A DNA stretch of 64,000 bases from positions 754,459 through 818,458 of the forward strand of contig OX638324.1 of the NCBI GenBank assembly GCA_951812825.1, given 5' to 3'. This stretch comes from an uncultured Dehalococcoidia bacterium (lineage in GTDB: Bacteria; Chloroflexota; Dehalococcoidia; Lucifugimonadales; GCA-2712585). The notes under the pieces were generated by a model, which did not search any database, had not been told where the DNA came from, and was given only the letters and a program-made list of their open reading frames with translations. Shown piece after piece: positions 1-64,000 of this stretch. The translations under genes and the position numbers were made by a program. The stretch's first letter is position 1, and each line of letters starts with the position of its first letter.

Positions 1-2
1 GC

Positions 3-101
3 ACCTATGATCCCGAAATCGTGTCCGAGTACAATGTCAACCAGCTCCACGTGGGGCCCATCCGATACCACGAGTGGACTGTACCGGTGTATCAGCAATA
101 G
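3..101 (+). CDS. C-terminal end of a peptide ABC transporter substrate-binding protein (partial)
   Basis: Only the last 32 codons and the TAG stop lie in the window; the gene begins upstream of base 1. The translated tail (DPEIVSEYNVNQLHVGPIRY, then HEWTVPVYQQ) aligns residue by residue with the tail of the complete family 5 substrate-binding lipoprotein encoded on the minus strand at 806-2692 (DPKVVAEYQANHLHYGPVRH, then HEYTKAVYK). This is the basis of the call. The two genes converge and are paralogues. The protein would bind oligopeptides or similar solutes outside the membrane. A 15-bp perfect hairpin follows 23 bases after the stop. Confidence 0.8.
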   Translation, partial: TYDPEIVSEYNVNQLHVGPIRYHEWTVPVYQQ

Positions 102-124
102 ACCTCTAAAATCCAAGGTATCAA

Positions 125-160
125 AAGGAAGGCCTGGGATTTCAGTCCCAGGCCTTCCTT
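125..160 (+). terminator. Hairpin terminator after the partial binding-protein gene
   Basis: A perfect 15-bp stem (125-139 pairing with 146-160) encloses a 6-base loop and lies 23 bases after the stop codon at 99-101. There is no clear T tract after it, so it may act as a bidirectional or mRNA 3'-end structure instead of a canonical intrinsic terminator. Confidence 0.6.
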
Positions 161-351
161 CATGTCAAGGGGCAGTCCTTAATCTGGGAGATAAACGGCT
201 GTTCCTTCGCTTTAGACAGGGGAAATTCCAAGTTTCAGGCCATCAACCCACAGGACGGCTCCCCCCAACGCGGCGTAAGCTACATCCCCCAACGTCCGGG
301 CGGTGAACGTCAAGCGGTCAAACGTCTCCCTCCTCCCGCCTACCTCGCCAT

Positions 352-636
352 CTACACCAACTCCAGCGCACCGAAGTAAGGCCCCGGCCCCTTGATCAGC
401 TCATCACTTTTTGTTGTGTCCTCGGGCACGTGGTGGTTGACGGCTTCTTTCCTCTCTGTGCCCGTGAGCCACGGCAGCAACCCCTCCTCTCTGTATGCTG
501 CCAGTAGTCGCCACCAATGGCCCTCCCTCACTCCCATCAACCCAGATGCCTCAGTCACCGTCACCTTGCCCTCCATCACTCCGTTCAACATCTGTATCCT
601 TGACTGTTCCTTGGTTGTCAACGCCAGTCCTTTCAT
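352..636 (-). pseudogene. Fragment of an ISNCY-type transposase, N-terminal helix-turn-helix domain
   Basis: The 94-residue reading frame starts with a helix-turn-helix segment (LTTKEQSRIQMLNGVMEGKV, then a WRLLAAYREEG motif), as at the N terminus of ISNCY-type transposases. The expected continuation (a basic linker with a VPE motif, then the DDE catalytic core of several hundred residues) decays after about residue 70 and stops. No catalytic core is recognisable in the flanking 250 bases. I read it as a dead remnant between the two paralogous binding-protein genes. Family assignment is from memory of the N-terminal pattern only. Confidence 0.5.
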
Positions 637-749
637 AGACTGAAATTGTCATTGAACATCTACATAGATTCAAATGGTACTTATATACTTGACACAAGGT
701 AAGGAATCAGCTGCTATGACGATTTAATCGGGCCAGAGCGACAACGAGA

Positions 750-780
750 AGCGGGTCCCCAAAATCATTGGGGACCCGCT
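750..780 (-). terminator. Hairpin terminator of the binding-protein gene
   Basis: An 11-bp perfect stem (750-760 with 770-780) and a 9-base loop lie 25 bases downstream of the stop of the minus-strand gene ending at 806. The T tract on the minus strand is weak. Confidence 0.6.
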
Positions 781-805
781 CAAAGCGCCTGTTCCGATTA
801 TGGAG

Positions 806-2692
806 CTACTTGTACACGGCCTTGGTGTATTCGTGGTGACGGACCGGCCCGTAGTGGAGGTGGTTGGCTTGATATTCAGCCACCACTTTGGGGTCGATAA
901 GAACTTGAGGGAAGATGTAGAAGAGGGGGACGACCAAGTAGTTATTGTATACCCAATCGGCCATTTCCCGGGTCCTCTCGAGGAGGTCGGGAGGAGCGAC
1001 GGCCTCCTTCATGTAGATGTATATATCGTCCAACTCCTCAATTTCCCACTGTGAAGAGCCGCAGCCGCCGGCAACGTTACTCATTGGGAAGCAGGCGGCG
1101 ATGGCAAAGTGTCCCATGGAGTAACGCACAACCCAGACTCCCTGCAAGTCCCTGTCTCGAACGCGGCCGAGGATATTTCCAAAGTCCTGGTCCTTGATTT
1201 GGGGATCAAGGCCGATGGCCTTCCAATCTGCCGCAAGAACTTCGGCAATTTCAGGAGCCTCCGGTGTGCCGGACATTTTCGCCACGTGGAGATCAAACGT
1301 AAAGCCGTCGGGATAGCCGGCCTCGGCTAATAGCTGCCTGGCTTCATCGGGAGAGTAGGGATAGGGCTGCCAATCGTCCTTGAACTCGGGCATGTAAGGA
1401 GCGATGGCCCACATCCCCTCTGGAATGACGCCCCCTTGTGCGTAATAGGCCTGCTGAATCGCGTCTCGGTTCACTGCGAGGTTGAGAGCTTTCCGGACCT
1501 TCAGGTCACGGAGTGGGTCATCGGCGCTAAAGCCCGGGGCCAGGGGTTCAATTTCGCCGGCTCTGGGACCTATGCGCACTTCCTTGGGTTCGTCATAGTA
1601 CAGGCCTAGGAAGGCAAACATGTGAAAACCGGGAAGGGTGCTGGTTGCGACGGCATAGCCTCGTTCTATGGCTTGGGGATGGAGGGTCCTGGGGGCGGCG
1701 GCAATATGGACATCTCCATTAAGGAGCATGGCCAGCCGGGTAGCTTCTTCCGGCACGTAGTGGATTTGGAGTTCGTGGAACTCTGGGACCTTTCTCCAGT
1801 GATCCTCTACACGCTCCTGGAGAATGTATTCATTGATGACGAGCTCGAGAAACTGGAATGGGCCAGTGCCTACCGGGTGTTCTAGGTAGCCTTCCTCACC
1901 CACCGCGTCCCAGTAGTCTTTGCTGATGATGGCGGCAGTCCATTGCTCGCTGACGTGGCGCACCAGCAGCGGCTCCGGCCGGTCCAGGTTCCAGGTAAAC
2001 TTGTAGTCGTCAGGGGTATCAAAGTTCTTGTCTTCAATGCCGAGAACACTGAAAAGGGCGGGGCTGGAGATGGAAGTCTCTCCTCCCATGGTTTGGATGG
2101 TCAGCACTGCATCTTTGGCGGTGAACTCCGTTCCCTCCCAGTCGTCGGTTGTATGGAAGTAGACGCCCTCTCTGAGATCAAAGGCCCAACCCTTACCATC
2201 CTCAGAAACGGTCCAGTCGGTGGCCAGCTGCTCATTGGTCCAGTTGTCGGTAAACCTATCTTGATAGACCAAATGCTCATACATGCTCTTCAATGGGCCG
2301 GTAGAGCTCTGGAAAGTCTTCCACATGACCGTTACCTGGTGGCCGGGTGGAACCGTGGCGATCTTAAGCCTAGGGGAAACAAGTTCCCGCTCAGGCATGG
2401 CCGTTGGCGTTTCTCTTGGAGTGGGTTGTGGCGTGGCCGTAGGAGTTGGCCTCGGCGTACTTGGCGCGGCCCTCGTCGCTGTGGGCGTGGCCGTGGGAGC
2501 TGCCCTTGTGGCAGTGGGCGTTGTCACCGGCGCGGGAGTTGGCGTAGGGACCGGCGTTGCCACCGGTTGGGGCCTTTCAGTAGGCTCGGGAGTAGAGTCG
2601 TCGCCGCATGCTGAAATAACGATTGTGAGAGTAAGGGCGACTGTAAGTAGCACGTACGCTAAACGGGCTTTTGTGATCAGAAAATCAGTCAT
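806..2692 (-). CDS. Peptide/nickel-type ABC transporter substrate-binding lipoprotein (family 5)
   Basis: This 628-residue protein should be the extracytoplasmic solute receptor of a dipeptide/oligopeptide ABC importer. Residues 11-28 are a hydrophobic signal, followed by a lipobox (VISAC, Cys29). A Pro/Thr-rich linker of about 75 residues (35-105) then tethers the domain away from the membrane. The rest follows the family 5 solute-binding pattern, with a LNLAVNRDAI segment and the sequence SPDEARQLLAEAGYPDG typical of the C-terminal lobe. The start ATG has a GGAGG eight bases upstream. No transporter genes adjoin it directly; a permease gene of the same system type lies 3.8 kb away beyond an IS21 remnant, in the opposite orientation. 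The substrate cannot be told from sequence. Confidence 0.9.
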   Translation of the reverse strand: MTDFLITKARLAYVLLTVALTLTIVISACGDDSTPEPTERPQPVATPVPTPTPAPVTTPTATRAAPTATPTATRAAPSTPRPTPTATPQPTPRETPTAMPERELVSPRLKIATVPPGHQVTVMWKTFQSSTGPLKSMYEHLVYQDRFTDNWTNEQLATDWTVSEDGKGWAFDLREGVYFHTTDDWEGTEFTAKDAVLTIQTMGGETSISSPALFSVLGIEDKNFDTPDDYKFTWNLDRPEPLLVRHVSEQWTAAIISKDYWDAVGEEGYLEHPVGTGPFQFLELVINEYILQERVEDHWRKVPEFHELQIHYVPEEATRLAMLLNGDVHIAAAPRTLHPQAIERGYAVATSTLPGFHMFAFLGLYYDEPKEVRIGPRAGEIEPLAPGFSADDPLRDLKVRKALNLAVNRDAIQQAYYAQGGVIPEGMWAIAPYMPEFKDDWQPYPYSPDEARQLLAEAGYPDGFTFDLHVAKMSGTPEAPEIAEVLAADWKAIGLDPQIKDQDFGNILGRVRDRDLQGVWVVRYSMGHFAIAACFPMSNVAGGCGSSQWEIEELDDIYIYMKEAVAPPDLLERTREMADWVYNNYLVVPLFYIFPQVLIDPKVVAEYQANHLHYGPVRHHEYTKAVYK

Positions 2693-2909
2693 TTGACTGC
2701 CTCCATACGGGTATTTGTCCTGGAATCCGGCAAACCAACTCTGAAGAGAGCAATTGTCCTCTGATGAGCCCTGCCTGCCGATCCATGTATCTCAGGCTGA
2801 TAGTTGACAACGATTCCACTCATTTGTCAAGTGGTTTCGTCATCTTTAGATAGTGTATAGATTCACAATAGATGAATAACGTTGTTTATTGCTTAATAAA
2901 CGACGAATA

Positions 2910-3752
2910 CTAAATTTGGTTACACCGACTGGCTTGCGCGTAAGAACTTATGATTGGCGTCAAGTATTCTTGCCGGTCTGACTTCTCCTTTATCTGGAGG
3001 TTCCGGTCCGGATTGGTTCTATAGCTGGGCACATCGAACTCGAGGATCACGGAGTGGTGTACGATCCTGTCGATAGCCGCCGCGGTGGCCATAGGATTGG
3101 CGAACACCTTCTCCCACTGGCTGAACACGAGGTTCGACGTAATCCCCAACGATCTTCGTTCGTAGCGCTCTGCAATTAGAGTGAAGAGCACCTCGGACTC
3201 CTCGGCTCCCTGAGGCAGATAGCCCAGGTCGTCGATGATGAGCAGGTCAAAGTTATCCATCTTTCTCAGAATCCGTGGCAACTCCAGGTCCCGCTTGGCT
3301 GCGAGCATGTCCTGTACCAGGCGGTAGGCCGGGACAAAGAGCACAGAGCGCCCCGACTCCACCAACCGGTGTCCTATGGCTCCCATGGCGTGGGTCTTGC
3401 CCGTGCCGGGCATTCCGAAGGCGAGCACGTTGACACCCCGGTCCGCGAAGTCACCCTCACCGAGTCTCTCTAGCTGCTGTCTGAGCATGACCGGGATCCT
3501 GTCGTGCTCGAAGGTGTCCCAGGTCTTACCCGCCGGCAGCTTCGACGCCCTCTTCAGACGGTTCACCCGTCGTATCCGTCTGTCCTCCGCCTCCTGCTCC
3601 ATCACCTCCAGCAGGGTCGAGAGGGCGTCCGCGTGTCCGGCCTCGCTGAACCTTTCGACGGTTTCGGCCGCCAGCGTGGGAAGCTTGAACTGGCTGCACA
3701 GCTCCTTGATCCGTTCCGCCACTGCACTGGGCAAGTGAGTGTTCACCATCAT
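2910..3752 (-). CDS. istB: IstB-like ATP-binding protein of an IS21-family element
   Basis: IstB is the AAA+ helper ATPase of IS21 elements and directs the IstA transposase to target DNA. The 280-residue frame is open throughout and carries a Walker A motif (GMPGTGKTH, about residue 115) and a Walker B motif (LLIIDDLGYLPQ, about residue 172), plus the ITSNLVFSQWEKVF segment typical of IstB. Its start overlaps the istA stop by four bases (ATGA), implying translational coupling. It is slightly longer than usual because the frame runs through the left inverted repeat. With its partner istA broken, it should be unable to mobilise this copy unless an intact IstA exists elsewhere. Confidence 0.9.
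   Translation of the reverse strand: MMVNTHLPSAVAERIKELCSQFKLPTLAAETVERFSEAGHADALSTLLEVMEQEAEDRRIRRVNRLKRASKLPAGKTWDTFEHDRIPVMLRQQLERLGEGDFADRGVNVLAFGMPGTGKTHAMGAIGHRLVESGRSVLFVPAYRLVQDMLAAKRDLELPRILRKMDNFDLLIIDDLGYLPQGAEESEVLFTLIAERYERRSLGITSNLVFSQWEKVFANPMATAAAIDRIVHHSVILEFDVPSYRTNPDRNLQIKEKSDRQEYLTPIISSYAQASRCNQI
2957..2977 (+). repeat. Terminal inverted repeat of the IS21-like element, left copy
   Basis: These 21 bases match the inverted 21 bases at 5275-5295 at 18 positions, both reading inward. The left copy lies inside the 3' end of the istB frame, so the last codons of that frame are probably element end sequence. The true outer tips were not resolved. Confidence 0.55.
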
Positions 3753-5236
3753 CGTGCACCTCCCACCAGCAGCCGGTCGTACACACCGAGATCTACTTTT
3801 CCCGGCAGCTTCAGCTCCGGTACCGAGGGCGGTGCAGGCGCCACCAGCTCGCGCACCATGGCGTAGTCGAACCTCAGCCCCGACTCAAGCAGTCTCCCAA
3901 GAGTCCTGTCCACCTCAATCTCCATGGTTGTCGCGGCCAGATGCAGTATTCGAACGAACTCCACATCGGCACGTTCGCCCCTCCATTCACGCAGCGCGTC
4001 ATAGGCCAGCCGGAAGGTGTGTGGGGGAACCATCTGCTTCCTGAAGCGGTAGCGGGCGAAGGCGCCGGGCTTGCGCACCAGCGATCCGATGATGTGACGG
4101 TAGTCGATCTGCGCCTCCCTCGTGCCATGCAACCGCTCCATGCTCTCCACGAGGTGGTCCTTGAAGTACACCTCTATCCGGTCTGAATACAGCCGGACGT
4201 CAACTACCACACCGATGAGTCTCGAGGGCACCGAGTATGTCCGGTTCGCCACCCTGATCGTGCTCCACTTGCGCACCCTCAGGCGGTAGTTGACGTACTC
4301 TGGTACTGGCGCCGGCGGAAGCGGCCTCAGATGGCGACGCTCTGTCTCCAGCTTCGGTGTCACCAGCCGGTTGCACCGGTCTACGACTCCACTCACGAAC
4401 TTCCTGTACTCGTCCTCAGACTCGAAGTCGCGGCTTCCCCTGAGGATGAGCGCCTGGGCTATGGCGTTCTTCAGACGTCGATGGCCCTGTTCCACCACTC
4501 CGTTCTCGTGGGAAGAGCGCCGGTTGGTTCTGGTGTGCTCCACTCCATAGTGGGCAAGGATCGCCTCGTAGTTTGCGTCCATGGCTCGGCCCGGCTGTTC
4601 TTCAGTTCGTGGGTTGCAGCTGACAGGTTGTCCGTACGCACCATCCTGGGAACTCCTCCAAGTTCCCACAACGCTCCCTGCAGTCCTTTCACCAACGCCG
4701 AAAACGTCTCTCCGAAGCACACCTCCGCGTAGCGCCACCCCGAGTGACTCAGCACCAGGTGGAACAGGAGGTGCCTGAATGGCTCTCCACTTATGGTCAC
4801 TCTCAACTACCCACAGTGGGTGAAGTCCACCTGCGCCTCACGACCCGGTGGATGGTCCTGTTGGAAGCAACACCTCCCGGTCCGGCCCGTGAAGGGCTCT
4901 GCAATCGCGGAGCCGACGCTGCAATGTCCTCAGATGGGACCTGCTGAACCTGCCCGGATGCCTCTCTTCCAACCACTCCAGGGTGGTTGTCGCACTGAGT
5001 TCACCGTCAGGGTCCGACTGAAGTAGGGGCCCCACCTCACCCTGCCATACACCCTCGAACGGGTTCGGCCTGTTTCTCCACCTCTCTCTGCTCTTCTTCT
5101 TTTCCGACGGCAGCTCTCCTCGCTGCCACTTCCTTGCTGATCTCTCGCTCATGGCGGCCATCGCCGCCGCTGCCTGCTGTGTCTTGCCTTCCATCAACTT
5201 CTGCCTCAGTAATACTACCTGTTGATCTGTGACCAA
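3749..5236 (-). pseudogene. istA: Degenerate IstA transposase of the IS21-like element
   Basis: Three reading frames together give a full IS21 transposase. The N-terminal part (up to 5236) best starts at a TTG, with AAGGAGG six bases upstream. The middle part carries VDFTHCG and VRTDNLSAATHEL, and the C-terminal part ENGVVEQGHRRLKNAI. The DDE residues (Asp of VDFTH, Asp of RTDN, Glu of NGVVEQ) can all be seen, but in different frames. At least two frameshifts (near 4870 and near 4610) and one in-frame TAG at 4807-4809 right after VDFTHCG break it. The product is inactive as read. The frame change after RTDN is too far 3' to be the usual programmed frameshift of other IS families. Confidence 0.85.
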
Positions 5237-5274
5237 TCCGGCACCTCCTTGGTACCAGATCATCCCATCTTTCA

Positions 5275-5295
5275 ACCGGCAAGAATGATTGTCGC
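5275..5295 (-). repeat. Terminal inverted repeat of the IS21-like element, right copy
   Basis: This is the inverted partner of 2957-2977 (18 of 21 bases identical) and lies just upstream of the istA translation start. Together they delimit an element of at least 2.34 kb. Confidence 0.55.
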
Positions 5296-5598
5296 TGTTC
5301 AAACTTAGTTAGAACAGGCAATGCTTGGCATCACCAGAAACCCGGAATCTGGCATTTGGCGGAGTGGATAAACGGAGGTGATAATTCTCGGATCTAGTTC
5401 CATTGGAAGCCTGGCAAGGTCCACTTTTTGCCCCATGGGACAAATAATGTTGCCTCCATCATGGTCTGCTCTCCGAAATTTGGTCCAACTGAGATGTCTG
5501 CTCTGGCGGAGGAGGAGACAATGAAGCAAGGAGAATCATCCCATGAAAGGGTTCCGCATATGCGTTATCGCAGATAGCCTTTGCCTTGAGGCATAGGC

Positions 5599-5712
5599 AT
5601 GGAAGCGGCAACGGTTAGGCAATCGAAAGTGTTGGGTGAGAACCGGAATCTTATGTATCTGGCTACGGATTTCAATGTGGACAAGCGGATGCTGTAAGAG
5701 GTGCTGAGGCAA
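5599..5712 (+). pseudogene. Fragment of an IS3-family OrfA (coiled-coil end)
   Basis: The frame from the ATG at 5599 reads EAATVRQSKVLGENRNLMYL, then ATDFNVDKRML, a TAG, then EVLR. This follows the leucine-zipper end of IS3-family OrfA proteins, in which an LEEENRRLKRLLADLSLD-type heptad pattern precedes a K-x-L-x-E-V/A-L motif. Nothing recognisable remains on either side and one stop interrupts it. The match is short, so confidence is limited. Confidence 0.4.
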
Positions 5713-5971
5713 TGCCCTGGGGCCTGCTCAGATACGCGACAACGCCCACGATCTACCGGGACGTAATTGAAAGCACTGCAAGGGTATGATCATGGACATC
5801 TTCCGGGTTGTGCGCCAATTATTCTCATCTATTCCAGTGTTCTTGTCGGATTTCTCGAATATCGCATTGTCCAATATCGCATTGTCCAATAATGTAAGGA
5901 TTGGGTCCATTTGAGCAACGTTAGCTTCAGGCATTTATCTTGAAGGATTGAATAGCTACAAATTACAGAGA

Positions 5972-6015
5972 GACCTCCAACCAGAAAGTTCGCAATACAG
6001 TACACCTCGGCCCAC
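5972..6015 (+). repeat. Recombinase-end direct repeat, copy 1
   Basis: This copy shares the core AAAGTTCGCAATAC, then a GCCCAC block, with copies at 22933-22988 and 24793-24848 in the same orientation. It stands alone, with no recombinase gene beside it. Confidence 0.7.
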
Positions 6016-6291
6016 TTTCTCCCCCCACAACCTCCCCGTGGACTCGTACCCTCCTTTCCGTAATCAAGAGCCACACTAGATTCTCTTTCCTGCTGACTTC
6101 ACCAAGTAAGAACGAGATGAATCACAAGGGATCTGTAGATTTACAGAAGAAGTCCGATTTCTTCATTTTGAAGAGTCTCTGGAGATTCCCCGAATTCCGG
6201 TCGGACAAATCCAACAACCCCATAGGCCAATCATCGACTCTCCCTCAATGTGGCCAATCCTCGCAAAACACTCTCCGCTAGCAGCTGAGGA

Positions 6292-6435
6292 CTATCCCCG
6301 GAGACTATAAGCGTATACCGTTGCTGCAGCCAGGAACAAGATTGATCCACCCACTATGAGTTCAAGTAACCAGGAAGGTGGTGGCCGGGGATATTTGGGG
6401 GGATTTCTGTCAGGCTTAGAGTGGCGTAGCGTGTG
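6292..6435 (-). other. Short frame for a single-helix membrane protein, start codon missing
   Basis: The minus-strand frame reads a Pro-rich segment (KPDRNPPKYPRPPPSWLLE), then a hydrophobic helix (LIVGGSILFLAAATVYAYSL), then RG and a TAG. This looks like a small, genuine membrane protein of about 48 residues. No ATG, GTG or TTG follows the upstream TAG at 6436-6438, so it is either a broken gene or uses an unusual start. I do not recognise a family. Confidence 0.4.
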
Positions 6436-6539
6436 CTAAATCGTTTAGTGTTGTCCTTTAACTTGGTTGTTGTAATCCTCTACAACTGCTTGGATCTCCA
6501 CATCCGCTACAACTTTGAAGCCTCGGAGAATTGAATTCG

Positions 6540-8075
6540 ATGGCAAGTTCAATACACAAGACAAAGCCTTGGCACTCTCAGTCCAAGCTGGCCGCGGCCT
6601 TTAGCGTCCTCTGGCGACTTAAATTAGTTCCCGTGTTCATTGTTGTCTTCGTATTGATCCTTTCTGCAATCTTCGCAAACTTCTGGAGTAACTGGCGGGG
6701 GCTCGATCCTGAGGTAGGAACCCTGCAAGACCGCCTGGTTCCGCCCGCCTGGGTCAAAGCGACGGTACAGTCTCTCAAGGGTGGAGTTGACTTAAACGAC
6801 ATAGAAGTCTTCAAGAATGACGAATTAGTCGAAGGGGCCACGTTAGCTCACCAGGGTACGCCGTTTGCAGACGGTGAGCCGATTGTGGGCATAGTCGAAT
6901 ATCGCAGCGGCGGCGATATCATCACCATTGGCCGCTCACTGGTCTATCCAGGCGCACTGGAAGAGGGAGTCACTTCCAAACTTGCCGGGTTGGTAGTGGT
7001 CGAGAATCCTGTTTCCTTTGATAACGGAGGCTTGTACGTCGACGGTGAAGAAGTTCCAGCCGGTGTGGCCTTCATGGGCACCGATAACGGCGGTGAAGTA
7101 ACCTTCACTCCCCTCGGCGCAAACTTACAGGGACGTCAAGCCAGAGACGCTCTGGAAGTTAGGGACACCGAAGGGAACCTCGTGGCGCCTGTCGTCGGCA
7201 TTGCCATCATGGAGAACATCCACGTAGACGGTACGGATGACGAGATTCTCGCACTGCCCAACCACGTCCGCCAGTTGACTCCGGGCGGGTCAACCAAGTA
7301 CTGGCTCGGTACAGACAAACTCGGCCGAGGCATTCTAACCCGCCTGATTCATGGAGCGCGTACTTCCCTCTTAGTTGCCCTCATAGTGGTCCTCTTGGCA
7401 GGAGTGGCGGGCACCGCTGTTGGCCTGTTGGCCGGCTATGTTGGCGGGTGGATTGACGGTTCGATAATGCGCTTGATGGACATCTATCTGCTGATTCTCG
7501 CCATTCTACTGGCTCTTATCTTTATTCAGTATTTTGGGTCCAGCTTGTGGCCGCTCTTGGGGCTCAGTTTCCGGCCGCCTGCGGAGCTGAGCTGGTGGCC
7601 GGATCTGGGTCCCAGCGTGTGGCCGCATATAGGGTTTGGCTTGCCGAAGGTGGCAATGGGTATCGCCCTGGTGTTTTGGCCTCTGTACGCTCGCCAGGTT
7701 CGTGGAGTACTCCTCAGCATCAGGAACCGGGACTTCGCGCGAGGAATTCGGGCTACCGACGCTTCCCAACCAGGAATTACCTTCATGCAAATCTTCTCCA
7801 AGCTGCTTTCCGCCTTTGTAATCGTAGCTGCACTCCAGTTGGGCACCATCATTCTCCTTGAAGCATTCCTCAGCTACCTTGGCAGGGGCATCCCCAGTCC
7901 CATCCCCGATTGGGGCGTTATGATGGCCGGTGGACGTGAACTCATCGTGGCAAATTGGTGGATCTCTACCTTCCCGGCCCTGACAATCCTGGTCGCTTCC
8001 CTCTCCCTATTCTCGTTCGGTCAATGGACCCGTAACAAGTTGGCTTCAAAGGTCAAGGTGGGTGGCATCAGTTGA
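6540..8075 (+). CDS. Oligopeptide/dipeptide ABC transporter permease, DppC/OppC type, with large insert
   Basis: A permease subunit of a peptide-type ABC importer in the cytoplasmic membrane. An N-terminal helix (about 29-49) is followed by some 190 residues of predicted extracytoplasmic sequence. The typical DppC core then starts at KYWLGTDKLGRGILTRLIHG and continues with about five more helices and an EAA-like loop (RDFARGIRATDASQPG). At about 511 residues it is far longer than the usual 280-320, owing to the first insert and to a Trp/Pro-rich stretch near residues 335-370. I chose the ATG at 6540 because GGAG lies 11 bases upstream; the in-frame TTG at 6531 would be only two bases from it. 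It has no partner permease or ATPase genes here. Confidence 0.88.
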   Translation: MASSIHKTKPWHSQSKLAAAFSVLWRLKLVPVFIVVFVLILSAIFANFWSNWRGLDPEVGTLQDRLVPPAWVKATVQSLKGGVDLNDIEVFKNDELVEGATLAHQGTPFADGEPIVGIVEYRSGGDIITIGRSLVYPGALEEGVTSKLAGLVVVENPVSFDNGGLYVDGEEVPAGVAFMGTDNGGEVTFTPLGANLQGRQARDALEVRDTEGNLVAPVVGIAIMENIHVDGTDDEILALPNHVRQLTPGGSTKYWLGTDKLGRGILTRLIHGARTSLLVALIVVLLAGVAGTAVGLLAGYVGGWIDGSIMRLMDIYLLILAILLALIFIQYFGSSLWPLLGLSFRPPAELSWWPDLGPSVWPHIGFGLPKVAMGIALVFWPLYARQVRGVLLSIRNRDFARGIRATDASQPGITFMQIFSKLLSAFVIVAALQLGTIILLEAFLSYLGRGIPSPIPDWGVMMAGGRELIVANWWISTFPALTILVASLSLFSFGQWTRNKLASKVKVGGIS

Positions 8076-8305
8076 CTTCACAGCACTCTGGCAGTATCGC
8101 CCCTGAAGCGAGCTCCGTAAAAGATGGCAGCGAGGCCAAGTTAGGAAAAACGGTGAAATGCGATGCGACAAGTTCTCTGGAATGAGTTGAATTACCAATG
8201 AAGAAGACCGGATATGTTCTCCAGTAGCCGATGTTCCGATCATTTGAAGCAACCATCGGAGCAGGTCTCCTTGCCTGTTGAGGTTCTCCCAAAAGTGAGG
8301 GAATT

Positions 8306-8857
8306 GTGATCAATCAAATGTTTGGAAGAGTCCTTGGAGTATTGCGTCTAAAATCCGATACCTACGAGGACGTAGAGAATGACCACGGCGCAATCTACCA
8401 AGCCCTATTCATCGTGGTCGTCTCTTCTGTCGCAGCCGCCGCGGGCGAACTTCTCCTGGATGGGAATGAAGACTCTCTGTGGGTTTTTGCGCAAAGCATC
8501 CCCTTGGGGATGATTGCTTGGACAATCTGGATTCTGTCCGTTCGAATGGTCGGAAACGCTATTTTCGATATTGCGGATAGCAGGGCATACTGGGGACGGC
8601 TGTTCCGCACCACTGGATTTGCCCTATCTCCAGGCGTTTTATATCTGTTTGTTTCCTTGCCCTTCATCGGCGATGTCATCTATTTCGTGGCGCCCTTATG
8701 GACCTTGCTCTGCATGATAGTTGCCGTGCGACCGGGCACAGACTACAAATCGACTATCAGGGCACTGATGGTGATTATGCTCGCACTCATTCCGATGTAC
8801 GTCCTTATCAAAATCATCGGCATAGTCATCTACCCACAATTTGTGCACTGGGCCTGA
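8306..8857 (+). CDS. Yip1-domain-like integral membrane protein
   Basis: A 183-residue membrane protein of unknown role. It has four to five hydrophobic segments (about 30-50, 62-85, 107-130, 133-150 and 155-178) after a short cytoplasmic N terminus. The length and the pattern of an acidic N-terminal DTYEDVENDHGA segment followed by helices fit the Yip1 family. The GTG at 8306 has GTGAGG five bases upstream; an ATG four codons later is the alternative. It lies 230 bases after the permease gene on the same strand and could be co-transcribed, but nothing links them in function. Confidence 0.65.
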   Translation: MINQMFGRVLGVLRLKSDTYEDVENDHGAIYQALFIVVVSSVAAAAGELLLDGNEDSLWVFAQSIPLGMIAWTIWILSVRMVGNAIFDIADSRAYWGRLFRTTGFALSPGVLYLFVSLPFIGDVIYFVAPLWTLLCMIVAVRPGTDYKSTIRALMVIMLALIPMYVLIKIIGIVIYPQFVHWA

Positions 8858-9796
8858 AGTGGCTAATTAAGACAGGTTCGCCTTTCTGCGCAGGTAAGTT
8901 TTTTGCAGAGGGCCTCATTATCGCGGAAACTTCAATTTCTCCGAAACTCGCCAGTTGTCCCAGCGGCAACTGACACCCGCCATAATGACTATTGCCTCAA
9001 AAGGAATCGGTTGGTGTCCATCGGAGATTCTGGGGGGGTCTGCACCTCGAAAACCGATCCTGGTGAGGCGTTACCCTTGTAGAATGATGAAGCAATGAGT
9101 AAGGCAGATCACATTCCGCAAGGAAGATCAGGTACCCGCCGGCGTCTCGTATGAGATGATAGTCCACCCGGTCAGTGCCTACGACGGACCATGAGCCTCC
9201 GCTGCTGAACGAGCCGCGTATCACCGTTGCCCGCTCATCCGCAGGCGTCGCCTCCGCCACCTGTTGGGCCAGCGCCACGGCCATCTCGATCTGGACCCGG
9301 AGGTGCAAGCGCGGGCGCTATCAGCCAGCGCCGCCACCCTGGGACCGGTTGCTGAAACCGGTGCGGGCCACGGTAGCCAGTCGCCGCAACCTCCGACGGC
9401 GCTTCTTCTCCCTGGCCGGAGGGCTCACCCGCAAGGCCCGTCGCCTCACCTTGCACCTCCCCCTGGGACAACTAGTTCGTCAGAGCCCGGTCGAGCCTGC
9501 GCGCCCTGCCAGTCCCCTCCTGGCTACACCCACAGCGTCTCGATATCCGGCGCACTACCCAATCGTCTCGCCGTCCCCCGCGCCAGGCTGGCCCCTGCTG
9601 CCGTCGGCCAGGCTGATATCGCCCTCCGCCGGCGCTGTGGGCGTCAACATCCCTTTGGCGCGACCACCACACCCGGCGCCCAGCTGGATTGGGGGCGGAT
9701 CAAGGCCGCGCCGTCTCTATCCGGATCATCTCACCCCCTGCTTCGCAGGGGTGGCCAGATCCTTGCGGTGGATTTGGGCCAAGACTCTGCTCAGTC
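8858..9796. other. About 940 bases without a confidently supported gene
   Basis: Both strands are open over long stretches because of high GC, but no frame shows a recognisable family. The best candidate is a minus-strand frame at 8997-9308 (VALAQQVAEATPADERATVI, then SFSSGGSWSVVGTDRVDYHL) that looks protein-like. Two stops lie directly upstream and there is no ribosome binding site, so it may be the tail of a broken gene. Confidence 0.4.
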
Positions 9797-12700
9797 CTAT
9801 TTCCGCCTGCGTTTCAACGCAAGGATGAGGAAAATTCCCCCAAGTACCCCAATCACTATCGCCGCTATGATCCACCAAGGGAATTCCACGCCTCCTTGAG
9901 CTGCTTCGGGCGACACCGGCTCCACCGTAGAACCGGGCGTGAGCGTGACCGTAGCCGTTGGCGTGGGTGCGACGATAGCCGCTGGAGCGGGTGTGCCCGC
10001 AGGCGTAGCGGTGGGCGTAGGCTCCGGCGTGGGCGTCGGCTCCGGCGCGGGTGTGACCGTAGGCTCCGGGGTGGGCGTCGGCTCCGGCGTGGGCATAGGC
10101 TCCGGCGTGGGCATAGGCTCCGGCGTGGGCATAGGCTCCGGCGTGGGCATAGGCTCCGGGGTGAGCGTCGGCTCCGGCGTGGGCTGAGGCTCCGGCGTGG
10201 GCGTCGGCTCCGGCGTGGGCTGAGGCTCCGGGGCGGGCTTAGGCTCCGGCGTGGGCTTAGGCTCCGGCGTGGGCGTCGGCTCCGGCGTGGGCGTCGGCTC
10301 CGGCGTGGGCTGAGGCTCCGGCGTGGGCGTCGGCTCCGGCGTGGGCTGAGGCTCCGGGGCGGGCTTAGGCTTCGGGGTGGGCTTAGGCGTCGGCGGCGGA
10401 TCGGTGTCGGCCTGAGGCTCTGCCTCCGCCTCTGCCTCGTCACTTGAGCCGGCAAGGTTCACCGCGCGCACCTGGAAATCGTACTCACGGCCATTGGTCA
10501 ACCCCTCAAACGTGTGGGAGCTGGCCTGCGCTCCGCCCGGGACCTCCTCCCAGTCATGGATGTCCATCACGTGGGCCGACCCGGCCCCGATCAATGCGGT
10601 GTCAGCTTGAGCGTCCACTGCGACGGAATACCCAAACCAGCCGCCTGGCTCGCCGGGATCCTCATTCAAGTGATTGGTCTGGCTCCACACGCCGGAGTCC
10701 CTGATGAACACGTAAGCCGCACCTGCATCCAACAGATACGACGGCGAACTGAGGTCTGAATCCGGGTCGATGGGGTCGTGCCGGTACGCCCCGATCAAGG
10801 CGGTGTTTCCGTCTACCGATACCGAGTACCCGAAGTAGTCGCCCGCCCGGCCGTCATCGGCCGTCAGCTTGGCCTGCTGACTCCATCCCCCGGACTCTTC
10901 GATGAACACGTAAGCGGCGCCTGCATCCAATAGATACGAGAGCGAATTGAGGTCTGAATACGGGTCGATGGGGTCATGTTGATGCGCCCCAACCACCACA
11001 GTAGCGCCGTCAATCGTGACGGAGATGCCGAACGCGTCGCTCGGCTTCAGGTCGTTTGCAGTCAGCTTAACACCGTCGTTCCAATTGCCTTGGCCATCCC
11101 TGGTGAATACGTAAACGGAACCGGAGTCGATTCCGTTGTCTGTGTCGTCGGCCCCGGGCGCCCCGATCACCGCCGTGTTTCCGTCCAGGGTTACGGAAGT
11201 CCCGAAGTTGTCGTGATCCGCACTATCGGCGCCCACGTCCAATTTGGCGGTCAACCCATCCTTGACCGTCTGCGTCAAGTCGTCCCAATCGCCCCAACCT
11301 CCTGAGCTGGTTGGCTTGGTGAACACGTAGACCGAGCCGGAATCTTCCAACTCTGTCGTGGTGGCAGTCTCCTCCCGGTCGTCCAGGTGCACTCCCACCA
11401 GAACCGTGTCGCCGCTTACGGCCACGGATTGTCCGAAATGGTCGAGCGTCTCGCCATCGAAGGCGGTCAGTTTGGCCGCCTGGCTCCACACACCGTTAGC
11501 CTTGGTGAACACATAGACCGAGCCGGAACCGGCGCCCTGGTCGTCGTCCCCGGACGCCCCAACCACGACGGTTTCACCGTCCACCGCCACGGCAATCCCA
11601 AAGTTGTCGTACGCCCCGGCATCCGTGGCGGTCAGCTTGACCCCTTGGTCCCAGACCACACCGCCACTCCTTGTAAAGAGATAGGCGGCGCCGGAATCAA
11701 CGATGCCATTAGATTCATCGGCGTCGTCCCGGTAGGCGCCGACTATTCCAATATCACCATCCACCGCTACGGCAAACCCGAACTTGTCGCCTTCCGTCAC
11801 GCCAGGGTTCACAAGTGCGCTAGCCTGGAAGTGCAATACCTCGTATTTCTCGACTAAAGAGTCCTCGGGAGTCCGCCAGGTCAACGTCACGCTCTGATCG
11901 AGTTCTGTCGCACTGAGGCCGATCGGCGCTCTGGGTTTGGTCGGCAAGGGTATCGCCTCGACCTCATCAGATGAGTCGCCGAATTCGTCGTCGTCGGTTC
12001 CTGGGCCCACCAGGTCCACTGCCCGGATTCGGAACCTGTAATTTACGCCATTGGTCAGGCCGGGCATCGTGTATTCAGTGGTGCTGGCGTTGCTGCTGGG
12101 AACGTCTTCCCAATCATCGTTCCAGTTGCTGAAGCTGCCGCCGGTGTTCTCTTGCAAGTACTGGTGCTGGTACTTGTCGATTGAAGCATCGTCGGGGTCG
12201 TCCCATTGCAACGTAACCTGTTGGTGGCCTCCGGTCGCGGTGAAGCCGGCAGGCTTGGCAGGCTTGATGGGCGTCATAGTGCTAGTGCTGGTATCCAGCT
12301 CAGAACCTTGAGGCGTGGCAGTGACAGTGGCATCCCCACTCTCCACCTGATCGTCCACCGCACGGAGATAGAACTCGTAACTCGTGCCGTTGGTAAGCCC
12401 GGTGACTGTGTATCGGAACTTGCCCGCGACGCCGTAGTAGATGTCCCTCAGGTCGATTTCGGCGAAGTTTGTACCGTCGGTGCTGAGCCTGTAACTGTCA
12501 ATCGAAGAATCTACCGGGTCGTCCCAGGTTAGCCGCACCTGAGTGTCGCCCGCCTCTGCTTCGAGATTGGTCGGGGCGGCTTGTGGCCCACTTGTGGGCG
12601 TGGCAGTGGTCGTTTCTACAGGCCCTTCGCCGATCACGTTTACGGCCCGTATCGCAAACGTGTAGGAGACGCCGTTGTCCAGGCCGAGCGCCGTGTATCT

Positions 12701-15700
12701 GTTTGTGTCCGGCCCGCTGTCGGGAATATCTTCGAAGCTCGTGCCGTCATCGGCGCTGTACTCGTAGCGTGTGATAGGGCCAATGGCGGAGCTGGCGGCA
12801 GCGACGTCCCAGCTCAGTGTCACCTGTGTGTCGCCCGCATCTGCCGAAAGCCCGGCCGGCGCGGCTGGCAGCCCCAGAGGCGTGGCGCTGACGCCTTCGG
12901 AGGCCGGGCCGGCGCCGCTGTCGTTCACCGCGCGAATCTGGAAGCCGTATTCCGTTCCGTTGGCTAAACTGGCGCTGGGGTCGTCGAGCTCGGCGGTCAC
13001 CGCGTGGGAAACCGTACCGGCGTAGCTGGAGCCGATGTCGTACCAATCCGGGATGCCCAGCACCTGGACGGAACCGGCGTTGGCCTCGAGTGTGCCGTTG
13101 CCGTCCGTGTCATGATCATCGCTGTAAGCCCCGACCAGCGCGAGTTGGGCATCCTCGTCCACCGCCACCGACCATCCGAACCGGTCGTTGGCCCTGCCAG
13201 AGGGGGCGGTGAGCCTGAGCGTCTCGAAAGTGCTGGCCCAGCCCAGGGCCGGCTTCTCGAAAACATACACCGAGCCGGAGTTGCGGCCCCGGTCTTCGTC
13301 TTGCCACGCCCCGACTGCCACGGTGTCGCCATCCAACGCCACCGACACTCCGAAGCCGTCTCTGGCTGCGGCGTCGGAGGCGGTGAGCTTCGCCTTCTCG
13401 CCCCACACCCCGGCTTCCCTGGTGAAGACGTAGGCCGCGCCCGAACCGGCTCCGATGTCAGGGTCGCTGTGCTGCCTTGCTCCGATCACCGCGGTGTCAC
13501 CGTCCAGCGCCACGGCGAACCCAAAATAGTCGATGGGCTGGCGGTCCGAGGCAGCGAGCTTGATCGTCTCGGTCCCGTCGCTCCAGCCGTCGGCGGGCTT
13601 TTCGAAAAGGTAGCCCGCACCGCTTCCCAGGCGGTCGCGTATTTGAGGCGAGCCAAACGCCCCCGCTAGTACGGTGTCGCCGTCCACCGCTACAGAGTAT
13701 CCCAACCATGCCAGCGCAAAGGTGTCGGAGGCGGTGAGCTTGGCCGCCTGGCTCCACATGCCGGTTCCCGAATCCCTGGTGAAGACATAGGCCGCGCCCG
13801 CGCTCCAGCGACCCCCGACGTCGGAGAGGCGAGCCCCAATCACCATGGTGTCGCCGTCCAGATCTACGGAACCACCGAAAAAGGAGCGGGCCTCGGGAGT
13901 GTCAGCGGTCAGCCGGGCGGTCTGGCTCCACGCATCGTTGGACTTGGTGAATATGTAAACCGCACCGGAGTTTCTCTGGGCAATGCCGCCGGCGCCTGGG
14001 GCGTCGTAGGCGTGGGCTCCAACCAGAACGGTGTCACCGTCCACCGCCACGGACCACCCGAACTGGTCGCCCGCATTCTCGCCCTCGAACTTGGCCTCCT
14101 GGGTCCAGTCACCGTTGGAATCCCTGCTGAATATGTAGGCCTTACCCTTCCGGCCGTTTGCCCGGTCCGCCCCGACCACGGCGGTGTCGCCGTCGATGGC
14201 TATGGAAATCCCGAAATGGTCGCCTTTCGCCGCGTCGGAGGCGGTGAGGAAGTCTTCCGGGATTGCCTCGGCTATCTGGTACCGGTCTATGGTCGAATCG
14301 CCGGGGTTGTCCCAGCGCAGCTCCACCCGGGCGTCACTCGCCGTTGCGGACAGCCCGGCCGGCCTGTTCGGCTTCCCGGGCCTGGGGATGGCGGCGGCGT
14401 TGTTGGAGCCCGGACCAGCGCCGCTCTCGTTCACCGCCCGTACCCGGAACCAATGCCTGTTGTAGTTGGTCAGGTCCGTCGCGGTGTGGGACGTGGAGGA
14501 GACGTTGCTTTCCGGTATGTCGGCCCAGTCGCCGATGTCCAGAATATAGGCCGCGCCGGTATTGGTGGCGCCGTCATCGGCCAGGTACGCCCCTAGCGCA
14601 GCGGTATCCCCGTCCAGGGCCGCCGACCATCCGAAGTAGTCGAACCTCGCGCCGTCCGGGGCGGTGATCTTGAGGGTCTCGCTCCACCCGCCGTGCCGCC
14701 TGGCGAACAGGTACGTAGAGCCGGTGCTTCGGTCGTCTTCTGCGGCAGTGATCAAGGCCAAGTCGCCGGACACCGCCACCGACGAACCGAAGTAGTGGTT
14801 CGCTGCGCCGTCGGAGGCAATGAGCTTGGCCCTCAATTCGTCCTTATCACCGTCGCTCAGACCGTTCCAGTCCAGCCAGCCGTCGGCCGTCGCCGGCTTG
14901 GCATAAACGTAGGCCGCCCCGGACCTAAATTTGTCGTCCGACGGGTGCGCATACGACCCGATCACCACGGTATCGCCGTCCACCGCTACTTTCCGCCCGA
15001 AAAAGTCGGACTGTTGGCCGTCGGAGGGGTCCAGCTTGGCAGTCTCCGTGGCGTCGGCCCAGCCCCCGGCGGGCTTGACGAAGACGTAAGCCGAACCGGA
15101 TCTGACGTCAGAGGCGTTCGGGCCCGTATCAGCCCCCGCCACTATGGTGTCGCCGTCCACAGCAACGGAAGATCCAAAACTCTGGTCTGTGGCGCCGTCG
15201 GAGGCGGTCAGCTTGGCGGCCTCGCTCCAGGCGCCGGCAGCCCTGACGAATACGTATGCCGAACCGGCTTCCGATATTTCGACGCCGTTGATATTGAGTG
15301 TGTCCTTCCGCGCCCCGATAACGGCGGTGTCCCCGTCCAACGCTACCGAAAACCCGAACCAGTCGCCCCCCGCGCCGTCGGTGGGGGTCAGCTTCTCAGT
15401 CTCCACCCGGTGGTCTCCCGAGAGCGCAGCGTCGCCCCACTGGCCGTTGACCCTGGCGAATACGTAAGCCGAACCGGAGTTGGTGCCATTGTCGTCGTCC
15501 CGGTAGGCGCCGATCAGCGCCGTATCGCCGGACACCGCCACCGAAATGCCGAAACTGTCACTGCCCGCGGCGTCGGAGGCCATCAGCCTGGCCTGCCTGG
15601 TCCAGGCGCCGGATGCCGGGTCCCTGGCGAATACGTAAGCTGCTCCCTTTGCTCCGTCGTGCCCGGACGCCCCTACGACGGCGGTGTCGCCGTCCACCGC

Positions 15701-18700
15701 AATCGAAAGTCCAATGCCGTCGCCCTCCGCGCCGCCGAAGCCGGTCAGCTTGCCCAACTCCAGCTGCCGAAGCTGGTACCCGCTGATTGTCGCATTGTCG
15801 GGGTAGTTCCAGTAGAGCGCGGCCTGGCCGTCACAGGGCGCGGCGGAAAGGTCGAGGGCAGCGGGTACCATCAGGACGTCCAGGGTGGACGTCGCGCCTT
15901 TGCCGGAAAGGTTGACCGCCCGCAGCGCCAGGGTGTAAGTGGTTCCGTTGGCCAGGTCGGTTACGGTGTAAGAGGTCGTGGAGGCGCCGCTGTTGGAGAT
16001 GTCCGCGAAGTTCGTGCCACCGTCGGTGCTGTACTCGTACTTCGTAATGCTGGCGTTTTGCGGGTTGTCCCAATTGAGCGTAACCCGGCCGTCGCCCGGC
16101 GTGGCCGACAGGTTTGCCGGCGCGCCCGGCACGGGTATGGGCGTGGCGGACGCGGAGGATGCCGAGCCGGCGCCGGTATTGTTCACCGCGCGTACACCGA
16201 ACCAATATTCCCGGAAATTGGCCAGTCCGGTTATCTCGTGGGACGTGGTTGTGGCGTCGCTGCCACTGATGTCTGCCCAGTCCGCTATGTCGAACACGTA
16301 GGCGGCACCGGCGCCGGGCGCGCCGATCACGATCCGGTCTCCGCTTAGCGCAACGGCATTTCCGAATCTGTCCTGCTCCGCGACATCGGAGGCGGTAAGC
16401 TTGGCTGTCTCATTTGCGTCATCCCAGCCTCCGCCGGGTTTGATGAAAACGTAAGCCGCGCCGGTGTTGGAGCCAGCGTCGTCATCGCGTTCGGCCCCGA
16501 CCGCCACGACGTCGCCGTCCACCGCGACGGAATATGCGAAGAAGTCACTGTCTCCGCGGTCCGAGGCGGTGAGCCTGGCCGTTTCGTTACCGCTTGCCCA
16601 GCCCATGCCGGGCTTCTCGAACACGAAGGCCGTGCCAAGATTCGCATCGTGCAGGTAGGCCCCGACCACGATGGTGTCGCCGTCTATCGCTACGGACCGA
16701 CCGAAGGAGTCCAGGTCCAGGCTGGTGGAGGCGGTTAACTCGGCCGTCTCGGCGCTGTCCGCCCAACCGCTCTGGGGCTTCACGAACACGAATGCCGCAC
16801 CCGGATCGTTGGCGCCACCCTTGGCGCCGACAACGATGGTGTCGCCGTCTATCGCTGCCGACGCGCCGAAATGTGCCCCGGTCGAGGCATTGGTATCGGT
16901 TAGCTTGCCCGTCTCGGCGCCGTCCTCCCAGCCGCTGGCGGGCCTGACGAACACGTAAGCGGCGCCCTTAGTGCCGTCATGCTTGTCCGCCCCGACGACG
17001 ATGGTGTCGCCGTCAACCGCAACCGCATCTCGCGCGAACTCATCGCCCGCCGCGCCGTCTGAGGCAGTGAGCTTGGCTGTCTCTACTCTGTGATCTCCAG
17101 AGATCGGAGCGCTGCCCCACTCACCGCCGGACTTGGTGAATACGTAAGCCGAACCGGAATCAACTCCTTTATCGTCGTCGAGGTACGCGCCAACCACAAT
17201 TGTGACGCCGTCGAAGGCTACCGAAGTCCCGAACTCGTCATCCGGCGCCGCATCGCTGGCCTTGAGCTTGGCGGTCTGGGTCCAGTCGCCGTTGGGATCA
17301 CGCGCATATACGAGGACGGCGCCGGAGTTTTGGGCGATGTCGTCGTCCTCGGGTAGGCCGACGACCACCGTGTCGCCGACTACCGCTACGGAACTCACAT
17401 ACCCCAGGTCATTTCCGCTGCCGCCGGTCAGCTTGGCGCTTTCCATAATCTGCCATAGCTGGTACTTCGTGATAGTGGTGTTGCCGGGGTCGTCCCAAGA
17501 CAGTTCGACCCGCTGGTCGCGGGGCGTGGCGGTGAAGTTCGCCGGGGCAGCCGGCACCATCACCGCGGTCACCGTGGATGCCGTACCGCTGCCGGAATCG
17601 TTGACCGCGCGAACATAGAAGGTATGGCTCGTGCCGTTGGCCAGGTTTTCGACAGTGTATCTGAACTTGCCCGCTTCGCTGGTTGAGTCGATTTCGGTGA
17701 GGGCGATATCGGTGTAGTTCGCGCCGCCGTCGTCGCTGTACTGGTACCTGGAGATGTAGCGGTCTTGCGGGTCGTCCCAGGAAAGCACAACCTCGCCGTG
17801 GCCCACCGCGGCCGCGAGATTGGCCGGGGAGTCCGGGGTTTCGAGTACTTCATTTATGCTGACTTTCAGCGCGTTGGAGCTGGACACCCAGGCGTCCGAG
17901 GCGTTGAGATGGTGGCGGTAATCTACCATGTCCCACCCGGTGGCCTTGCCGGAGTCCAGGGAGTTGGACGCTGTTGTTCTCAATCGAGGGCGAGTTTCCG
18001 TGACGCCAAAGGTCAGATGCACGAAGTAGTAGGTGTCTGCGTCCAGCCGGGCGTTGTCCGGGGCGGTGAACCGCACAAACCCCGGCTCTATGGTGGTTGG
18101 GTTGGTAAAGGTGTGCAGCGTGTCGCCCGGCTTGGCCGATGCGTTCGTTTCCCGCACCGACACCGTGATTTCCGCACTATCCGCAGCGCTCTGGAAGTAC
18201 AGGTCGATACTTCCCAGGGCGTAGCCTGACGCATCGGCGCCCGTCATGAATTGCTGAGCCTGGTCGCGAAGCAGGTCGGCATCGGCGCCAACCTGGACGT
18301 TGGTGGGTTGGCCGATGTTGCTTACGAACACCGGCACGGCCGGGAGCGCCGGTGGAAGGGTCGCTGCGGCGGTTACTTCGGCTATAGCGCTGTCTAGGTG
18401 ATTGTCCTCCGCATACAACTGGAAGGTGTAGGTTGTTCCGTTGGTCAGGCCGGAAATGGTGTAACTCAACCTGCCCGGCTCGCTGGCCGAGTCAATGTCC
18501 GCCAGAGCGACGCTGGTCCAGTTTCCGTAGGCGCCGTCGCTCTCTTTCTGCTGGTACTCGTAGCCGGTAATCGAGGAGTCGTTCGGGTCGTCCCAGGACA
18601 ACTTCACCTCCCGGTCACTCCCCACCGCGGTCAGGTTCGCCGGCGTGGCCGCCTGGGCTGCCGTCGGCGTGACTCGCACGCTGTCCGAGGTTGTCCCTGG

Positions 18701-20230
18701 GCCATCAGCGTCCACCGGCTGCACCCAGAAGGTGTACTCCACGCCATTGTCCAGCCCGGTCACGGTGTAAGACATGGTCCCCGAATCAATGTCGGGAACG
18801 GGGATGCCGGTCGACTCGGGGATGCTGTACACGTAAGCGGCGCCGGTCGCGTTGTCGGCCCCAATCGCCCCGACGATGAATCTACCGTCGTCCGCCGCCG
18901 CGGACGATCCGAATTGATCGTCCGCTGCGCCGTTGGGTGCGGTCAGCTTGATCGTTTCATTAGCATCGTCCCAGCCGCCGGTGGGCCTGGTGAACAGATA
19001 GACCGAGCCGGAGTTCCCGCCATTGTCATCGTCTTCCGGCGCTCCCACCACGATGGTATCGCCCTCCACGGCGACGGCGTACCCGAAAGCGTCGTCGTCT
19101 TCGCGGTCCGAAGAGGTGAGCATGGCGGTCTCGGTCATATTGCTCCAGCCACCGGACGGCTTCTTGAATAGGAAAGCCGCGCCTTGTTGAGGACTGCCCG
19201 ACGCACCGCCGTCCCAGTTCTCGGCCCCGACCACAATAATGTCGCCATCGATGGCCACCGCCCCGCCGAAACCATCGCCATGCTCTTGTGCGGAGGCGGT
19301 GAGCCTGGCGACGCGAGTCCACTGGCCCTGGATGTTCCTGGTAAACACGTAAGCCGCGCCCTTGGAAGTATCTTCCCCCTGTGCCCCAACGACGATGGTG
19401 TCGCCGTCAACCGCAACGGAGCGCCCGAAAAATTGGCCATTCTCGACGTTGCTGCCGCCGTCCAGTTCGGCCTGCTGGCTCCATTGACCTGTGCTTTGGT
19501 TCTGAGAGTCCCTGGTGAATACGTACGCCTTGCCGGCAAAATCATTGCCGTTGACCGAGACTCCAGCGGCCCCGACAACGGCGGTCGCATCGTCTATCGC
19601 CACCGACGTTCCGAAGAAGTCATTGCCCGAACTGCCGGTCTCCGAGAAAGTGTTGCCCCAATCGCTAAAGGTTGTATCGTACACCGCTATGCTGATGCGA
19701 CCGGGGTCAGTGTTTACGGAGGCGTAGCGCGACGGCGCTGCGATTATGGCAGTGCGATCGTCCAGCGCTACGGCAGATCCAAGCTCGCCATTTTCCTGCG
19801 GGGCGTTTATTGACAGGTAGCCGTCGTAGTTCCACCCATCGGAGCTTCTGCTGAAGGCGTGCGCCAATCCGCCGTCTTCAACTACAGTACCCAGGGTGGG
19901 CGAAAAATCCTGCGCAGGCGCTCCGACCACCGCCCGGTCCCCGGCAATGGCCACAGCCTCCCCGAACCCATCGCCCGCCTCAAGGGCGACTGAAGCCCTG
20001 ACGGGATCGCTGGGATCGGGCAGCTTCGCCAACGGCTCCATCCACAGGACACGGTAGCCGGTAATGGAAGAGTCGTTGGGGTCGTCCCAGGTCAGCGTCG
20101 CCTGGGTGTCGCCGGCGGTGGCGATCAGCCCGGAAGGCGCGTCCGTGGCGTTGGCCGTCACGGCGTAGACCAGCAAAATCACAGCGGTGAGGAATAAGCC
20201 CAGGAGTATGAGCTTCGGGAAGACTGTCAT
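9797..20230 (-). CDS. Giant exported, membrane-anchored protein with five FG-GAP propellers nested in fibronectin III domains
   Basis: About 3,477 residues, likely a surface adhesin or matrix protein. The ATG at 20230 gives a clean signal peptide ([20 protein letters not shown], cleavage after ANA); an in-frame ATG at 20287 is the alternative, and neither has a good ribosome site. Thirty-five FG-GAP repeats (core [16 protein letters not shown], ending GSAYVF) form five blocks of exactly seven, near nt 19995-18800, 17445-16280, 15760-14530, 14260-13040 and 11840-10560. Each block interrupts one Fn3 domain after strand C; the domain resumes with a WADI or equivalent strand and the NGxxYxFxVRAVN segment. 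Uninterrupted Fn3 domains and one other beta-sandwich domain (about nt 18335-17850) separate the blocks. A Pro-rich stalk (10390-10000), one C-terminal helix and an RRRK tail anchor it. Many Asp-rich loops suggest calcium binding. Ligand unknown. Confidence 0.9.
10020..10390 (-). repeat. 18-bp tandem repeats encoding the Pro-rich stalk
   Basis: About 20 units of 18 bases (plus-strand unit GGCTCCGGCGTGGGCGTC with variants) encode hexapeptides of the [18 protein letters not shown] type. They form the stalk between the last Fn3 domain and the C-terminal membrane helix. Unit number is likely to vary between strains by slippage. They lie inside the reading frame, without spacers, and are not a CRISPR array. 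Confidence 0.85.
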
Positions 20231-20404
20231 ATGATTGAGGAGGTGTATTTGCGTTCGTCCTTTGTCGTTTGGGTTGGCATGACACATTGGCCTGCCTGTA
20301 CCCTATAGTCCGCCACTGTCTGACGTATCTGTGCCGCAGTATTGGCACTTTCGCTGACACACATCCAGAGAGGGGAAGGGTTGTGGTTAAATGCTACCAC
20401 GCGG

Positions 20405-20540
20405 CAGTGTGTCTAGCCCTCCAAGGCAACAACTTAAGCGGCGAGATGCCTGCCGGGCTGGGCAACCTCCCTAACTTACAATACCTGTTCCTCCAGGACA
20501 ATAACCTAAGCGGTAAGATACCGAGCGAGCTCCCAACGCG
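20405..20540 (+). pseudogene. Fragment of a plant-type leucine-rich-repeat protein
   Basis: The plus frame reads [20 protein letters not shown], then [20 protein letters not shown]: about two plant-type LRR units (LxxLxLxxNxLSGxIPxxL). It lacks an export signal and breaks off at about 20540, just before the truncated end of an IS5-type transposase gene. It resembles the LRR units of the intact lipoprotein at 22072-22827, so the two may have come from paralogues or one disrupted array. Confidence 0.65.
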
Positions 20541-20603
20541 GGCGCGCTGGCTTCGCCGATCCACCTTACTGAGGGTCACTCTCCCTTGGTGAACAGGGTG
20601 CTC

Positions 20604-21421
20604 TTACCGGCTTCGGTTGTGTCCGACGACGACCATCAGGGGTACCTGCCAGTCCACATCCAACTCGCGGTTCTCCAATCGCTTGTCGACTCCCTGATAC
20701 CCCGCATCGCCCCACACCCGATTCTCTCCACCGTGCAGTAGCCGGTGAGCCTCCGTCACGTCATGAACGTTCGCAGGTGTCGTTGTTACGCTATGTACTA
20801 CTCCCGTCTCAGCGTCCGCACCGATGTGTACCTTCATCCCGAAGTGCCACTCATTCCCTTTCTTCGTTTGACGCATCTCAGGGTCTCGCTCACCTGCACG
20901 ATTCTTCGTCGACGATGGCGCCTCAATGATGCTCGCGTCCACGATCGTTCCCTCCCGAAGCCGCAGCCCCTGGGACTCCAGGTGACGGTTGATCTCCTCG
21001 AACAGAACCTGTCCCAACTCGTGCTCTTCCAACAGATGGCGGAAGTTCAGGATCGTCGTCTCGCCCGGGAACGGGTCCGATAGCCTCAACCCTATGAACC
21101 GTCTCACCGACTCTACCTGTAGAGCATGTCCTCCATGCCAGGATCACTAAGGTTGTAGAACGCCTGCACACAGTGAATCCGCAGCATCATAGACAACGCA
21201 TAAGGTCGCCGGCCCCGGCCTGCCTTGGGATAGAACGGGCGGATGCGTTCTACGAGCTGCTTCCACGGGATCAGACCGTCCATGCGCTCAAGGAATATCT
21301 CCCGCCGGGTCTTGCACTTCTTGCTCTCGTACTCCAAGTCGGCAAATGTTGGCTGGTCCATCGTGTCCTCACTCCAAACATCTCTGCTTTGTTCATGGCA
21401 TTTTACTATGCCACAACACAC
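20604..21421 (-). pseudogene. Frameshifted and truncated IS5-family transposase
   Basis: The N-terminal frame (21421 down to 21113) has the IS5 N-terminal domain ending in [13 protein letters not shown]. Deletion of one base there moves the frame, and the rest continues at 21107 as RRFIGLRLSDPFPGETTILN. The Asp of VDASIIEAPSS and the Asp of WGDAGYQG are present. The frame ends after DVDWQVPLMVVV, about 100 residues before the usual end, so the DDE glutamate and the left end of the element are lost. It is inactive. The sequence to its left is an LRR gene fragment. Confidence 0.85.
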
Positions 21422-21458
21422 CAGACTTGTTCAGAGTATCCCTAGCTAAGGGCCCGGA

Positions 21459-21781
21459 ACGGACAACGGTTCTACAGGCCGCTTCCAGGCCGCCTTCGAG
21501 TCCGCCCGCCAGAACCACGGCATCAAGCTCTTCGTACTGCCGCCGCGCTCACCCAAGCTCAACGGCCATGTGGAGAGAGGTCAGCGCACCCATACCGAGG
21601 AGTTCTACGAGTTGTATGACGGCGACTTGGGGATGGTCCCCCAAACCGGGCACTCCGGGGATGGGAGCGCGTCTACGACACGATCCGCCCACACCACTCC
21701 CTGGACGGGCGCACTCCGGCCGAGTATCTTGAACAGTGCCACCCAAGCTTGGTCTCAGCTCCTCTGTCTCATATGTACTGA
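21459..21781 (+). pseudogene. C-terminal fragment of an IS481-like integrase-core transposase
   Basis: Read across two frameshifts, this stretch gives TDNGS, FQAAFESARQNHGIKLFVLP, PRSPKLNGHVERGQRTHTEE, and finally NRALRGWERVYDTIRPHHSL, DGRTPAEYLEQCHP and a TGA at 21779. This is the second half of an rve-type integrase core, with the second Asp and the catalytic Glu (NGHVER). The first half is absent. The shifts lie near 21475 and 21650. It directly abuts the 5' end of the IS5-type pseudogene, so one insertion probably cut the other. Confidence 0.75.
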
Positions 21782-22071
21782 ACGAGTACACCTGATTGAC
21801 AAAGAGACCGACTTTCCGGTGGTGTCGTGGTGGTAGCTTGGGATTATGATGCTCCGTGTACGGGATGGAGGCGGCTTCCATCGCCCTTCGCAGGGGACAT
21901 GCCGCCGAGTGTGACGGGGCATTCCAATAGTAGAATAACAGAGGTTGGATGCTGAGGAGGCTTGGCCTGACCGGGAATCGACCGATGCAGGGCGGGTGAG
22001 AAGCTCCACCAGAATCCATGTTCCCGAAGACACCGGCTTCGAGTCGATAAATCCCAAGAAGGAGGAGATAG

Positions 22072-22827
22072 ATGCACCGGTCAAAGATCTGTTCCATCAG
22101 AGATGCGGGTAAATGCATTCATTTTCTTCCCGTGGCTTGGTTAGTTGCCTTGGCGCTTGTCTTACTGACGATTGTGGCGGGGTGCGGTGGCGGGGAGTCG
22201 CCCGAGCAAGCCACGCCCACCAGTGGCGGCAGCGGCCAGCCTGCCGAGCAAGCGATGCCCACGGCAACGCCAGATCCCACGGAAGCCTCCACCAGTCCGG
22301 GCACCGCCTTTCCCCGGGCGCTCGGCGCAGGCGTGGAGGAGGACTGGGTGGACTGGGACAGGATAGAGAGGGATTGGAAAGCGCTGGTCGCCCTCTACAA
22401 TGCTACCGGAGGCGACAACTGGACCAACAACGAGGGCTGGCTGACCGAAACGCCCTTGAAAGACTGGTACGGCATCTTAATCCTCCGCGATGGAACGGTC
22501 GATAGTCTGTACCTCGGAGACAACAATCTCATCGGAGAGATACCGGCGGAGTTGGGCGAGGGGCCCGAACTGCGAATGTTGAGACTCGACAACAACCAAT
22601 TGAGCGGAGAGATACCGGGGGAGCTGGCCAACTCCACCATGAGAGACCTGAATCTAGCGAACAATCAACTTAGTGAGGAGATTGGGGCAGTATGGGCCGA
22701 TCTCCCCAAGCTGTGGTTTCTGGATCTACGTGGGAACCCGCTGAGCGGCTGCATATCGGCTGATATGAAGTACGTCGGCGCCGACTACTACTACCACTTC
22801 CCTGCAGGCATGACGTATTGTGAGTAG
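22072..22827 (+). CDS. Leucine-rich-repeat lipoprotein
   Basis: A 251-residue exported lipoprotein of unknown partner. After a long basic N terminus, the hydrophobic stretch 19-35 ends in a lipobox (VAGC, Cys38). A Gly/Pro/Thr-rich linker (39-85) follows. The N-terminal LRR cap is the DWKALVALYNATGGDNWTNN segment common in bacterial plant-type LRR proteins, and three to four LRR units follow (LGDNNLIGEIPAEL, LDNNQLSGEIPGEL, LANNQLSEEI, LRGNPLSGCI). A C-terminal YVGADYYYHFPAGMTYCE with one Cys closes the array. GGAGGA five bases before the ATG gives a strong ribosome site. It stands alone among transposon remnants and probably mediates protein or carbohydrate contacts at the surface. Confidence 0.85.
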   Translation: MHRSKICSIRDAGKCIHFLPVAWLVALALVLLTIVAGCGGGESPEQATPTSGGSGQPAEQAMPTATPDPTEASTSPGTAFPRALGAGVEEDWVDWDRIERDWKALVALYNATGGDNWTNNEGWLTETPLKDWYGILILRDGTVDSLYLGDNNLIGEIPAELGEGPELRMLRLDNNQLSGEIPGELANSTMRDLNLANNQLSEEIGAVWADLPKLWFLDLRGNPLSGCISADMKYVGADYYYHFPAGMTYCE

Positions 22828-23365
22828 CGTGGCGACAACAAGTTCTGACGCCAAGAATCTGATGCAAGACGACGGGTTGAGACAGGTCGCTGTCGTCGCC
22901 GCAGATCACCAGACGGGACTGGGCTTCGGGCCCTCTATATCTGAATCTCCCAGCAAAAAGTTCGCAATACGGTGCATTTAGGCCCACCAAAGCGGTTGGG
23001 GACGGTGGGCGCCCGGAACGGCGTGATGCGGCGACGGGCCGAGCCGTGTTGATTCAGGCGTATAGGCGATTCAGGTTGGCGAGTCGTTGGGGGTCGAGGT
23101 CTCGGCCGGCCAGGGCGGGATGGTCGGGACCGTAGCGGTGGGCACGAAATATAATGGTGTCCGAAGTATGCTATGGAACGACCAAGACGCACCAGCCGAC
23201 CAAAGCGGACCATCGAGTCCTACGACCGCCGGAACAAGGAGAGTCAGAACACACCTCCTTCAAGGCGCCTTCAGTGCCGCTCCATCTCCATGAGCACATC
23301 GATCCTCGCACCATCATAGAGGCGACGCGCAAGCATCGTCATTTAATGTGGAGAGTTGGGCAATT
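22828..23365. other. Gene-free stretch with recombinase-end repeat copy 2
   Basis: It contains copy 2 of the direct repeat (22933-22988). On the minus strand at about 23049-23165 a short tail-like frame ends in DLDPQRLANLNRLYA and a stop; upstream it runs into another stop. This looks like the last codons of a lost gene that I cannot name. Nothing else was seen. Confidence 0.5.
22933..22988 (+). repeat. Recombinase-end direct repeat, copy 2
   Basis: About 56 bases at roughly 80% identity to 24793-24848, in the same orientation, including an identical AAAAGTTCGCAATAC core. Read on the minus strand it encodes GGPKCTVLRTFCWEIQI, nearly the C terminus of the serine recombinase at 24795 (GGPGCTVLRTFHWEVQI). 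Confidence 0.8.
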
Positions 23366-23590
23366 ATGAACTTCAGAATACTTCCATTGGTCATTTCATT
23401 GATATCCGTCCTAGTTTCCATGTCCTTGCTTGCAGCCTGTGCGACCGACGAAAAGGCCGAAGTCGAAAGGGCCGACGCCACAGCCATCAGCAGCGGTGGG
23501 CTTCACACCTGCATGTTGCGGGAAGGCGGCTCAGCGGTGTGCTGGGGCGACGACTATTATGGACAGGCAAGCCCGCCTGCCCCTGAATGA
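23366..23590 (+). CDS. Very short lipoprotein with one RCC1-type repeat, probably truncated
   Basis: The frame from the ATG at 23366 (or a GTG at 23348) encodes 74 residues. They comprise a signal sequence ending in a lipobox (LLAAC), an acidic linker, and a single RCC1/BNR-like repeat (ISSGGLHTCMLREGGSAVCW, GDDYYGQASPP). Proteins of this type normally have several such repeats forming a propeller; one repeat cannot. The coding sequence stops after the first repeat and no continuation is visible in the next 200 bases. It lies between two copies of the recombinase-end repeat, so it may be cargo trimmed by recombination. No strong ribosome site is visible. Confidence 0.6.
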   Translation: MNFRILPLVISLISVLVSMSLLAACATDEKAEVERADATAISSGGLHTCMLREGGSAVCWGDDYYGQASPPAPE

Positions 23591-23814
23591 GATGAGCATG
23601 GAGAGACAACATGCCACTAGCCGATAATTCACAAGAATGGTATACGGATGCACGGTTCACCTGTTATCGTTGTACTCCTTACTTGGTGTTGTTGCTTCGT
23701 CAGTAAGGATGACGCGGTGGTCTGTCTTCATACAATCCTCTCTTACACCACCACTATGGGACACTACTTTGGCTTACCAGCACCCTCCCCTTTATCAAGC
23801 GGGATATTGACGGA

Positions 23815-24666
23815 ATGAGAACCACATTTACTATCACAGACGACATACGCAAAGAGTTGGAATGCCGCGGGTTGGCGCTGGAGACCGTCTTTGTGGACGA
23901 TGGTTCTCCAGATACCCTGGTGATGGTGTTTCGAGTCGATCCTCTTCCTGGGACAAGTCCAGCGACCCCGGCCGTCATAAAGTTCTCAAAGAGCGAGTTC
24001 GCCATCCCCGTCGCAGAGGAAATTCAGCTTGGGACACTTCGATACTATCGCGAATACGAGGGCGAGGGCGAGGGCATCCGGGACGAGATGGAGGGACGCT
24101 TTCAAGAAGACATCACTCAGACTGTGTTGAGGCGCATGGGACGATCTGGTCGGGGCGGTTCGTTCTCGGCCCAGGTTGAAATGGGCGTCGAAGACCAGTG
24201 GGTCTTCTGCACATCTGTCGTGTCAAAGTGGGCAGCGAGCTTGAGCATCGGACAGCTGGGAAAGTGTTTCAGCTACGGGTGCGGAACGCAAATCCGCGAC
24301 CCCGGGGCGTTCGCCCAAGAATTGGGCGCGGTGTTCGCTTCCCATACTTCATGGGACGATGTCCAGCTGGCTGGCCACCATAAGGTCTTGCAGTTGCTTG
24401 CGTCCGTGGTGCACATAAGACGCACGATCCACGTCTATCACGGTGCTGTGTGTTACCCCGCCGCCTCTGCCGAGGTGGTGCGCGCCTTTCCAGAATACCA
24501 CCAGCCTGCAATCGTGCCTTTCCAGAAGCGTCCGGATTTTGAGTGGGAACGGGAATATCGGTTCGTGGTCAACTTCCCTGGCGAACCCCAGGCCAAGAAG
24601 CTTCGTCTTCCCATAACTGCAGAACTTCGCGGTCTAGCCAGCGTGGTGTGGCAAGTACCGACATAG
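23815..24666 (+). CDS. Hypothetical protein, DUF2971-like
   Basis: A 283-residue soluble protein without signal or membrane segments. Features are LGTLRYYREYEGEGEGIRDE near residue 75, reminiscent of the LRxYxxxExxRGDxxEG start of DUF2971 proteins, and FQKRPDFEWEREYRFVVNFP near residue 240, reminiscent of their hKxxxWxxEREYRh end. DUF2971 proteins have no well-defined activity and are common in defence islands and mobile regions. It lies between recombinase-end repeats 2 and 3, so I infer it is cargo of a mobile unit. The family link is by motif only. Confidence 0.55.
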   Translation: MRTTFTITDDIRKELECRGLALETVFVDDGSPDTLVMVFRVDPLPGTSPATPAVIKFSKSEFAIPVAEEIQLGTLRYYREYEGEGEGIRDEMEGRFQEDITQTVLRRMGRSGRGGSFSAQVEMGVEDQWVFCTSVVSKWAASLSIGQLGKCFSYGCGTQIRDPGAFAQELGAVFASHTSWDDVQLAGHHKVLQLLASVVHIRRTIHVYHGAVCYPAASAEVVRAFPEYHQPAIVPFQKRPDFEWEREYRFVVNFPGEPQAKKLRLPITAELRGLASVVWQVPT

Positions 24667-24792
24667 GGGTGGCGGTAAGCCGAAGCAGACAGAAGGTAGG
24701 CCCGTGCAGGGTAATGGGAAAGGTAAAGGTAAAGCCTCCAACTTGCCAGGGTTGGAGGTTCTTGCGGCATGGATGGAGGCCGTCGGCTGGCC

Positions 24793-24848
24793 TTTTATAT
24801 TTGGACCTCCCAGTGAAAAGTTCGCAATACAGTACATCCCGGCCCACC
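24793..24848 (+). repeat. Recombinase-end direct repeat, copy 3
   Basis: This copy overlaps the last codons of the serine-recombinase pseudogene. With copy 2 it brackets 1.8 kb containing the RCC1 lipoprotein and the DUF2971-like gene. Adjacency to the recombinase gene end fits an attachment site, but the crossover point is not known. Confidence 0.75.
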
Positions 24849-26161
24849 ATAGTGTACTGAATTCATAACAACCCCTTCGACTAGGGCCACTTCATCTACG
24901 TTCCCACCCCCAATGGGGCTGTCCCCCGGGGTTGGTAGGGTGTAGCGGATGGAAGCCTTTCCCGGCTTCACCCGAATCTCCTTCACGAAGGACCGGATGA
25001 AGGCCCGCGTTCCCGTCAAGTCGCTGGTCCTCAGATACTTCCTCATATCCTTGGCAAATGCGGCTATAGTTTCCATCCTGTCCAATGTTACCCTTCGCCG
25101 CTTCAGGATTGTCCTCGCCTCTTCCTCCGTGGCCTCCAGATTCTCCTTCCTCTCACGGAGTTCCCTGATCCGGTCCGCGGCGTCTACGATGTCAAGCTTA
25201 GTCATCTCAACCACCTGCCACACCCTTCCCAGCCGCCCCTTCACCTCGTCAAGCTCCTTCCTGATGGTCTTCAACCTCTTGCGCTGGTCCCTGGCCTCCC
25301 CGTCCATCTCCTCATCCACAATCTTCACCAGGTCCCTGATGTTGGACTCGGTCAGGACGTTCTCCCGGATATTCTTGACGATCAGCCCCTCAAAGTGTTT
25401 CGCGTTGAGCCTGGGGTCTGGCAGGTCCGCCTGCCCTGCATCAGCAGGGACCGGCAAGCGTAGTAGGTGTACTTGCCGCCCTTGGCTTCCGATGCCGTGA
25501 GCGCCTTGCGGCAACTCTCACATCTTGCAAGGCCGCTGAGCAGATAGGGACTGGAGGACCTCCTGGGATGTTCGATCCTGGGAGCCCGGGAGCGGAGAAG
25601 GGCAGACACCTGGCGGAAATTACGCTTGGTGACCAGGGGGGGAGGCCTTGTTCAATCGCACCGGAGGTGCTCCATCTCTGGCGTTGACACCCCAGACCAA
25701 GGTGCCCGTGTAGACTTCGTTATTCAGAAGGCTGTGAACCGAGTTCTTGTGCCACCGCTTTCCCGTTGGACTGGGAATGCCATCCCTGTTCATGGCCTTG
25801 GTAATGTCAAGGAGTTCTTGCCCTCAAGGGCCATGTCGAACATGCGCCGCACTATGGGAGCCTTCTCCTTGTCCACCTCCAGCCGAGGCCGCTTTTTAAC
25901 CCCGTCCTGTACGTACACCTTCCTGTACCCGAAGGGTGGTCTGGCAGTGACCCAGAAACCCCGTGAAGCCGCCTCCCGCATTCCCCGGATCACTTCCTGG
26001 GCCAGGTTCTCGCTGTAGAACTCGTCCACCGACTCGATGATGGCCTCCATCAGCTTGCCCGTAGGGGAATCGTTAGCGTGTTCGGTGATTGAGGTGACCC
26101 TTATCCCTCTGCGCCGGAGCATGAACTTGAAGGCCACGGCATGTTCCCGCTTCCTGCTCAT
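24795..26161 (-). pseudogene. Large serine recombinase, 5'-truncated and frameshifted
   Basis: Three minus-strand pieces make one recombinase. The first (26161-25790) holds the end of the resolvase domain (FKFMLRRRGIRVTSITEHAN, then the DEFYSENLAQEVIRGMREAA helix). The second (25609-25382) has the zinc ribbon (GLARCESCRKAL, YYACRS). The third (to 24795) has the long coiled coil and the C-terminal domain (FIRSFVKEIRVKPGKASIRY). Between the first two pieces a further frame gives SPTGKRWHKNSVHSLLNNEV, so at least two frameshifts exist. The first 70 or so residues, including the catalytic serine, are missing. The first piece starts two bases after the stop of the SulP gene, which marks a deletion or insertion junction. 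Inactive as read. Confidence 0.85.
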
Positions 26162-26163
26162 CC

Positions 26164-27849
26164 TTATCTATACTTGCGAGTTAGGAGCGCCCACGCTGTA
26201 TCCCTCGCCTCGTCCCAGGTGCGAACTATCCGGCTCTCTGGAACTCGCTTCAGAACATTGAGGGCGAGAATCGTCCGCCTTGGCATCCCGGAAAGGCCCA
26301 TCACCACACAATCAGTATTCTGCAACATTGCGGTGTCCACCAACTGCTCCACCACCAGCGCCGCGCTATCATCCAGGTACACGGTATCCGAGAAATCAAG
26401 AATCACCACTTCATGGTCTCGAATATCTGCACCTATGGTGTCAATCAGTTTGCTGGAGGACGCTACCGTAAAGGTTCCCTTAAGCGCCACCAGACCCACC
26501 CTGGCTGAGAAGCGGTCCACGTCGTCCCACCTCGCACCAGTGCCAAAGAAGGCCTGATCAAGAATTGGCACAGAGACTACACTGTCCATCTCCAGCTGCT
26601 CAAACTGCCGCGCATTGGTCACTGCAGCAGCAATCATTCCCACGGCCACAGCCGCGACCAGGTCCAGAAACACAGTCAATCCCAGCGTCAGGAGCATCAC
26701 CACCATGTGCTCTCGTTGCACCTTGTGCACCCGCATCACAAATCGCCAGTCTATGGTATCCAGCGCAACCTTCACCAGAATTCCGGCAAGTACGGCGTTT
26801 GGTATAGAGGCCACAAAGTCCCCCATAACCAAAACCATCACCACCAGTATGGCCACCGACGCCACTCCCGCCACCAGCGTCGCCCCGCCGGCCTGGATGT
26901 TCGCCACAGTGCTGGGGGTTGCGCCGGATCCCGGTAGGCCCCTGATGAATCCCGTGAAAACATTGCCGATGCCTTGTGCCAGCAGCTCCCTGCTCGGGTC
27001 GTGCCGCGTCCGTGTCATCGAGTCTCCCACCAGCGCAGTTAGCAGCGTATCCACAGAACCTACTAGAGCAATAACCAAAGCTGGCTCAATCGAGCTCGCC
27101 AGCACGCCGGGAGATAAGTCCGGTAGTTGGAAGGAGGGCAACGCTGTGGACACTGCGCCTATTGTCGGCGCCTCCGTGAGCCAGGCCACCCCCAACAGTG
27201 ACCCAATCAATAGAGCTGCCAGTGTGGAGGGTAAAAAGCGATCGAATCTATTTGGCCAGAATATAGCCACCCCTAGGGTCACGGCAGCTATTAGAAGTGC
27301 GCCACCATCAAAGTGCTCAACCACGTCCGGAAGATTCTGCAGCGTGCCAATTGGTCCCCCCATTGCGGCAGGCGCGCCAAGGAAGGGCAGAATCTGCACC
27401 AGAATGATTATCACTCCCACCCCGGTCATAAAGCCCGAAATGACCGAATAGGGAGTGTATGTTACGTAACGCCCGATTCTAAGAAGCCCAAACAATATCT
27501 GAATCAGGCCCGCCATTATGACTATGGTGAATGCTTCGGCGATGTTGTCCGCATGGGCGGCAACAATCACCGCCATTGCCACCGTCATTGATCCTGTAGG
27601 CCCGGATATCAGGGAGCGCGTCCCGCCGAACACTGCGGCAAAGAAACCGACCGATATTGCGCCATATATGCCCGCCGACGGCCCCAGTCCTGCCGCCAAC
27701 CCAAAGGCCAAGGCCACCGGCAGACCCACCACCGCCGCAGTAACGCCACCAAGAATATCACCGCGAAGGGTTTGAAGGTTGTAACTTAGCCCGGAAAGTT
27801 GTATGCGCCTCAGCAAGGAGAGTCCCGTTCGCAGTGAACTATCGGCCAA
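26164..27849 (-). CDS. SulP-family anion transporter with STAS domain
   Basis: A 561-residue secondary transporter of the SLC26/SulP family, exporting or importing sulfate, bicarbonate or another anion across the cytoplasmic membrane. Residues about 20-420 form 10-12 hydrophobic helices beginning with the LRGDILGGVTAAVVGLPVAL segment conserved in SulP. Residues about 440-555 are a STAS domain (VALKGTFTVASSSKLI; VVILDFSDTVYLDDSAALVV). The Asp-Ser-Ala in that last motif stands where many STAS domains have Asp-x-Ser/Thr/Ala before the regulatory helix. The start is a TTG without a clear ribosome site, so the N terminus is uncertain. Its stop is two bases from the broken recombinase frame. The transported anion is not evident. 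Confidence 0.92.
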   Translation of the reverse strand: MADSSLRTGLSLLRRIQLSGLSYNLQTLRGDILGGVTAAVVGLPVALAFGLAAGLGPSAGIYGAISVGFFAAVFGGTRSLISGPTGSMTVAMAVIVAAHADNIAEAFTIVIMAGLIQILFGLLRIGRYVTYTPYSVISGFMTGVGVIIILVQILPFLGAPAAMGGPIGTLQNLPDVVEHFDGGALLIAAVTLGVAIFWPNRFDRFLPSTLAALLIGSLLGVAWLTEAPTIGAVSTALPSFQLPDLSPGVLASSIEPALVIALVGSVDTLLTALVGDSMTRTRHDPSRELLAQGIGNVFTGFIRGLPGSGATPSTVANIQAGGATLVAGVASVAILVVMVLVMGDFVASIPNAVLAGILVKVALDTIDWRFVMRVHKVQREHMVVMLLTLGLTVFLDLVAAVAVGMIAAAVTNARQFEQLEMDSVVSVPILDQAFFGTGARWDDVDRFSARVGLVALKGTFTVASSSKLIDTIGADIRDHEVVILDFSDTVYLDDSAALVVEQLVDTAMLQNTDCVVMGLSGMPRRTILALNVLKRVPESRIVRTWDEARDTAWALLTRKYR

Positions 27850-27980
27850 TTGTGAGTAATCATGCTATTCTTATCCAAATGTTCATAACTCTACAACGAC
27901 CATAGCCCTGAAGCAGAATCCCTCCCCTCCGTCGAATATCCTGACAAACCCATAATCGCCCAACTGCACTGCCCCCAACC

Positions 27981-28775
27981 CTAAATCGTCGCGTGTAGCG
28001 CTCCCCCATCCAGGCTGATGTTCTGTCCCGTAATGTACCCCGCCCTCTCCGACGCCAGAAACGCTATCAGGTCTCCCATCTCTTCGGGCCGGCCTAGTCG
28101 CCGCATCGGAATCTGGTGCGCAGCCTCCCGCATCAACTGCTCCGCATTCTTGCCCGTACCCTCCGCCATCGCACCGTACAGCGCCGTCATACGCCCCGTC
28201 ATCACCTGCCCGGGATGCACGTTGTTCACTGTAATGTTGAAGCTCGCCAACTCGTTGGAAAGCATCTTGGAGTAGCCCACCACCGCCAGCCGACTCGAAG
28301 TAGAAAGCACCAGATTCAGCACCGGCTCCCGCACAGCGTTGGAAAGCAGATTGATAATGCGCCCCCATCGTTGCTGCTTCATGTACGGAATAACCTCCCG
28401 GCTCATCCGCATCGCGCTCATGAAATTCTGCTCCAGCGCGTCGTACCACGCGTCATCCTTGATCTCCGAAGGTCTCGCCGGCGGTGGCCCTCCGATGTTG
28501 TTCACCACCACGTCTATTCGCTCGAAACGATTAAACGTGTCCCGCACCACCATCTTGATGTTCTCCGGTTTGGATAGATCGGCGGGTATTGCCATGACGT
28601 GTCTCTGCGACGCCAGCCTCGCTATCTCCATCTCCACCTTTCGAAGCTCTGATTCCGTACGGGCGCAGATGGTGACCAGCGCCCCCTCCCTTGCAAGGGC
28701 CATGGCCGTTGCCTTGCCCATACCCTTGCTGGATCCCCCTACAATGGCTACCCGGTCTCTTAGCCCTAAGTCCAC
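27981..28775 (-). CDS. SDR-family oxidoreductase lacking the usual catalytic tyrosine
   Basis: A 264-residue Rossmann-fold protein of the classical SDR type. The dinucleotide-binding motif is GGSSKGMG (13-20), followed by NNIGG (92-96) and a Ser in NLLSNAV (145). In the place of the YxxxK motif the sequence is SRLAVVGYSK, with Lys170 but Val at position 166 where the catalytic Tyr belongs. The C-terminal PGQVMTGR and ITGQNISLDGG segments are typical. The protein should bind NAD(P)H but may not be a standard dehydrogenase; a divergent SDR branch with a similar change is known. A GTG start has GGGAGG eight bases upstream. It follows the CaiB gene on the same strand by 77 bases and is likely in the same operon. 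Confidence 0.88.
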   Translation of the reverse strand: MDLGLRDRVAIVGGSSKGMGKATAMALAREGALVTICARTESELRKVEMEIARLASQRHVMAIPADLSKPENIKMVVRDTFNRFERIDVVVNNIGGPPPARPSEIKDDAWYDALEQNFMSAMRMSREVIPYMKQQRWGRIINLLSNAVREPVLNLVLSTSSRLAVVGYSKMLSNELASFNITVNNVHPGQVMTGRMTALYGAMAEGTGKNAEQLMREAAHQIPMRRLGRPEEMGDLIAFLASERAGYITGQNISLDGGALHATI

Positions 28776-28852
28776 TTCCGAAACCTCCCGGCTTGCTAGG
28801 CCAAATCATAGCCAAACCCGCCTACCAAGACAAGGCTAATCTCAGATCGCCG

Positions 28853-30040
28853 TCAGATTACCTTCCGATCCCCTAACTCTCCAATCTCCTCCGTCGAATA
28901 CCCCAACTCTCGCAGTATCTCCACGGAATGCTCCCCCAACTCCGGTGGCGGCGCGTCAATCGCCCCGGGAGTGGCCGAAAACTTTATCGGTATCCCCGTC
29001 TGCTCTATCTCCCCCGCAGACGGATGCTGAACTGTCAGCCGCATCTCCCGTTCATTCACCTGGGGGTCTCCGAAAACGTCCGCCAGGTCGTTAATGGGCC
29101 CGCAAGGAACTCCTGCCCCCTCCAGAATACCCACCCAGTGTTGAGCGTCAGCCTTCCGAAATTCTGCCTGCAGCAGGTCGATCAGCTCCTCACGGTTGTT
29201 CACCCTGTCTCGATTCAGCGCAAATCTAGGATGGTCCACCAGGTCCATCCGTCCCATTGCCTCACAAAACCGCCCCCAAAACCTCTCGTTGCCCACCGCC
29301 ACGTTCACAAACTTCCCATCGGCGCCCATAAACGCCTGGTACGGCGCCAGATTGGGATGCGCCGCCCCCACCCGCGCCGGTGGTGCCCCCGTGGCAAAAT
29401 ACGTACCCGCCTGGTACGTGAGCCAGGATACCTGCAAGTCCAGCATCGAAACGTCGATGTACTGCCCCTTCCCCCTCCGCTCCCGATGAAACAACGCTAC
29501 CGTAATCGCGTATGCCGCCAGCATTCCCGCCCCAATGTCCGTCAGCGCAATTCCCATCTTCTGCGGCTCTCCGTCCGGCTCCCCCGTCAAACTCATAATC
29601 CCCCCCAGCCCCTGCATCATCTGATCGTAAGCAGGCTTCCTACGATAAGGCCCCGTTTGCCCGAACCCAGAAATCGACGCATAAACAATCTTCGAATTCA
29701 CTCCCTTCACCGTCTCAAAATCAATCCCCAGCCGGTCCACCACGCCGGGCGTAAAATTCTCCACCACCACGTCCGCGTCTTTCGCCAGCTTCATGAAAAC
29801 CTCCCGACCAGCGGGTTCCTTCAGGTTCAGCGTCAGGCTTCTCTTGTTCCGGTTGATGGACAAAAAATACGCGCTTTCGCCTTTCACAAATGGCGGTCCC
29901 CACTGGCGAGTGTCATCTCCCCTACCAGGAATCTCAATCTTGATAACGTCCGCCCCGTAGTCCCCCAGCATCAAAGTGCAGTACGGGCCCGCAAGGGCAC
30001 GGGTGAGGTCAAGAACTCGTATGCCGCTCAGGGCTTTCAT
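28853..30040 (-). CDS. CaiB/BaiF family CoA-transferase
   Basis: A 395-residue class III CoA-transferase that moves CoA between carboxylic acids. It begins with the conserved GIRVLDLTRALAGPYCTLML segment, has ENFTPGVVDRLGIDF, and carries Asp139 in KPAYDQMMQG, the position that forms the aspartyl-CoA intermediate. The GEIEQTGIPIKFSATPG stretch closes the family pattern. AAGGAG lies six bases before the ATG. It is transcribed away from the amidohydrolase gene, with the SDR gene downstream. Together these suggest activation and oxidation of an organic acid, which cannot be identified from sequence. Such transferases are numerous in SAR202 genomes. Confidence 0.93.
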   Translation of the reverse strand: MKALSGIRVLDLTRALAGPYCTLMLGDYGADVIKIEIPGRGDDTRQWGPPFVKGESAYFLSINRNKRSLTLNLKEPAGREVFMKLAKDADVVVENFTPGVVDRLGIDFETVKGVNSKIVYASISGFGQTGPYRRKPAYDQMMQGLGGIMSLTGEPDGEPQKMGIALTDIGAGMLAAYAITVALFHRERRGKGQYIDVSMLDLQVSWLTYQAGTYFATGAPPARVGAAHPNLAPYQAFMGADGKFVNVAVGNERFWGRFCEAMGRMDLVDHPRFALNRDRVNNREELIDLLQAEFRKADAQHWVGILEGAGVPCGPINDLADVFGDPQVNEREMRLTVQHPSAGEIEQTGIPIKFSATPGAIDAPPPELGEHSVEILRELGYSTEEIGELGDRKVI

Positions 30041-30092
30041 ACCAACTCCTTCAACAATTTGCCAACCATACTATCACAGCCCATTCCACAGG

Positions 30093-30121
30093 TTGACACA
30101 ACAACCCAACAATTCCATAAT
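30093..30121 (+). promoter_or_regulatory. Promoter of the amidohydrolase gene
   Basis: TTGACA (30093-30098), 17 bases, then CATAAT (30116-30121) fit a vegetative sigma factor promoter almost perfectly. It lies 70 bases before the start of the plus-strand amidohydrolase, in the gap between divergent genes. A second TTGACA at 30132 lacks a well-spaced partner. Confidence 0.6.
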
Positions 30122-30190
30122 CCGACTGGACTTGACACGCTCAATTCGGTAATATCTAACCAATTTCATAACTGAAAATCGTAGGAGGGA

Positions 30191-31309
30191 ATGATGTCTG
30201 ACTACAAGCTTGTCTCTTCAGACTCGCACATCATGGAGCCACCCGACCTCTGGCTCAAGCATATCGACCCGGAGTATAAGCACCGCGCGCCCCGCGTTGT
30301 CCGCGAAGGCGAGTTCGACCAGTGGTACGCCGACGGCGACGTAAAGTTCGGTGTCGTAGGATCAAACACCCAGGCCGGCCGTCGTTTCGAGGCCCCGGAG
30401 ACTATCCAGACCCAGGGCACCTACGAGGAAGTCCGCCTCGGCGGCATGGACCCCCACGCCCACGTGGCCGACATGGACCTCGACACCGTCTACGGCGGCG
30501 TCATCTTCCCGTCCATGGGCCTGACTACCTGGGTTATCCCATCCCCCGACCTCCTCTCCGCCGTCTTCCGCGCCTACAACGACTGGTTGGCCATCTTCTG
30601 CGAGCCTTATCCCAACCGTCTCAAGGGACTGGCCATGCTGAACGTGGATAGCGTAGAAGAGGGCGTAAAGGAACTGCGTCGCTCCCACAAGATCGGCCTG
30701 GCAGGCGCCATGATTCCCCAGAGGCCCGTCTTCGGCCGCTACGACAGCCCCATGTACGTGCCCCTTTGGGAAGCCGCTCAGGAGCTGAGCATGCCTCTGG
30801 CCATCCACATCGGCACCTCTCGCTGGACGCCAGCAAACGACCCCGCCCACGGGTCCAAGAAGGGTTTGATCGATTTCACCAACCAGGAATACGACATGAA
30901 GGACAATGTCACCGCCATTCTCTATTCCTGCATCTTCGAAGACTACCCGGACCTCCGCATCGGCGTCGCCGAATACGAAATCTCCTGGGCGCCCTATCTA
31001 CTGAACCGCATGGACAGGATTTATGAGGAGCGCCCCAACATGTTCGAGCGCCGCTATAAGAACGGTGCCATGCCCAGCGACTACTTCAAGAGCAACATGT
31101 TCCTCAGCTTCCAGGAGGACGACCTCGGCATCCAGCTTCGTGAGTACGTGGGAGTTGAGACCCTCCAGTGGGGTTCGGACTACCCCCACGCCGAGTCCAC
31201 CTTCCCCAAGTCTCGCGAAATCGTCGACCGCATCCTAGAGGGCGTCCCCGAAGACGAAAAAGCCCTCATCGCCGGCGAAAACTGCGCCAAAATGTTCAAC
31301 ATGACCTAA
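30191..31309 (+). CDS. Amidohydrolase-family (amidohydrolase_2) metal-dependent hydrolase
   Basis: A 372-residue TIM-barrel hydrolase or decarboxylase of the amidohydrolase_2 group, which includes enzymes acting on ring-opened or aromatic carboxylates. Metal-ligand candidates are Asp11/His13 (SSDSHIMEPPDLW), His206 (PLAIHIGTSRW), and Asp330 with His333 (LQWGSDYPHAESTFPKS). AGGAGGG precedes two adjacent ATGs (30191 and 30194); the second has the better spacing. It has its own promoter and is followed by a strong terminator, so it is probably monocistronic. A second member of this family is at 49938. The substrate is unknown. Confidence 0.9.
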   Translation: MMSDYKLVSSDSHIMEPPDLWLKHIDPEYKHRAPRVVREGEFDQWYADGDVKFGVVGSNTQAGRRFEAPETIQTQGTYEEVRLGGMDPHAHVADMDLDTVYGGVIFPSMGLTTWVIPSPDLLSAVFRAYNDWLAIFCEPYPNRLKGLAMLNVDSVEEGVKELRRSHKIGLAGAMIPQRPVFGRYDSPMYVPLWEAAQELSMPLAIHIGTSRWTPANDPAHGSKKGLIDFTNQEYDMKDNVTAILYSCIFEDYPDLRIGVAEYEISWAPYLLNRMDRIYEERPNMFERRYKNGAMPSDYFKSNMFLSFQEDDLGIQLREYVGVETLQWGSDYPHAESTFPKSREIVDRILEGVPEDEKALIAGENCAKMFNMT

Positions 31310-31342
31310 CCATTCCAACCCCACAAGATTCGCCGACAATCA

Positions 31343-31374
31343 AGAAGCCCCGATGCAGATGCATCGGGGCTTCT
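31343..31374 (+). terminator. Terminator of the amidohydrolase gene
   Basis: A perfect 14-bp GC-rich stem (31343-31356 with 31361-31374) with a four-base AGAT loop and a stem end rich in T, 34 bases after the stop codon. It also separates this gene from the convergent DUF3800 gene. Confidence 0.8.
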
Positions 31375-31480
31375 CTGTTACACCCAAAATTGACAAATGC
31401 CTAAGGACTGCGTAAATTCGAAACAGTGCCGGGGATGATTCCTTGCAGGAGTCATTCCGGGCACTCTTTCTTGTTTCACC

Positions 31481-32221
31481 TTAGGTTGCTCCGCTCGGTA
31501 ATCGGTAGAACCCTGGCAGCGGATTTCCATCTTTGGCGGACAGGTCGTCTCGGGTCTTCTGCACAATGATGTCATTCCACCGCCAGACTGTGTGCAGGTA
31601 GGCATCTCCCTTCCGCGGAGACTGCGGGCGCAATTTAGCCTCTTCGTATTGCCGGACAACCGATGCCACCAAGTCTGCGATTTGTATCCCTATTGAAGTC
31701 TTCGAATCCACGAACAAGGGCACATCGGTGATGTGGCTTAACCCTCTGCCTTCGTCAGAACGTTAGAGGTAGCGGCAGAATTGCCAACCTAATCCTCCGT
31801 AGAGTCCAGACGGCCCATCGAACATGACGGTGGCCATAGTGTCGCCCTCTTCCGCCAAGACTTCGACCCGTTGAGCCAGAAGTTGAAATCTCTTGGGCAA
31901 ATGTTCTTCACCCTTTTGGATATGGCCAAAGGGCATTTTCATTATCATTCCGAAGATTGTCACTGGCAAAACCAGTAGGGTGTTATAGAACTGTTCCAAG
32001 AAGCCGGTGCAATGTGGCTTGCGTCTGAACGTATGCCGATTGATTAGGTTCTTTGCCTTAAGCTCCATCCGTTCCTGTCCTAACAAATCACGCTTCAATC
32101 CATGAATACGCGCTGCCATGGAACGAACATCTCCTTCATCTACACACCCGCAGACAACAACCGGACGATCACAGGGATCATTGGGATGCGGATGCCCACT
32201 CTCGTCAATGAAGGCAAGCAT
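31481..32221 (-). pseudogene. DUF3800-domain protein gene interrupted by one in-frame TAA
   Basis: The frame starts MLAFIDESGHPHPND, the hallmark of DUF3800 (hhhFIDESG), a family with an RNase H-like Asp/Glu core. It runs to a TAA at 31763-31765 after LGWQFCRYL. The same frame continues without shift through SDEGRGLSHITDVPLFVDSK and GIQIADLVASVVRQYEEAKL, the C-terminal DUF3800 core, to 31481. A single nonsense change thus splits an otherwise intact 246-codon gene. I infer a recent loss of function; a truncated product lacking the C-terminal Asp motif is unlikely to work. DUF3800 proteins are often found near mobile elements and defence genes. Confidence 0.8.
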
Positions 32222-32269
32222 AAAGAACCCTTAACCACATGGACAAGAGGTTACTAGCCCCTGCGTCCC

Positions 32270-33055
32270 CTACCCCTCCATCTGAATAATCGACAAATAC
32301 GCACCCTGGGGGTCCATCAGCGGATAAATCCGCCCCACGCCCGCAACGTCAATCGGCCCCATTATCGGATTCGCCCCCATCTCCTTGGCCCGCTCCATCG
32401 TCCCGTCCGCGTCATCAACCACAAAATATACTCCCCAGTTGGGCGGCACCTCTCCCCACTCCTCCTGAATCTGCATCATCCCCGCCACCGACTCGCCGTC
32501 CTTCTGGAACTCGATATACTCCATCTCCTCGTTAGCTGATCCCCTTCGGCTGGTCCAACCCAACAGTCCGCCATAAAACTCCGCAGCTGCGTCCGTATCC
32601 CTAGTCAGCAGCTCAAACCAACCCAGAGTGCCGGCCTCGCCAAATACCTGCGCCCCGATGTGCTCCTTCGGCTGCCACAGACCCACCACCGCCCCCGTTG
32701 AGTCTTGAATCATCGCCGTCCGCCCAGCGTCGAACACGTCCATAGCGCCCATCATCACGTTGCCGCCCAATTCCGCAGCCCTGGCCGCTCCCTCGTCCGC
32801 GTTGTCCACGCAAATGTACGTCCGCCAATGGGGTTGGGACGTGAACTCCAGCATATCCGGCGGCATCTGGAACAGCGCGCACACGCTCTTGCCGTCCTTC
32901 TGAAGCATCACATAAGCCCCGCCCATATCCCCCATCGGCATATCCACCGACGTCAGCCCCAATATCGAAGTGTAGAACTTCTTGGCGCCCTCGCCGTCCG
33001 TCGTTGCCAGTTCCGCCCAGCAGAAACAGCCGGGTTCGTACTTCTCAATTTCCAA
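32270..33055 (-). CDS. Two-domain VOC (glyoxalase/bleomycin resistance-like) protein
   Basis: A 261-residue protein with two tandem vicinal-oxygen-chelate domains. The first (about 8-130) starts PGCFCWAELATTDGEGAKKF and the second (about 143-258) starts GTLGWFELLTRDTDAAAEFY. Each has the F/W-x-E-L...FY start and a P-x-G-x-h-x-h-x-D-x-x-G-A end. Such proteins bind a metal and act as lyases, dioxygenases or binding proteins. The gene is last in the molybdenum hydroxylase operon, 26 bases after the MoaD-like gene. It may act on a product of that enzyme; this is inference from position. Confidence 0.85.
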   Translation of the reverse strand: MEIEKYEPGCFCWAELATTDGEGAKKFYTSILGLTSVDMPMGDMGGAYVMLQKDGKSVCALFQMPPDMLEFTSQPHWRTYICVDNADEGAARAAELGGNVMMGAMDVFDAGRTAMIQDSTGAVVGLWQPKEHIGAQVFGEAGTLGWFELLTRDTDAAAEFYGGLLGWTSRRGSANEEMEYIEFQKDGESVAGMMQIQEEWGEVPPNWGVYFVVDDADGTMERAKEMGANPIMGPIDVAGVGRIYPLMDPQGAYLSIIQMEG

Positions 33056-33081
33056 TCTGAAATACCTCTACGCTTAACTAA

Positions 33082-33351
33082 TTATTTCCCGCCACCGGAA
33101 ATGGCAGGAATGAAATGCACTTCCGCATCCGGCGCGACCTTGGCCAGCAGACCCATGCTGGTAGTCTCCCCGTCTATCGCCACGGCCAGATTCGGCTTTA
33201 TCCGCCCGTCTTCCGTCAACCACTGGCCGATGCCTGGAAAACGCTCCTCCAACCCCTGAATCACCTGCCGCACGTTCGCGGCCTGAAATTCAACCTCCTT
33301 AACACCCTCCGTGAGGGGTTGTAGCATCGTCGGAATGAACACACGGGCCAT
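33082..33351 (-). CDS. MoaD/ThiS-like sulfur-carrier protein
   Basis: An 89-residue beta-grasp protein. It opens with VFIPTMLQPLTEGVKEVEFQ and a QVIQGLEERFPGI helix, and ends in AISGGGK. MoaD and ThiS proteins end in Gly-Gly, which is adenylated and thiocarboxylated; here one Lys follows the Gly run, so either it is trimmed or the protein works in another way. It lies five bases after the Mo-binding subunit gene, which suggests a role in sulfur supply for that molybdenum cofactor. Confidence 0.85.
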   Translation of the reverse strand: MARVFIPTMLQPLTEGVKEVEFQAANVRQVIQGLEERFPGIGQWLTEDGRIKPNLAVAIDGETTSMGLLAKVAPDAEVHFIPAISGGGK

Positions 33352-33356
33352 TACCC

Positions 33357-35678
33357 TTAGTCCGAGTTCTTCGACTCTTCAGAGTCCCACAGCGCCTTTA
33401 ACACCTCGCCCGGACTCATAGGCAGGTTCGTCATTCGGACGCCCGTAGCAGCCTTAATCGCGTTGGCAATCGCCGCCATCGGCGGCACTATCGGCACTTC
33501 TCCCACTCCCCTCACTCCGAAGGGATGTCCGGGATTCGGCACCTCCACCATCACCGTGTCAATCATCGGCAGGTCCAACGACGTCGGCATCCGGTAGTCC
33601 AGGAAGCTGGAGTTGGTCATACAACCTTCGTCGTCGAAGAAATACTCCTCGTTCAACGCCCAGCCAATACCCTGCACGGCGCCTCCCTGAATCTGACCCT
33701 CCACGTAGCTCGGGTGAACCGCCTTCCCCACGTCCTGCAGCGCCGTATACCGCAGCACCTCCGTCTTGCCCGTCTCCGGGTCAACCTCAACATCCGCGAT
33801 GTGTATCGCGAAAGCCCCGCCTACGCCGCCGGGATTGACTGCAGCGCTCCCGACAATCGGCCCGCCCGTTTCCAGCAGCAGTCCGGCCAGTTCCTTAAAC
33901 GTAAACCGCAATTCCGGGTCCGACTTGTGATGGAACACCCCGTCCGTCAGGTCCACGTCCTCCGCGGACACGTCCCAGATATACGCCGCTCGCTCAATCA
34001 TCTGACGCTTGATGTCCTGCGCCGCCTCGTAGCTCGCCCAGCCCGTCTTGAAGGCCACGCTGCTTCCCCCCGTCGTGGACGTGAACCCTATGGAGTCCGT
34101 GTCCCCAACCGACGGATGAACGTCTTCAGCCGGAAGGCCCAGCACCTCGGCCATCTGCATGGCTACCGCCGCCCTAGTGCCGCCGATGTCTGGCGACCCC
34201 TCAACCAAGCTCACTGTTCCATCCTGGTTGACGCTGGCCGTTGCGCTCGACGGTCCGGAGCCGTTGAACCAGAATCCGGTGGCAATTCCCCTGCCACGAT
34301 TCGGCCCCTCCAGGGGAGCCGACCAATGGGGATGGTTCTTGGCCGCCTCCAGCGTCTCCAGATACCCGATACGAGGGAAGACCGGCCCAGTCAATCGGCG
34401 CGTCCCCTCCTTGGCCGCATTCCGCACCCGAAAATCTATCGGGTCAATGTTCAGCTTCTCCGCCAACTCGTCTATGACGCTCTCAGCGGCATACGCTGCC
34501 GCAGGCGCCCCCGGCGCCCGGTACGCTGCCGTCTTCTGTGTGTTGATCACTACGTCGTACCCCTCAACACGCCCATTGGCAATGTCGTAGGGCCCGAACA
34601 TGCACTGCACCCCGGGGTTGATCGGCGATCCGGGGAACGCCCCCGCCTCGTAAATCAGCGTCGCTGTCGTGGCCGTAATCCGCCCGTCCTTCGTCGCCCC
34701 CATCTTCACCTTCATGAACGAGCCCGATGTTGGTCCCGTCCCTTCAAATACCTCCTGGCGACTCATGGAAACCTTCACCGGACGACCCGTCATCTTCGAA
34801 AGCAACGCCGCCACCGGTTCCAGGTAAACCAGCGTCTTGCCCCCAAAGCCTCCACCGATTTCCAGGGGAATGACCTTAATCTGCGACATGGAGATGTCCA
34901 GAATCAACGCCGACTGGTCCCTCATGGCGAACTGCCCCTGCGAGCTGCACCAGATGGTCACGTGGCCGTCCCGGTTCCACATCGCCGTCGCCGAATGCGG
35001 TTCAATATAACCCTGGTGAACCGCCTTGGTCCTGAACCCTCGCTCCACCACCACGTCCGCTTCCGCAAAGCCTTTCTCCAGGTCTCCCAGTTCAAACACA
35101 AAATGGCTCGCCACGTTGGATCCGCCCTCCGGGTCCGAGTCGTCACGCAGCCCGCCCGGCCGGACAAAGGGATTCTCCGCCGTATACAGACGCTCGTGAA
35201 GAATCGGGGCCCCCTCCTTCATTGCGTCCACCGCGTTCAACACCGGCGGCAGAACTTCGTATTCTACGTCAATGCGACCAAGCGCTTCCTCCGCCACATG
35301 CTGGTCCGCTGCCGCCACCGCCGCAACGGCGTGACCCTTATACAGCACCTTGTCCGAAGCTAGCACATTGTTGCTCAGGAACTTCGGGTTCATCATCGCC
35401 CCCTCGCCCAGATCCGCAACGCGGCCCGATGGCTGCGGCAGGTCCGCCGACGTTATCACCGACTCAACCCCCGGCAGCGCAAGCGCTCGGCTGATGTCGA
35501 TGGACTTGATGATGGCGTGGGCGTGAGGACTCCGCAGCACCTTCCCGTGAAGCATCCCGGGCAAGTTAATGTCTGCGCTGTAACGCGCCTGTCCCGTGAC
35601 CTTCTCCAACCCGTCGTGACGGATCGGACGGGTGCCAACTACCTTGTATTGAGTCTTGTTTTCAGCGGTTGAAACCAT
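33357..35678 (-). CDS. Xanthine dehydrogenase-type molybdopterin-binding subunit
   Basis: The 773-residue catalytic subunit of a molybdenum hydroxylase. Residues about 20-130 form the a/b hammerhead domain (GLEKVTGQARYSADINLPGM). The Mo-binding part has GGGFGGKTLVYLEPVAALLS, then TAAYRAPGAPAAAYAAESVI, where CO dehydrogenases instead have the AYRCSFR loop. The C-terminal GVGEVPIVPP holds the conserved catalytic Glu. This points to hydroxylation of an N-heterocycle, aldehyde or aromatic compound and not CO oxidation. The gene follows the 2Fe-2S subunit gene by one base. The operon order is FAD, 2Fe-2S, Mo subunit, MoaD-like, VOC. Confidence 0.93.
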   Translation of the reverse strand: MVSTAENKTQYKVVGTRPIRHDGLEKVTGQARYSADINLPGMLHGKVLRSPHAHAIIKSIDISRALALPGVESVITSADLPQPSGRVADLGEGAMMNPKFLSNNVLASDKVLYKGHAVAAVAAADQHVAEEALGRIDVEYEVLPPVLNAVDAMKEGAPILHERLYTAENPFVRPGGLRDDSDPEGGSNVASHFVFELGDLEKGFAEADVVVERGFRTKAVHQGYIEPHSATAMWNRDGHVTIWCSSQGQFAMRDQSALILDISMSQIKVIPLEIGGGFGGKTLVYLEPVAALLSKMTGRPVKVSMSRQEVFEGTGPTSGSFMKVKMGATKDGRITATTATLIYEAGAFPGSPINPGVQCMFGPYDIANGRVEGYDVVINTQKTAAYRAPGAPAAAYAAESVIDELAEKLNIDPIDFRVRNAAKEGTRRLTGPVFPRIGYLETLEAAKNHPHWSAPLEGPNRGRGIATGFWFNGSGPSSATASVNQDGTVSLVEGSPDIGGTRAAVAMQMAEVLGLPAEDVHPSVGDTDSIGFTSTTGGSSVAFKTGWASYEAAQDIKRQMIERAAYIWDVSAEDVDLTDGVFHHKSDPELRFTFKELAGLLLETGGPIVGSAAVNPGGVGGAFAIHIADVEVDPETGKTEVLRYTALQDVGKAVHPSYVEGQIQGGAVQGIGWALNEEYFFDDEGCMTNSSFLDYRMPTSLDLPMIDTVMVEVPNPGHPFGVRGVGEVPIVPPMAAIANAIKAATGVRMTNLPMSPGEVLKALWDSEESKNSD

Positions 35679-35679
35679 A

Positions 35680-36174
35680 CTAACTCTCCGATTTGGATTG
35701 GGTCGCCATAGTCTTCCCCGCGTCCAGAACGGCGCGGACTATCTTGTCGTAGCCGGTGCAGCGACACAGATTCCCGGCCAGCCAGTGGCGCACCCGGCCT
35801 TCGTCCGCCTCCGGTTCATTCTCCAGCAGCGCCTTGGCGGCAACAATGAATCCCGGAGTGCATATGCCGCACTGCAATGCCGCATTCTCCAGGAACGACT
35901 GCTGAATCGGGTGCAGCCCGTGGGTGTAAGCCACCCCTTCAATCGTGGTGATCTCCTTACCCTCGGCCTCCACGCCCAACATCAGGCACGAATCTATCAG
36001 CCGTCCGTCAACGATGACGCTGCAGGCGCCACAGTTGCCGTCGTTGCAGCCCTCCTTGGTGCCCGTCATGTTGAGCACGTCCCGCAGGACTTCAAGCAGA
36101 CTCTGACGACTCTCGCACAGCAGGTCGACGTCTAAACCGTTGATGTTAGTCTGAACGTGGATTTTCTTGCTCAT
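35680..36174 (-). CDS. 2Fe-2S subunit of the molybdenum hydroxylase
   Basis: A 164-residue electron-transfer subunit with two [2Fe-2S] centres. The plant ferredoxin-like N-terminal domain carries EGCNDGNCGACSV plus a later Cys (DSCLML). The C-terminal four-helix domain carries QCGICTPGF and NLCRCTGY. It passes electrons from the Mo centre to the FAD subunit in the cytoplasm. It lies between the FAD gene (193-base gap holding palindromic repeats) and the Mo subunit gene (one-base gap). Confidence 0.95.
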   Translation of the reverse strand: MSKKIHVQTNINGLDVDLLCESRQSLLEVLRDVLNMTGTKEGCNDGNCGACSVIVDGRLIDSCLMLGVEAEGKEITTIEGVAYTHGLHPIQQSFLENAALQCGICTPGFIVAAKALLENEPEADEGRVRHWLAGNLCRCTGYDKIVRAVLDAGKTMATQSKSES

Positions 36175-36260
36175 ATACAGTCCCTCACTATTGTTTTCCT
36201 GGTTCCAACTGTCCTATCCGTCATCCTGATTATCCCTCTCGTTAACCGAATCATCACTCG

Positions 36261-36319
36261 TCATTCCCGCGGAGGCGGGAATCCATCTTCTCCCTTCCCC
36301 CTTGATGGGGGAATGGGGT
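36261..36319. repeat. Palindromic repeats, families B and D
   Basis: Family B is a TCATTCCSGC-(A/G-rich)-GCSGGAATCCA palindrome (36261-36285). Family D is a CCTTCCCCCTTGATGGGGGAA palindrome (36291-36319). They lie between the FAD and 2Fe-2S subunit genes of one operon and could form a hairpin in the mRNA. Confidence 0.75.
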
Positions 36320-36367
36320 GAGTTTTCGTGTCATTCATGCGAAATCGCGAATCCCCACTCTCACCTC

Positions 36368-37240
36368 CTACCCCTGCGCCCGCGCGACAGCTTCTCGTAG
36401 CGCCCGCTTGGTCAGCACTCCAGAAAGATGGATCCGTTGCTTCGCGGTCCCTCTCATGTCGCTGATTGGCCGCGCGGCAGCTTTCGCCGCCTCCGCCGCA
36501 GCCTCGAAGGACCCCTCGCTCGCGGCCCTTCCCGCCAGAAGTTCACTCGCTTCCTCAGCGAAGATCGGCGTGGGTCCCACAGCGGCCAGGGAGATGCGCG
36601 CCGACTTTATCGTCTCTTTGTCGTCCTCCAACACAACGCTTGCCCCTGCCCCTGCCACCGCAATGTCCATCTCGTTGCGCGGAATAAACCGCAGATAGTG
36701 CGCCCCTGAGTTGGCGGCGGGTGGCGGGAACTTCAAAGCCACCAGCAGCTCCCCGTCCTGAAGTACGTTCTGACCGGGCCCGGTGCAAAAATCCTCAACC
36801 GGAAGCGTCCGGCTGCCCTTCGGTCCTTCGATAACACAGGACGCGCCAAGGGCTATCAGAATCGGAATCGTGTCCCCGCTCGGAGAGGCGTTGCACAGGT
36901 TGCCGCCCACGCTGGCCCGTCCCTGGATCTGAATGCCTCCTATGAGAAAGGCGGCGTCCACCAGGCCCGAATAGAGACTCTGGATGGTATCGTCTTCATA
37001 AATCCGATAGCAGGGAACGGCGGCCCCCAGCGTGAGCCCCTCTTCCGCTGAACAGGACAACTCGTTCATCTCAGGGACGCCCTTGACGTCCACCAGCCTG
37101 TCGATGAAAAAGCGTCGTCCCCGAAGCTGGACCAGGATGTCGGTGCCGCCGGCCAACGCCTTGGCTTTCGGCCCTTTTTCCGCCATCAAAGCGACGGCTT
37201 CCTTAAGACTTGTGGGTGCTACATATTCAAAATCTTGCAG
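36368..37240 (-). CDS. FAD-binding subunit of the molybdenum hydroxylase
   Basis: The medium subunit, about 290 residues. The FAD-binding motifs are KALAGGTDILVQL near the N terminus and RASVGGNLCNASPSGDTIPI in the middle. The conserved family start (LQDFEYVAPTSLKEAVALMA) is encoded upstream of the first ATG/TTG (37189). In that region there is no ATG, GTG or TTG. A perfect AGGAGG at 37248-37253 lies seven bases before a CTG at 37240, which I take as the likely start; an ATT two codons earlier is too close. It is the first gene of the operon. Confidence 0.88.
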   Translation of the reverse strand: MQDFEYVAPTSLKEAVALMAEKGPKAKALAGGTDILVQLRGRRFFIDRLVDVKGVPEMNELSCSAEEGLTLGAAVPCYRIYEDDTIQSLYSGLVDAAFLIGGIQIQGRASVGGNLCNASPSGDTIPILIALGASCVIEGPKGSRTLPVEDFCTGPGQNVLQDGELLVALKFPPPAANSGAHYLRFIPRNEMDIAVAGAGASVVLEDDKETIKSARISLAAVGPTPIFAEEASELLAGRAASEGSFEAAAEAAKAAARPISDMRGTAKQRIHLSGVLTKRALREAVARAQG

Positions 37241-37735
37241 GGTAATGCCTCCTGAATGAAGGGTATCGGCAACAAGGGAAGGTGGCTAGATTATAAGCAT
37301 AGCCTCTATACTTGGCAATGCCACGAACGGCCCCCTTTTTTCCGCGGCCCCATCCCTCCCCACTCCCCCGCGAACGCGGGGGCCCACTCTTCATCCCTCC
37401 GCCTCAACCCACATGTCATTCTGAGGAGGCCCCGCGACGAAGAATCTCGCCCCCAGCCACGCCCTCCCTTCCCTTCTCCCCCTGCCGTCATTCCGGTGAA
37501 AACCGGAATCCAGAATCCCCTGATTTAGCTACGGATGCTGACGCCTCAAACCACTACCTGAATCCGCACTCGGCAGTAATTCAAAGGTCTCCGAACGCGG
37601 TAAGCAATCTTCTCTTCCCCCTCTACGGTGAAAGTCTAAAGCCCACCCTCACTAGATACGGCAATGGGAGTATCCCATCCATCCCATTTCACAGATCAAC
37701 GTCGGGATGGTATATCCCCCAATGTAACAACCCCC
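37241..37735. other. Intergenic stretch with composite palindromic repeats
   Basis: About 495 bases with no supported gene. It holds the composite repeat 37365-37452 and family B copy 37488-37512. The rest shows no motif. A promoter for the molybdenum hydroxylase operon should lie at its left end, but no clear -35/-10 pair was found. Confidence 0.6.
37365..37512. repeat. Composite repeat of family A plus family B copy
   Basis: 37365-37385 is a CCCCCGCGAACGCGGGGG palindrome leading into family A (CTGAGGAGGCCCCGCGACGA, then AGAATCTCGCC, to 37452). The whole 88-base arrangement recurs at 60136-60216. A family B palindrome follows at 37488-37512. Confidence 0.8.
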
Positions 37736-38176
37736 CTACCCCTCAAAAAACCAGTCCCACGTCTTCCGGCTCTCGTCCCTCGACAAAGACTCGTGGTAAT
37801 GGATTATCTTCCACTCCCCCTCGTTCTTCCGCAATATGAAGGTGTTCCGCCCGGGAAACACCATTGTCCGCCCGAAATTCGTCAGGTGCGCCTCCACCAC
37901 GTACGTCAGATACACCCACGCCACGTCGCCCAACACATCAATCTTCACGTTGTCGATAACCCAGTCGGCCACGCTGACGTCCTTCAATCCGTTATAGTAA
38001 CCGTCCACCCCTTCCCACCCATACAACGCGTCGTTGTTCTCCTCCGCTATGTATACCAACTCGGAGTACGACGAGTCCCACACCTTCTTGACCGCCTCCG
38101 TATCGCAATCATTCAGAGCCTTCATCCACCGGTCGATAACCGCTCTCACCTGCTGAATATCCTGACTTGCCATCAT
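37736..38176 (-). CDS. NTF2-like / SnoaL-type protein
   Basis: A 146-residue cone-shaped alpha+beta barrel protein of the NTF2 superfamily (ketosteroid isomerase-like). It starts with a helical QQVRAVIDRWMKALNDCDTE segment, has WEGVDGYYNGLKDV in the middle, and ends in the strand pattern NTFILRKNEGEWKIIHYHES typical of the group. Members bind small hydrophobic molecules or act as isomerases or hydrolases. There is no partner gene; it is flanked by palindromic repeats on both sides. The function is open. Confidence 0.8.
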   Translation of the reverse strand: MMASQDIQQVRAVIDRWMKALNDCDTEAVKKVWDSSYSELVYIAEENNDALYGWEGVDGYYNGLKDVSVADWVIDNVKIDVLGDVAWVYLTYVVEAHLTNFGRTMVFPGRNTFILRKNEGEWKIIHYHESLSRDESRKTWDWFFEG

Positions 38177-38224
38177 TCTTTCCTTTATCGTCGTAACCTG
38201 CTTATAAAGACCTTTGCATAACCG

Positions 38225-38284
38225 TCATTCCGGCCTCCGAGCCGGAATCTAGTCCTCTCCCTTCCCCCTTGATGGGGGAAGGTT
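38225..38284. repeat. Palindromic repeats, families B and D
   Basis: Family B copy at 38225-38251 and family D copy at 38256-38284. The last dozen codons and the stop of the Lhr-like helicase gene are read from these two repeats. Confidence 0.8.
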
Positions 38285-41200
38285 AGAGCCTGCCCTGTGC
38301 TTGTCGAAGGGATGGGAGTGTCTCTCTCCATCGTCACTAAGTCCCACTCTTTCAGACTTATGAATCGGTCTCCCTGCACGAGATTGCAGAGCGTCAGCCC
38401 GTAGCGCGGCATAAACGGCAGGCAGCGAATTCTGGTCCAGCGCCCCCAGGTGGGCAATGTCGCCCCCAACCCTCGCCGCCACAGGCTCTCCGTCCCTGAA
38501 CAGAATCCGGTTGCCGGACAGCGAAGGTATCCGAGCCCCAGGCGTCACAATTCCCACCATGTTAAGCGGGTCCGCGCCGTTGACCGTCACCAGATTGCCC
38601 CGAGTCTTCCTGCGCCTCATCGCCCGAAGCTGCCCCACCGCCTCCGGCAAAGCGTACTGCTCCCCGGAAAATCCCGTAATGAACCGACCTCCGCGAATCT
38701 CCCCCCGCGCCTCCAGCCGCCGATACACCCGCAGAAGCTCTCGCCACGGTGGTGTATGAGCCTCCCGAACTAGCAGCTTGTGGAACACCACCCCGTACCG
38801 CCTCAGCAGCTGCCGCGCCTTGAACTCAATCAATTCCCCCTCTTCCACAATGTCTCCCAGGTCCCTCTCCAACTTCGACCACCGCCCAGACGCTGTCCTG
38901 TCCACCGTGCTCAGTATCAGCTTCCTCCCCCGCGGCCGACGCGGGTTGCGAGCTAGCGGTCGTCGCTTCGGCGCAATCAAGTCCCTCAGTCCGGCAAACC
39001 CGTCGCACGTCACCAACCCCGCCGAGACCAGCTCCGCAAGCCCCTGCCTTACGTTGCTCTCAAGCTGCCGCGTCTGCTGCACAAGCTCCTGGAAGAAGCA
39101 CGCGCCCCGGCCCTCCAGCACCTCCAGGATGTGCTCCGCCAGCCCGCTCAGGTTGCGAACCGCGGGAATCATATCCGAATGCGGCGTTAGGTGAAACTGA
39201 AAATTATCCCGGAACACCAGCGACACCGGCAAGGTGTGCGGCGTGTTCCCCCTCCGACTCCTGACGCCATTCGAAGGAGCATGCAATCGCGCCCACGCCA
39301 CCTGCCCGGACAGACATAGCTGGTCCAGCCATCCGCTGCTGTAACGGTTCATCCGCGCCGGCAGAAGATGGTTCTCCCAAGCCGACGCCGGCGCTTGGTA
39401 CCCCTCAAGCAGGTCCAGCAGCGCCGTCAGACCCATCGGCCCCTCCACTCGGTACTCTGGGTCCAGGTGGTGCCAGATGAACAGGAACCGCATGAAGTCC
39501 GCGGGAGATACCGGCTCCACCTCCTTCCGCAGCCTCTCCAGCGTGTACCGATGAATCCGCGCCAGCAGTCGGCGGTCGCACCACTCCTCTGGCCCATCCC
39601 GAAATTCAAACCGTCCTCGAATGGCGAACCCCTCACCCTCCAGCGCAATCAACGCCCTCTCAACGGCTCCTTCCGGCATCCCAACCGGACCCGCCAGACG
39701 GACGACCGTTACCGGCCCAAGTCCCTCCAACCGGCTCCTGATAATCTCCCGCAGTGCATTCTCCGGCGTCCACTCCACTGCCCGTTCCCTCGGAGGAGGC
39801 TCCACCGCCGGCTTAAATTCTCCATCCGGCATAATTGCTCGAAACTGCCTCAGCCTCTCGCATGCAATGAACACCGAATGGCCGGGCGACACGAAAAACT
39901 CCGTCGCCCGCTTTTGCTCCAACAGTTCCGGCACGAACTCACGGAACGGCTCCATCTCTTCTTGAGTCACGAACCCCAGAAGCATCAGCGCGTCGTGCAA
40001 TTCGTCCACCGTCTCCACCACCGGCCACGCCTGCTCCCGCACCCGCTGAATCGCCTCCTGGTCCAACTGTCCCACGTCATCATCAGACTTGACATCCACC
40101 GACCGACGCATATACACCGCCTGAGTCCGCCGTTCCTCCAACGGAGCGTCATCCAGGAAAGCGTAGGGCTTTGCCGTCAGTATCTCGTGAGCCATAGGAG
40201 ATGGCTCCACCGAGTCTACCGCCACCAGGTTCAGCCGCTTGTCGGCCGCATCACTTAGAAGTTGCGTGAATCCCTCAATGTCCATCGCCTCCGTCAAGCA
40301 GTCCCTCACCACCTCGTTGACTATCGGATGATCGGGAATCTCCACGTCCCCCACCAAGTTCTCCTGGCACGCCGTCTGCTCAGGAAACACCGCCGATAGC
40401 AGGTCGTCGGACCGCATTCGCTGTATCGGCATCGGCACCTTCTTCCCAGACTCCCACCGCAGCACCGCCAGCGACCGCGTCGCGTTCCACCTCCACCGAG
40501 TCTGAAACATCGGCGAAGCCAGCAGCGCCTGCTTCAGCACCTCCTTTGCCGTTTGCGGCTTCAGGTAGGAGAAGACCTCCTCCAGCGGAAAGCTGTGCTG
40601 CGGGCCCAGCGAAAGCACAATCGAATTGTCGTTGGCCGCCGCCTGTAGCTCAAAGTTAAACGTCCGGCAGAACCTCTTCCGAAGCGCCAGCCCCCACGCC
40701 CGGTTTATCCGTCCCCCGAACGGCGAATGGATAACCAGCTGCATCCCCCCCGTTTCATCGAAAAACCGCTCAAATACCACGTTCTCCTGGCTGGGCACCA
40801 CCCCCAACGTCTTCTTCGTCGCCCACAGATATTCCACCAGCTGCTGAGCCGCCGCAGACTCGATCCCCGTCTCTTCACTCAACCACCGCTGCGCCCCCAG
40901 CAAGTCGGGGAAAAATCCCTCCACCCTGCTGCGAAGCTCAGAAACGGCGACGGAAAGCTCATCCGTCCTCGACGGCGCCTCTCCCAGCCAGAACGGAATC
41001 GTCGGCGGCAGCCCCTTGGCGTCTTCCACCCGCACCTTCCCCTGCTCCACCCTTCTTATACGCCACGAAGATATCCCCAGCTGGAAAATGTCCCCCGCCA
41101 TGCTCTCGATGGCAAAGTCCTCGTTCACCGTGCCCACCGTAATGTTCTGTGGCTCCAGAATCACCTGGTAGTCGGCGTTCTCCGGTATCGCGCCCCCGGA

Positions 41201-42700
41201 GGTAACCGCAGCCAGCCGCGCTCCCCGACGGGCGTTAAATCGCCGACCGATGCCGTCATAATGAAGATACGCGCTCCGCCTCCCCCTCCGCGTCGAAAAT
41301 CCCTCCCAAAGCATCCGGCTGACTTCGTCGAACTCCTCTCGGCTCAGCTCCCGGTACGGATATGCCCGCCGGTATAACTCAAACAGCTCGTCCTCGTCCC
41401 AGTCCTCCATCGCCACTGCGGCCACCATCTGCTGTGCCAAAACGTCCAACGGTTTCTCCGGTATTTCCAACCTGTCCAGGGACCCCCTCTTCACGGCGCC
41501 AAGCAGCGCCACGCACTCCACCAGATCGTCTCGGGTAAGCGGGAAAAGCACCCCCTTCGGCGTCCGTCCGAGGGTATGCCCGGACCTCCCAACCCTCTGC
41601 AGCAACGTGGCGATGGCGCGGGTCGATGAGATCTGGCAGACCATGTCCACGTCCCCGATGTCGATGCCCAACTCCAGCGAAGCCGTCGCCACCAGCGCCT
41701 TCAGGCTGCCGCTCTTCAACCGCTGCTCAGCCTGGAGTCTCTGTTCCCTCGACAGGCTGCCGTGGTGCGACGTGACGTTTTCGTCCCCCAACCTCTCGCT
41801 CAGCTTGAAGTTGACCCGCTCCGCCAGTCGACGGGTGTTCACGAATACCAGCGTGGTCCGGTGCCGCTCTATGATCTCCGCCAGCCGGTGATAAATCTCA
41901 TCCCATGCCTCGTGCGAACACACCGCCTCAAGAGGCGTCGGCGGGATCTCCAGCCTCAAGTCGATGTCGCGCCTGTGCCCCTCGTCGATAATGTCGCAAT
42001 CCGGAGTCCTCTCCTCATCCACTTTTGGCGCGCCCACCAGAAATCTGGCAATCTCTTCAATAGGCCGCTGTGTGGCCGAAAGCCCGATACGGACGGGATT
42101 TTCCTCCGCCAGATGGGCCAGCCGCTCCAGCGTGAGCGACAGATGCGATCCCCGTTTGTCCCGCGCCAGGGCGTGAATCTCGTCCACAATGACGGTCTTC
42201 ACCCCTCTCAACATGTTCCGCGCCTTCACCGACGTAAGCAGTATGTAGAGGGATTCCGGCGTCGTCACGAGGATGTGTGGCGGCTTCTTCCTCATTGACT
42301 GCCGCTGAGACGATGGCGTGTCCCCCGTCCGCACCATCACCCGTATCTCCGGCATCTCCAACCCCTGCTCAACCGCCAACTGACGAATCTCCCCGAGCGG
42401 TTCCGAAAGATTCTTCTGCACGTCGTTGCTCAGGGCCTTCAGCGGCGATACGTACACCACCTGGCATTCGTCGGAAAGTTCCCCGGCAACAGCCTGCCGA
42501 AAGAGCGAGTCTATGGCCGCCAGAAAAGCCGCCAGCGTCTTGCCGGAACCCGTGGGCGCGGCAATGAGCGTGTCCCTTCCGCCGTGAATCGATGGCCACC
42601 CCTTGTGCTGAGGCGCCGTCGGCTGTTCAAACCGGGACTCGAACCATCCACGTACAACCGGATGAAACAAGCGAAGTGGGTCCTGCATGCTTCCATTCAT
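38249..42700 (-). CDS. lhr: Lhr-family ATP-dependent helicase
   Basis: A 1,483-residue superfamily 2 DNA helicase of the large Lhr type, implicated in DNA repair. Walker A is AAPTGSGKTLAAFLA (about residue 47), motif II DEIHAL (about 171), and motif III SATQRPIEEIARFL. The second RecA domain has LVFVNTRRLAERVNF and motif VI QRVGRSGHTLG. A winged-helix and Lhr core region follows (NADYQVILEPQNITVGTVNE), and then a long C-terminal part as in full-length bacterial Lhr. The C-terminal residues NLPPSRGKGED are encoded by a palindromic repeat, so the native end may have been replaced. It is monocistronic, flanked by repeats. Confidence 0.92.
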   Translation of the reverse strand: MNGSMQDPLRLFHPVVRGWFESRFEQPTAPQHKGWPSIHGGRDTLIAAPTGSGKTLAAFLAAIDSLFRQAVAGELSDECQVVYVSPLKALSNDVQKNLSEPLGEIRQLAVEQGLEMPEIRVMVRTGDTPSSQRQSMRKKPPHILVTTPESLYILLTSVKARNMLRGVKTVIVDEIHALARDKRGSHLSLTLERLAHLAEENPVRIGLSATQRPIEEIARFLVGAPKVDEERTPDCDIIDEGHRRDIDLRLEIPPTPLEAVCSHEAWDEIYHRLAEIIERHRTTLVFVNTRRLAERVNFKLSERLGDENVTSHHGSLSREQRLQAEQRLKSGSLKALVATASLELGIDIGDVDMVCQISSTRAIATLLQRVGRSGHTLGRTPKGVLFPLTRDDLVECVALLGAVKRGSLDRLEIPEKPLDVLAQQMVAAVAMEDWDEDELFELYRRAYPYRELSREEFDEVSRMLWEGFSTRRGRRSAYLHYDGIGRRFNARRGARLAAVTSGGAIPENADYQVILEPQNITVGTVNEDFAIESMAGDIFQLGISSWRIRRVEQGKVRVEDAKGLPPTIPFWLGEAPSRTDELSVAVSELRSRVEGFFPDLLGAQRWLSEETGIESAAAQQLVEYLWATKKTLGVVPSQENVVFERFFDETGGMQLVIHSPFGGRINRAWGLALRKRFCRTFNFELQAAANDNSIVLSLGPQHSFPLEEVFSYLKPQTAKEVLKQALLASPMFQTRWRWNATRSLAVLRWESGKKVPMPIQRMRSDDLLSAVFPEQTACQENLVGDVEIPDHPIVNEVVRDCLTEAMDIEGFTQLLSDAADKRLNLVAVDSVEPSPMAHEILTAKPYAFLDDAPLEERRTQAVYMRRSVDVKSDDDVGQLDQEAIQRVREQAWPVVETVDELHDALMLLGFVTQEEMEPFREFVPELLEQKRATEFFVSPGHSVFIACERLRQFRAIMPDGEFKPAVEPPPRERAVEWTPENALREIIRSRLEGLGPVTVVRLAGPVGMPEGAVERALIALEGEGFAIRGRFEFRDGPEEWCDRRLLARIHRYTLERLRKEVEPVSPADFMRFLFIWHHLDPEYRVEGPMGLTALLDLLEGYQAPASAWENHLLPARMNRYSSGWLDQLCLSGQVAWARLHAPSNGVRSRRGNTPHTLPVSLVFRDNFQFHLTPHSDMIPAVRNLSGLAEHILEVLEGRGACFFQELVQQTRQLESNVRQGLAELVSAGLVTCDGFAGLRDLIAPKRRPLARNPRRPRGRKLILSTVDRTASGRWSKLERDLGDIVEEGELIEFKARQLLRRYGVVFHKLLVREAHTPPWRELLRVYRRLEARGEIRGGRFITGFSGEQYALPEAVGQLRAMRRRKTRGNLVTVNGADPLNMVGIVTPGARIPSLSGNRILFRDGEPVAARVGGDIAHLGALDQNSLPAVYAALRADALQSRAGRPIHKSERVGLSDDGERHSHPFDKHRAGSNLPPSRGKGED

Positions 42701-42811
42701 GGCTAGCTAGAGTGTAACCCAGGAACCTACCCTAGTCCATCACGCGCTGGGCATAATCCATTCATTCCCCCAACCACTATTGGCGTTCAGGGACAACTGT
42801 GCGAAGTTTCT

Positions 42812-42918
42812 TCATTCCGGCGGAAGCCGGAATCCAGGGGTGGGGCTATCGACTGCAAAGTAGACAAATCCCCACAATTCCGCCCCCTACCCGTCATTCC
42901 GGCGAAGGCGGGAATCCA
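42812..42918. repeat. Two family B palindromes
   Basis: TCATTCCGGCGGAAGCCGGA-type copies at 42812-42836 and 42894-42918 in the 260-base gap between lhr and ribBA, in the same orientation. Nothing else is recognisable in the gap. Confidence 0.8.
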
Positions 42919-42960
42919 CTCCTCCCCCTCACCCTATCCCTGATGACCAATGCCTAACGG

Positions 42961-44172
42961 CTAACCATCATCCACACTGATTATATGCCCCAGCTTCTCG
43001 TGCTTCGCCTTCAGGTACTTCTGGTTCTCCTTCGTCTGCTTCACCGGCGCTGGAATCCGCTCCGCCACCTCCAACCCGTACCCGGCCAGGCCCGTTATCT
43101 TCCTAGGATTATTCGTGAGCAGACGAAGCTTCCGCACTCCCAGGTCCACCAGAATCTGCGCCCCCAGACTGTAACTGCGAGGGTCCGCCTCGAAGCCAAG
43201 CTGCTCGTTCGCCTCCACCGTGTCCAGCCCGTCATCCTGCAGATGGTATGACAGAATCTTGTTGTGCAGCCCGATCCCCCGCCCTTCCTGCCCCATGTAG
43301 ACGAACACGCCCCTTCCCTCGTCCGCAATGGCCTGCAGCGCGTGCTCCACCTGGTGCCCGCAGTCGCACCGCAGGCTCCCGAACACGTCGCCCGTCTGGC
43401 AGCGACTATGAATCCGCACCAGCACAGCCTCGTCCGCCTCCCAACTCCCATGCACAAGCGCCGTGTGTTCCTCGTTGCCGTACCTGCTCCTATACCCATA
43501 AATCGTGAAATCTCCGTATTTGGTGGGCATCTTTGCCTCGCCCACTCGTACGGCAAGACTCTCCGTCCTGTTCCGATAGGCAATCAACTGTGCAATCGAT
43601 ATCAGGTTGATGCCGTGCTCCCTGGAAAAAGCCTCCAGGTCCGGCAAACGGGCCATGGTCCCATCAGCGTTAGTAACCTCGCAGATGGCGGCGGCCGGCT
43701 TCAACCCCGCCAGCCTCGCCAGGTCGATGCTCGCCTCCGTATGCCCGGGACGCGCAAGCACACCACCCTCGCAATAGCGCAGTGGGAAGGTGTGGCCCGG
43801 TTGCGCGAAGTCCTCCGGCATAGTATCCGGGTCTAGCAGCGCGCTGATGGTCGCTGCCCTGTCGTATGCGGAAATCCCTGTAGTGTTGTCCTTAACGTAG
43901 TCTATGGACATGGCATAGGCCGTGCCATGAATGGCTTCCGTCTCCCCCTTCGCCATCATCGGAATCTTCAGCCGCTCCAGGCACTCCCGGGTCACCGGCG
44001 CGCACAGCATCCCACGCGCGTTCGTTATCATGAAGTTGATAGTCTCCGGCGTCACCGCGTCGGCGGCGATGGTCAGGTCCCCCTCGTTCTCGCGCTTCGC
44101 GTCGTCGACGACGATGAGAAACTTGCCCTGTTTGAACTCCTCGATTGCCTCTTCGATGGAGATTAAGGGCAT
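42961..44172 (-). CDS. ribBA: Bifunctional 3,4-dihydroxy-2-butanone-4-phosphate synthase / GTP cyclohydrolase II
   Basis: A 403-residue enzyme supplying both precursors of riboflavin. The RibB half (1-200) has DDAKRENEGDLTIAADAVTP with the acidic metal site and HTEASIDLARLAGL. The RibA half has the zinc motif CQTGDVFGSLRCDCG and QEGRGIGLHNKILSYHLQDD, as in active GTP cyclohydrolase II. It is the last gene of the dcd-ribD-ribE-ribBA run, two bases after the ribE stop. No FMN riboswitch was seen ahead of the operon. Confidence 0.96.
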   Translation of the reverse strand: MPLISIEEAIEEFKQGKFLIVVDDAKRENEGDLTIAADAVTPETINFMITNARGMLCAPVTRECLERLKIPMMAKGETEAIHGTAYAMSIDYVKDNTTGISAYDRAATISALLDPDTMPEDFAQPGHTFPLRYCEGGVLARPGHTEASIDLARLAGLKPAAAICEVTNADGTMARLPDLEAFSREHGINLISIAQLIAYRNRTESLAVRVGEAKMPTKYGDFTIYGYRSRYGNEEHTALVHGSWEADEAVLVRIHSRCQTGDVFGSLRCDCGHQVEHALQAIADEGRGVFVYMGQEGRGIGLHNKILSYHLQDDGLDTVEANEQLGFEADPRSYSLGAQILVDLGVRKLRLLTNNPRKITGLAGYGLEVAERIPAPVKQTKENQKYLKAKHEKLGHIISVDDG

Positions 44173-44174
44173 CG

Positions 44175-44825
44175 TTAGTCCAACACCCCGGCATCGCCGG
44201 TTGCCTTATATGGCAGTAGACTTTCCACGTACTTGGCCAGTATGTCCACTTCCAGGTTCACTGACTCGCCTGTCTCGCGCACCTGCAGGTTGGTATTTTC
44301 AAGGGTATATGGTATCACAGAGATTGTAAATGCGGAATTAAACACCTCAACCACTGTCAAACTGATCCCGTCCAGACCGATAAATCCCTTCTCGACGATG
44401 TAACGCATCAGCTCATCCGGCGCCTTGATGCGGAATATCTGCGCGCCCCCCTCGGCACGAACCTCCACCACCACACCCACGCCGTCCACGTGCCCCTGTA
44501 CCACGTGGCCCCCCAACCGGCCATTCACCGAAAGAGACCGCTCCAAGTTCACCATGCTCTCCTTCACCAGCACCCCCAGGTTCGTCCTGCGCAGCGTCTC
44601 CGGCACCACGTCCATCTCGAAACCGCTTTCATCCCGCGCAACCACCGTCAGACACGCCCCGTTCACACATATGCTGTCGGCCACGGCCAAGTCCTCCAAC
44701 ACACGGCGTGCCTTCACCCGCAACCTGTAATTGTGTACACCTGAAGGCCCCTCCGCATCCAAAGGAATCTCCACTGGACGGCAGAACTCCACTACACCCA
44801 TCTCTTCTACAATGCCCGTAAACAC
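44175..44825 (-). CDS. ribE: Riboflavin synthase, alpha subunit type
   Basis: This 216-residue enzyme dismutates 6,7-dimethyl-8-ribityllumazine to riboflavin. Two lumazine-binding repeats are seen: the first from MFTGIVEEMGVV to VNGACLTVVA, the second from HVVQGHVDGVGVV to GLDGISLTVVEV. It starts at a GTG one base after the ribD stop, so it is probably translationally coupled. Confidence 0.95.
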   Translation of the reverse strand: MFTGIVEEMGVVEFCRPVEIPLDAEGPSGVHNYRLRVKARRVLEDLAVADSICVNGACLTVVARDESGFEMDVVPETLRRTNLGVLVKESMVNLERSLSVNGRLGGHVVQGHVDGVGVVVEVRAEGGAQIFRIKAPDELMRYIVEKGFIGLDGISLTVVEVFNSAFTISVIPYTLENTNLQVRETGESVNLEVDILAKYVESLLPYKATGDAGVLD

Positions 44826-44826
44826 C

Positions 44827-45918
44827 CTAGCTCCTTGCCTCCGGATAACCCGTAACCAGCATGTCGTCCCCCACCCGCTCCACCTGCGGACAGCGCAAGC
44901 TCATCGCCCTTGATATCAACCCCACTCCCCGCCCTTCCACTGGCGAAAGCGCGTCCCGTCCACCAACTATCTTCGGCGCAATAAAAGCCCAGGCCTTATC
45001 CACCAACCCATGGTCGAACAGCGACCCCATCAACGTTCCGCCGCCCTCCACAAGCAGATTCACCACCTCACGACGTCCCAACTCTTGCAGCAGCGTATCC
45101 AGGTCCACGTACCCGTCGACTTCAGGAAAGTTCAATATCTCCGCCCCTGCTTCAGTTAGCCGGGCAGTAGACTCCTTCGAAGCCCTGCAAGTTGCAATCA
45201 GCGTCCTGCCGGGCTGACGCAGCATCGCCGCGTTCGCCGGTGTCCGCCCCTTCCCATCCACCACCACCCGCAGCGGCTGACGGCCCGCGTCACCGTCCCC
45301 GTCGTCTCTTGCCGTCAATCGCGGATTATCTCGCAGCACCGTATTTATCCCCACCATTATCGCATCCGAAGCCCGTCTCCGCTGGTGCACCAGTCGGCGT
45401 GACGCCGGACCCGTAATCCACTGTGAGTCCCCCTCAAAGGTCGCAATCTTTCCGTCCAGGCTCATCGCATACTTCGCCGTCACAAATGGCAGTCCCGTGG
45501 TAATGAACTTGGCGAATCCTTCGTACATCTCCTCCGCTTCCTCCGCTCCCTGCCCTAACTCCACCTCCACGCCCGCTCTCCGCAGCTGCGACATCCCCCG
45601 ACCGTTGATCTTGGGGTTCGGGTCAGTAATCGAAGCATATACCCTCTTCACACCCGCCGCCAAAATGGCATCCGTACACGGAGGAGTCTTTCCCTCAACG
45701 CAGCACGGCTCAAGCGTCGTATACAAGTCAGCCCCTCTGGCCGCTTCTCCCGCCTCCCTCAACGCGACCCACTCCGCATGGCCCTCCCCCGGCGGCAGCG
45801 TCGCCCCTTCTCCGATAATCCGCCCATCCTTTACCACCACCGCCCCCACCGACGGGTTCGGACTGTTTCTCCCGACTGCGGCGCGGGCCAGCTCAAGGGC
45901 GCGCTTCATATACTCCAT
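44827..45918 (-). CDS. ribD: Bifunctional diaminohydroxyphosphoribosylaminopyrimidine deaminase / reductase
   Basis: A 363-residue enzyme for the second and third steps of the pyrimidine branch of riboflavin synthesis. The N-terminal deaminase has HAEWVALREAG and the zinc cysteines in EPCCVEGKTPPCTDAI. The reductase domain has KYAMSLDGKIAT, MVGINTVLRDNPRLTAR and NLLVEGGGTLMGSLF. It follows dcd by nine bases and is followed by ribE. Confidence 0.96.
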   Translation of the reverse strand: MEYMKRALELARAAVGRNSPNPSVGAVVVKDGRIIGEGATLPPGEGHAEWVALREAGEAARGADLYTTLEPCCVEGKTPPCTDAILAAGVKRVYASITDPNPKINGRGMSQLRRAGVEVELGQGAEEAEEMYEGFAKFITTGLPFVTAKYAMSLDGKIATFEGDSQWITGPASRRLVHQRRRASDAIMVGINTVLRDNPRLTARDDGDGDAGRQPLRVVVDGKGRTPANAAMLRQPGRTLIATCRASKESTARLTEAGAEILNFPEVDGYVDLDTLLQELGRREVVNLLVEGGGTLMGSLFDHGLVDKAWAFIAPKIVGGRDALSPVEGRGVGLISRAMSLRCPQVERVGDDMLVTGYPEARS

Positions 45919-45927
45919 TTCGAACTG

Positions 45928-46497
45928 CTATGCTTGGTCGTAGTTCTTGTAGTACCGGCTCGCCGTCGGCCCCGTCTGACCCTGGTACTTACTGCCCAGC
46001 TCCTTGGAGCCATACAGCCGCTCCGCCGGCGTCGTCAGCCGTAAAAACGATATCTGCCCTATCTTCATGCCCCGGTAGAGGCAAATCGGCAGACGCGCAA
46101 TGTTAGTCAATTCCAGCGTCAATCGCCCCTGCCATCCCGGGTCCACGTATCCCGCTGTAGAGTGAATCACCAACCCCACCCGACCCAGCGAACTCTTCCC
46201 CTCCAGCCGCGCCACCAGGTCATCCGGAATCTCGAAATGCTCCCGCGTACTCGCCAGAACGAACTCTCCCGGATGAAGATTGAACCCGTCTTCGTCGGAA
46301 ATCTTCACCGGGTCTGTCAAATCCTCCATCTCCTTCCGCAGGTCGATGAATGGACGCCGTGCGTTGCGAAACACCAGCAACTCATCGGCCAGATGCACGT
46401 CCACGCTTGCGGGCTGAATGTCGTCGTCATCCAACGGCTCGATGACGATCCGCCCCTCCGCCACTGACTCACGAATAGACCTGTCGCTTAGAACCAC
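45928..46497 (-). CDS. dcd: dCTP deaminase
   Basis: A 189-residue enzyme that deaminates dCTP to dUTP (or to dUMP in bifunctional forms). It has the hallmark EGKSSLGRVGLVIHSTAGYV followed by DPGWQG, with the catalytic Glu in LTLELTN, and the C-terminal YQGQTGPTASRYY segment that closes over the nucleotide. It leads the riboflavin gene run, nine bases before ribD; the linkage looks like simple co-transcription. Confidence 0.94.
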   Translation of the reverse strand: MVLSDRSIRESVAEGRIVIEPLDDDDIQPASVDVHLADELLVFRNARRPFIDLRKEMEDLTDPVKISDEDGFNLHPGEFVLASTREHFEIPDDLVARLEGKSSLGRVGLVIHSTAGYVDPGWQGRLTLELTNIARLPICLYRGMKIGQISFLRLTTPAERLYGSKELGSKYQGQTGPTASRYYKNYDQA

Positions 46498-46707
46498 AGC
46501 ACTCCTTCCCTACCAAAACAGAGTTGTCTTCTATCCGAAAACTTGCCGCATTCTATCAACTACCCTACCTCCCTACAACTGAAGGCCAAAACCCGACACC
46601 CCTATGCCTCACTCCAATGGCGCTATCTTCCCAGGCGCCTCCCCATTCTGCGCCCGGTCCCAAGCCTCCAGAAGTTCATCCTGATGAAGGGACGCCCAGC
46701 CCCCCCA

Positions 46708-47613
46708 TCACACCCGGTGATACTTAACCACCCTCCTCTTCCCGCCCGAAACCACCGGCTGCACAAAATAGACATCCTTCCGGGAATCCGACCACACCCC
46801 GTGACACGCCCGGTTAACCTCCGACCCCCACTGCGCCACCCGTTCCCCCTCCAACGTCAGTACGCTGAACAATCCGCCGTTGTGCTCCGGCACGTAAGCC
46901 ACGTCCTCGTCATCCACGAACACCGTCGCCGGCCCAATCAGCTTGGAAGGCCACTGCCCCAGATATTCCCCCTCCTGCGTGAACATCTGCACCCGGTCAT
47001 TCTCCCGGTCCGCCACCAGCAGCCTGCCGTGTCGGTCTACCAATATCCCGTGAGGCAAGTTGAAGTGTCCTGCCCCTTCCCCCGGCGCGCCCCACGAGGC
47101 AAGGTGATCCCCCTCCGCCGAAAACCGGTGCACCCGACAGTTCGCGTATCCGTCCGCCACGAACACCTCCCCTGAAGGCGCCACCGCCACCCCGGCGGGA
47201 ATGTTGAACGGCCCGCCTGCGTGGGTCACCCGCAGGTACGTGTCCGATCCGAAGTCCTTCGGGTCCACCCCCGTATCCGAGCGATAGTCCCGCTCCCCAA
47301 TCCGCATCAACGGACGCCCCTCCGGCGTAAACTTCATAATCTGCCCACCGTGGCTGTCCACCAGCCACACGTTGTCCCCGCCGTCCACATAGATTGCGTG
47401 GGCCATCTTGATCAAGTCGTGACCCCACGAATACAGATAGTTCCCCTCCCTGTCGAACACCATCACCGGATGGTCTCCACGGTCGAAAACGTATACCCGG
47501 TCTTGTGAGTCGCCCGCCACCGCCGCCGCCGTCATCTCCCACCCTTCCGGGAGCTTCGCCCACTCCTCATCTACCTCGAATTTGAAATCTCCGCTCCCAA
47601 CTTTCGTCGCCAT
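46708..47613 (-). CDS. NHL-repeat beta-propeller protein
   Basis: About 301 residues with six NHL-type blades (for example RVYVFDRGDHPVMVFDREG; GEVFVADGYANCRVHRFSAE; RLLVADRENDRVQMFTQEG), resembling peptidyl-alpha-hydroxyglycine amidating lyase-like propellers. No signal peptide is seen from the ATG at 47613, which has GGGGGTG upstream; an upstream GTG at 47658 would add 15 non-conserved residues. It is divergent from the SIMPL lipoprotein gene. It may be a binding scaffold or a lyase or lactonase; the substrate is unknown. Confidence 0.85.
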   Translation of the reverse strand: MATKVGSGDFKFEVDEEWAKLPEGWEMTAAAVAGDSQDRVYVFDRGDHPVMVFDREGNYLYSWGHDLIKMAHAIYVDGGDNVWLVDSHGGQIMKFTPEGRPLMRIGERDYRSDTGVDPKDFGSDTYLRVTHAGGPFNIPAGVAVAPSGEVFVADGYANCRVHRFSAEGDHLASWGAPGEGAGHFNLPHGILVDRHGRLLVADRENDRVQMFTQEGEYLGQWPSKLIGPATVFVDDEDVAYVPEHNGGLFSVLTLEGERVAQWGSEVNRACHGVWSDSRKDVYFVQPVVSGGKRRVVKYHRV

Positions 47614-47722
47614 GACACCCCCATACATTTGAACAATGCTTTCGGACGATGCTACCATTGAGGGCGAATCCCGTCAAAATCAACGTCTCCCGATACCCAC
47701 GGCAGGCGTTCAAGAGGTGAGT

Positions 47723-48538
47723 ATGCCCTCCCTGGCCAAGATAATCCTGCTCTTCGCATTGGCAGCCATCGTAGTCCTCGTCGTATTCGTCGTCGCCTGC
47801 AACGAAGACACTCCCTCGGTCCCCTACGCCGAAAACGCCTCCACTGAAGACATTGCCTCCGCCGCCCGAATGGCCGCTGAAGCCGTTAACCGCGACTCTC
47901 CAATCCCCGGCCAGGGCATAGTCGTCTCTGGCACCGGCGTCGCCAGCGCCGAGCCGGACCTCGCCCTCATCAACCTCGGCGTCCAGGTCCTCTCTCCCTC
48001 CGTCGGTGAAGCCCTCAACACCGCCAATACCTCCCTGGAAAACATCCTCACAGTCTTGGCCGACCACGACGTCGCCGAATCCGACACCCAGACCCGTTAT
48101 TTCAACATCAACACCCAGTACGACTACAGCAGCGACGATGCCCCCACCGTAACCGGCTACCAGGTAACCAACGAGCTGAGCGTCAAAGTGCGCAACATCG
48201 AAAGCCTCGGCGACCTGATAACCGACGTGGTGGAGTCGGGCGGCAACCCCGTTCGCGTCAACGGCATCAACTTCGCCATCGAAGACACGGCAGCGCTGGA
48301 AGACGAAGCCCTTGCCCTGGCCGTCGAAGACGCCAAGGCCCGAGCTGGGCGCATGGCCGAACTCTCCGGCGTTGAACTCGGCGACCTCGTCTCCGTCTCC
48401 CAGGCCGGTGGAGCGTTCCCTGTGGCCCAGCCCGCCTCCTTTGCTATGGAATCGATGGCCCGGTCCGCCCCCACCCCCATCCGCACCGGCGACCTGGAAA
48501 TCACCGTCCAAATCCAAGCCCTCTACACCATCAAATAA
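47723..48538 (+). CDS. SIMPL-domain (DUF541) lipoprotein
   Basis: A 271-residue exported protein. Starting at the ATG at 47723 (GAGGTGA just upstream), it has a hydrophobic signal ending in the lipobox VVAC. The SIMPL domain begins GIVVSGTGVASAEPDLALIN, with the YQVTNELSVKVRN strand and the ALEDAxA-type helix (ALAVEDAKARAGRMAELSGV). Members are periplasmic or surface proteins linked to oxidative stress and signalling, without a settled biochemical activity. The longer frame from 47636 has no signal at its N terminus and is less likely. Confidence 0.9.
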   Translation: MPSLAKIILLFALAAIVVLVVFVVACNEDTPSVPYAENASTEDIASAARMAAEAVNRDSPIPGQGIVVSGTGVASAEPDLALINLGVQVLSPSVGEALNTANTSLENILTVLADHDVAESDTQTRYFNINTQYDYSSDDAPTVTGYQVTNELSVKVRNIESLGDLITDVVESGGNPVRVNGINFAIEDTAALEDEALALAVEDAKARAGRMAELSGVELGDLVSVSQAGGAFPVAQPASFAMESMARSAPTPIRTGDLEITVQIQALYTIK

Positions 48539-48577
48539 CCCCCACACAGTTCACTCTCTGAACATTGCCCACAATGC

Positions 48578-48600
48578 GTAGGGGCAGGTTTCAAACCTGC
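48578..48600. repeat. Family C palindrome at the 3' end of the REP-associated transposase gene
   Basis: GTAGGGGCAGGTTTCAAACC, then TGC. The TGA stop of the transposase gene (48591-48593 on the minus strand) lies in the centre of this palindrome. Confidence 0.85.
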
Positions 48601-49175
48601 TTCTTTGACGTGCGCACGACTGGGTTCTCTGGATCTTCATCCCAGCGCAACGGATTCTCTCTGATGTACTGACGGATGCGCTTCAAGGGTGCCTCGCCCC
48701 GAACAACATGGTCGTAATACCCACGCTGCCACACCAGACTTCCTGGCGTGCCTCGCATTGCATTTATGCGTTTTGTGGTAGCCGATTTGAACCCAGCGAT
48801 TAGGGCGCCAATAGATTTCGGTTTCGGACCGGTAGGGGCGACCGGCCGGTCGCCCCTTCGCATGCCGAGACCGCCGCCAGTTATAATCACAATCCCATGA
48901 AGGTGATTTGGCATGACAATCCATTCATCCAGTTCAATTTCAGCACGAACTTTGGCTGATCTGCGCCATTCATCCGCCACTATGCGTCCCGCACAATGAA
49001 GGGTCATTTCCCCTTCTGACATTTCTCCAAACAGCATTTCACGATTGTAAGCGCAGAGTGTGAGAAAATACGCCCCAGCGGAGGAATAATTGTAGTCGCG
49101 CAGCCTTATTGACCGGCGTCGATACCTGCCAGGGTTATAACGCTCACTCATTCCAACACTCTCCCACATGTGCAC
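48591..49175 (-). CDS. REP-associated tyrosine transposase (RAYT, Y1 family)
   Basis: A 194-residue HUH-type single-strand nuclease related to IS200/IS605 TnpA. It has the N-terminal RLRDYNYSSAGAYFLTLCAY strand, the histidine pair in IVMPNHLHGIVI, the helix GALIAGFKSATTKRIN, and the nucleophile region VWQRGYYDHVVR followed by YIRENPLRW. RAYTs cut and join REP palindromes, and family C palindromes lie at its stop codon and, in frame, inside the gene (48832-48857, encoding RRGDRPVAP). Further copies occur at 53073, 54900 and 60249. It is likely a domesticated, single-copy gene. Confidence 0.92.
   Translation of the reverse strand: MHMWESVGMSERYNPGRYRRRSIRLRDYNYSSAGAYFLTLCAYNREMLFGEMSEGEMTLHCAGRIVADEWRRSAKVRAEIELDEWIVMPNHLHGIVIITGGGLGMRRGDRPVAPTGPKPKSIGALIAGFKSATTKRINAMRGTPGSLVWQRGYYDHVVRGEAPLKRIRQYIRENPLRWDEDPENPVVRTSKKQV
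48832..48857. repeat. Family C palindrome inside the transposase gene
   Basis: GTAGGGGCGACCGGCCGGTC, then GCCCCT. It keeps the reading frame and adds a charged loop between the HLH motif strand and the following helix. Confidence 0.75.
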
Positions 49176-49220
49176 ACAACCGATAGCCGCATCTTACGCC
49201 GAAAATGTTCATTTACTATC

Positions 49221-49496
49221 CTACCGCTTCTCCGCCAGCCGCCCCGTCAGATACTTGTGAATGATGCTGGACAACAACGTTTGATAAGGAATTCCTTCCT
49301 CCCTCGCCCGCAAATGGGCAAGCTTGAAGTCCCGCTCAGTTACCCGCAAATTAACCCGTTTAGTCTTGTTGAACGTATTTCTGGCTGCCTCCCGCGCCAC
49401 CTTAATTTCCATCTCAACATCCGGAGCAGAAACCAGTTCGTCACGCTCAAACCGTTCCAGAATGTCGCTCTCTTCCGCGCTCATTTTGCCGTTCAC
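49221..49496 (-). CDS. BrnA-like / CopG-type antitoxin
   Basis: A 91-residue protein with an acidic N-terminal part and a C-terminal ribbon-helix-helix-like region (FNKTKRVNLRVTERDFKLAH, then EEGIPYQTLLSSIIHKYLTG), as in antitoxins that bind both the toxin and the operon promoter. It overlaps the upstream toxin gene by four bases. Toxin-first order is the BrnT/BrnA arrangement. It should neutralise the 95-residue partner. Confidence 0.82.
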   Translation of the reverse strand: MNGKMSAEESDILERFERDELVSAPDVEMEIKVAREAARNTFNKTKRVNLRVTERDFKLAHLRAREEGIPYQTLLSSIIHKYLTGRLAEKR

Positions 49497-49780
49497 TGTA
49501 ATCGTCTCCTCCTATAGTCTCTCGTTGCTTTTCGACTCGGTATGATTGTCTTCAAGAAATGAGTACCGTCGGTCTGTTTCACGAATGGCGCCAGGTAAAT
49601 GTACTCGACAATTTGCACTGCATACATCAGTTGCCCTGGGTATCGTTCCTGATTCGGATGCTCCAGTACATCCACTAAGTCTCCCTGCTCTATGGAGGAG
49701 ACAACGCTCTCAAAAGAGATCCCTCGCTCTTCGATGAGTTGTCGATTCTTCTCCTCGCTCCACTCAAAATAAGTATCCAT
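49493..49780 (-). CDS. BrnT-like / DUF4258-type toxin
   Basis: A 95-residue basic-ended protein (YFEWSEEKNRQLIEERGISF; EHPNQERYPGQLMYAVQI; FLKTIIPSRKATRDYRRRR) of the BrnT/RelE-like fold, with the F-E-W-x-x-x-K-N start and IIPSRKAT end typical of the family. These toxins are ribonucleases that stop translation. Its ATGA overlap with the antitoxin gene fits a coupled toxin-antitoxin operon. The catalytic residues are not certain from sequence alone. Confidence 0.82.
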   Translation of the reverse strand: MDTYFEWSEEKNRQLIEERGISFESVVSSIEQGDLVDVLEHPNQERYPGQLMYAVQIVEYIYLAPFVKQTDGTHFLKTIIPSRKATRDYRRRRLQ

Positions 49781-49937
49781 GAATCAATTATCGTAGCTTG
49801 TGTGCATTTTGGCAACATCAGTGGCATCTCCCCCCACCCCCCAATTGACATTCCCCTCCCACTGTTATTCAATATCCACCGTTGCCCCCAGCCCTAAAGT
49901 TGGCGGCGGCAACCCCATCCTCACCAAGGAGAATCTC

Positions 49938-51167
49938 ATGCCCAGACAATACTTCGGCGGCGAACTACCCGACTATTACATCGTCGACTCCGATTCCCAC
50001 ATAGACGAGACCAAGTGCGAACTCTGGCGCCGCTTCCCGCCGGAACTCCAGCCCTTCGCACCCCGTAAATTCACCGACGCCAACTGGCAGGACCGCGGTG
50101 CTCTCGTCCGCGGCAGCGGCGATAGCTCCACCCGACAGTACGACAGCATCTGGGTCCTTGAACACTCCAAGGTCTTCCCCAACTCCGACTTCCGCACCGG
50201 CCCCTACGGCAAACTCGCCAACTTCGCCCCCCATAGCGAAGACCAGTGGTACAACCGCGAGGGCGAGCGCAATCCCAAGTTCCGCGTCAAGGACCTCGAC
50301 GAAGAGGGCTTCGACGTAACCTTCGTCTTCTGCGTTCTACACCAGAACCTCCTCAACACCATCGACAACCCGGAAGTCGCCTACCACTTCGCCAAGGGCT
50401 GGAACGACTGGATCACTGAGTGGACCGATGGCTACCAGGACCGCGTCCGCGGCACCGCCATCCTCCCCCTTCACGACGTCAACATGGCCGTCGAAGAACT
50501 CCGTCGGGCCGCAGACCTTGGCCTCGGCGGCGCCTACATCCCCTGTCAGTTCAAGGGCGAATGGACCTACAAGGAAAAGTTCTGGCCCGTCCTGGAAGAA
50601 TGCCAGCGACTCGGCATGCCCATATCCATCCACCAGCAGCTCCACGAGTCCGTAGGCATGCGCCGCCTCGACAACGAGTTCCTGAAACACCTCTTCATGG
50701 GCATCGACGCTCCATTCTCCGTCGTCGGTTTCATCGCCAGCGGCGTCCTCGACCGTTTCCCGGAACTGAAAATCGCCTGGATAGAGCAGGGCTGCGGCTG
50801 GCTCCCCTTCTACATGGATAGGCTCGAAGAGCACTACGAAATCATGCCAGACTCCGTCCCCACGCCCCGCCACGAAGACCCCCGTGGCTACTTCGGCGAC
50901 CAGCTATTCATCTGCTTCGAGCCTGAGGAGTCCGACTATCTCCCCTTCCTGGAAAAGAAGGTCGGCCCCGATGGCATCATCATCGGCTCCGACTACTCCC
51001 ACTTCGACTGCCTCTCCCCCTTCTCCGTCCAGCGTGTCCTCGACCACCCCGAACTGACCGCCGAGTCGAAGAAGAAATTCCTCTCCGACAACCCCATCCG
51101 CTTCTGGAACCTCGACCCCGTAACCCACAAGCGCCGCATCCCCGCCCAAGCAGGCTCCGTTGAATAA
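49938..51167 (+). CDS. Amidohydrolase-family (amidohydrolase_2) metal-dependent hydrolase
   Basis: A TIM-barrel hydrolase of about 409 residues. The ATG at 49938 has AAGGAG six bases upstream and yields the usual family start (YYIVDSDSHIDETK); the open frame reaches back to 49800 without similarity. Metal-site candidates are Asp17/Asp19/His21, a His in PISIHQQLHESVG, and Asp352 with His355 in IIGSDYSHFDCLSPF. It is followed after 24 bases by a small beta-sandwich protein gene and then by a cyclase-family gene, which suggests a catabolic group on this strand. It is paralogous to the gene at 30191. Confidence 0.9.
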   Translation: MPRQYFGGELPDYYIVDSDSHIDETKCELWRRFPPELQPFAPRKFTDANWQDRGALVRGSGDSSTRQYDSIWVLEHSKVFPNSDFRTGPYGKLANFAPHSEDQWYNREGERNPKFRVKDLDEEGFDVTFVFCVLHQNLLNTIDNPEVAYHFAKGWNDWITEWTDGYQDRVRGTAILPLHDVNMAVEELRRAADLGLGGAYIPCQFKGEWTYKEKFWPVLEECQRLGMPISIHQQLHESVGMRRLDNEFLKHLFMGIDAPFSVVGFIASGVLDRFPELKIAWIEQGCGWLPFYMDRLEEHYEIMPDSVPTPRHEDPRGYFGDQLFICFEPEESDYLPFLEKKVGPDGIIIGSDYSHFDCLSPFSVQRVLDHPELTAESKKKFLSDNPIRFWNLDPVTHKRRIPAQAGSVE

Positions 51168-51191
51168 ACCTCAAAACCAATAGGAAAAACA

Positions 51192-51824
51192 ATGAAGAAA
51201 TCCTCCGCAGAGGAATACGCCGAACTCAAGAAGACCTTCACCCCGGACAGGCTAAGACCCGCCGTCGTCCTCAACCTCGACGACCCGGAAGACCTTGCCC
51301 TCGTCAACGGCTCCCTCAAATGGGCGCCCGGCCTCATCCCCGGTGAGCCCAACGAGGGCCTCGTCGCCGGTAAGTTCATCGAAGCCCCTCCCAGACTCGC
51401 CGACTTCGACGACTCCTCCTGGGAGACCCCCGACAACATCCGGGACGTCGTCGGCACAGGCTTCACCTTCGCCTGGTACCGCTTTACCATCACCCTCCCT
51501 GAGCAGGTCAAGGGCGTGGACGTCGCCGACGCCCAGATCTGGTTCGAGACCTGCGCCGACGACTACGGCGAAGTCTGGGTCGACTGCCCCGAATTCAACC
51601 TCGCCTACCGTCCCGCCAACGCCGTCGCCGACAGCAAGCTCTCCCCTGTCGTCGGCTACAACGCCCGCAACAACATCCTCATCACCCCCAGCGCCAAACC
51701 CGGCCGACGACACGTCATCGCCTGCCTCGCCATCAACGGCCCCATCGCCCAGCCCATGGGCGGCGTCTTCATCCGCTACGCCCGCCTCGAAATCTGCCAG
51801 GGCGTCGCCAAAGTACCCATCTAA
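51192..51824 (+). CDS. Hypothetical jelly-roll-like protein
   Basis: A 210-residue soluble protein without signal peptide. The middle reads FAWYRFTITLPEQVKGVDVA, then DAQIWFETCADDYGEVWVD, which recalls galactose-binding-like jelly-roll modules of glycoside hydrolases (W-YR-x-F-T-h-P ... h-x-F-x-G-h-D-D-x-x-x-V-W-V-N). No catalytic module is attached. It lies 24 bases after the amidohydrolase and probably shares its mRNA. I do not know its function; a substrate-binding partner of the hydrolase is possible. Confidence 0.65.
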   Translation: MKKSSAEEYAELKKTFTPDRLRPAVVLNLDDPEDLALVNGSLKWAPGLIPGEPNEGLVAGKFIEAPPRLADFDDSSWETPDNIRDVVGTGFTFAWYRFTITLPEQVKGVDVADAQIWFETCADDYGEVWVDCPEFNLAYRPANAVADSKLSPVVGYNARNNILITPSAKPGRRHVIACLAINGPIAQPMGGVFIRYARLEICQGVAKVPI

Positions 51825-51856
51825 CCCCAAACACTACTCCCCCTCCCTTCTTCACC

Positions 51857-51968
51857 TTTCTCCCTCGACGGGGGAAGGTTTGAATTGGGGTAGAGTACCC
51901 AGTTCGCGAACCGCCCACCCCCTCCACCCATACCATCCCTTTCTTGTTCCTGCGGAGGCAGGAACCCA
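51857..51968. repeat. Palindromic repeats, families D, C (half) and B
   Basis: Family D at 51857-51880, a partial family C (AGTTCGCGAACCGCCCACC) near 51900-51920, and family B variant TTGTTCCTGCGGAGGCAGGA at 51944-51968, all in the gap before the cyclase gene. Confidence 0.7.
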
Positions 51969-52090
51969 CACTCTGCCCACCCACATCTCCAGCCAAACAC
52001 AAACACTCCCCTCCCCCATCCAATTGACACCGCCCCCGCCCAAACCTAAAATTCACCAACCACCCAAATCTTCACCTACGAGGAGGAGCC

Positions 52091-53041
52091 ATGGCCAGGA
52101 CTCTACCCACCTCTGCCGAAGTTCGCGAATACCACACCTCCCTCAGCAACTGGGGACGCTGGGGCGCCGACGACCAGCTGGGCGCCATGAACCTCATAAC
52201 CCCTGAAAAGCGCCTCCAGGCCGTCGGGCTCGTCGAAAAAGGCATCAGTGTCACTATGGGACGCCCCATCATCGCCGAAACCACCGCCGACGGTCCCATC
52301 GGCCCCACTCTCCACATGATCGAAAGCGGCGAAGGCTGGAACACCACCCCAGGCAAGGCCGAAATGGCCTCCCACAGCGCCAGCGAGTACATCGGCTTCA
52401 TCTTTCACGGCTACGTCATGACCCACGTTGACGCCCTCTCCCACTGGTTCGACGGCGACAAGATGTACAACGGCCATCCTGCCGACGCCATCCGGACCCG
52501 CGGCGGCGCCACCATGGAAAGCATAGACCTCCTCAAGGACGGCGTCGTCACCCGCGCCGTCCTCTTCGACTTCCCCACCCTTAAGGGCGTCGACTACATG
52601 AACGAAGCCGAAGCCATCTTCCCCGAAGACCTCGACGCCGCCGAAGAAGCCTTCAACGTCAAAGTCGAAGCTGGCGACCTCCTCCTCATCCGCACCGGCA
52701 ACTGGGAACGCCGCAACGCCATCGGCCCCCGCAACCCCAACGACGCAGGAGCCTCCGGACTCCACGCCGCCTGCCTCCCCTGGCTGAAATCTCGGGACAT
52801 CGCCATGCTCGGCGGAGACTTGGCCCAGGACGTTATCCCCAGCGGCTACCCGGAATTCTCCCTCCCCGTCCACCAAGTCATCCTCACCTCCATGGGCTGC
52901 TGGATCCTCGACAACTGCAACTTCACCGAAGTCGCACGTATCAGCAAGGAAGAAAACCGCTACGAGTTCATGGCCGTCGTAAACCCCCTCCGCATGGCCA
53001 ACGGCACCGGCGCTCCCGTCAACCCCATCGCCATATTCTAA
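52091..53041 (+). CDS. Cyclase-family (kynurenine formamidase-like) hydrolase
   Basis: A 316-residue metal-dependent hydrolase of the KynB/cyclase family. The metal motif is THVDALSHWFDG (H-x-D-x-x-x-H), with a later GDLAQDVIPSG and a Cys/His-poor C terminus. Family members hydrolyse N-formyl or cyclic amides and isatin. GGAGGAG precedes the ATG. It is in the run amidohydrolase, jelly-roll protein, cyclase, alpha/beta hydrolase on the plus strand, which looks like part of a ring-cleavage or amide catabolic route. The actual substrate is unknown. Confidence 0.9.
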   Translation: MARTLPTSAEVREYHTSLSNWGRWGADDQLGAMNLITPEKRLQAVGLVEKGISVTMGRPIIAETTADGPIGPTLHMIESGEGWNTTPGKAEMASHSASEYIGFIFHGYVMTHVDALSHWFDGDKMYNGHPADAIRTRGGATMESIDLLKDGVVTRAVLFDFPTLKGVDYMNEAEAIFPEDLDAAEEAFNVKVEAGDLLLIRTGNWERRNAIGPRNPNDAGASGLHAACLPWLKSRDIAMLGGDLAQDVIPSGYPEFSLPVHQVILTSMGCWILDNCNFTEVARISKEENRYEFMAVVNPLRMANGTGAPVNPIAIF

Positions 53042-53072
53042 CCCCACACACCTTCAAACCTACTTCCATCTT

Positions 53073-53098
53073 GTAGGGGCAGGTTTCAAACCTGCCCT
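53073..53098. repeat. Family C palindrome
   Basis: GTAGGGGCAGGTTTCAAACC, then TGCCCT: a perfect inverted repeat between the cyclase and alpha/beta hydrolase genes, the same unit as at 48578. Confidence 0.85.
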
Positions 53099-53135
53099 AG
53101 TGCCCATTCGCCAATTTTCATAGGCAACCACCACC

Positions 53136-54005
53136 ATGCCACACCACAACTTCCCATACCCAGACACCTTCGTCATCGTCAACCGATTCCGGATGCACTA
53201 CTACCACTCCGGCACCGACGACCCCATAAACGTCGTCATGCTCCACGGCAGCCGCTCCTCTGCCCACGACTACCGCCCCTTCTTCCCCCACCTCATCGCC
53301 GCCGGCTTCCGCTGCTTGACCCCCGACGCCATTGGCTTCGGTCAGTCCGACAAGCCCGACGATCCCTCCCTGCACACCTTCGACTTCCACAGCGACAACC
53401 TGGAAATCTTCATCCGGGAGCTTGGCCTACGTAACCTCATCCTCGTCGGCCACGAGTGGGGTGGCCTCATAGCCCTCGACTACGCCATCAATCGCCCCGA
53501 CAACACCCTCGCCCTCATCCTCACCGATTCCGGCGTCTTCCTCCCCAACCGGAACCCCGGACTCCGCGGCCTGCTGCACCGCTCCATCCTGGGAGGCCTC
53601 TTCGTCCGCCGTCTGAACGTCAACCTCAGCCGTTCCCAATCCAGAAAACCTTCAAGTACCCATCAGCCAACCCCCGACTCCTCTGCCACCAACCTCGGCT
53701 TCCTCCGCATGGCCGCCCAGGCCCACATCGGTTACAACAGACTCCGCATGAAAGCCATCCGCAACAGCCTCCCCCGTCTTCACACCCCAACCCTCCTCAT
53801 CCGCTCCCGAGGCCCCCAACTATTCTCCGAGGAAGAATCCCGATACCTGCAACAGAAACTCCCCTACGTCCGCGCCGTTTCCCTCCCCCCATCCGACCCC
53901 CTCCACAAACACCGCTCCGCCACAGCCATCGAATCCATTCTCAACTTCCTCGCCCCCATAACCTCCCCCGCAGCGCCCCACCCTTCCCCCCACATATCAT
54001 TATGA
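53136..54005 (+). CDS. Alpha/beta-fold hydrolase with Glu at the nucleophile position
   Basis: A 289-residue alpha/beta hydrolase. The oxyanion region is VVMLHGSRSSAHDYRP and the nucleophile elbow reads LVGHEWGGLIALDYA, so the usual Ser or Asp is Glu. HDWGG with Asp is the epoxide hydrolase and dehalogenase pattern; a Glu there is unusual, and activity is uncertain. A cap with a short linker follows, but the C-terminal His region is indistinct. The last codons (PHISL) and the TGA come from a family A repeat, so the native C terminus may have been lost. Confidence 0.8.
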   Translation: MPHHNFPYPDTFVIVNRFRMHYYHSGTDDPINVVMLHGSRSSAHDYRPFFPHLIAAGFRCLTPDAIGFGQSDKPDDPSLHTFDFHSDNLEIFIRELGLRNLILVGHEWGGLIALDYAINRPDNTLALILTDSGVFLPNRNPGLRGLLHRSILGGLFVRRLNVNLSRSQSRKPSSTHQPTPDSSATNLGFLRMAAQAHIGYNRLRMKAIRNSLPRLHTPTLLIRSRGPQLFSEEESRYLQQKLPYVRAVSLPPSDPLHKHRSATAIESILNFLAPITSPAAPHPSPHISL

Positions 54006-54035
54006 GGAGGCCCCGCAACGAAGAATCCCGCCCCC
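53992..54035. repeat. Family A repeat
   Basis: ACATATCATTATGAGGAGGC, then CCCGCAACGAAGAATCCCGC. It supplies the stop codon of the preceding hydrolase gene. Confidence 0.8.
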
Positions 54036-54211
54036 GGTCGACGCTCATTCCAACATCATCTTCCGCCGTAACGAATGCCCGCGAATGGCCCATCCCCATT
54101 TTCCCTTCGCATAACTCTTGAACGCTGCTCCCTTACCCGGCGATAATTGATGTTGAATCGCACCGCCTTTGCGGACCATAGACGCTCGGCAGAGAGACCC
54201 TCCGTAAGACA

Positions 54212-54820
54212 ATGATATTGCTAAGACAACTGAAAGAATTCAACGAGGCCCTAATCCTCGCCCTCGTCATCTTCCTCCTCCTCCAGTTCAGCGTCCAGAA
54301 CTTCAAGGTGGAAGGCTCCAGCATGGCCGCCACCATCGAACCCGGTCAGTACGTGGCCGTCAACAAGCTCCACAAATTCAAGGTCGACATGGCCCGATTC
54401 TCCGCCCTCATCCCCTTCTGGGACGCCTCTCACCTGGGCGAAGTGTACCCCTTCCAACAGAACGGCCCCCAGCGTGGCGACATCGTCGTCTTTAACTATC
54501 CCCTAGACCCAGACAGGACCTTCATCAAGCGAATAATCGGTCTGCCCGGTGAACAGATCTCCATCATTCGCGGCGTCACCCACGTCAACGGCGAGCGACT
54601 CAACGAGCCCTACCTCACCACCACACCCCGTAGGGAGACCCTGGAATTTGACGCCCTCGGCCCCAACGAATACTTCGTAATGGGCGACAACCGCCCCCAC
54701 AGCAACGACTCCCGCCACTGGGAACACCACTTCGCCGTACACCGCGACCACATAATCGGCACCCAGCTGATCAGCTACAACCTCCCCATAGACCTCGGCT
54801 TCGCCAACCCCGCCGACTAA
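54212..54820 (+). CDS. lepB: Signal peptidase I
   Basis: A 202-residue membrane-bound serine protease that removes signal peptides. One N-terminal helix (12-28) precedes box B VEGSSMAATI with catalytic Ser37. Lys106 is in RTFIKRIIGLPGE, and box E is GDNRPHSNDSR. An insert of some 25 residues (KFKVDMARFSALIPFWDASH) sits between boxes B and D. The ATG has no strong ribosome site. It stands alone, with about 230 bases to ino1 that hold a degenerate family C palindrome. Confidence 0.93.
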   Translation: MILLRQLKEFNEALILALVIFLLLQFSVQNFKVEGSSMAATIEPGQYVAVNKLHKFKVDMARFSALIPFWDASHLGEVYPFQQNGPQRGDIVVFNYPLDPDRTFIKRIIGLPGEQISIIRGVTHVNGERLNEPYLTTTPRRETLEFDALGPNEYFVMGDNRPHSNDSRHWEHHFAVHRDHIIGTQLISYNLPIDLGFANPAD

Positions 54821-54899
54821 CCCCAACCGTAGCGGAACACTCCCCTCCTGTACCCTCCCGCCTACACAATTTCACCTATCCACTCCCCCAAACCACCTC

Positions 54900-54923
54900 G
54901 TAGCGGCCGGTTTAAACTCGGCT
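54900..54923. repeat. Degenerate family C palindrome
   Basis: GTAGCGGCCGGTTTAAACTC, then GGCT: similar in layout to 53073 but with several changes; it lies between lepB and ino1. Confidence 0.55.
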
Positions 54924-55054
54924 CTCCTCCTCCGTACAACGCCAAATTCCCCCTTCCCCAACCACCTCCCGCTTGTGACACCCGCCTTTACTTGCTAGAA
55001 TTCAACACTTAATATTCATCATCGGTTCAACCCGTCCACAGGAAGGAGCACTGA

Positions 55055-56125
55055 GTGGGCAAAATCAACGTAGCTATCATCGGCGTGGGAAACTGCGCCT
55101 CCTCCCTCGTTCAGGGTATCCACAAATATCGCGAGATTCCCGAAGACGAAGTAGTCCCCGGCCTTATGCACCCCACCATCGGTGGGTATGATATCGGCGA
55201 CATCAACGTCGTCGCCGCCTTCGACATCGATCGGAACAAGGTCGGCAAGGACCTCTCCGATGCCATCTTCGCCAAGCCCAACAACACCATCCGCATCGCC
55301 GACGTACCCCCCACCGGCGTCACCGTAGACCGCGGCATGACTCACGACGGCCTCGGCAAATACGTCTCCGGCGTCGTCGAAAAGGCCCCCGGCCCCACCG
55401 CCGACGTTACCCGCATCCTCAAAGAGCGCGAGTGCGACGTCGTAATAAGCTATCTCCCCGTGGGCAGCGAGACCGCCACCAAGTGGTACGTCGAGCAGAT
55501 ACTCAACGCCGGCTGCGGCTTCATCAACTGCATCCCCGTCTTCATCGCCCGCGAAGACTACTGGCAAGACCGCTTCAAAGACCGCGGCCTCCCCGTCATC
55601 GGCGACGACATCAAGTCCCAGCTAGGCGCCACCATCACCCACCGGGTTCTCACTCGCCTCTTCCACGACCGCGGCGTCACCGTCGACAGGACCTACCAGC
55701 TCAACTTCGGCGGCAACACCGACTTCCTGAACATGCTGGAACGCGAAAGACTCACCTCCAAGAAGATCTCTAAGACCAACGCCGTCACCTCCCAATTCGA
55801 CGACGAAATAGCCGACAATAACATCCACATCGGCCCCAGCGACCACGTTCCCTGGCTCCATGATAGAAAGTGGTGCTACATCCGCATGGAGGGCCACACC
55901 TTCGGCGGCGCTCCCATCAATCTGGAGCTCAAGCTGGAAGTTTGGGACAGTCCCAACTCCGCCGGCGTTGTCGTTGACGCCATCCGATGCTGTAAACTGG
56001 CCCTGGATAGAGGCGAGTCCGGAGCCGTCGTCGGCCCCAGCGCCTATTTCATGAAGTCTCCGCCCATCCAGTACACCGACGATGTGGCCCGGCAGATGGT
56101 GGAGGACTTCATCTCCGACAGCTAG
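55055..56125 (+). CDS. ino1: Inositol-3-phosphate synthase
   Basis: A 356-residue NAD-dependent enzyme that converts glucose 6-phosphate to inositol 1-phosphate (D-myo-inositol 3-phosphate). The NAD motif is [15 protein letters not shown] at the N terminus. The catalytic part has [32 protein letters not shown] and the lysine-rich [11 protein letters not shown]. The size fits the actinobacterial and archaeal form. A GTG start has AGGAAGGAG just upstream. A PimA-like glycosyltransferase follows after 40 bases, so the inositol is probably used for lipids. Confidence 0.95.
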
Positions 56126-56165
56126 ACCTGGAGGATTCGATGATGTTCCTGCGTGAGGTCACCGG

Positions 56166-57305
56166 ATGAAGATCGCCCTGGTGTCACCCTACGACTTCAC
56201 CTGGCCCGGTGGAGTGACTGCCCATATCTCCCAGCTGAGTCACCGGCTTACGGACATGGGCCACACCGTGAGAATACTCGCCCCATTTTCTCCCAACAGA
56301 ATCGATGGCCAGGAACAGAACTTCATTCCCCTCGGGCGCAGCGTTCCCATACCCAGCGGCGGCTCCATAGCCCGCATCTCCCTCTCCGCCTGGCTCTACC
56401 GCCGCGTACGCAACATTCTCCGCCGCGAGAAGTTCGACGTCATCCATCTACACGAGCCCCTCGCCCCCTACCTCCCCCTCGCCGTCCTCCACTGCTCCCA
56501 CTCAGTCAACATCGGCACCTTCCATGCCTTCCACGGCAGCAACCGCATATACCGTTGGAGCAGCCCCTTATTGAAACCCTACTTCCGTCGCCTCAACGGC
56601 CGCATCGCCGTATCTTCCGCCGCCCAGAGCCACGTCCAGCACTTCTTCCCCCACGACTACACCATCATCCCCAACGGCATAGACCTGGACTTCTTCGCCG
56701 CCGACGTGCCTCCCATCCCTGAACTCCGTGACGATAAAATCAACATCCTCTTCGTAGGACGAATGGAAAAGCGAAAGGGCCTACGCTACCTCCTCGACGC
56801 ATTCAGCCGTCTCAAGTGGGAACACCCCAACACCCGCCTCATAGTCGTCGGCCCCGGCAACCCGGACAAATACTGCTACCGCATCCTCGCCGAGCGCAGC
56901 CTGGAAGACGTGGTCTTCGTCGGCGCCGTCGACCACAACATGCTCCCCCGCTACTACCAGACCGCCGACATATTCTGCTCTCCCGCCATCGGCAAGGAGA
57001 GCTTCGGCATCGTCCTCCTCGAAGCAATGGCCGCCGCCAAACCCATCGTCGCCACCCGCATCCAGGGATACTCCGATGTCGTCACCCACGGCCATCAGGG
57101 TCTCCTGGCCCCGCCACAGGAAGGCGAAGGTCTCGCCGCCGCCCTGTCTCACCTCATCCAAAACCCGCATCTCCGCCACAAGCTCGGGGCCAACGGCCGC
57201 GCCGACGTCAACCAATACTCGTGGCAATCCGTCGCCAGGAAAGTTGTAGACTACTACCAGGCCACCATGGAAAGACAAAAGAGTGCAACCCAGAGAATCC
57301 CCTGA
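56166..57305 (+). CDS. GT4 glycosyltransferase, PimA-like
   Basis: A 379-residue GT-B glycosyltransferase. The N-terminal Rossmann domain starts ALVSPYDFTWPGGVTAHISQ, as in phosphatidylinositol mannosyltransferase PimA, and has FHAFHGSNRIYRW and PNGIDLDFF. The C-terminal donor domain has ILFVGRMEKRKGLRYLLDAF and the E-x7-E motif in KESFGIVLLEAM. With ino1 on one side and a CDP-alcohol phosphatidyltransferase on the other, mannosylation of phosphatidylinositol is the likeliest role. Other sugar or lipid acceptors cannot be excluded. Confidence 0.88.
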   Translation: MKIALVSPYDFTWPGGVTAHISQLSHRLTDMGHTVRILAPFSPNRIDGQEQNFIPLGRSVPIPSGGSIARISLSAWLYRRVRNILRREKFDVIHLHEPLAPYLPLAVLHCSHSVNIGTFHAFHGSNRIYRWSSPLLKPYFRRLNGRIAVSSAAQSHVQHFFPHDYTIIPNGIDLDFFAADVPPIPELRDDKINILFVGRMEKRKGLRYLLDAFSRLKWEHPNTRLIVVGPGNPDKYCYRILAERSLEDVVFVGAVDHNMLPRYYQTADIFCSPAIGKESFGIVLLEAMAAAKPIVATRIQGYSDVVTHGHQGLLAPPQEGEGLAAALSHLIQNPHLRHKLGANGRADVNQYSWQSVARKVVDYYQATMERQKSATQRIP

Positions 57306-57320
57306 AGAGCGCCAAATAGC

Positions 57321-57360
57321 CTCTTCCCCCTCGATGGGGGAAGATTGAGATGGGGGTGAT
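57321..57360. repeat. Family D palindrome
   Basis: CTCTTCCCCCTCGATGGGGG, then AAGATT, right after the glycosyltransferase stop; it could form a hairpin in the transcript. Confidence 0.7.
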
Positions 57361-57529
57361 CCCGGTGGCATGTATGACTCATTCGGCAGTTTCGCAAAGC
57401 TCTCCTTGACGTGGAAAGGCTATAGCCTGCACCCGCGAAGGCGCGTGACGGGGGCAACCCCTACCCACAACCACCCATGACGACAATACAAGAATCGCGA
57501 TACTCCAAACCCACAACCAAAGGCAATAT

Positions 57530-58132
57530 ATGCAGCCCCTCCGCAACCGCCTCAGAAACCTAACCCTCAAATATCTGGAAGAACCCGGCGCCCGGGGCCT
57601 ACAGAAATTGGGCCTCACCCCCAACGCCGTCACCCTCCTGGGCTTCCTCGTCGCCTGCGCCGCCGCCGTCCTCGTCGCAATGGGACACCTCCGAATCGGC
57701 GCGCTGGTCTTCCTAGCCGGCGGCGCCCTGGACCTCTTCGACGGCGCCCTCGCCCGCCTCACCAACAAGACCACGCCCTTCGGCGCAATGCTCGATTCAC
57801 TCATGGACCGCCTCGGCGAAGCCGCCCTCTACCTCGGCCTCGCCGTCTACGCCCTGACAGTAGACCCCGACTCCCGAAACCTCACCATCTTCATGGCCCT
57901 GCTCATCCTGGCCCTCGCCACCTCCCAGGCCGTCAGCTACCTCCGCGCCCGCGGCGAGTCCCTCGGAATCGATACCCGCGCCGGCCTCATGACCCGCCCC
58001 GAACGCGTCATCATCCTCTCCATCGCCCTCTTCCTCGGCGAGGCCACCATCCTTCTAGCCATGGGCTTCATCGCCTTCTTCTCCACCTGGACCATGCTCA
58101 CCCGCCTCATCCACATCTGGCGCCGCCTCTAA
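57530..58132 (+). CDS. CDP-alcohol phosphatidyltransferase (likely phosphatidylinositol-type synthase)
   Basis: A 200-residue integral membrane enzyme that joins an alcohol to a CDP-lipid. The full signature D-x2-DG-x2-AR-x8-G-x3-D-x3-D is present at residues 68-93 (DLFDGALAR, then GAMLDSLMD). Six hydrophobic helices follow the family layout. The neighbouring ino1 and PimA-like genes argue that the alcohol is inositol (phosphate), as in actinobacterial PgsA; phosphatidylglycerophosphate synthase is the alternative. It lies 224 bases after the glycosyltransferase. It starts ATGCAGCCC without a strong ribosome site. Confidence 0.88.
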   Translation: MQPLRNRLRNLTLKYLEEPGARGLQKLGLTPNAVTLLGFLVACAAAVLVAMGHLRIGALVFLAGGALDLFDGALARLTNKTTPFGAMLDSLMDRLGEAALYLGLAVYALTVDPDSRNLTIFMALLILALATSQAVSYLRARGESLGIDTRAGLMTRPERVIILSIALFLGEATILLAMGFIAFFSTWTMLTRLIHIWRRL

Positions 58133-58146
58133 CCCCTCCCCTCTTT

Positions 58147-58370
58147 TTTCTGAGGAGGTCCCGCGACGATGAATCTGGTGGCGGGGCGCGCTCTTCCCTC
58201 TCCCACAAAACTTGCCGACACGCAGTGTCCCCCACTATTGTTCCTGCGAAGGCAGGAACCCACGGCCGGGCGGCGCGAGGACGGGCATTCTCGACCACAT
58301 ACCCAACTCACCCCAACCGCAGCGCCTCCTTCCCCACACCCCCCGTCATACCGGCGAAAGCCGGTATCCA
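58147..58370. repeat. Cluster of palindromic repeats, family A and two family B copies
   Basis: Family A variant at 58147-58176, family B variant TTGTTCCTGCGAAGGCAGGA at 58238-58262, and family B TCATACCGGCGAAAGCCGGT at 58346-58370, filling most of the gap before the selenoprotein candidate. Confidence 0.75.
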
Positions 58371-58460
58371 GCTCCCTCCACCTCAAACATCCCCCACCCA
58401 AACCTACCCAACGCCCAATTCTTGATGTAAACTAACTCCACCCAAACCCCCGGAGGGTGG

Positions 58461-59162
58461 ATGAACCTCATATCGCAGCAGAACAGGGCCGACCTCAAGC
58501 GCAGGTTCCGCAAGGAACTCAAGCGAGACGTTACCCTCAAGTTCTTCACCACTACCACCTCCTCCGCCCTCGTCCTTCCCGGCAGAGAATGCCCCACCTG
58601 CCCCCAGGCCCAGGAGCTACTGGAAGTCACCACCGGCCTCTCCCCCAAGCTCCACCTGGAGACCTACGACTACTTCTCCGACATTGAAGAACGCGACCGC
58701 TGCGGCGTCGAACGCATCCCCGCCATCGTCCTCGAAACCGAACGCGGCGGCATCATGAAATACTACGGCGTACCCGCCGGCTACGAATTCGCCCTCCTCG
58801 TCCAGGACATCATCACCCTCTCCAGAAAAGTCAGCCCTCTCATGGTCCCCACCCGCCGCTCCCTGCGCACAGTCAACCGCCCCGTCCACATTCAGGTCTT
58901 CGTCACACCCGATTGACAGTATTGCCCGGAGGTGGCCAGGTTGGCTCACGGAATGACCCTCGAAAACAAGCTCATCACCGCCGACGTCGTCGAGGTTCGG
59001 GAGTTCCCGAACATGGCGCGCCAATACAATGTTTCCTCCGTCCCCCAGACCGTCATCAACCAGATGATAGAATTCACCGGCGCCATACCCGAAGACCAGT
59101 TCTTGGAGAAAGTCATGCAGGTTGGTTACGAAGACCCGGAAGCCGCTCAGAATGGAGTCTGA
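58461..59162 (+). CDS. Candidate selenoprotein: two-domain thiol-disulfide oxidoreductase with a U-x-x-C motif
   Basis: The frame from 58461 runs 151 codons to a TGA at 58914-58916, then continues in the same frame for 81 codons to the true stop at 59160. The joined 233-residue protein has two thioredoxin-fold halves, like protein disulfide oxidoreductases. The first half has Cys44-x-x-Cys47 (GRECPTCPQAQ), the second TPD-TGA-QYCPEVARLAHG. The TGA thus replaces the first redox cysteine, giving Sec152-x-x-Cys155. The downstream part keeps the fold's cis-Pro loop (NVSSVPQTVI). A SECIS-like hairpin starts 15 bases after the TGA. The frame overlaps ribH by 11 bases. If the TGA were a simple stop, the second active site would be lost. 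Confidence 0.8.
58932..58949 (+). promoter_or_regulatory. Putative bacterial SECIS element
   Basis: GTGGCC (58932-58937) pairs with GGC and CAC (58943-58949) around a five-base loop AGGTT, with one bulged T at 58946. An AGGU-type apical loop and a bulged U on a short stem within some 20 bases of the UGA are the features recognised by SelB in known bacterial SECIS elements. Here the bulge is on the 3' side, not the 5' side as in Escherichia coli fdhF. Confidence 0.6.
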
Positions 59163-59643
59163 TGACGCCTTGCCTCGTGAATTGATTGGCGGACGTGACG
59201 GACGGGGGCTGAAAATAGCCGTCGTCGTCTCCAGATTCAACGAAGAAATCACCTCCAGGCTCCTCCAGGGCGCTTTGGATGCCCTCGAGGAATGCGGCGT
59301 CGACGAAGAAAACGTCACCGTCGCATGGGTTCCAGGAGCCCTGGAGTTGGGCGTTGCCGCCTCAACCCTCGCCAAGTCACAGAAATTCCACGCCCTTGCC
59401 TGTCTCGGCTGCGTCGTCAGGGGGGAAACCGGCCACTACGACGTTGTCGTTACCCAGAGCACCGGCGCCCTCGCCAGAATCGCCCTCAAGACCGGCGTCC
59501 CCATCGGCATGGGCGTCATCACTACGGACAACGAAAATCAGGCCTTTGACCGCGCCGGTGGCAACTTCGGCAACAAGGGCCGCGATGCAGCCCTCGCCGC
59601 CGTCGAGATGGCCAACCTCCTGCGACTAATCGACAACCCCTGA
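59152..59643 (+). CDS. ribH: 6,7-dimethyl-8-ribityllumazine synthase
   Basis: A 163-residue enzyme that makes the lumazine precursor of riboflavin; it self-assembles into pentamers or capsids. It has IAVVVSRFNEEITSRLLQGA, VPGALELGVAA, the catalytic GCVVRGETGHYDVV and GVITTDNENQAFDRAGG. The ATG at 59152 lies inside the end of the selenoprotein candidate gene, so the two are likely translated in sequence. It is 13 kb away from the ribD-ribE-ribBA genes, which lack this step. Confidence 0.95.
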   Translation: MESDDALPRELIGGRDGRGLKIAVVVSRFNEEITSRLLQGALDALEECGVDEENVTVAWVPGALELGVAASTLAKSQKFHALACLGCVVRGETGHYDVVVTQSTGALARIALKTGVPIGMGVITTDNENQAFDRAGGNFGNKGRDAALAAVEMANLLRLIDNP

Positions 59644-59656
59644 AGGAGCCGCACCC

Positions 59657-60112
59657 ATGTCCCTCAAGGAAAAACTCCAGTCGGATCTCCACACGGCCAT
59701 GCGTGCCAGAGACCGCACCCGCGTGTCCGTCCTCCGTATGCTCCGAAGCGCCATAGGCTACGAGGAGATCGACAAGAAACGCGAAATGGACGACTCCGCC
59801 GTCCTGGAAATCATCTCCCGCCAGGTCCGCCAGCGACGCGAAAGTATCCAGATGTACAAGGACGCCAACCGCCAGGAACTCGTGGACAAAGAGACCCAGG
59901 AGCTTCAGATACTCCAGGAATACATGCCCGCCCAACTCACCGAAGAAGAACTGACCGCCCTTGCCCAGGACGTAATCCAGCAGGTCGGCGCTGCCGGCCC
60001 CCGCGACAAAGGCCGCGTCATGGGCAAACTCATGCCCCAGGTCCGCGGCAAAGCCCAGGGAGGCGACGTTAACCGCGTCGTAACCGCCCTCCTCACCGCC
60101 TCCGATGCCTAG
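59657..60112 (+). CDS. GatB/YqeY-domain protein
   Basis: A 151-residue helical protein of the YqeY family, related to the tail domain of the tRNA-dependent amidotransferase subunit GatB. The pattern includes LHTAMRARDRTRVSVLRMLR, the RQVRQRRESIQMYKDANRQE segment, LQEYMPAQLTEEEL and GKLMPQVRGKAQGGDVNRVV. It probably binds tRNA or assists aminoacyl-tRNA handling; its exact role is unsettled in all species. It follows ribH by 13 bases. Confidence 0.92.
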   Translation: MSLKEKLQSDLHTAMRARDRTRVSVLRMLRSAIGYEEIDKKREMDDSAVLEIISRQVRQRRESIQMYKDANRQELVDKETQELQILQEYMPAQLTEEELTALAQDVIQQVGAAGPRDKGRVMGKLMPQVRGKAQGGDVNRVVTALLTASDA

Positions 60113-60135
60113 CCCCCTCCAACAACCCCCCCGTT

Positions 60136-60272
60136 CCCCCGCAAACGCGGGGGCCCACTCTTCACCCCTAAACCCACATGTCATTCTGAGGAGGCCCCGC
60201 GACGAAGAATCTCGCCGCCGTAACCGCCCTCCTCTACTCTCATCACCCGTAGGGGCGGTTCGCGAACCGCCC
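60136..60272. repeat. Composite family A repeat plus family C palindrome
   Basis: 60136-60216 repeats the CCCCCGCAAACGCGGGGG plus family A arrangement seen at 37365-37452. A family C palindrome (GTAGGGGCGGTTCGCGAACC, then GCCC) follows at 60249-60272. Together they fill the gap between yqeY and purQ. Confidence 0.8.
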
Positions 60273-60311
60273 GCCCCCGCAACCTGCTCCCACGAAGGCA
60301 GCGGATAAGCG

Positions 60312-61082
60312 ATGACCCCCCTGCCCAACAACACCCTCTCCGCCTCACAACCAGCCTCCCCAACACCAACCCTCCCCCAAGACGCAAAAAAATTCGGCAT
60401 CGTCGTCTTCCCCGGCTCCTGGAGCGACGGCGACTGCCATCACGCCCTCGGCAACGTCCTCCAACAGGACGCCCGCTACCTCTGGCACAAGGAGACCTCC
60501 TTCTCCAACGTTGACTGCATTATCCTCCCCGGCGGCTTCTCCTACGGCGACTATCTCCGCCCCGGCGCCATCGCCCGCCTCTCTCCCGTCATGGCCGCCG
60601 TCGCCCGTTTCGCCAACAACGGCGGCCTCGTCCTCGGCATCTGCAACGGCTTCCAGATGCTCTGCGAAGCCGGTCTCCTCCCCGGCGTCCTCATGCGTAA
60701 CAACCACCTCGAATTCCGCTGCCAGTGGACCAACCTCCTCGTCGAACAGGCCGATACCCCCTTCACCAACGCCTGCACCGAAGGACAGGTCCTCCACGTC
60801 CCAATCTCCCACGGCGAAGGCAGCTACTACGCCGACGACGAGACCCTCGATACCCTCGAATCCAACGGACAAGTCCTCTTCCGCTACTGCACCCCAGAGG
60901 GCAAGGTAACCCCCGAATCCAACCCCAACGGCTCCCTCAACAACATAGCCGGCATCACCAACAAGAACGGCAACGTCCTCGGCATGATGCCCCACCCCGA
61001 ACGCTGCTGCGAAGAAATAATGGGCGGCATTGATGGTCTATCCATCTTCGGCTCCATCATCCAAAGCCTGTCGGGAAAATGA
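60312..61082 (+). CDS. purQ: Phosphoribosylformylglycinamidine synthase, glutamine amidotransferase subunit
   Basis: The 256-residue glutaminase subunit of the fourth step of purine synthesis; it supplies ammonia to PurL. The class I amidotransferase core has [29 protein letters not shown], the nucleophile Cys111 in [10 protein letters not shown] and the His-Glu pair in [10 protein letters not shown]. The first 24 residues are a Pro/Ser-rich extension that may not be translated; no internal start is available before the core. Two EamA genes lie between it and purL. PurS was not seen. Confidence 0.95.
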
Positions 61083-61146
61083 CGGCCACAACCCCCTATC
61101 CCGAAACTGATCATTCATTGAAGAACCCTCTACGCAACGGGAAAAA

Positions 61147-61587
61147 ATGACCCTGGCCGTCTTTCTCAGCGTACTCTCCGCCATTGGCTTTGGGACCACC
61201 ATTATCCTGGTACGACTGGGCCTTCAACGAGTTCCTCCCACCTTCGCAGTCTTCATCTCCCTCTGCACCGGCTTCCTTCTGACCTTCCTCGTAGTCCTTG
61301 CCCTGCATTTCCAGGACATTTTTGAACTGACTCCCCGCACCTTCCTCTGGTTCACCTTCTACGCCATCATCACCTTCCCCTTGGCCCGACTCTCCAACTT
61401 CACCGCCATCAGCCTGGCCGGTGCCTCCCGCACTGCCCCGCTGCTGGCCATCAGCCCCATCCTCTCCACCGTCTTGGCCCTCATAATCCTTGGTGAGCGT
61501 CCCAACCTCATGATCGTCCTTGGTATACTCGTCTCCGTCATGGGCATGGTCCTGATCCTCAGCGAAAGACAGTCCGATGCAGCATAG
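61147..61587 (+). CDS. Half-size EamA (drug/metabolite transporter) protein, first half
   Basis: A 146-residue membrane protein with about five helices forming a single EamA unit. It opens with LAVFLSVLSAIGFGTTIILV and ends with the ILGERPNLMIVLGILVSVMG pattern that closes EamA repeats. Standard EamA transporters have two such units in one chain. Here the second unit is a separate, overlapping gene, so the pair may form a heterodimer. Substrate unknown. Confidence 0.85.
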   Translation: MTLAVFLSVLSAIGFGTTIILVRLGLQRVPPTFAVFISLCTGFLLTFLVVLALHFQDIFELTPRTFLWFTFYAIITFPLARLSNFTAISLAGASRTAPLLAISPILSTVLALIILGERPNLMIVLGILVSVMGMVLILSERQSDAA

Positions 61588-62047
61588 TCTTACCGGCCGA
61601 CGCCGAATCCTCGTCGGCCTCTCCTTCGGACTCGTCGCAGCCGCCTTCTACGGCGGCAGCAGCGTCATCGCCAAAGCGGGAATGACCAGCGAAGGCGTTC
61701 CTCCCCTCGTTTTCACCTCATTCTGTTTCCTCATGGGCGTCATCATTATCTCCCTTCTCTTTCATCGCTCCTTCAAATTCAGATCGGGAATACCCCTCAA
61801 GTACTTCTTGTTCATCATGGCCGGCGGCCTCACCTCAGGATGCGCCGTCTCCCTCCTGGTCTTCGCCGTAGACCTCGCTCCCATCTCCGTCGTGACCCCC
61901 ATAGTCTTCCTCCACCCCCTCGTCGCCCTCATCCTCACCCACTTTTTCCTCCAGCAACTGGAACGCGTCACCCCCCGCGTCGTCATGGGCACCCTCTTCG
62001 CCGTCTCCGGCGTCATCCTCGTAATCTTGGGCAGTGTCCAGCTATGA
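61577..62047 (+). CDS. Half-size EamA transporter protein, second half
   Basis: A 156-residue membrane protein with about five helices ([40 protein letters not shown]; the [20 protein letters not shown] segment; a final [18 protein letters not shown]). Its ATG lies 11 bases inside the end of the first half gene in another frame, and its TGA overlaps the purL start (ATGA). It matches the second unit of an EamA carrier. Either a true two-gene transporter or an ancestral frameshift that separated the halves. Confidence 0.85.
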
Positions 62048-64000
62048 GCTCCCGATCGAAGGAAGAACTGGCCGAACTCGCCCTCACCGAGCAGGAATAC
62101 CGCCGCATCATCGACCTCCTCGACCGCGAACCCAACGACCTCGAACTCGGCATCTTCAGCGCCCTCTGGAGCGAGCACTGCGGCTACAAGCACTCGAAAC
62201 CCCTCCTCCGTCTCCTCCCCTCCTCCGGCCCCCGCGTCCTCTCCGAACTCGGACAGGAAAACGCCGGCGCCGTCGATATCGGCGATGGACTCGCCGTCGT
62301 CTTCAAAATCGAGTCCCACAACCACCCCTCCGCCGTCGAACCCCTCCAGGGCGCAGCAACCGGCGTCGGCGGCATCGTTCGCGACATCCTAGCCATGGGT
62401 GCCCGTCCCATCGCCCTCCTCAACTCCCTCCGCTTCGGCCCCCTCGACGACCCCAACAACCGCCACCTCTTCAACGGCGTCGTCGGCGGCATCTCCTGGT
62501 ACGGCAACTGCATCGGCGTCCCCGACGTCGGCGGCGAAATCGCCTTCTCCAACTCCTACTCCGGCAACCCCCTCGTCAACGCCCTCTGCGTCGGCCTCGT
62601 CGAATCTGAAAGGCTCGTCAGCGCCACCGTCGGCGACCAGGGCAACCTCCTAATCCTCACCGGCTCCGCCACCGGGCGCGACGGCATCCACGGAGCTTCC
62701 ACCCTCGCCTCCCGCACCTTCGAGTCCGACGAAGAGATGCGCCCCACCGTCCAGGTCGGCAACCCCTTCCTCGAAAAGGTCCTCATCGAAGCCTGCCTCG
62801 AAGCCGCCGCATCCGGCCATCTCGTCGGACTCCAGGACCTCGGCGCCGCCGGCCTCAGCGGCTCCACCATCGAAGCCGCCGACCGCGGCCAACGCGGCAT
62901 CCGCATCGACGTTGGACGTGTCCACCGACGCGAGGACGCCATGTCCCCCTATGAAGTCATGCTCTCCGAGTCCCAGGAGCGCATGCTCCTCGTCGTCAAG
63001 CCCGAGTCCAAGGACAAAATAACCGCCATCCTGGAAAAGTGGGACCTCCCCTGGGTGGTGCTCGGCGAATCAGAAGAAGGCCGACGCGCCCGCATCTTCG
63101 AGTCCGGCGTCCCCGTCGCCGACCTCCCCGTCCAGGCCCTCACCGAGCCAATGCTCTACCGGCTGGAGGGCGTCCCCTCCCGCGAGGCGGAAGAAGCAGC
63201 CGCTTACCCTCTCCACAGCCTCCCTCTCCCCAACTCCTCCCCCACCCAAGTCCTCCTCAACCTGCTCGAGTCCCCCAACATCGCCTCCAGGGAGTCCGTC
63301 TACCGCCAGTACGACACCCAGGTGCAGACCAACACCGTCCTCACCCCAGGCGCAGCCGACGCCGCCCTCATCCGCATCAAGGGCACCAACAAAGGCCTCG
63401 CCCTCGCAACAGACGGCAACGGACGCTACTGCTGGCTGGACCCCTTCGTCGGCGGCGCCATCGCCGTCGCCGAAGCCTCCCGCAACGTCTCCTGCGTCGG
63501 CGCAGAACCCGTCGCCCTCACCGACTGCCTGAACTTCGGCAACCCCGAACGACCAGAAATCTACCACCAGCTGGAGCAGGGAATCCGTGGCATGGCCGAA
63601 GCCTGCCGCGTCCTCAACCTCCCCGTTGTCAGCGGAAACGTCAGCCTCTACAACGAGACCCGCGGCGACGCTATCTTCCCCACCCCCATCGTCGGCGCCC
63701 TCGGCCTCACCCAAAATGTCGACCGACGCGCCGGCACAGGCTTCCGGCAGCCCGGCCACCTCGTCGTCCTTCTGGGCGCCTCCACCATCGACGCCTCAGC
63801 CGAGGCCCTCGCGGGCAGTGAATATCTCGAAGGATGCCACAACCTCATCGCGGGCCGACCCTCCATCGACCTCGACCTGGAAGCGAAAGTTCAAGCCCTC
63901 TGCCGCCACGCCATCTCCGAAGGTCTCCTCGCCTCCGCCCACGACTGCTCCGACGGTGGACTCGCCGTCGCCATCGCCGAGTCCTGCATCCTCGGCGGCC
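62044..64000 (+). CDS. purL: Phosphoribosylformylglycinamidine synthase, PurL subunit (partial, runs off the window)
   Basis: The frame from the ATG at 62044 stays open to the end of the window (652 codons); some 80-100 C-terminal residues are missing. It has the small-PurL start ([20 protein letters not shown]), the ATP site region [57 protein letters not shown] and [16 protein letters not shown]. It converts FGAR to FGAM with ammonia from PurQ, normally with PurS. It overlaps the preceding EamA gene by four bases, so purQ, two EamA genes and purL are probably one operon. Confidence 0.95.

Follow-up and report, generated by a model that had tools for sequence, protein, structure and literature searches.

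A selenocysteine form of the protein disulfide oxidoreductase family in Dehalococcoidia, as predicted from an in-frame TGA and its downstream hairpin

Relation to described protein disulfide oxidoreductases

Protein disulfide oxidoreductases (PDOs) of family TIGR02187 that carry selenocysteine (Sec) in a UxxC motif have been known since 2006, when Zhang et al. (2006, PMC1794560) listed them from Carboxydothermus hydrogenoformans and Symbiobacterium thermophilum. TIGR02187 with UxxC also appears in the reviews PMC9312934 and PMC13188914, of which one places it among those "predicted with high confidence". The Dehalococcoidia gene described here is of the same family and has the same UxxC, a likeness drawn from descriptions of family and motif, and it differs from those proteins in belonging to another phylum, the Chloroflexota (Dehalococcoidia/SAR202). 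A preliminary description of the locus had taken the gene for a likely new selenoprotein; the word "new" did not hold, as such UxxC members were already described; it is a real selenoprotein that adds a member to a family known since then. A search of the available literature did not find a Sec-PDO named for SAR202 or Dehalococcoidia.

The solved relatives, from Pyrococcus furiosus (1a8l), P. horikoshii and Aquifex aeolicus, possess Cys where the host PDO has Sec. The archaeal and Aquifex proteins (1a8l, 1j08, 2ayt, 2ywm, 2hls) consist of the same tandem thioredoxin folds with two CxxC sites, and the host PDO resembles them with 30-36% identity and TM scores of 0.81-0.86. The same double fold is found in the N-terminal domain of AhpF (TM 0.73-0.81). 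Of the two CxxC sites, AhpF retains the C-terminal one alone, and it is joined to a flavoprotein reductase in a single protein, whereas the host PDO is a stand-alone protein in which both sites are present. Asgard archaea (Sifarchaeia/Borrarchaeales) have been reported to contain Sec-bearing homologues of this AhpF domain, which belong to the same family and probably evolved newly there (PMC11227280). The SECIS element of archaeal recoding is of another kind than that of bacteria.

The gene, its homologues and its neighbourhood

The window, that is the whole stretch of 64,000 nucleotides that was analyzed, contains the PDO gene at positions 58461-59162 of the forward strand, on which its parts and the ribH-like neighbour described below are also located. 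A GGAGG at 58452-58456, directly 5' of the ATG, is the likely ribosome-binding site. The frame is open apart from a TGA at codon 152 (58914-58916; context VTPD-U-QYCP), after which 81 sense codons lead to the final TGA at 59160-59162, and its read-through translation comprises 233 residues including the predicted Sec152. This read-through protein matches NCBIfam TIGR02187 ("PDO_seleno_TRX", protein disulfide oxidoreductase; cut-off 185 bits) with 226.5 bits over residues 6-220, in one stretch that spans the TGA, and Pfam places a thioredoxin domain at residues 143-219. Two redox sites can be recognized: the N-terminal C44-P-T-C47 (58590-58601), which is the first active site, and U-Q-Y-C at residues 152-155, with Sec in place of Cys and with Cys155 (58923-58925) as the putative resolving partner. 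Sec152 aligns with the first Cys of the CPYC motif in the second fold of P. furiosus PDO (1a8l). An AlphaFold2 model, computed with 16 family sequences as input, reached a pLDDT of 90.6, and Foldseek returned the PDOs 2ayt, 2ywm and 1a8l as its best PDB matches (TM about 0.85), with the AhpF N-terminal domain ranking after them. With this score, two predicted tandem thioredoxin folds and two redox sites, the protein is a member of the PDO family TIGR02187. The preliminary description, which had placed the TGA at the first Cys of a second CxxC and proposed a two-domain oxidoreductase with Sec152 and Cys155, was right in both respects.

A homologue was detected in 81 of 250 genomes of the order, and 78 homologous sequences could be read and aligned. 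At position 152, 44 of these have TGA, 13 Ser, 10 Cys, 8 Asp, 2 Glu and 1 Asn; the Cys counterparts for which the preliminary description had proposed to look thus exist. All 44 TGA rows contain Cys155 and hence the complete UxxC, and the N-terminal CxxC is kept in 38 of them and in all 34 non-TGA homologues. Compared with the nearest TGA relative, pN/pS amounts to 0.17 after the TGA and 0.28 before it, and most close pairs give values of 0.03-0.15 after the TGA. The frame downstream of the TGA is under purifying selection; the preliminary description had noticed well-conserved thioredoxin-fold sequence in this 81-codon continuation.

These observations bear on the question of whether the TGA might simply be a nonsense mutation or a sequencing error within a Cys-type PDO gene. 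The Cys homologues have TGC or TGT at codon 152, only one base away from TGA, which speaks for such an origin; however, the codon is shared by 44 homologues across many genera, with Cys155 always present, and selection on the protein continues behind it. As the TGA is conserved across genera, we regard this explanation as already refuted and its probability as practically nil.

In a scan of named genomes the PDO family was located in Dehalococcoidia and SAR202 metagenome-assembled genomes (MAGs), and the selenoprotein PDO is common in SAR202/Dehalococcoidia. TGA versions outside the phylum occur in MAGs labelled Deltaproteobacteria (L139), Myxococcales (L164) and ANGP1 (L160), all of them with U-P-H-C. 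Among plasmid records nothing nearer than distant relatives was found. Some individual loci deserve mention. One genome with a single 3.40 Mb contig (G046) carries two near-identical Sec-PDO copies near either end (L031 at 12363 and L071 at 3383397) with synonymous differences between them, which may reflect either a genuine duplication or two strains that overlap in the assembly. Another Sec-PDO homologue (L099 in G154), which was matched in two pieces, appears to be frameshifted within its N-terminal domain, and two non-Sec homologue matches contain one TAA (L064 in G224) and one TAG (L069 in G022), respectively. A contig labelled Candidatus Poseidoniales archaeon (L161) has a 59% match to residues 99-203 and is probably mis-binned Chloroflexota DNA.

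The PDO gene is flanked by a CDP-alcohol phosphatidyltransferase-like gene and, on its 3' side, by a ribH-like (lumazine synthase) gene at 59152-59643, which was taken from the open reading frame list, named from its sequence and given an inferred start. The ribH-like gene follows the PDO in 19 of 30 loci tested, and 21 of these 30 loci retain at least one of the two flanking genes, Sec and non-Sec alike, with some loci stopping at contig ends. The end of the PDO gene overlaps the probable ATG of ribH by 11 bases, if that start is correct; this fits with ribosomes that pass the TGA and terminate at the actual end of the frame, but as a sign of read-through it is suggestive only. Short dispersed imperfect palindromes of the TCCTGCGAAGGCAGGAA and CCGGCGAAAGCCGGTATCCA types occur in the window at 58242-58258 and 58351-58370, and also at 36265, 37493, 42816, 42898 and 51948, well above chance; they are REP-like.

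Recoding signal and selenocysteine machinery

The preliminary description had pointed to a hairpin that begins 15 bases downstream of the TGA and has the loop AGGTT and a bulged T. This apical hairpin is indeed found at 58932-58949 (stem GTGGCC/GGC-T-CAC). In the single gene it does not stand out: the 27-nt hairpin gives a z-score of -0.73 against dinucleotide shuffles and a 60-nt window +0.87, 3% of synonymous shuffles fold equally well, and the energy minimum corresponds to a pairing other than the named helix. The strong evidence comes from the family. When the departure of synonymous codon use from the genes' own habit was determined for each of 215 codon positions, codons 160, 161, 159 and 157, which form the hairpin apex, ranked first to fourth in the 44 TGA genes, whereas in the 34 non-TGA genes all four fell outside the top 15. 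Arg160 is encoded only by AGG, CGT or CGG in the TGA genes, and Ala159 invariably by GCC. In addition, the synonymous codons of positions 156-165 were shuffled 300 times within each gene. The summed folding energy of the 44 TGA genes was -437 kcal/mol compared to -341 (sd 16.4) after shuffling, and none of the 300 shuffles was as low. Neither the Cys genes (-57 vs -55 shuffled) nor the Ser/Asp/Asn/Glu genes (-183 vs -194 shuffled) gave a signal in the same test, and in eight control windows placed elsewhere along the TGA genes the energy deviated from that of the shuffles by no more than about 2 sd.

Rfam, searched over the region with permissive thresholds, gave no match at the hairpin, and RNAalifold predicted no consensus structure from 43 TGA sequences. 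Covariation of a single fixed helix was not above that of shuffles, with 88% of its cells paired against 11-60% for slid versions. The lack of a consensus structure and of covariation is probably due to the amino acids, which fix most of the bases, and to a bulge that is placed differently in different subgroups; the codon-based tests were used instead as they keep the protein fixed. The stem itself is almost invariant, while the bulge varies by subgroup, as for example in L060 with GTGGGC-CGGGTT-GCCCAC. From its position, the selection on it and its restriction to TGA genes, we conclude that the predicted hairpin is the SECIS element, with an uncertain exact register in the single gene; the check on the hairpin proposed in the preliminary description thereby had a positive outcome. 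That the selected structure is confined to TGA genes also speaks against a nonsense mutation.

Termination at the UGA followed by re-initiation would be another way to produce the downstream part, for which the TTG at 58941 could serve as start, with a GGAGG (58928-58932) 8 bases upstream of it. This GGAGG is missing, however, from the nearest TGA relatives, the start would lie within the first helix of the C-terminal fold, and the product would lack the active site, one of the best conserved regions. We think that such a re-initiation is very improbable.

The Sec machinery of the host is complete. The genome is a single contig of 2.47 Mb with 95.65% completeness, and it encodes SelA (550 bits, cut-off 268), SelB (350 bits, cut-off 242) and SelD (375 bits), alongside a tRNA-Sec with the anticodon TCA (75.7 bits). 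The preliminary description had suggested looking for selA, selB, selC and selD and would have taken missing selA, selB and selC as a sign of a nonsense mutation; all four are there, so that this argument against Sec fails and the nonsense explanation loses further ground. The SelD of this genome (L100:789-1838) is apparently itself a selenoprotein, with an in-frame TGA at L100:840 (NCAG-U-ASK) and a strong hairpin downstream of it. Formate dehydrogenase, the usual Sec client, does not look like one in the host, judging from its best match in the genome, which has no internal stop. In the order as a whole, selA was found in 201 of the 250 genomes and the Sec machinery in most. The presence of selA and selB was considered as a separator of Sec from non-Sec homologues and rejected, as most genomes of the order have both.

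UGA is reassigned to Trp or Gly in some other bacterial groups, and the codon could in principle be decoded as another residue, by a near-cognate tRNA or by a reassigned code. In the host, however, TGA is otherwise a normal stop, at which both the PDO gene and ribH end, so that the code is not reassigned. Moreover, homologues have the active-site Cys at position 152, and the genome encodes tRNA-Sec and SelB, and we consider a decoding as any other residue highly unlikely. Recoding of TGA 152 as Sec is almost certain, about as certain as sequence allows, and it is very likely that the gene as a whole encodes a PDO with Sec in its C-terminal UxxC, inserted with the help of the downstream hairpin and SelB.

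Proposed function, loss of selenocysteine and significance

The protein would be a cytoplasmic PDO of two thioredoxin folds, with a normal CPTC in the N-terminal fold and Sec152-Q-Y-Cys155 in the C-terminal one, in which Sec is probably inserted at the UGA by SelB and Sec-tRNA(UCA) under guidance of the hairpin. The recoding signal, the machinery, the predicted fold and the site come from the analysis above, and the following catalytic roles can be proposed. The selenolate of Sec152 may act as nucleophile that attacks a substrate disulfide, and Cys155 would then resolve the mixed selenenylsulfide. Electrons would probably be supplied by a thioredoxin-reductase-like flavoprotein, and the N-terminal CPTC may function as a relay or as a second site. 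The electron supply and the relay role would be similar to those proposed for archaeal PDO and AhpF. With Sec, the C-terminal site would be the faster of the two.

The 24 homologues with Ser, Asp, Asn or Glu at position 152 all retain the N-terminal CxxC. Many of these non-redox forms share the gene neighbourhood of the Sec form, among them one in a genome of the same genus (L025 in G035), and selA and selB are present in the majority of the genomes concerned. The AU test rejects a single clade of these forms (p = 5e-5); the starred branches of the tree force at least three changes, and parsimony requires five to six on the unrooted tree. Since the tree is unrooted, the direction of these changes is something we infer. 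One clade of five TGA genes (L074, L075, L078, L079, L087) has lost the N-terminal CxxC, so that Sec-x-x-Cys is their sole site, a one-site state like that of the N-terminal domain of AhpF. Zhang et al. 2006 (PMC1794560) describe Cys-to-Sec and Sec-to-Cys changes and the loss of whole genes, and in the available part of that text a replacement of Sec by non-redox residues was not found. On balance it is somewhat favoured that the Sec-PDO is old in the Dehalococcoidia and that several lineages changed Sec to Ser, Asp, Asn or Glu and not to Cys, mostly with the Sec machinery kept. If this is true, the Ser/Asp/Asn/Glu forms would represent a two-site enzyme reduced to the N-terminal CxxC alone, and, given the other clade, in which Sec was retained but the N-terminal CxxC disappeared, the two sites would be separable. 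The loss of Sec would then be a loss of function and not a swap to Cys.

Standard gene calling stops at the TGA and thereby loses the second active site of the PDO. In SAR202/Dehalococcoidia genomes the proper annotation of the protein is that of a selenoprotein, which adds a client to the Sec machinery there. Its orthologues with Sec, Cys, Ser, Asp, Asn and Glu, many of which share their neighbourhood, provide a natural series on the role of Sec versus Cys.
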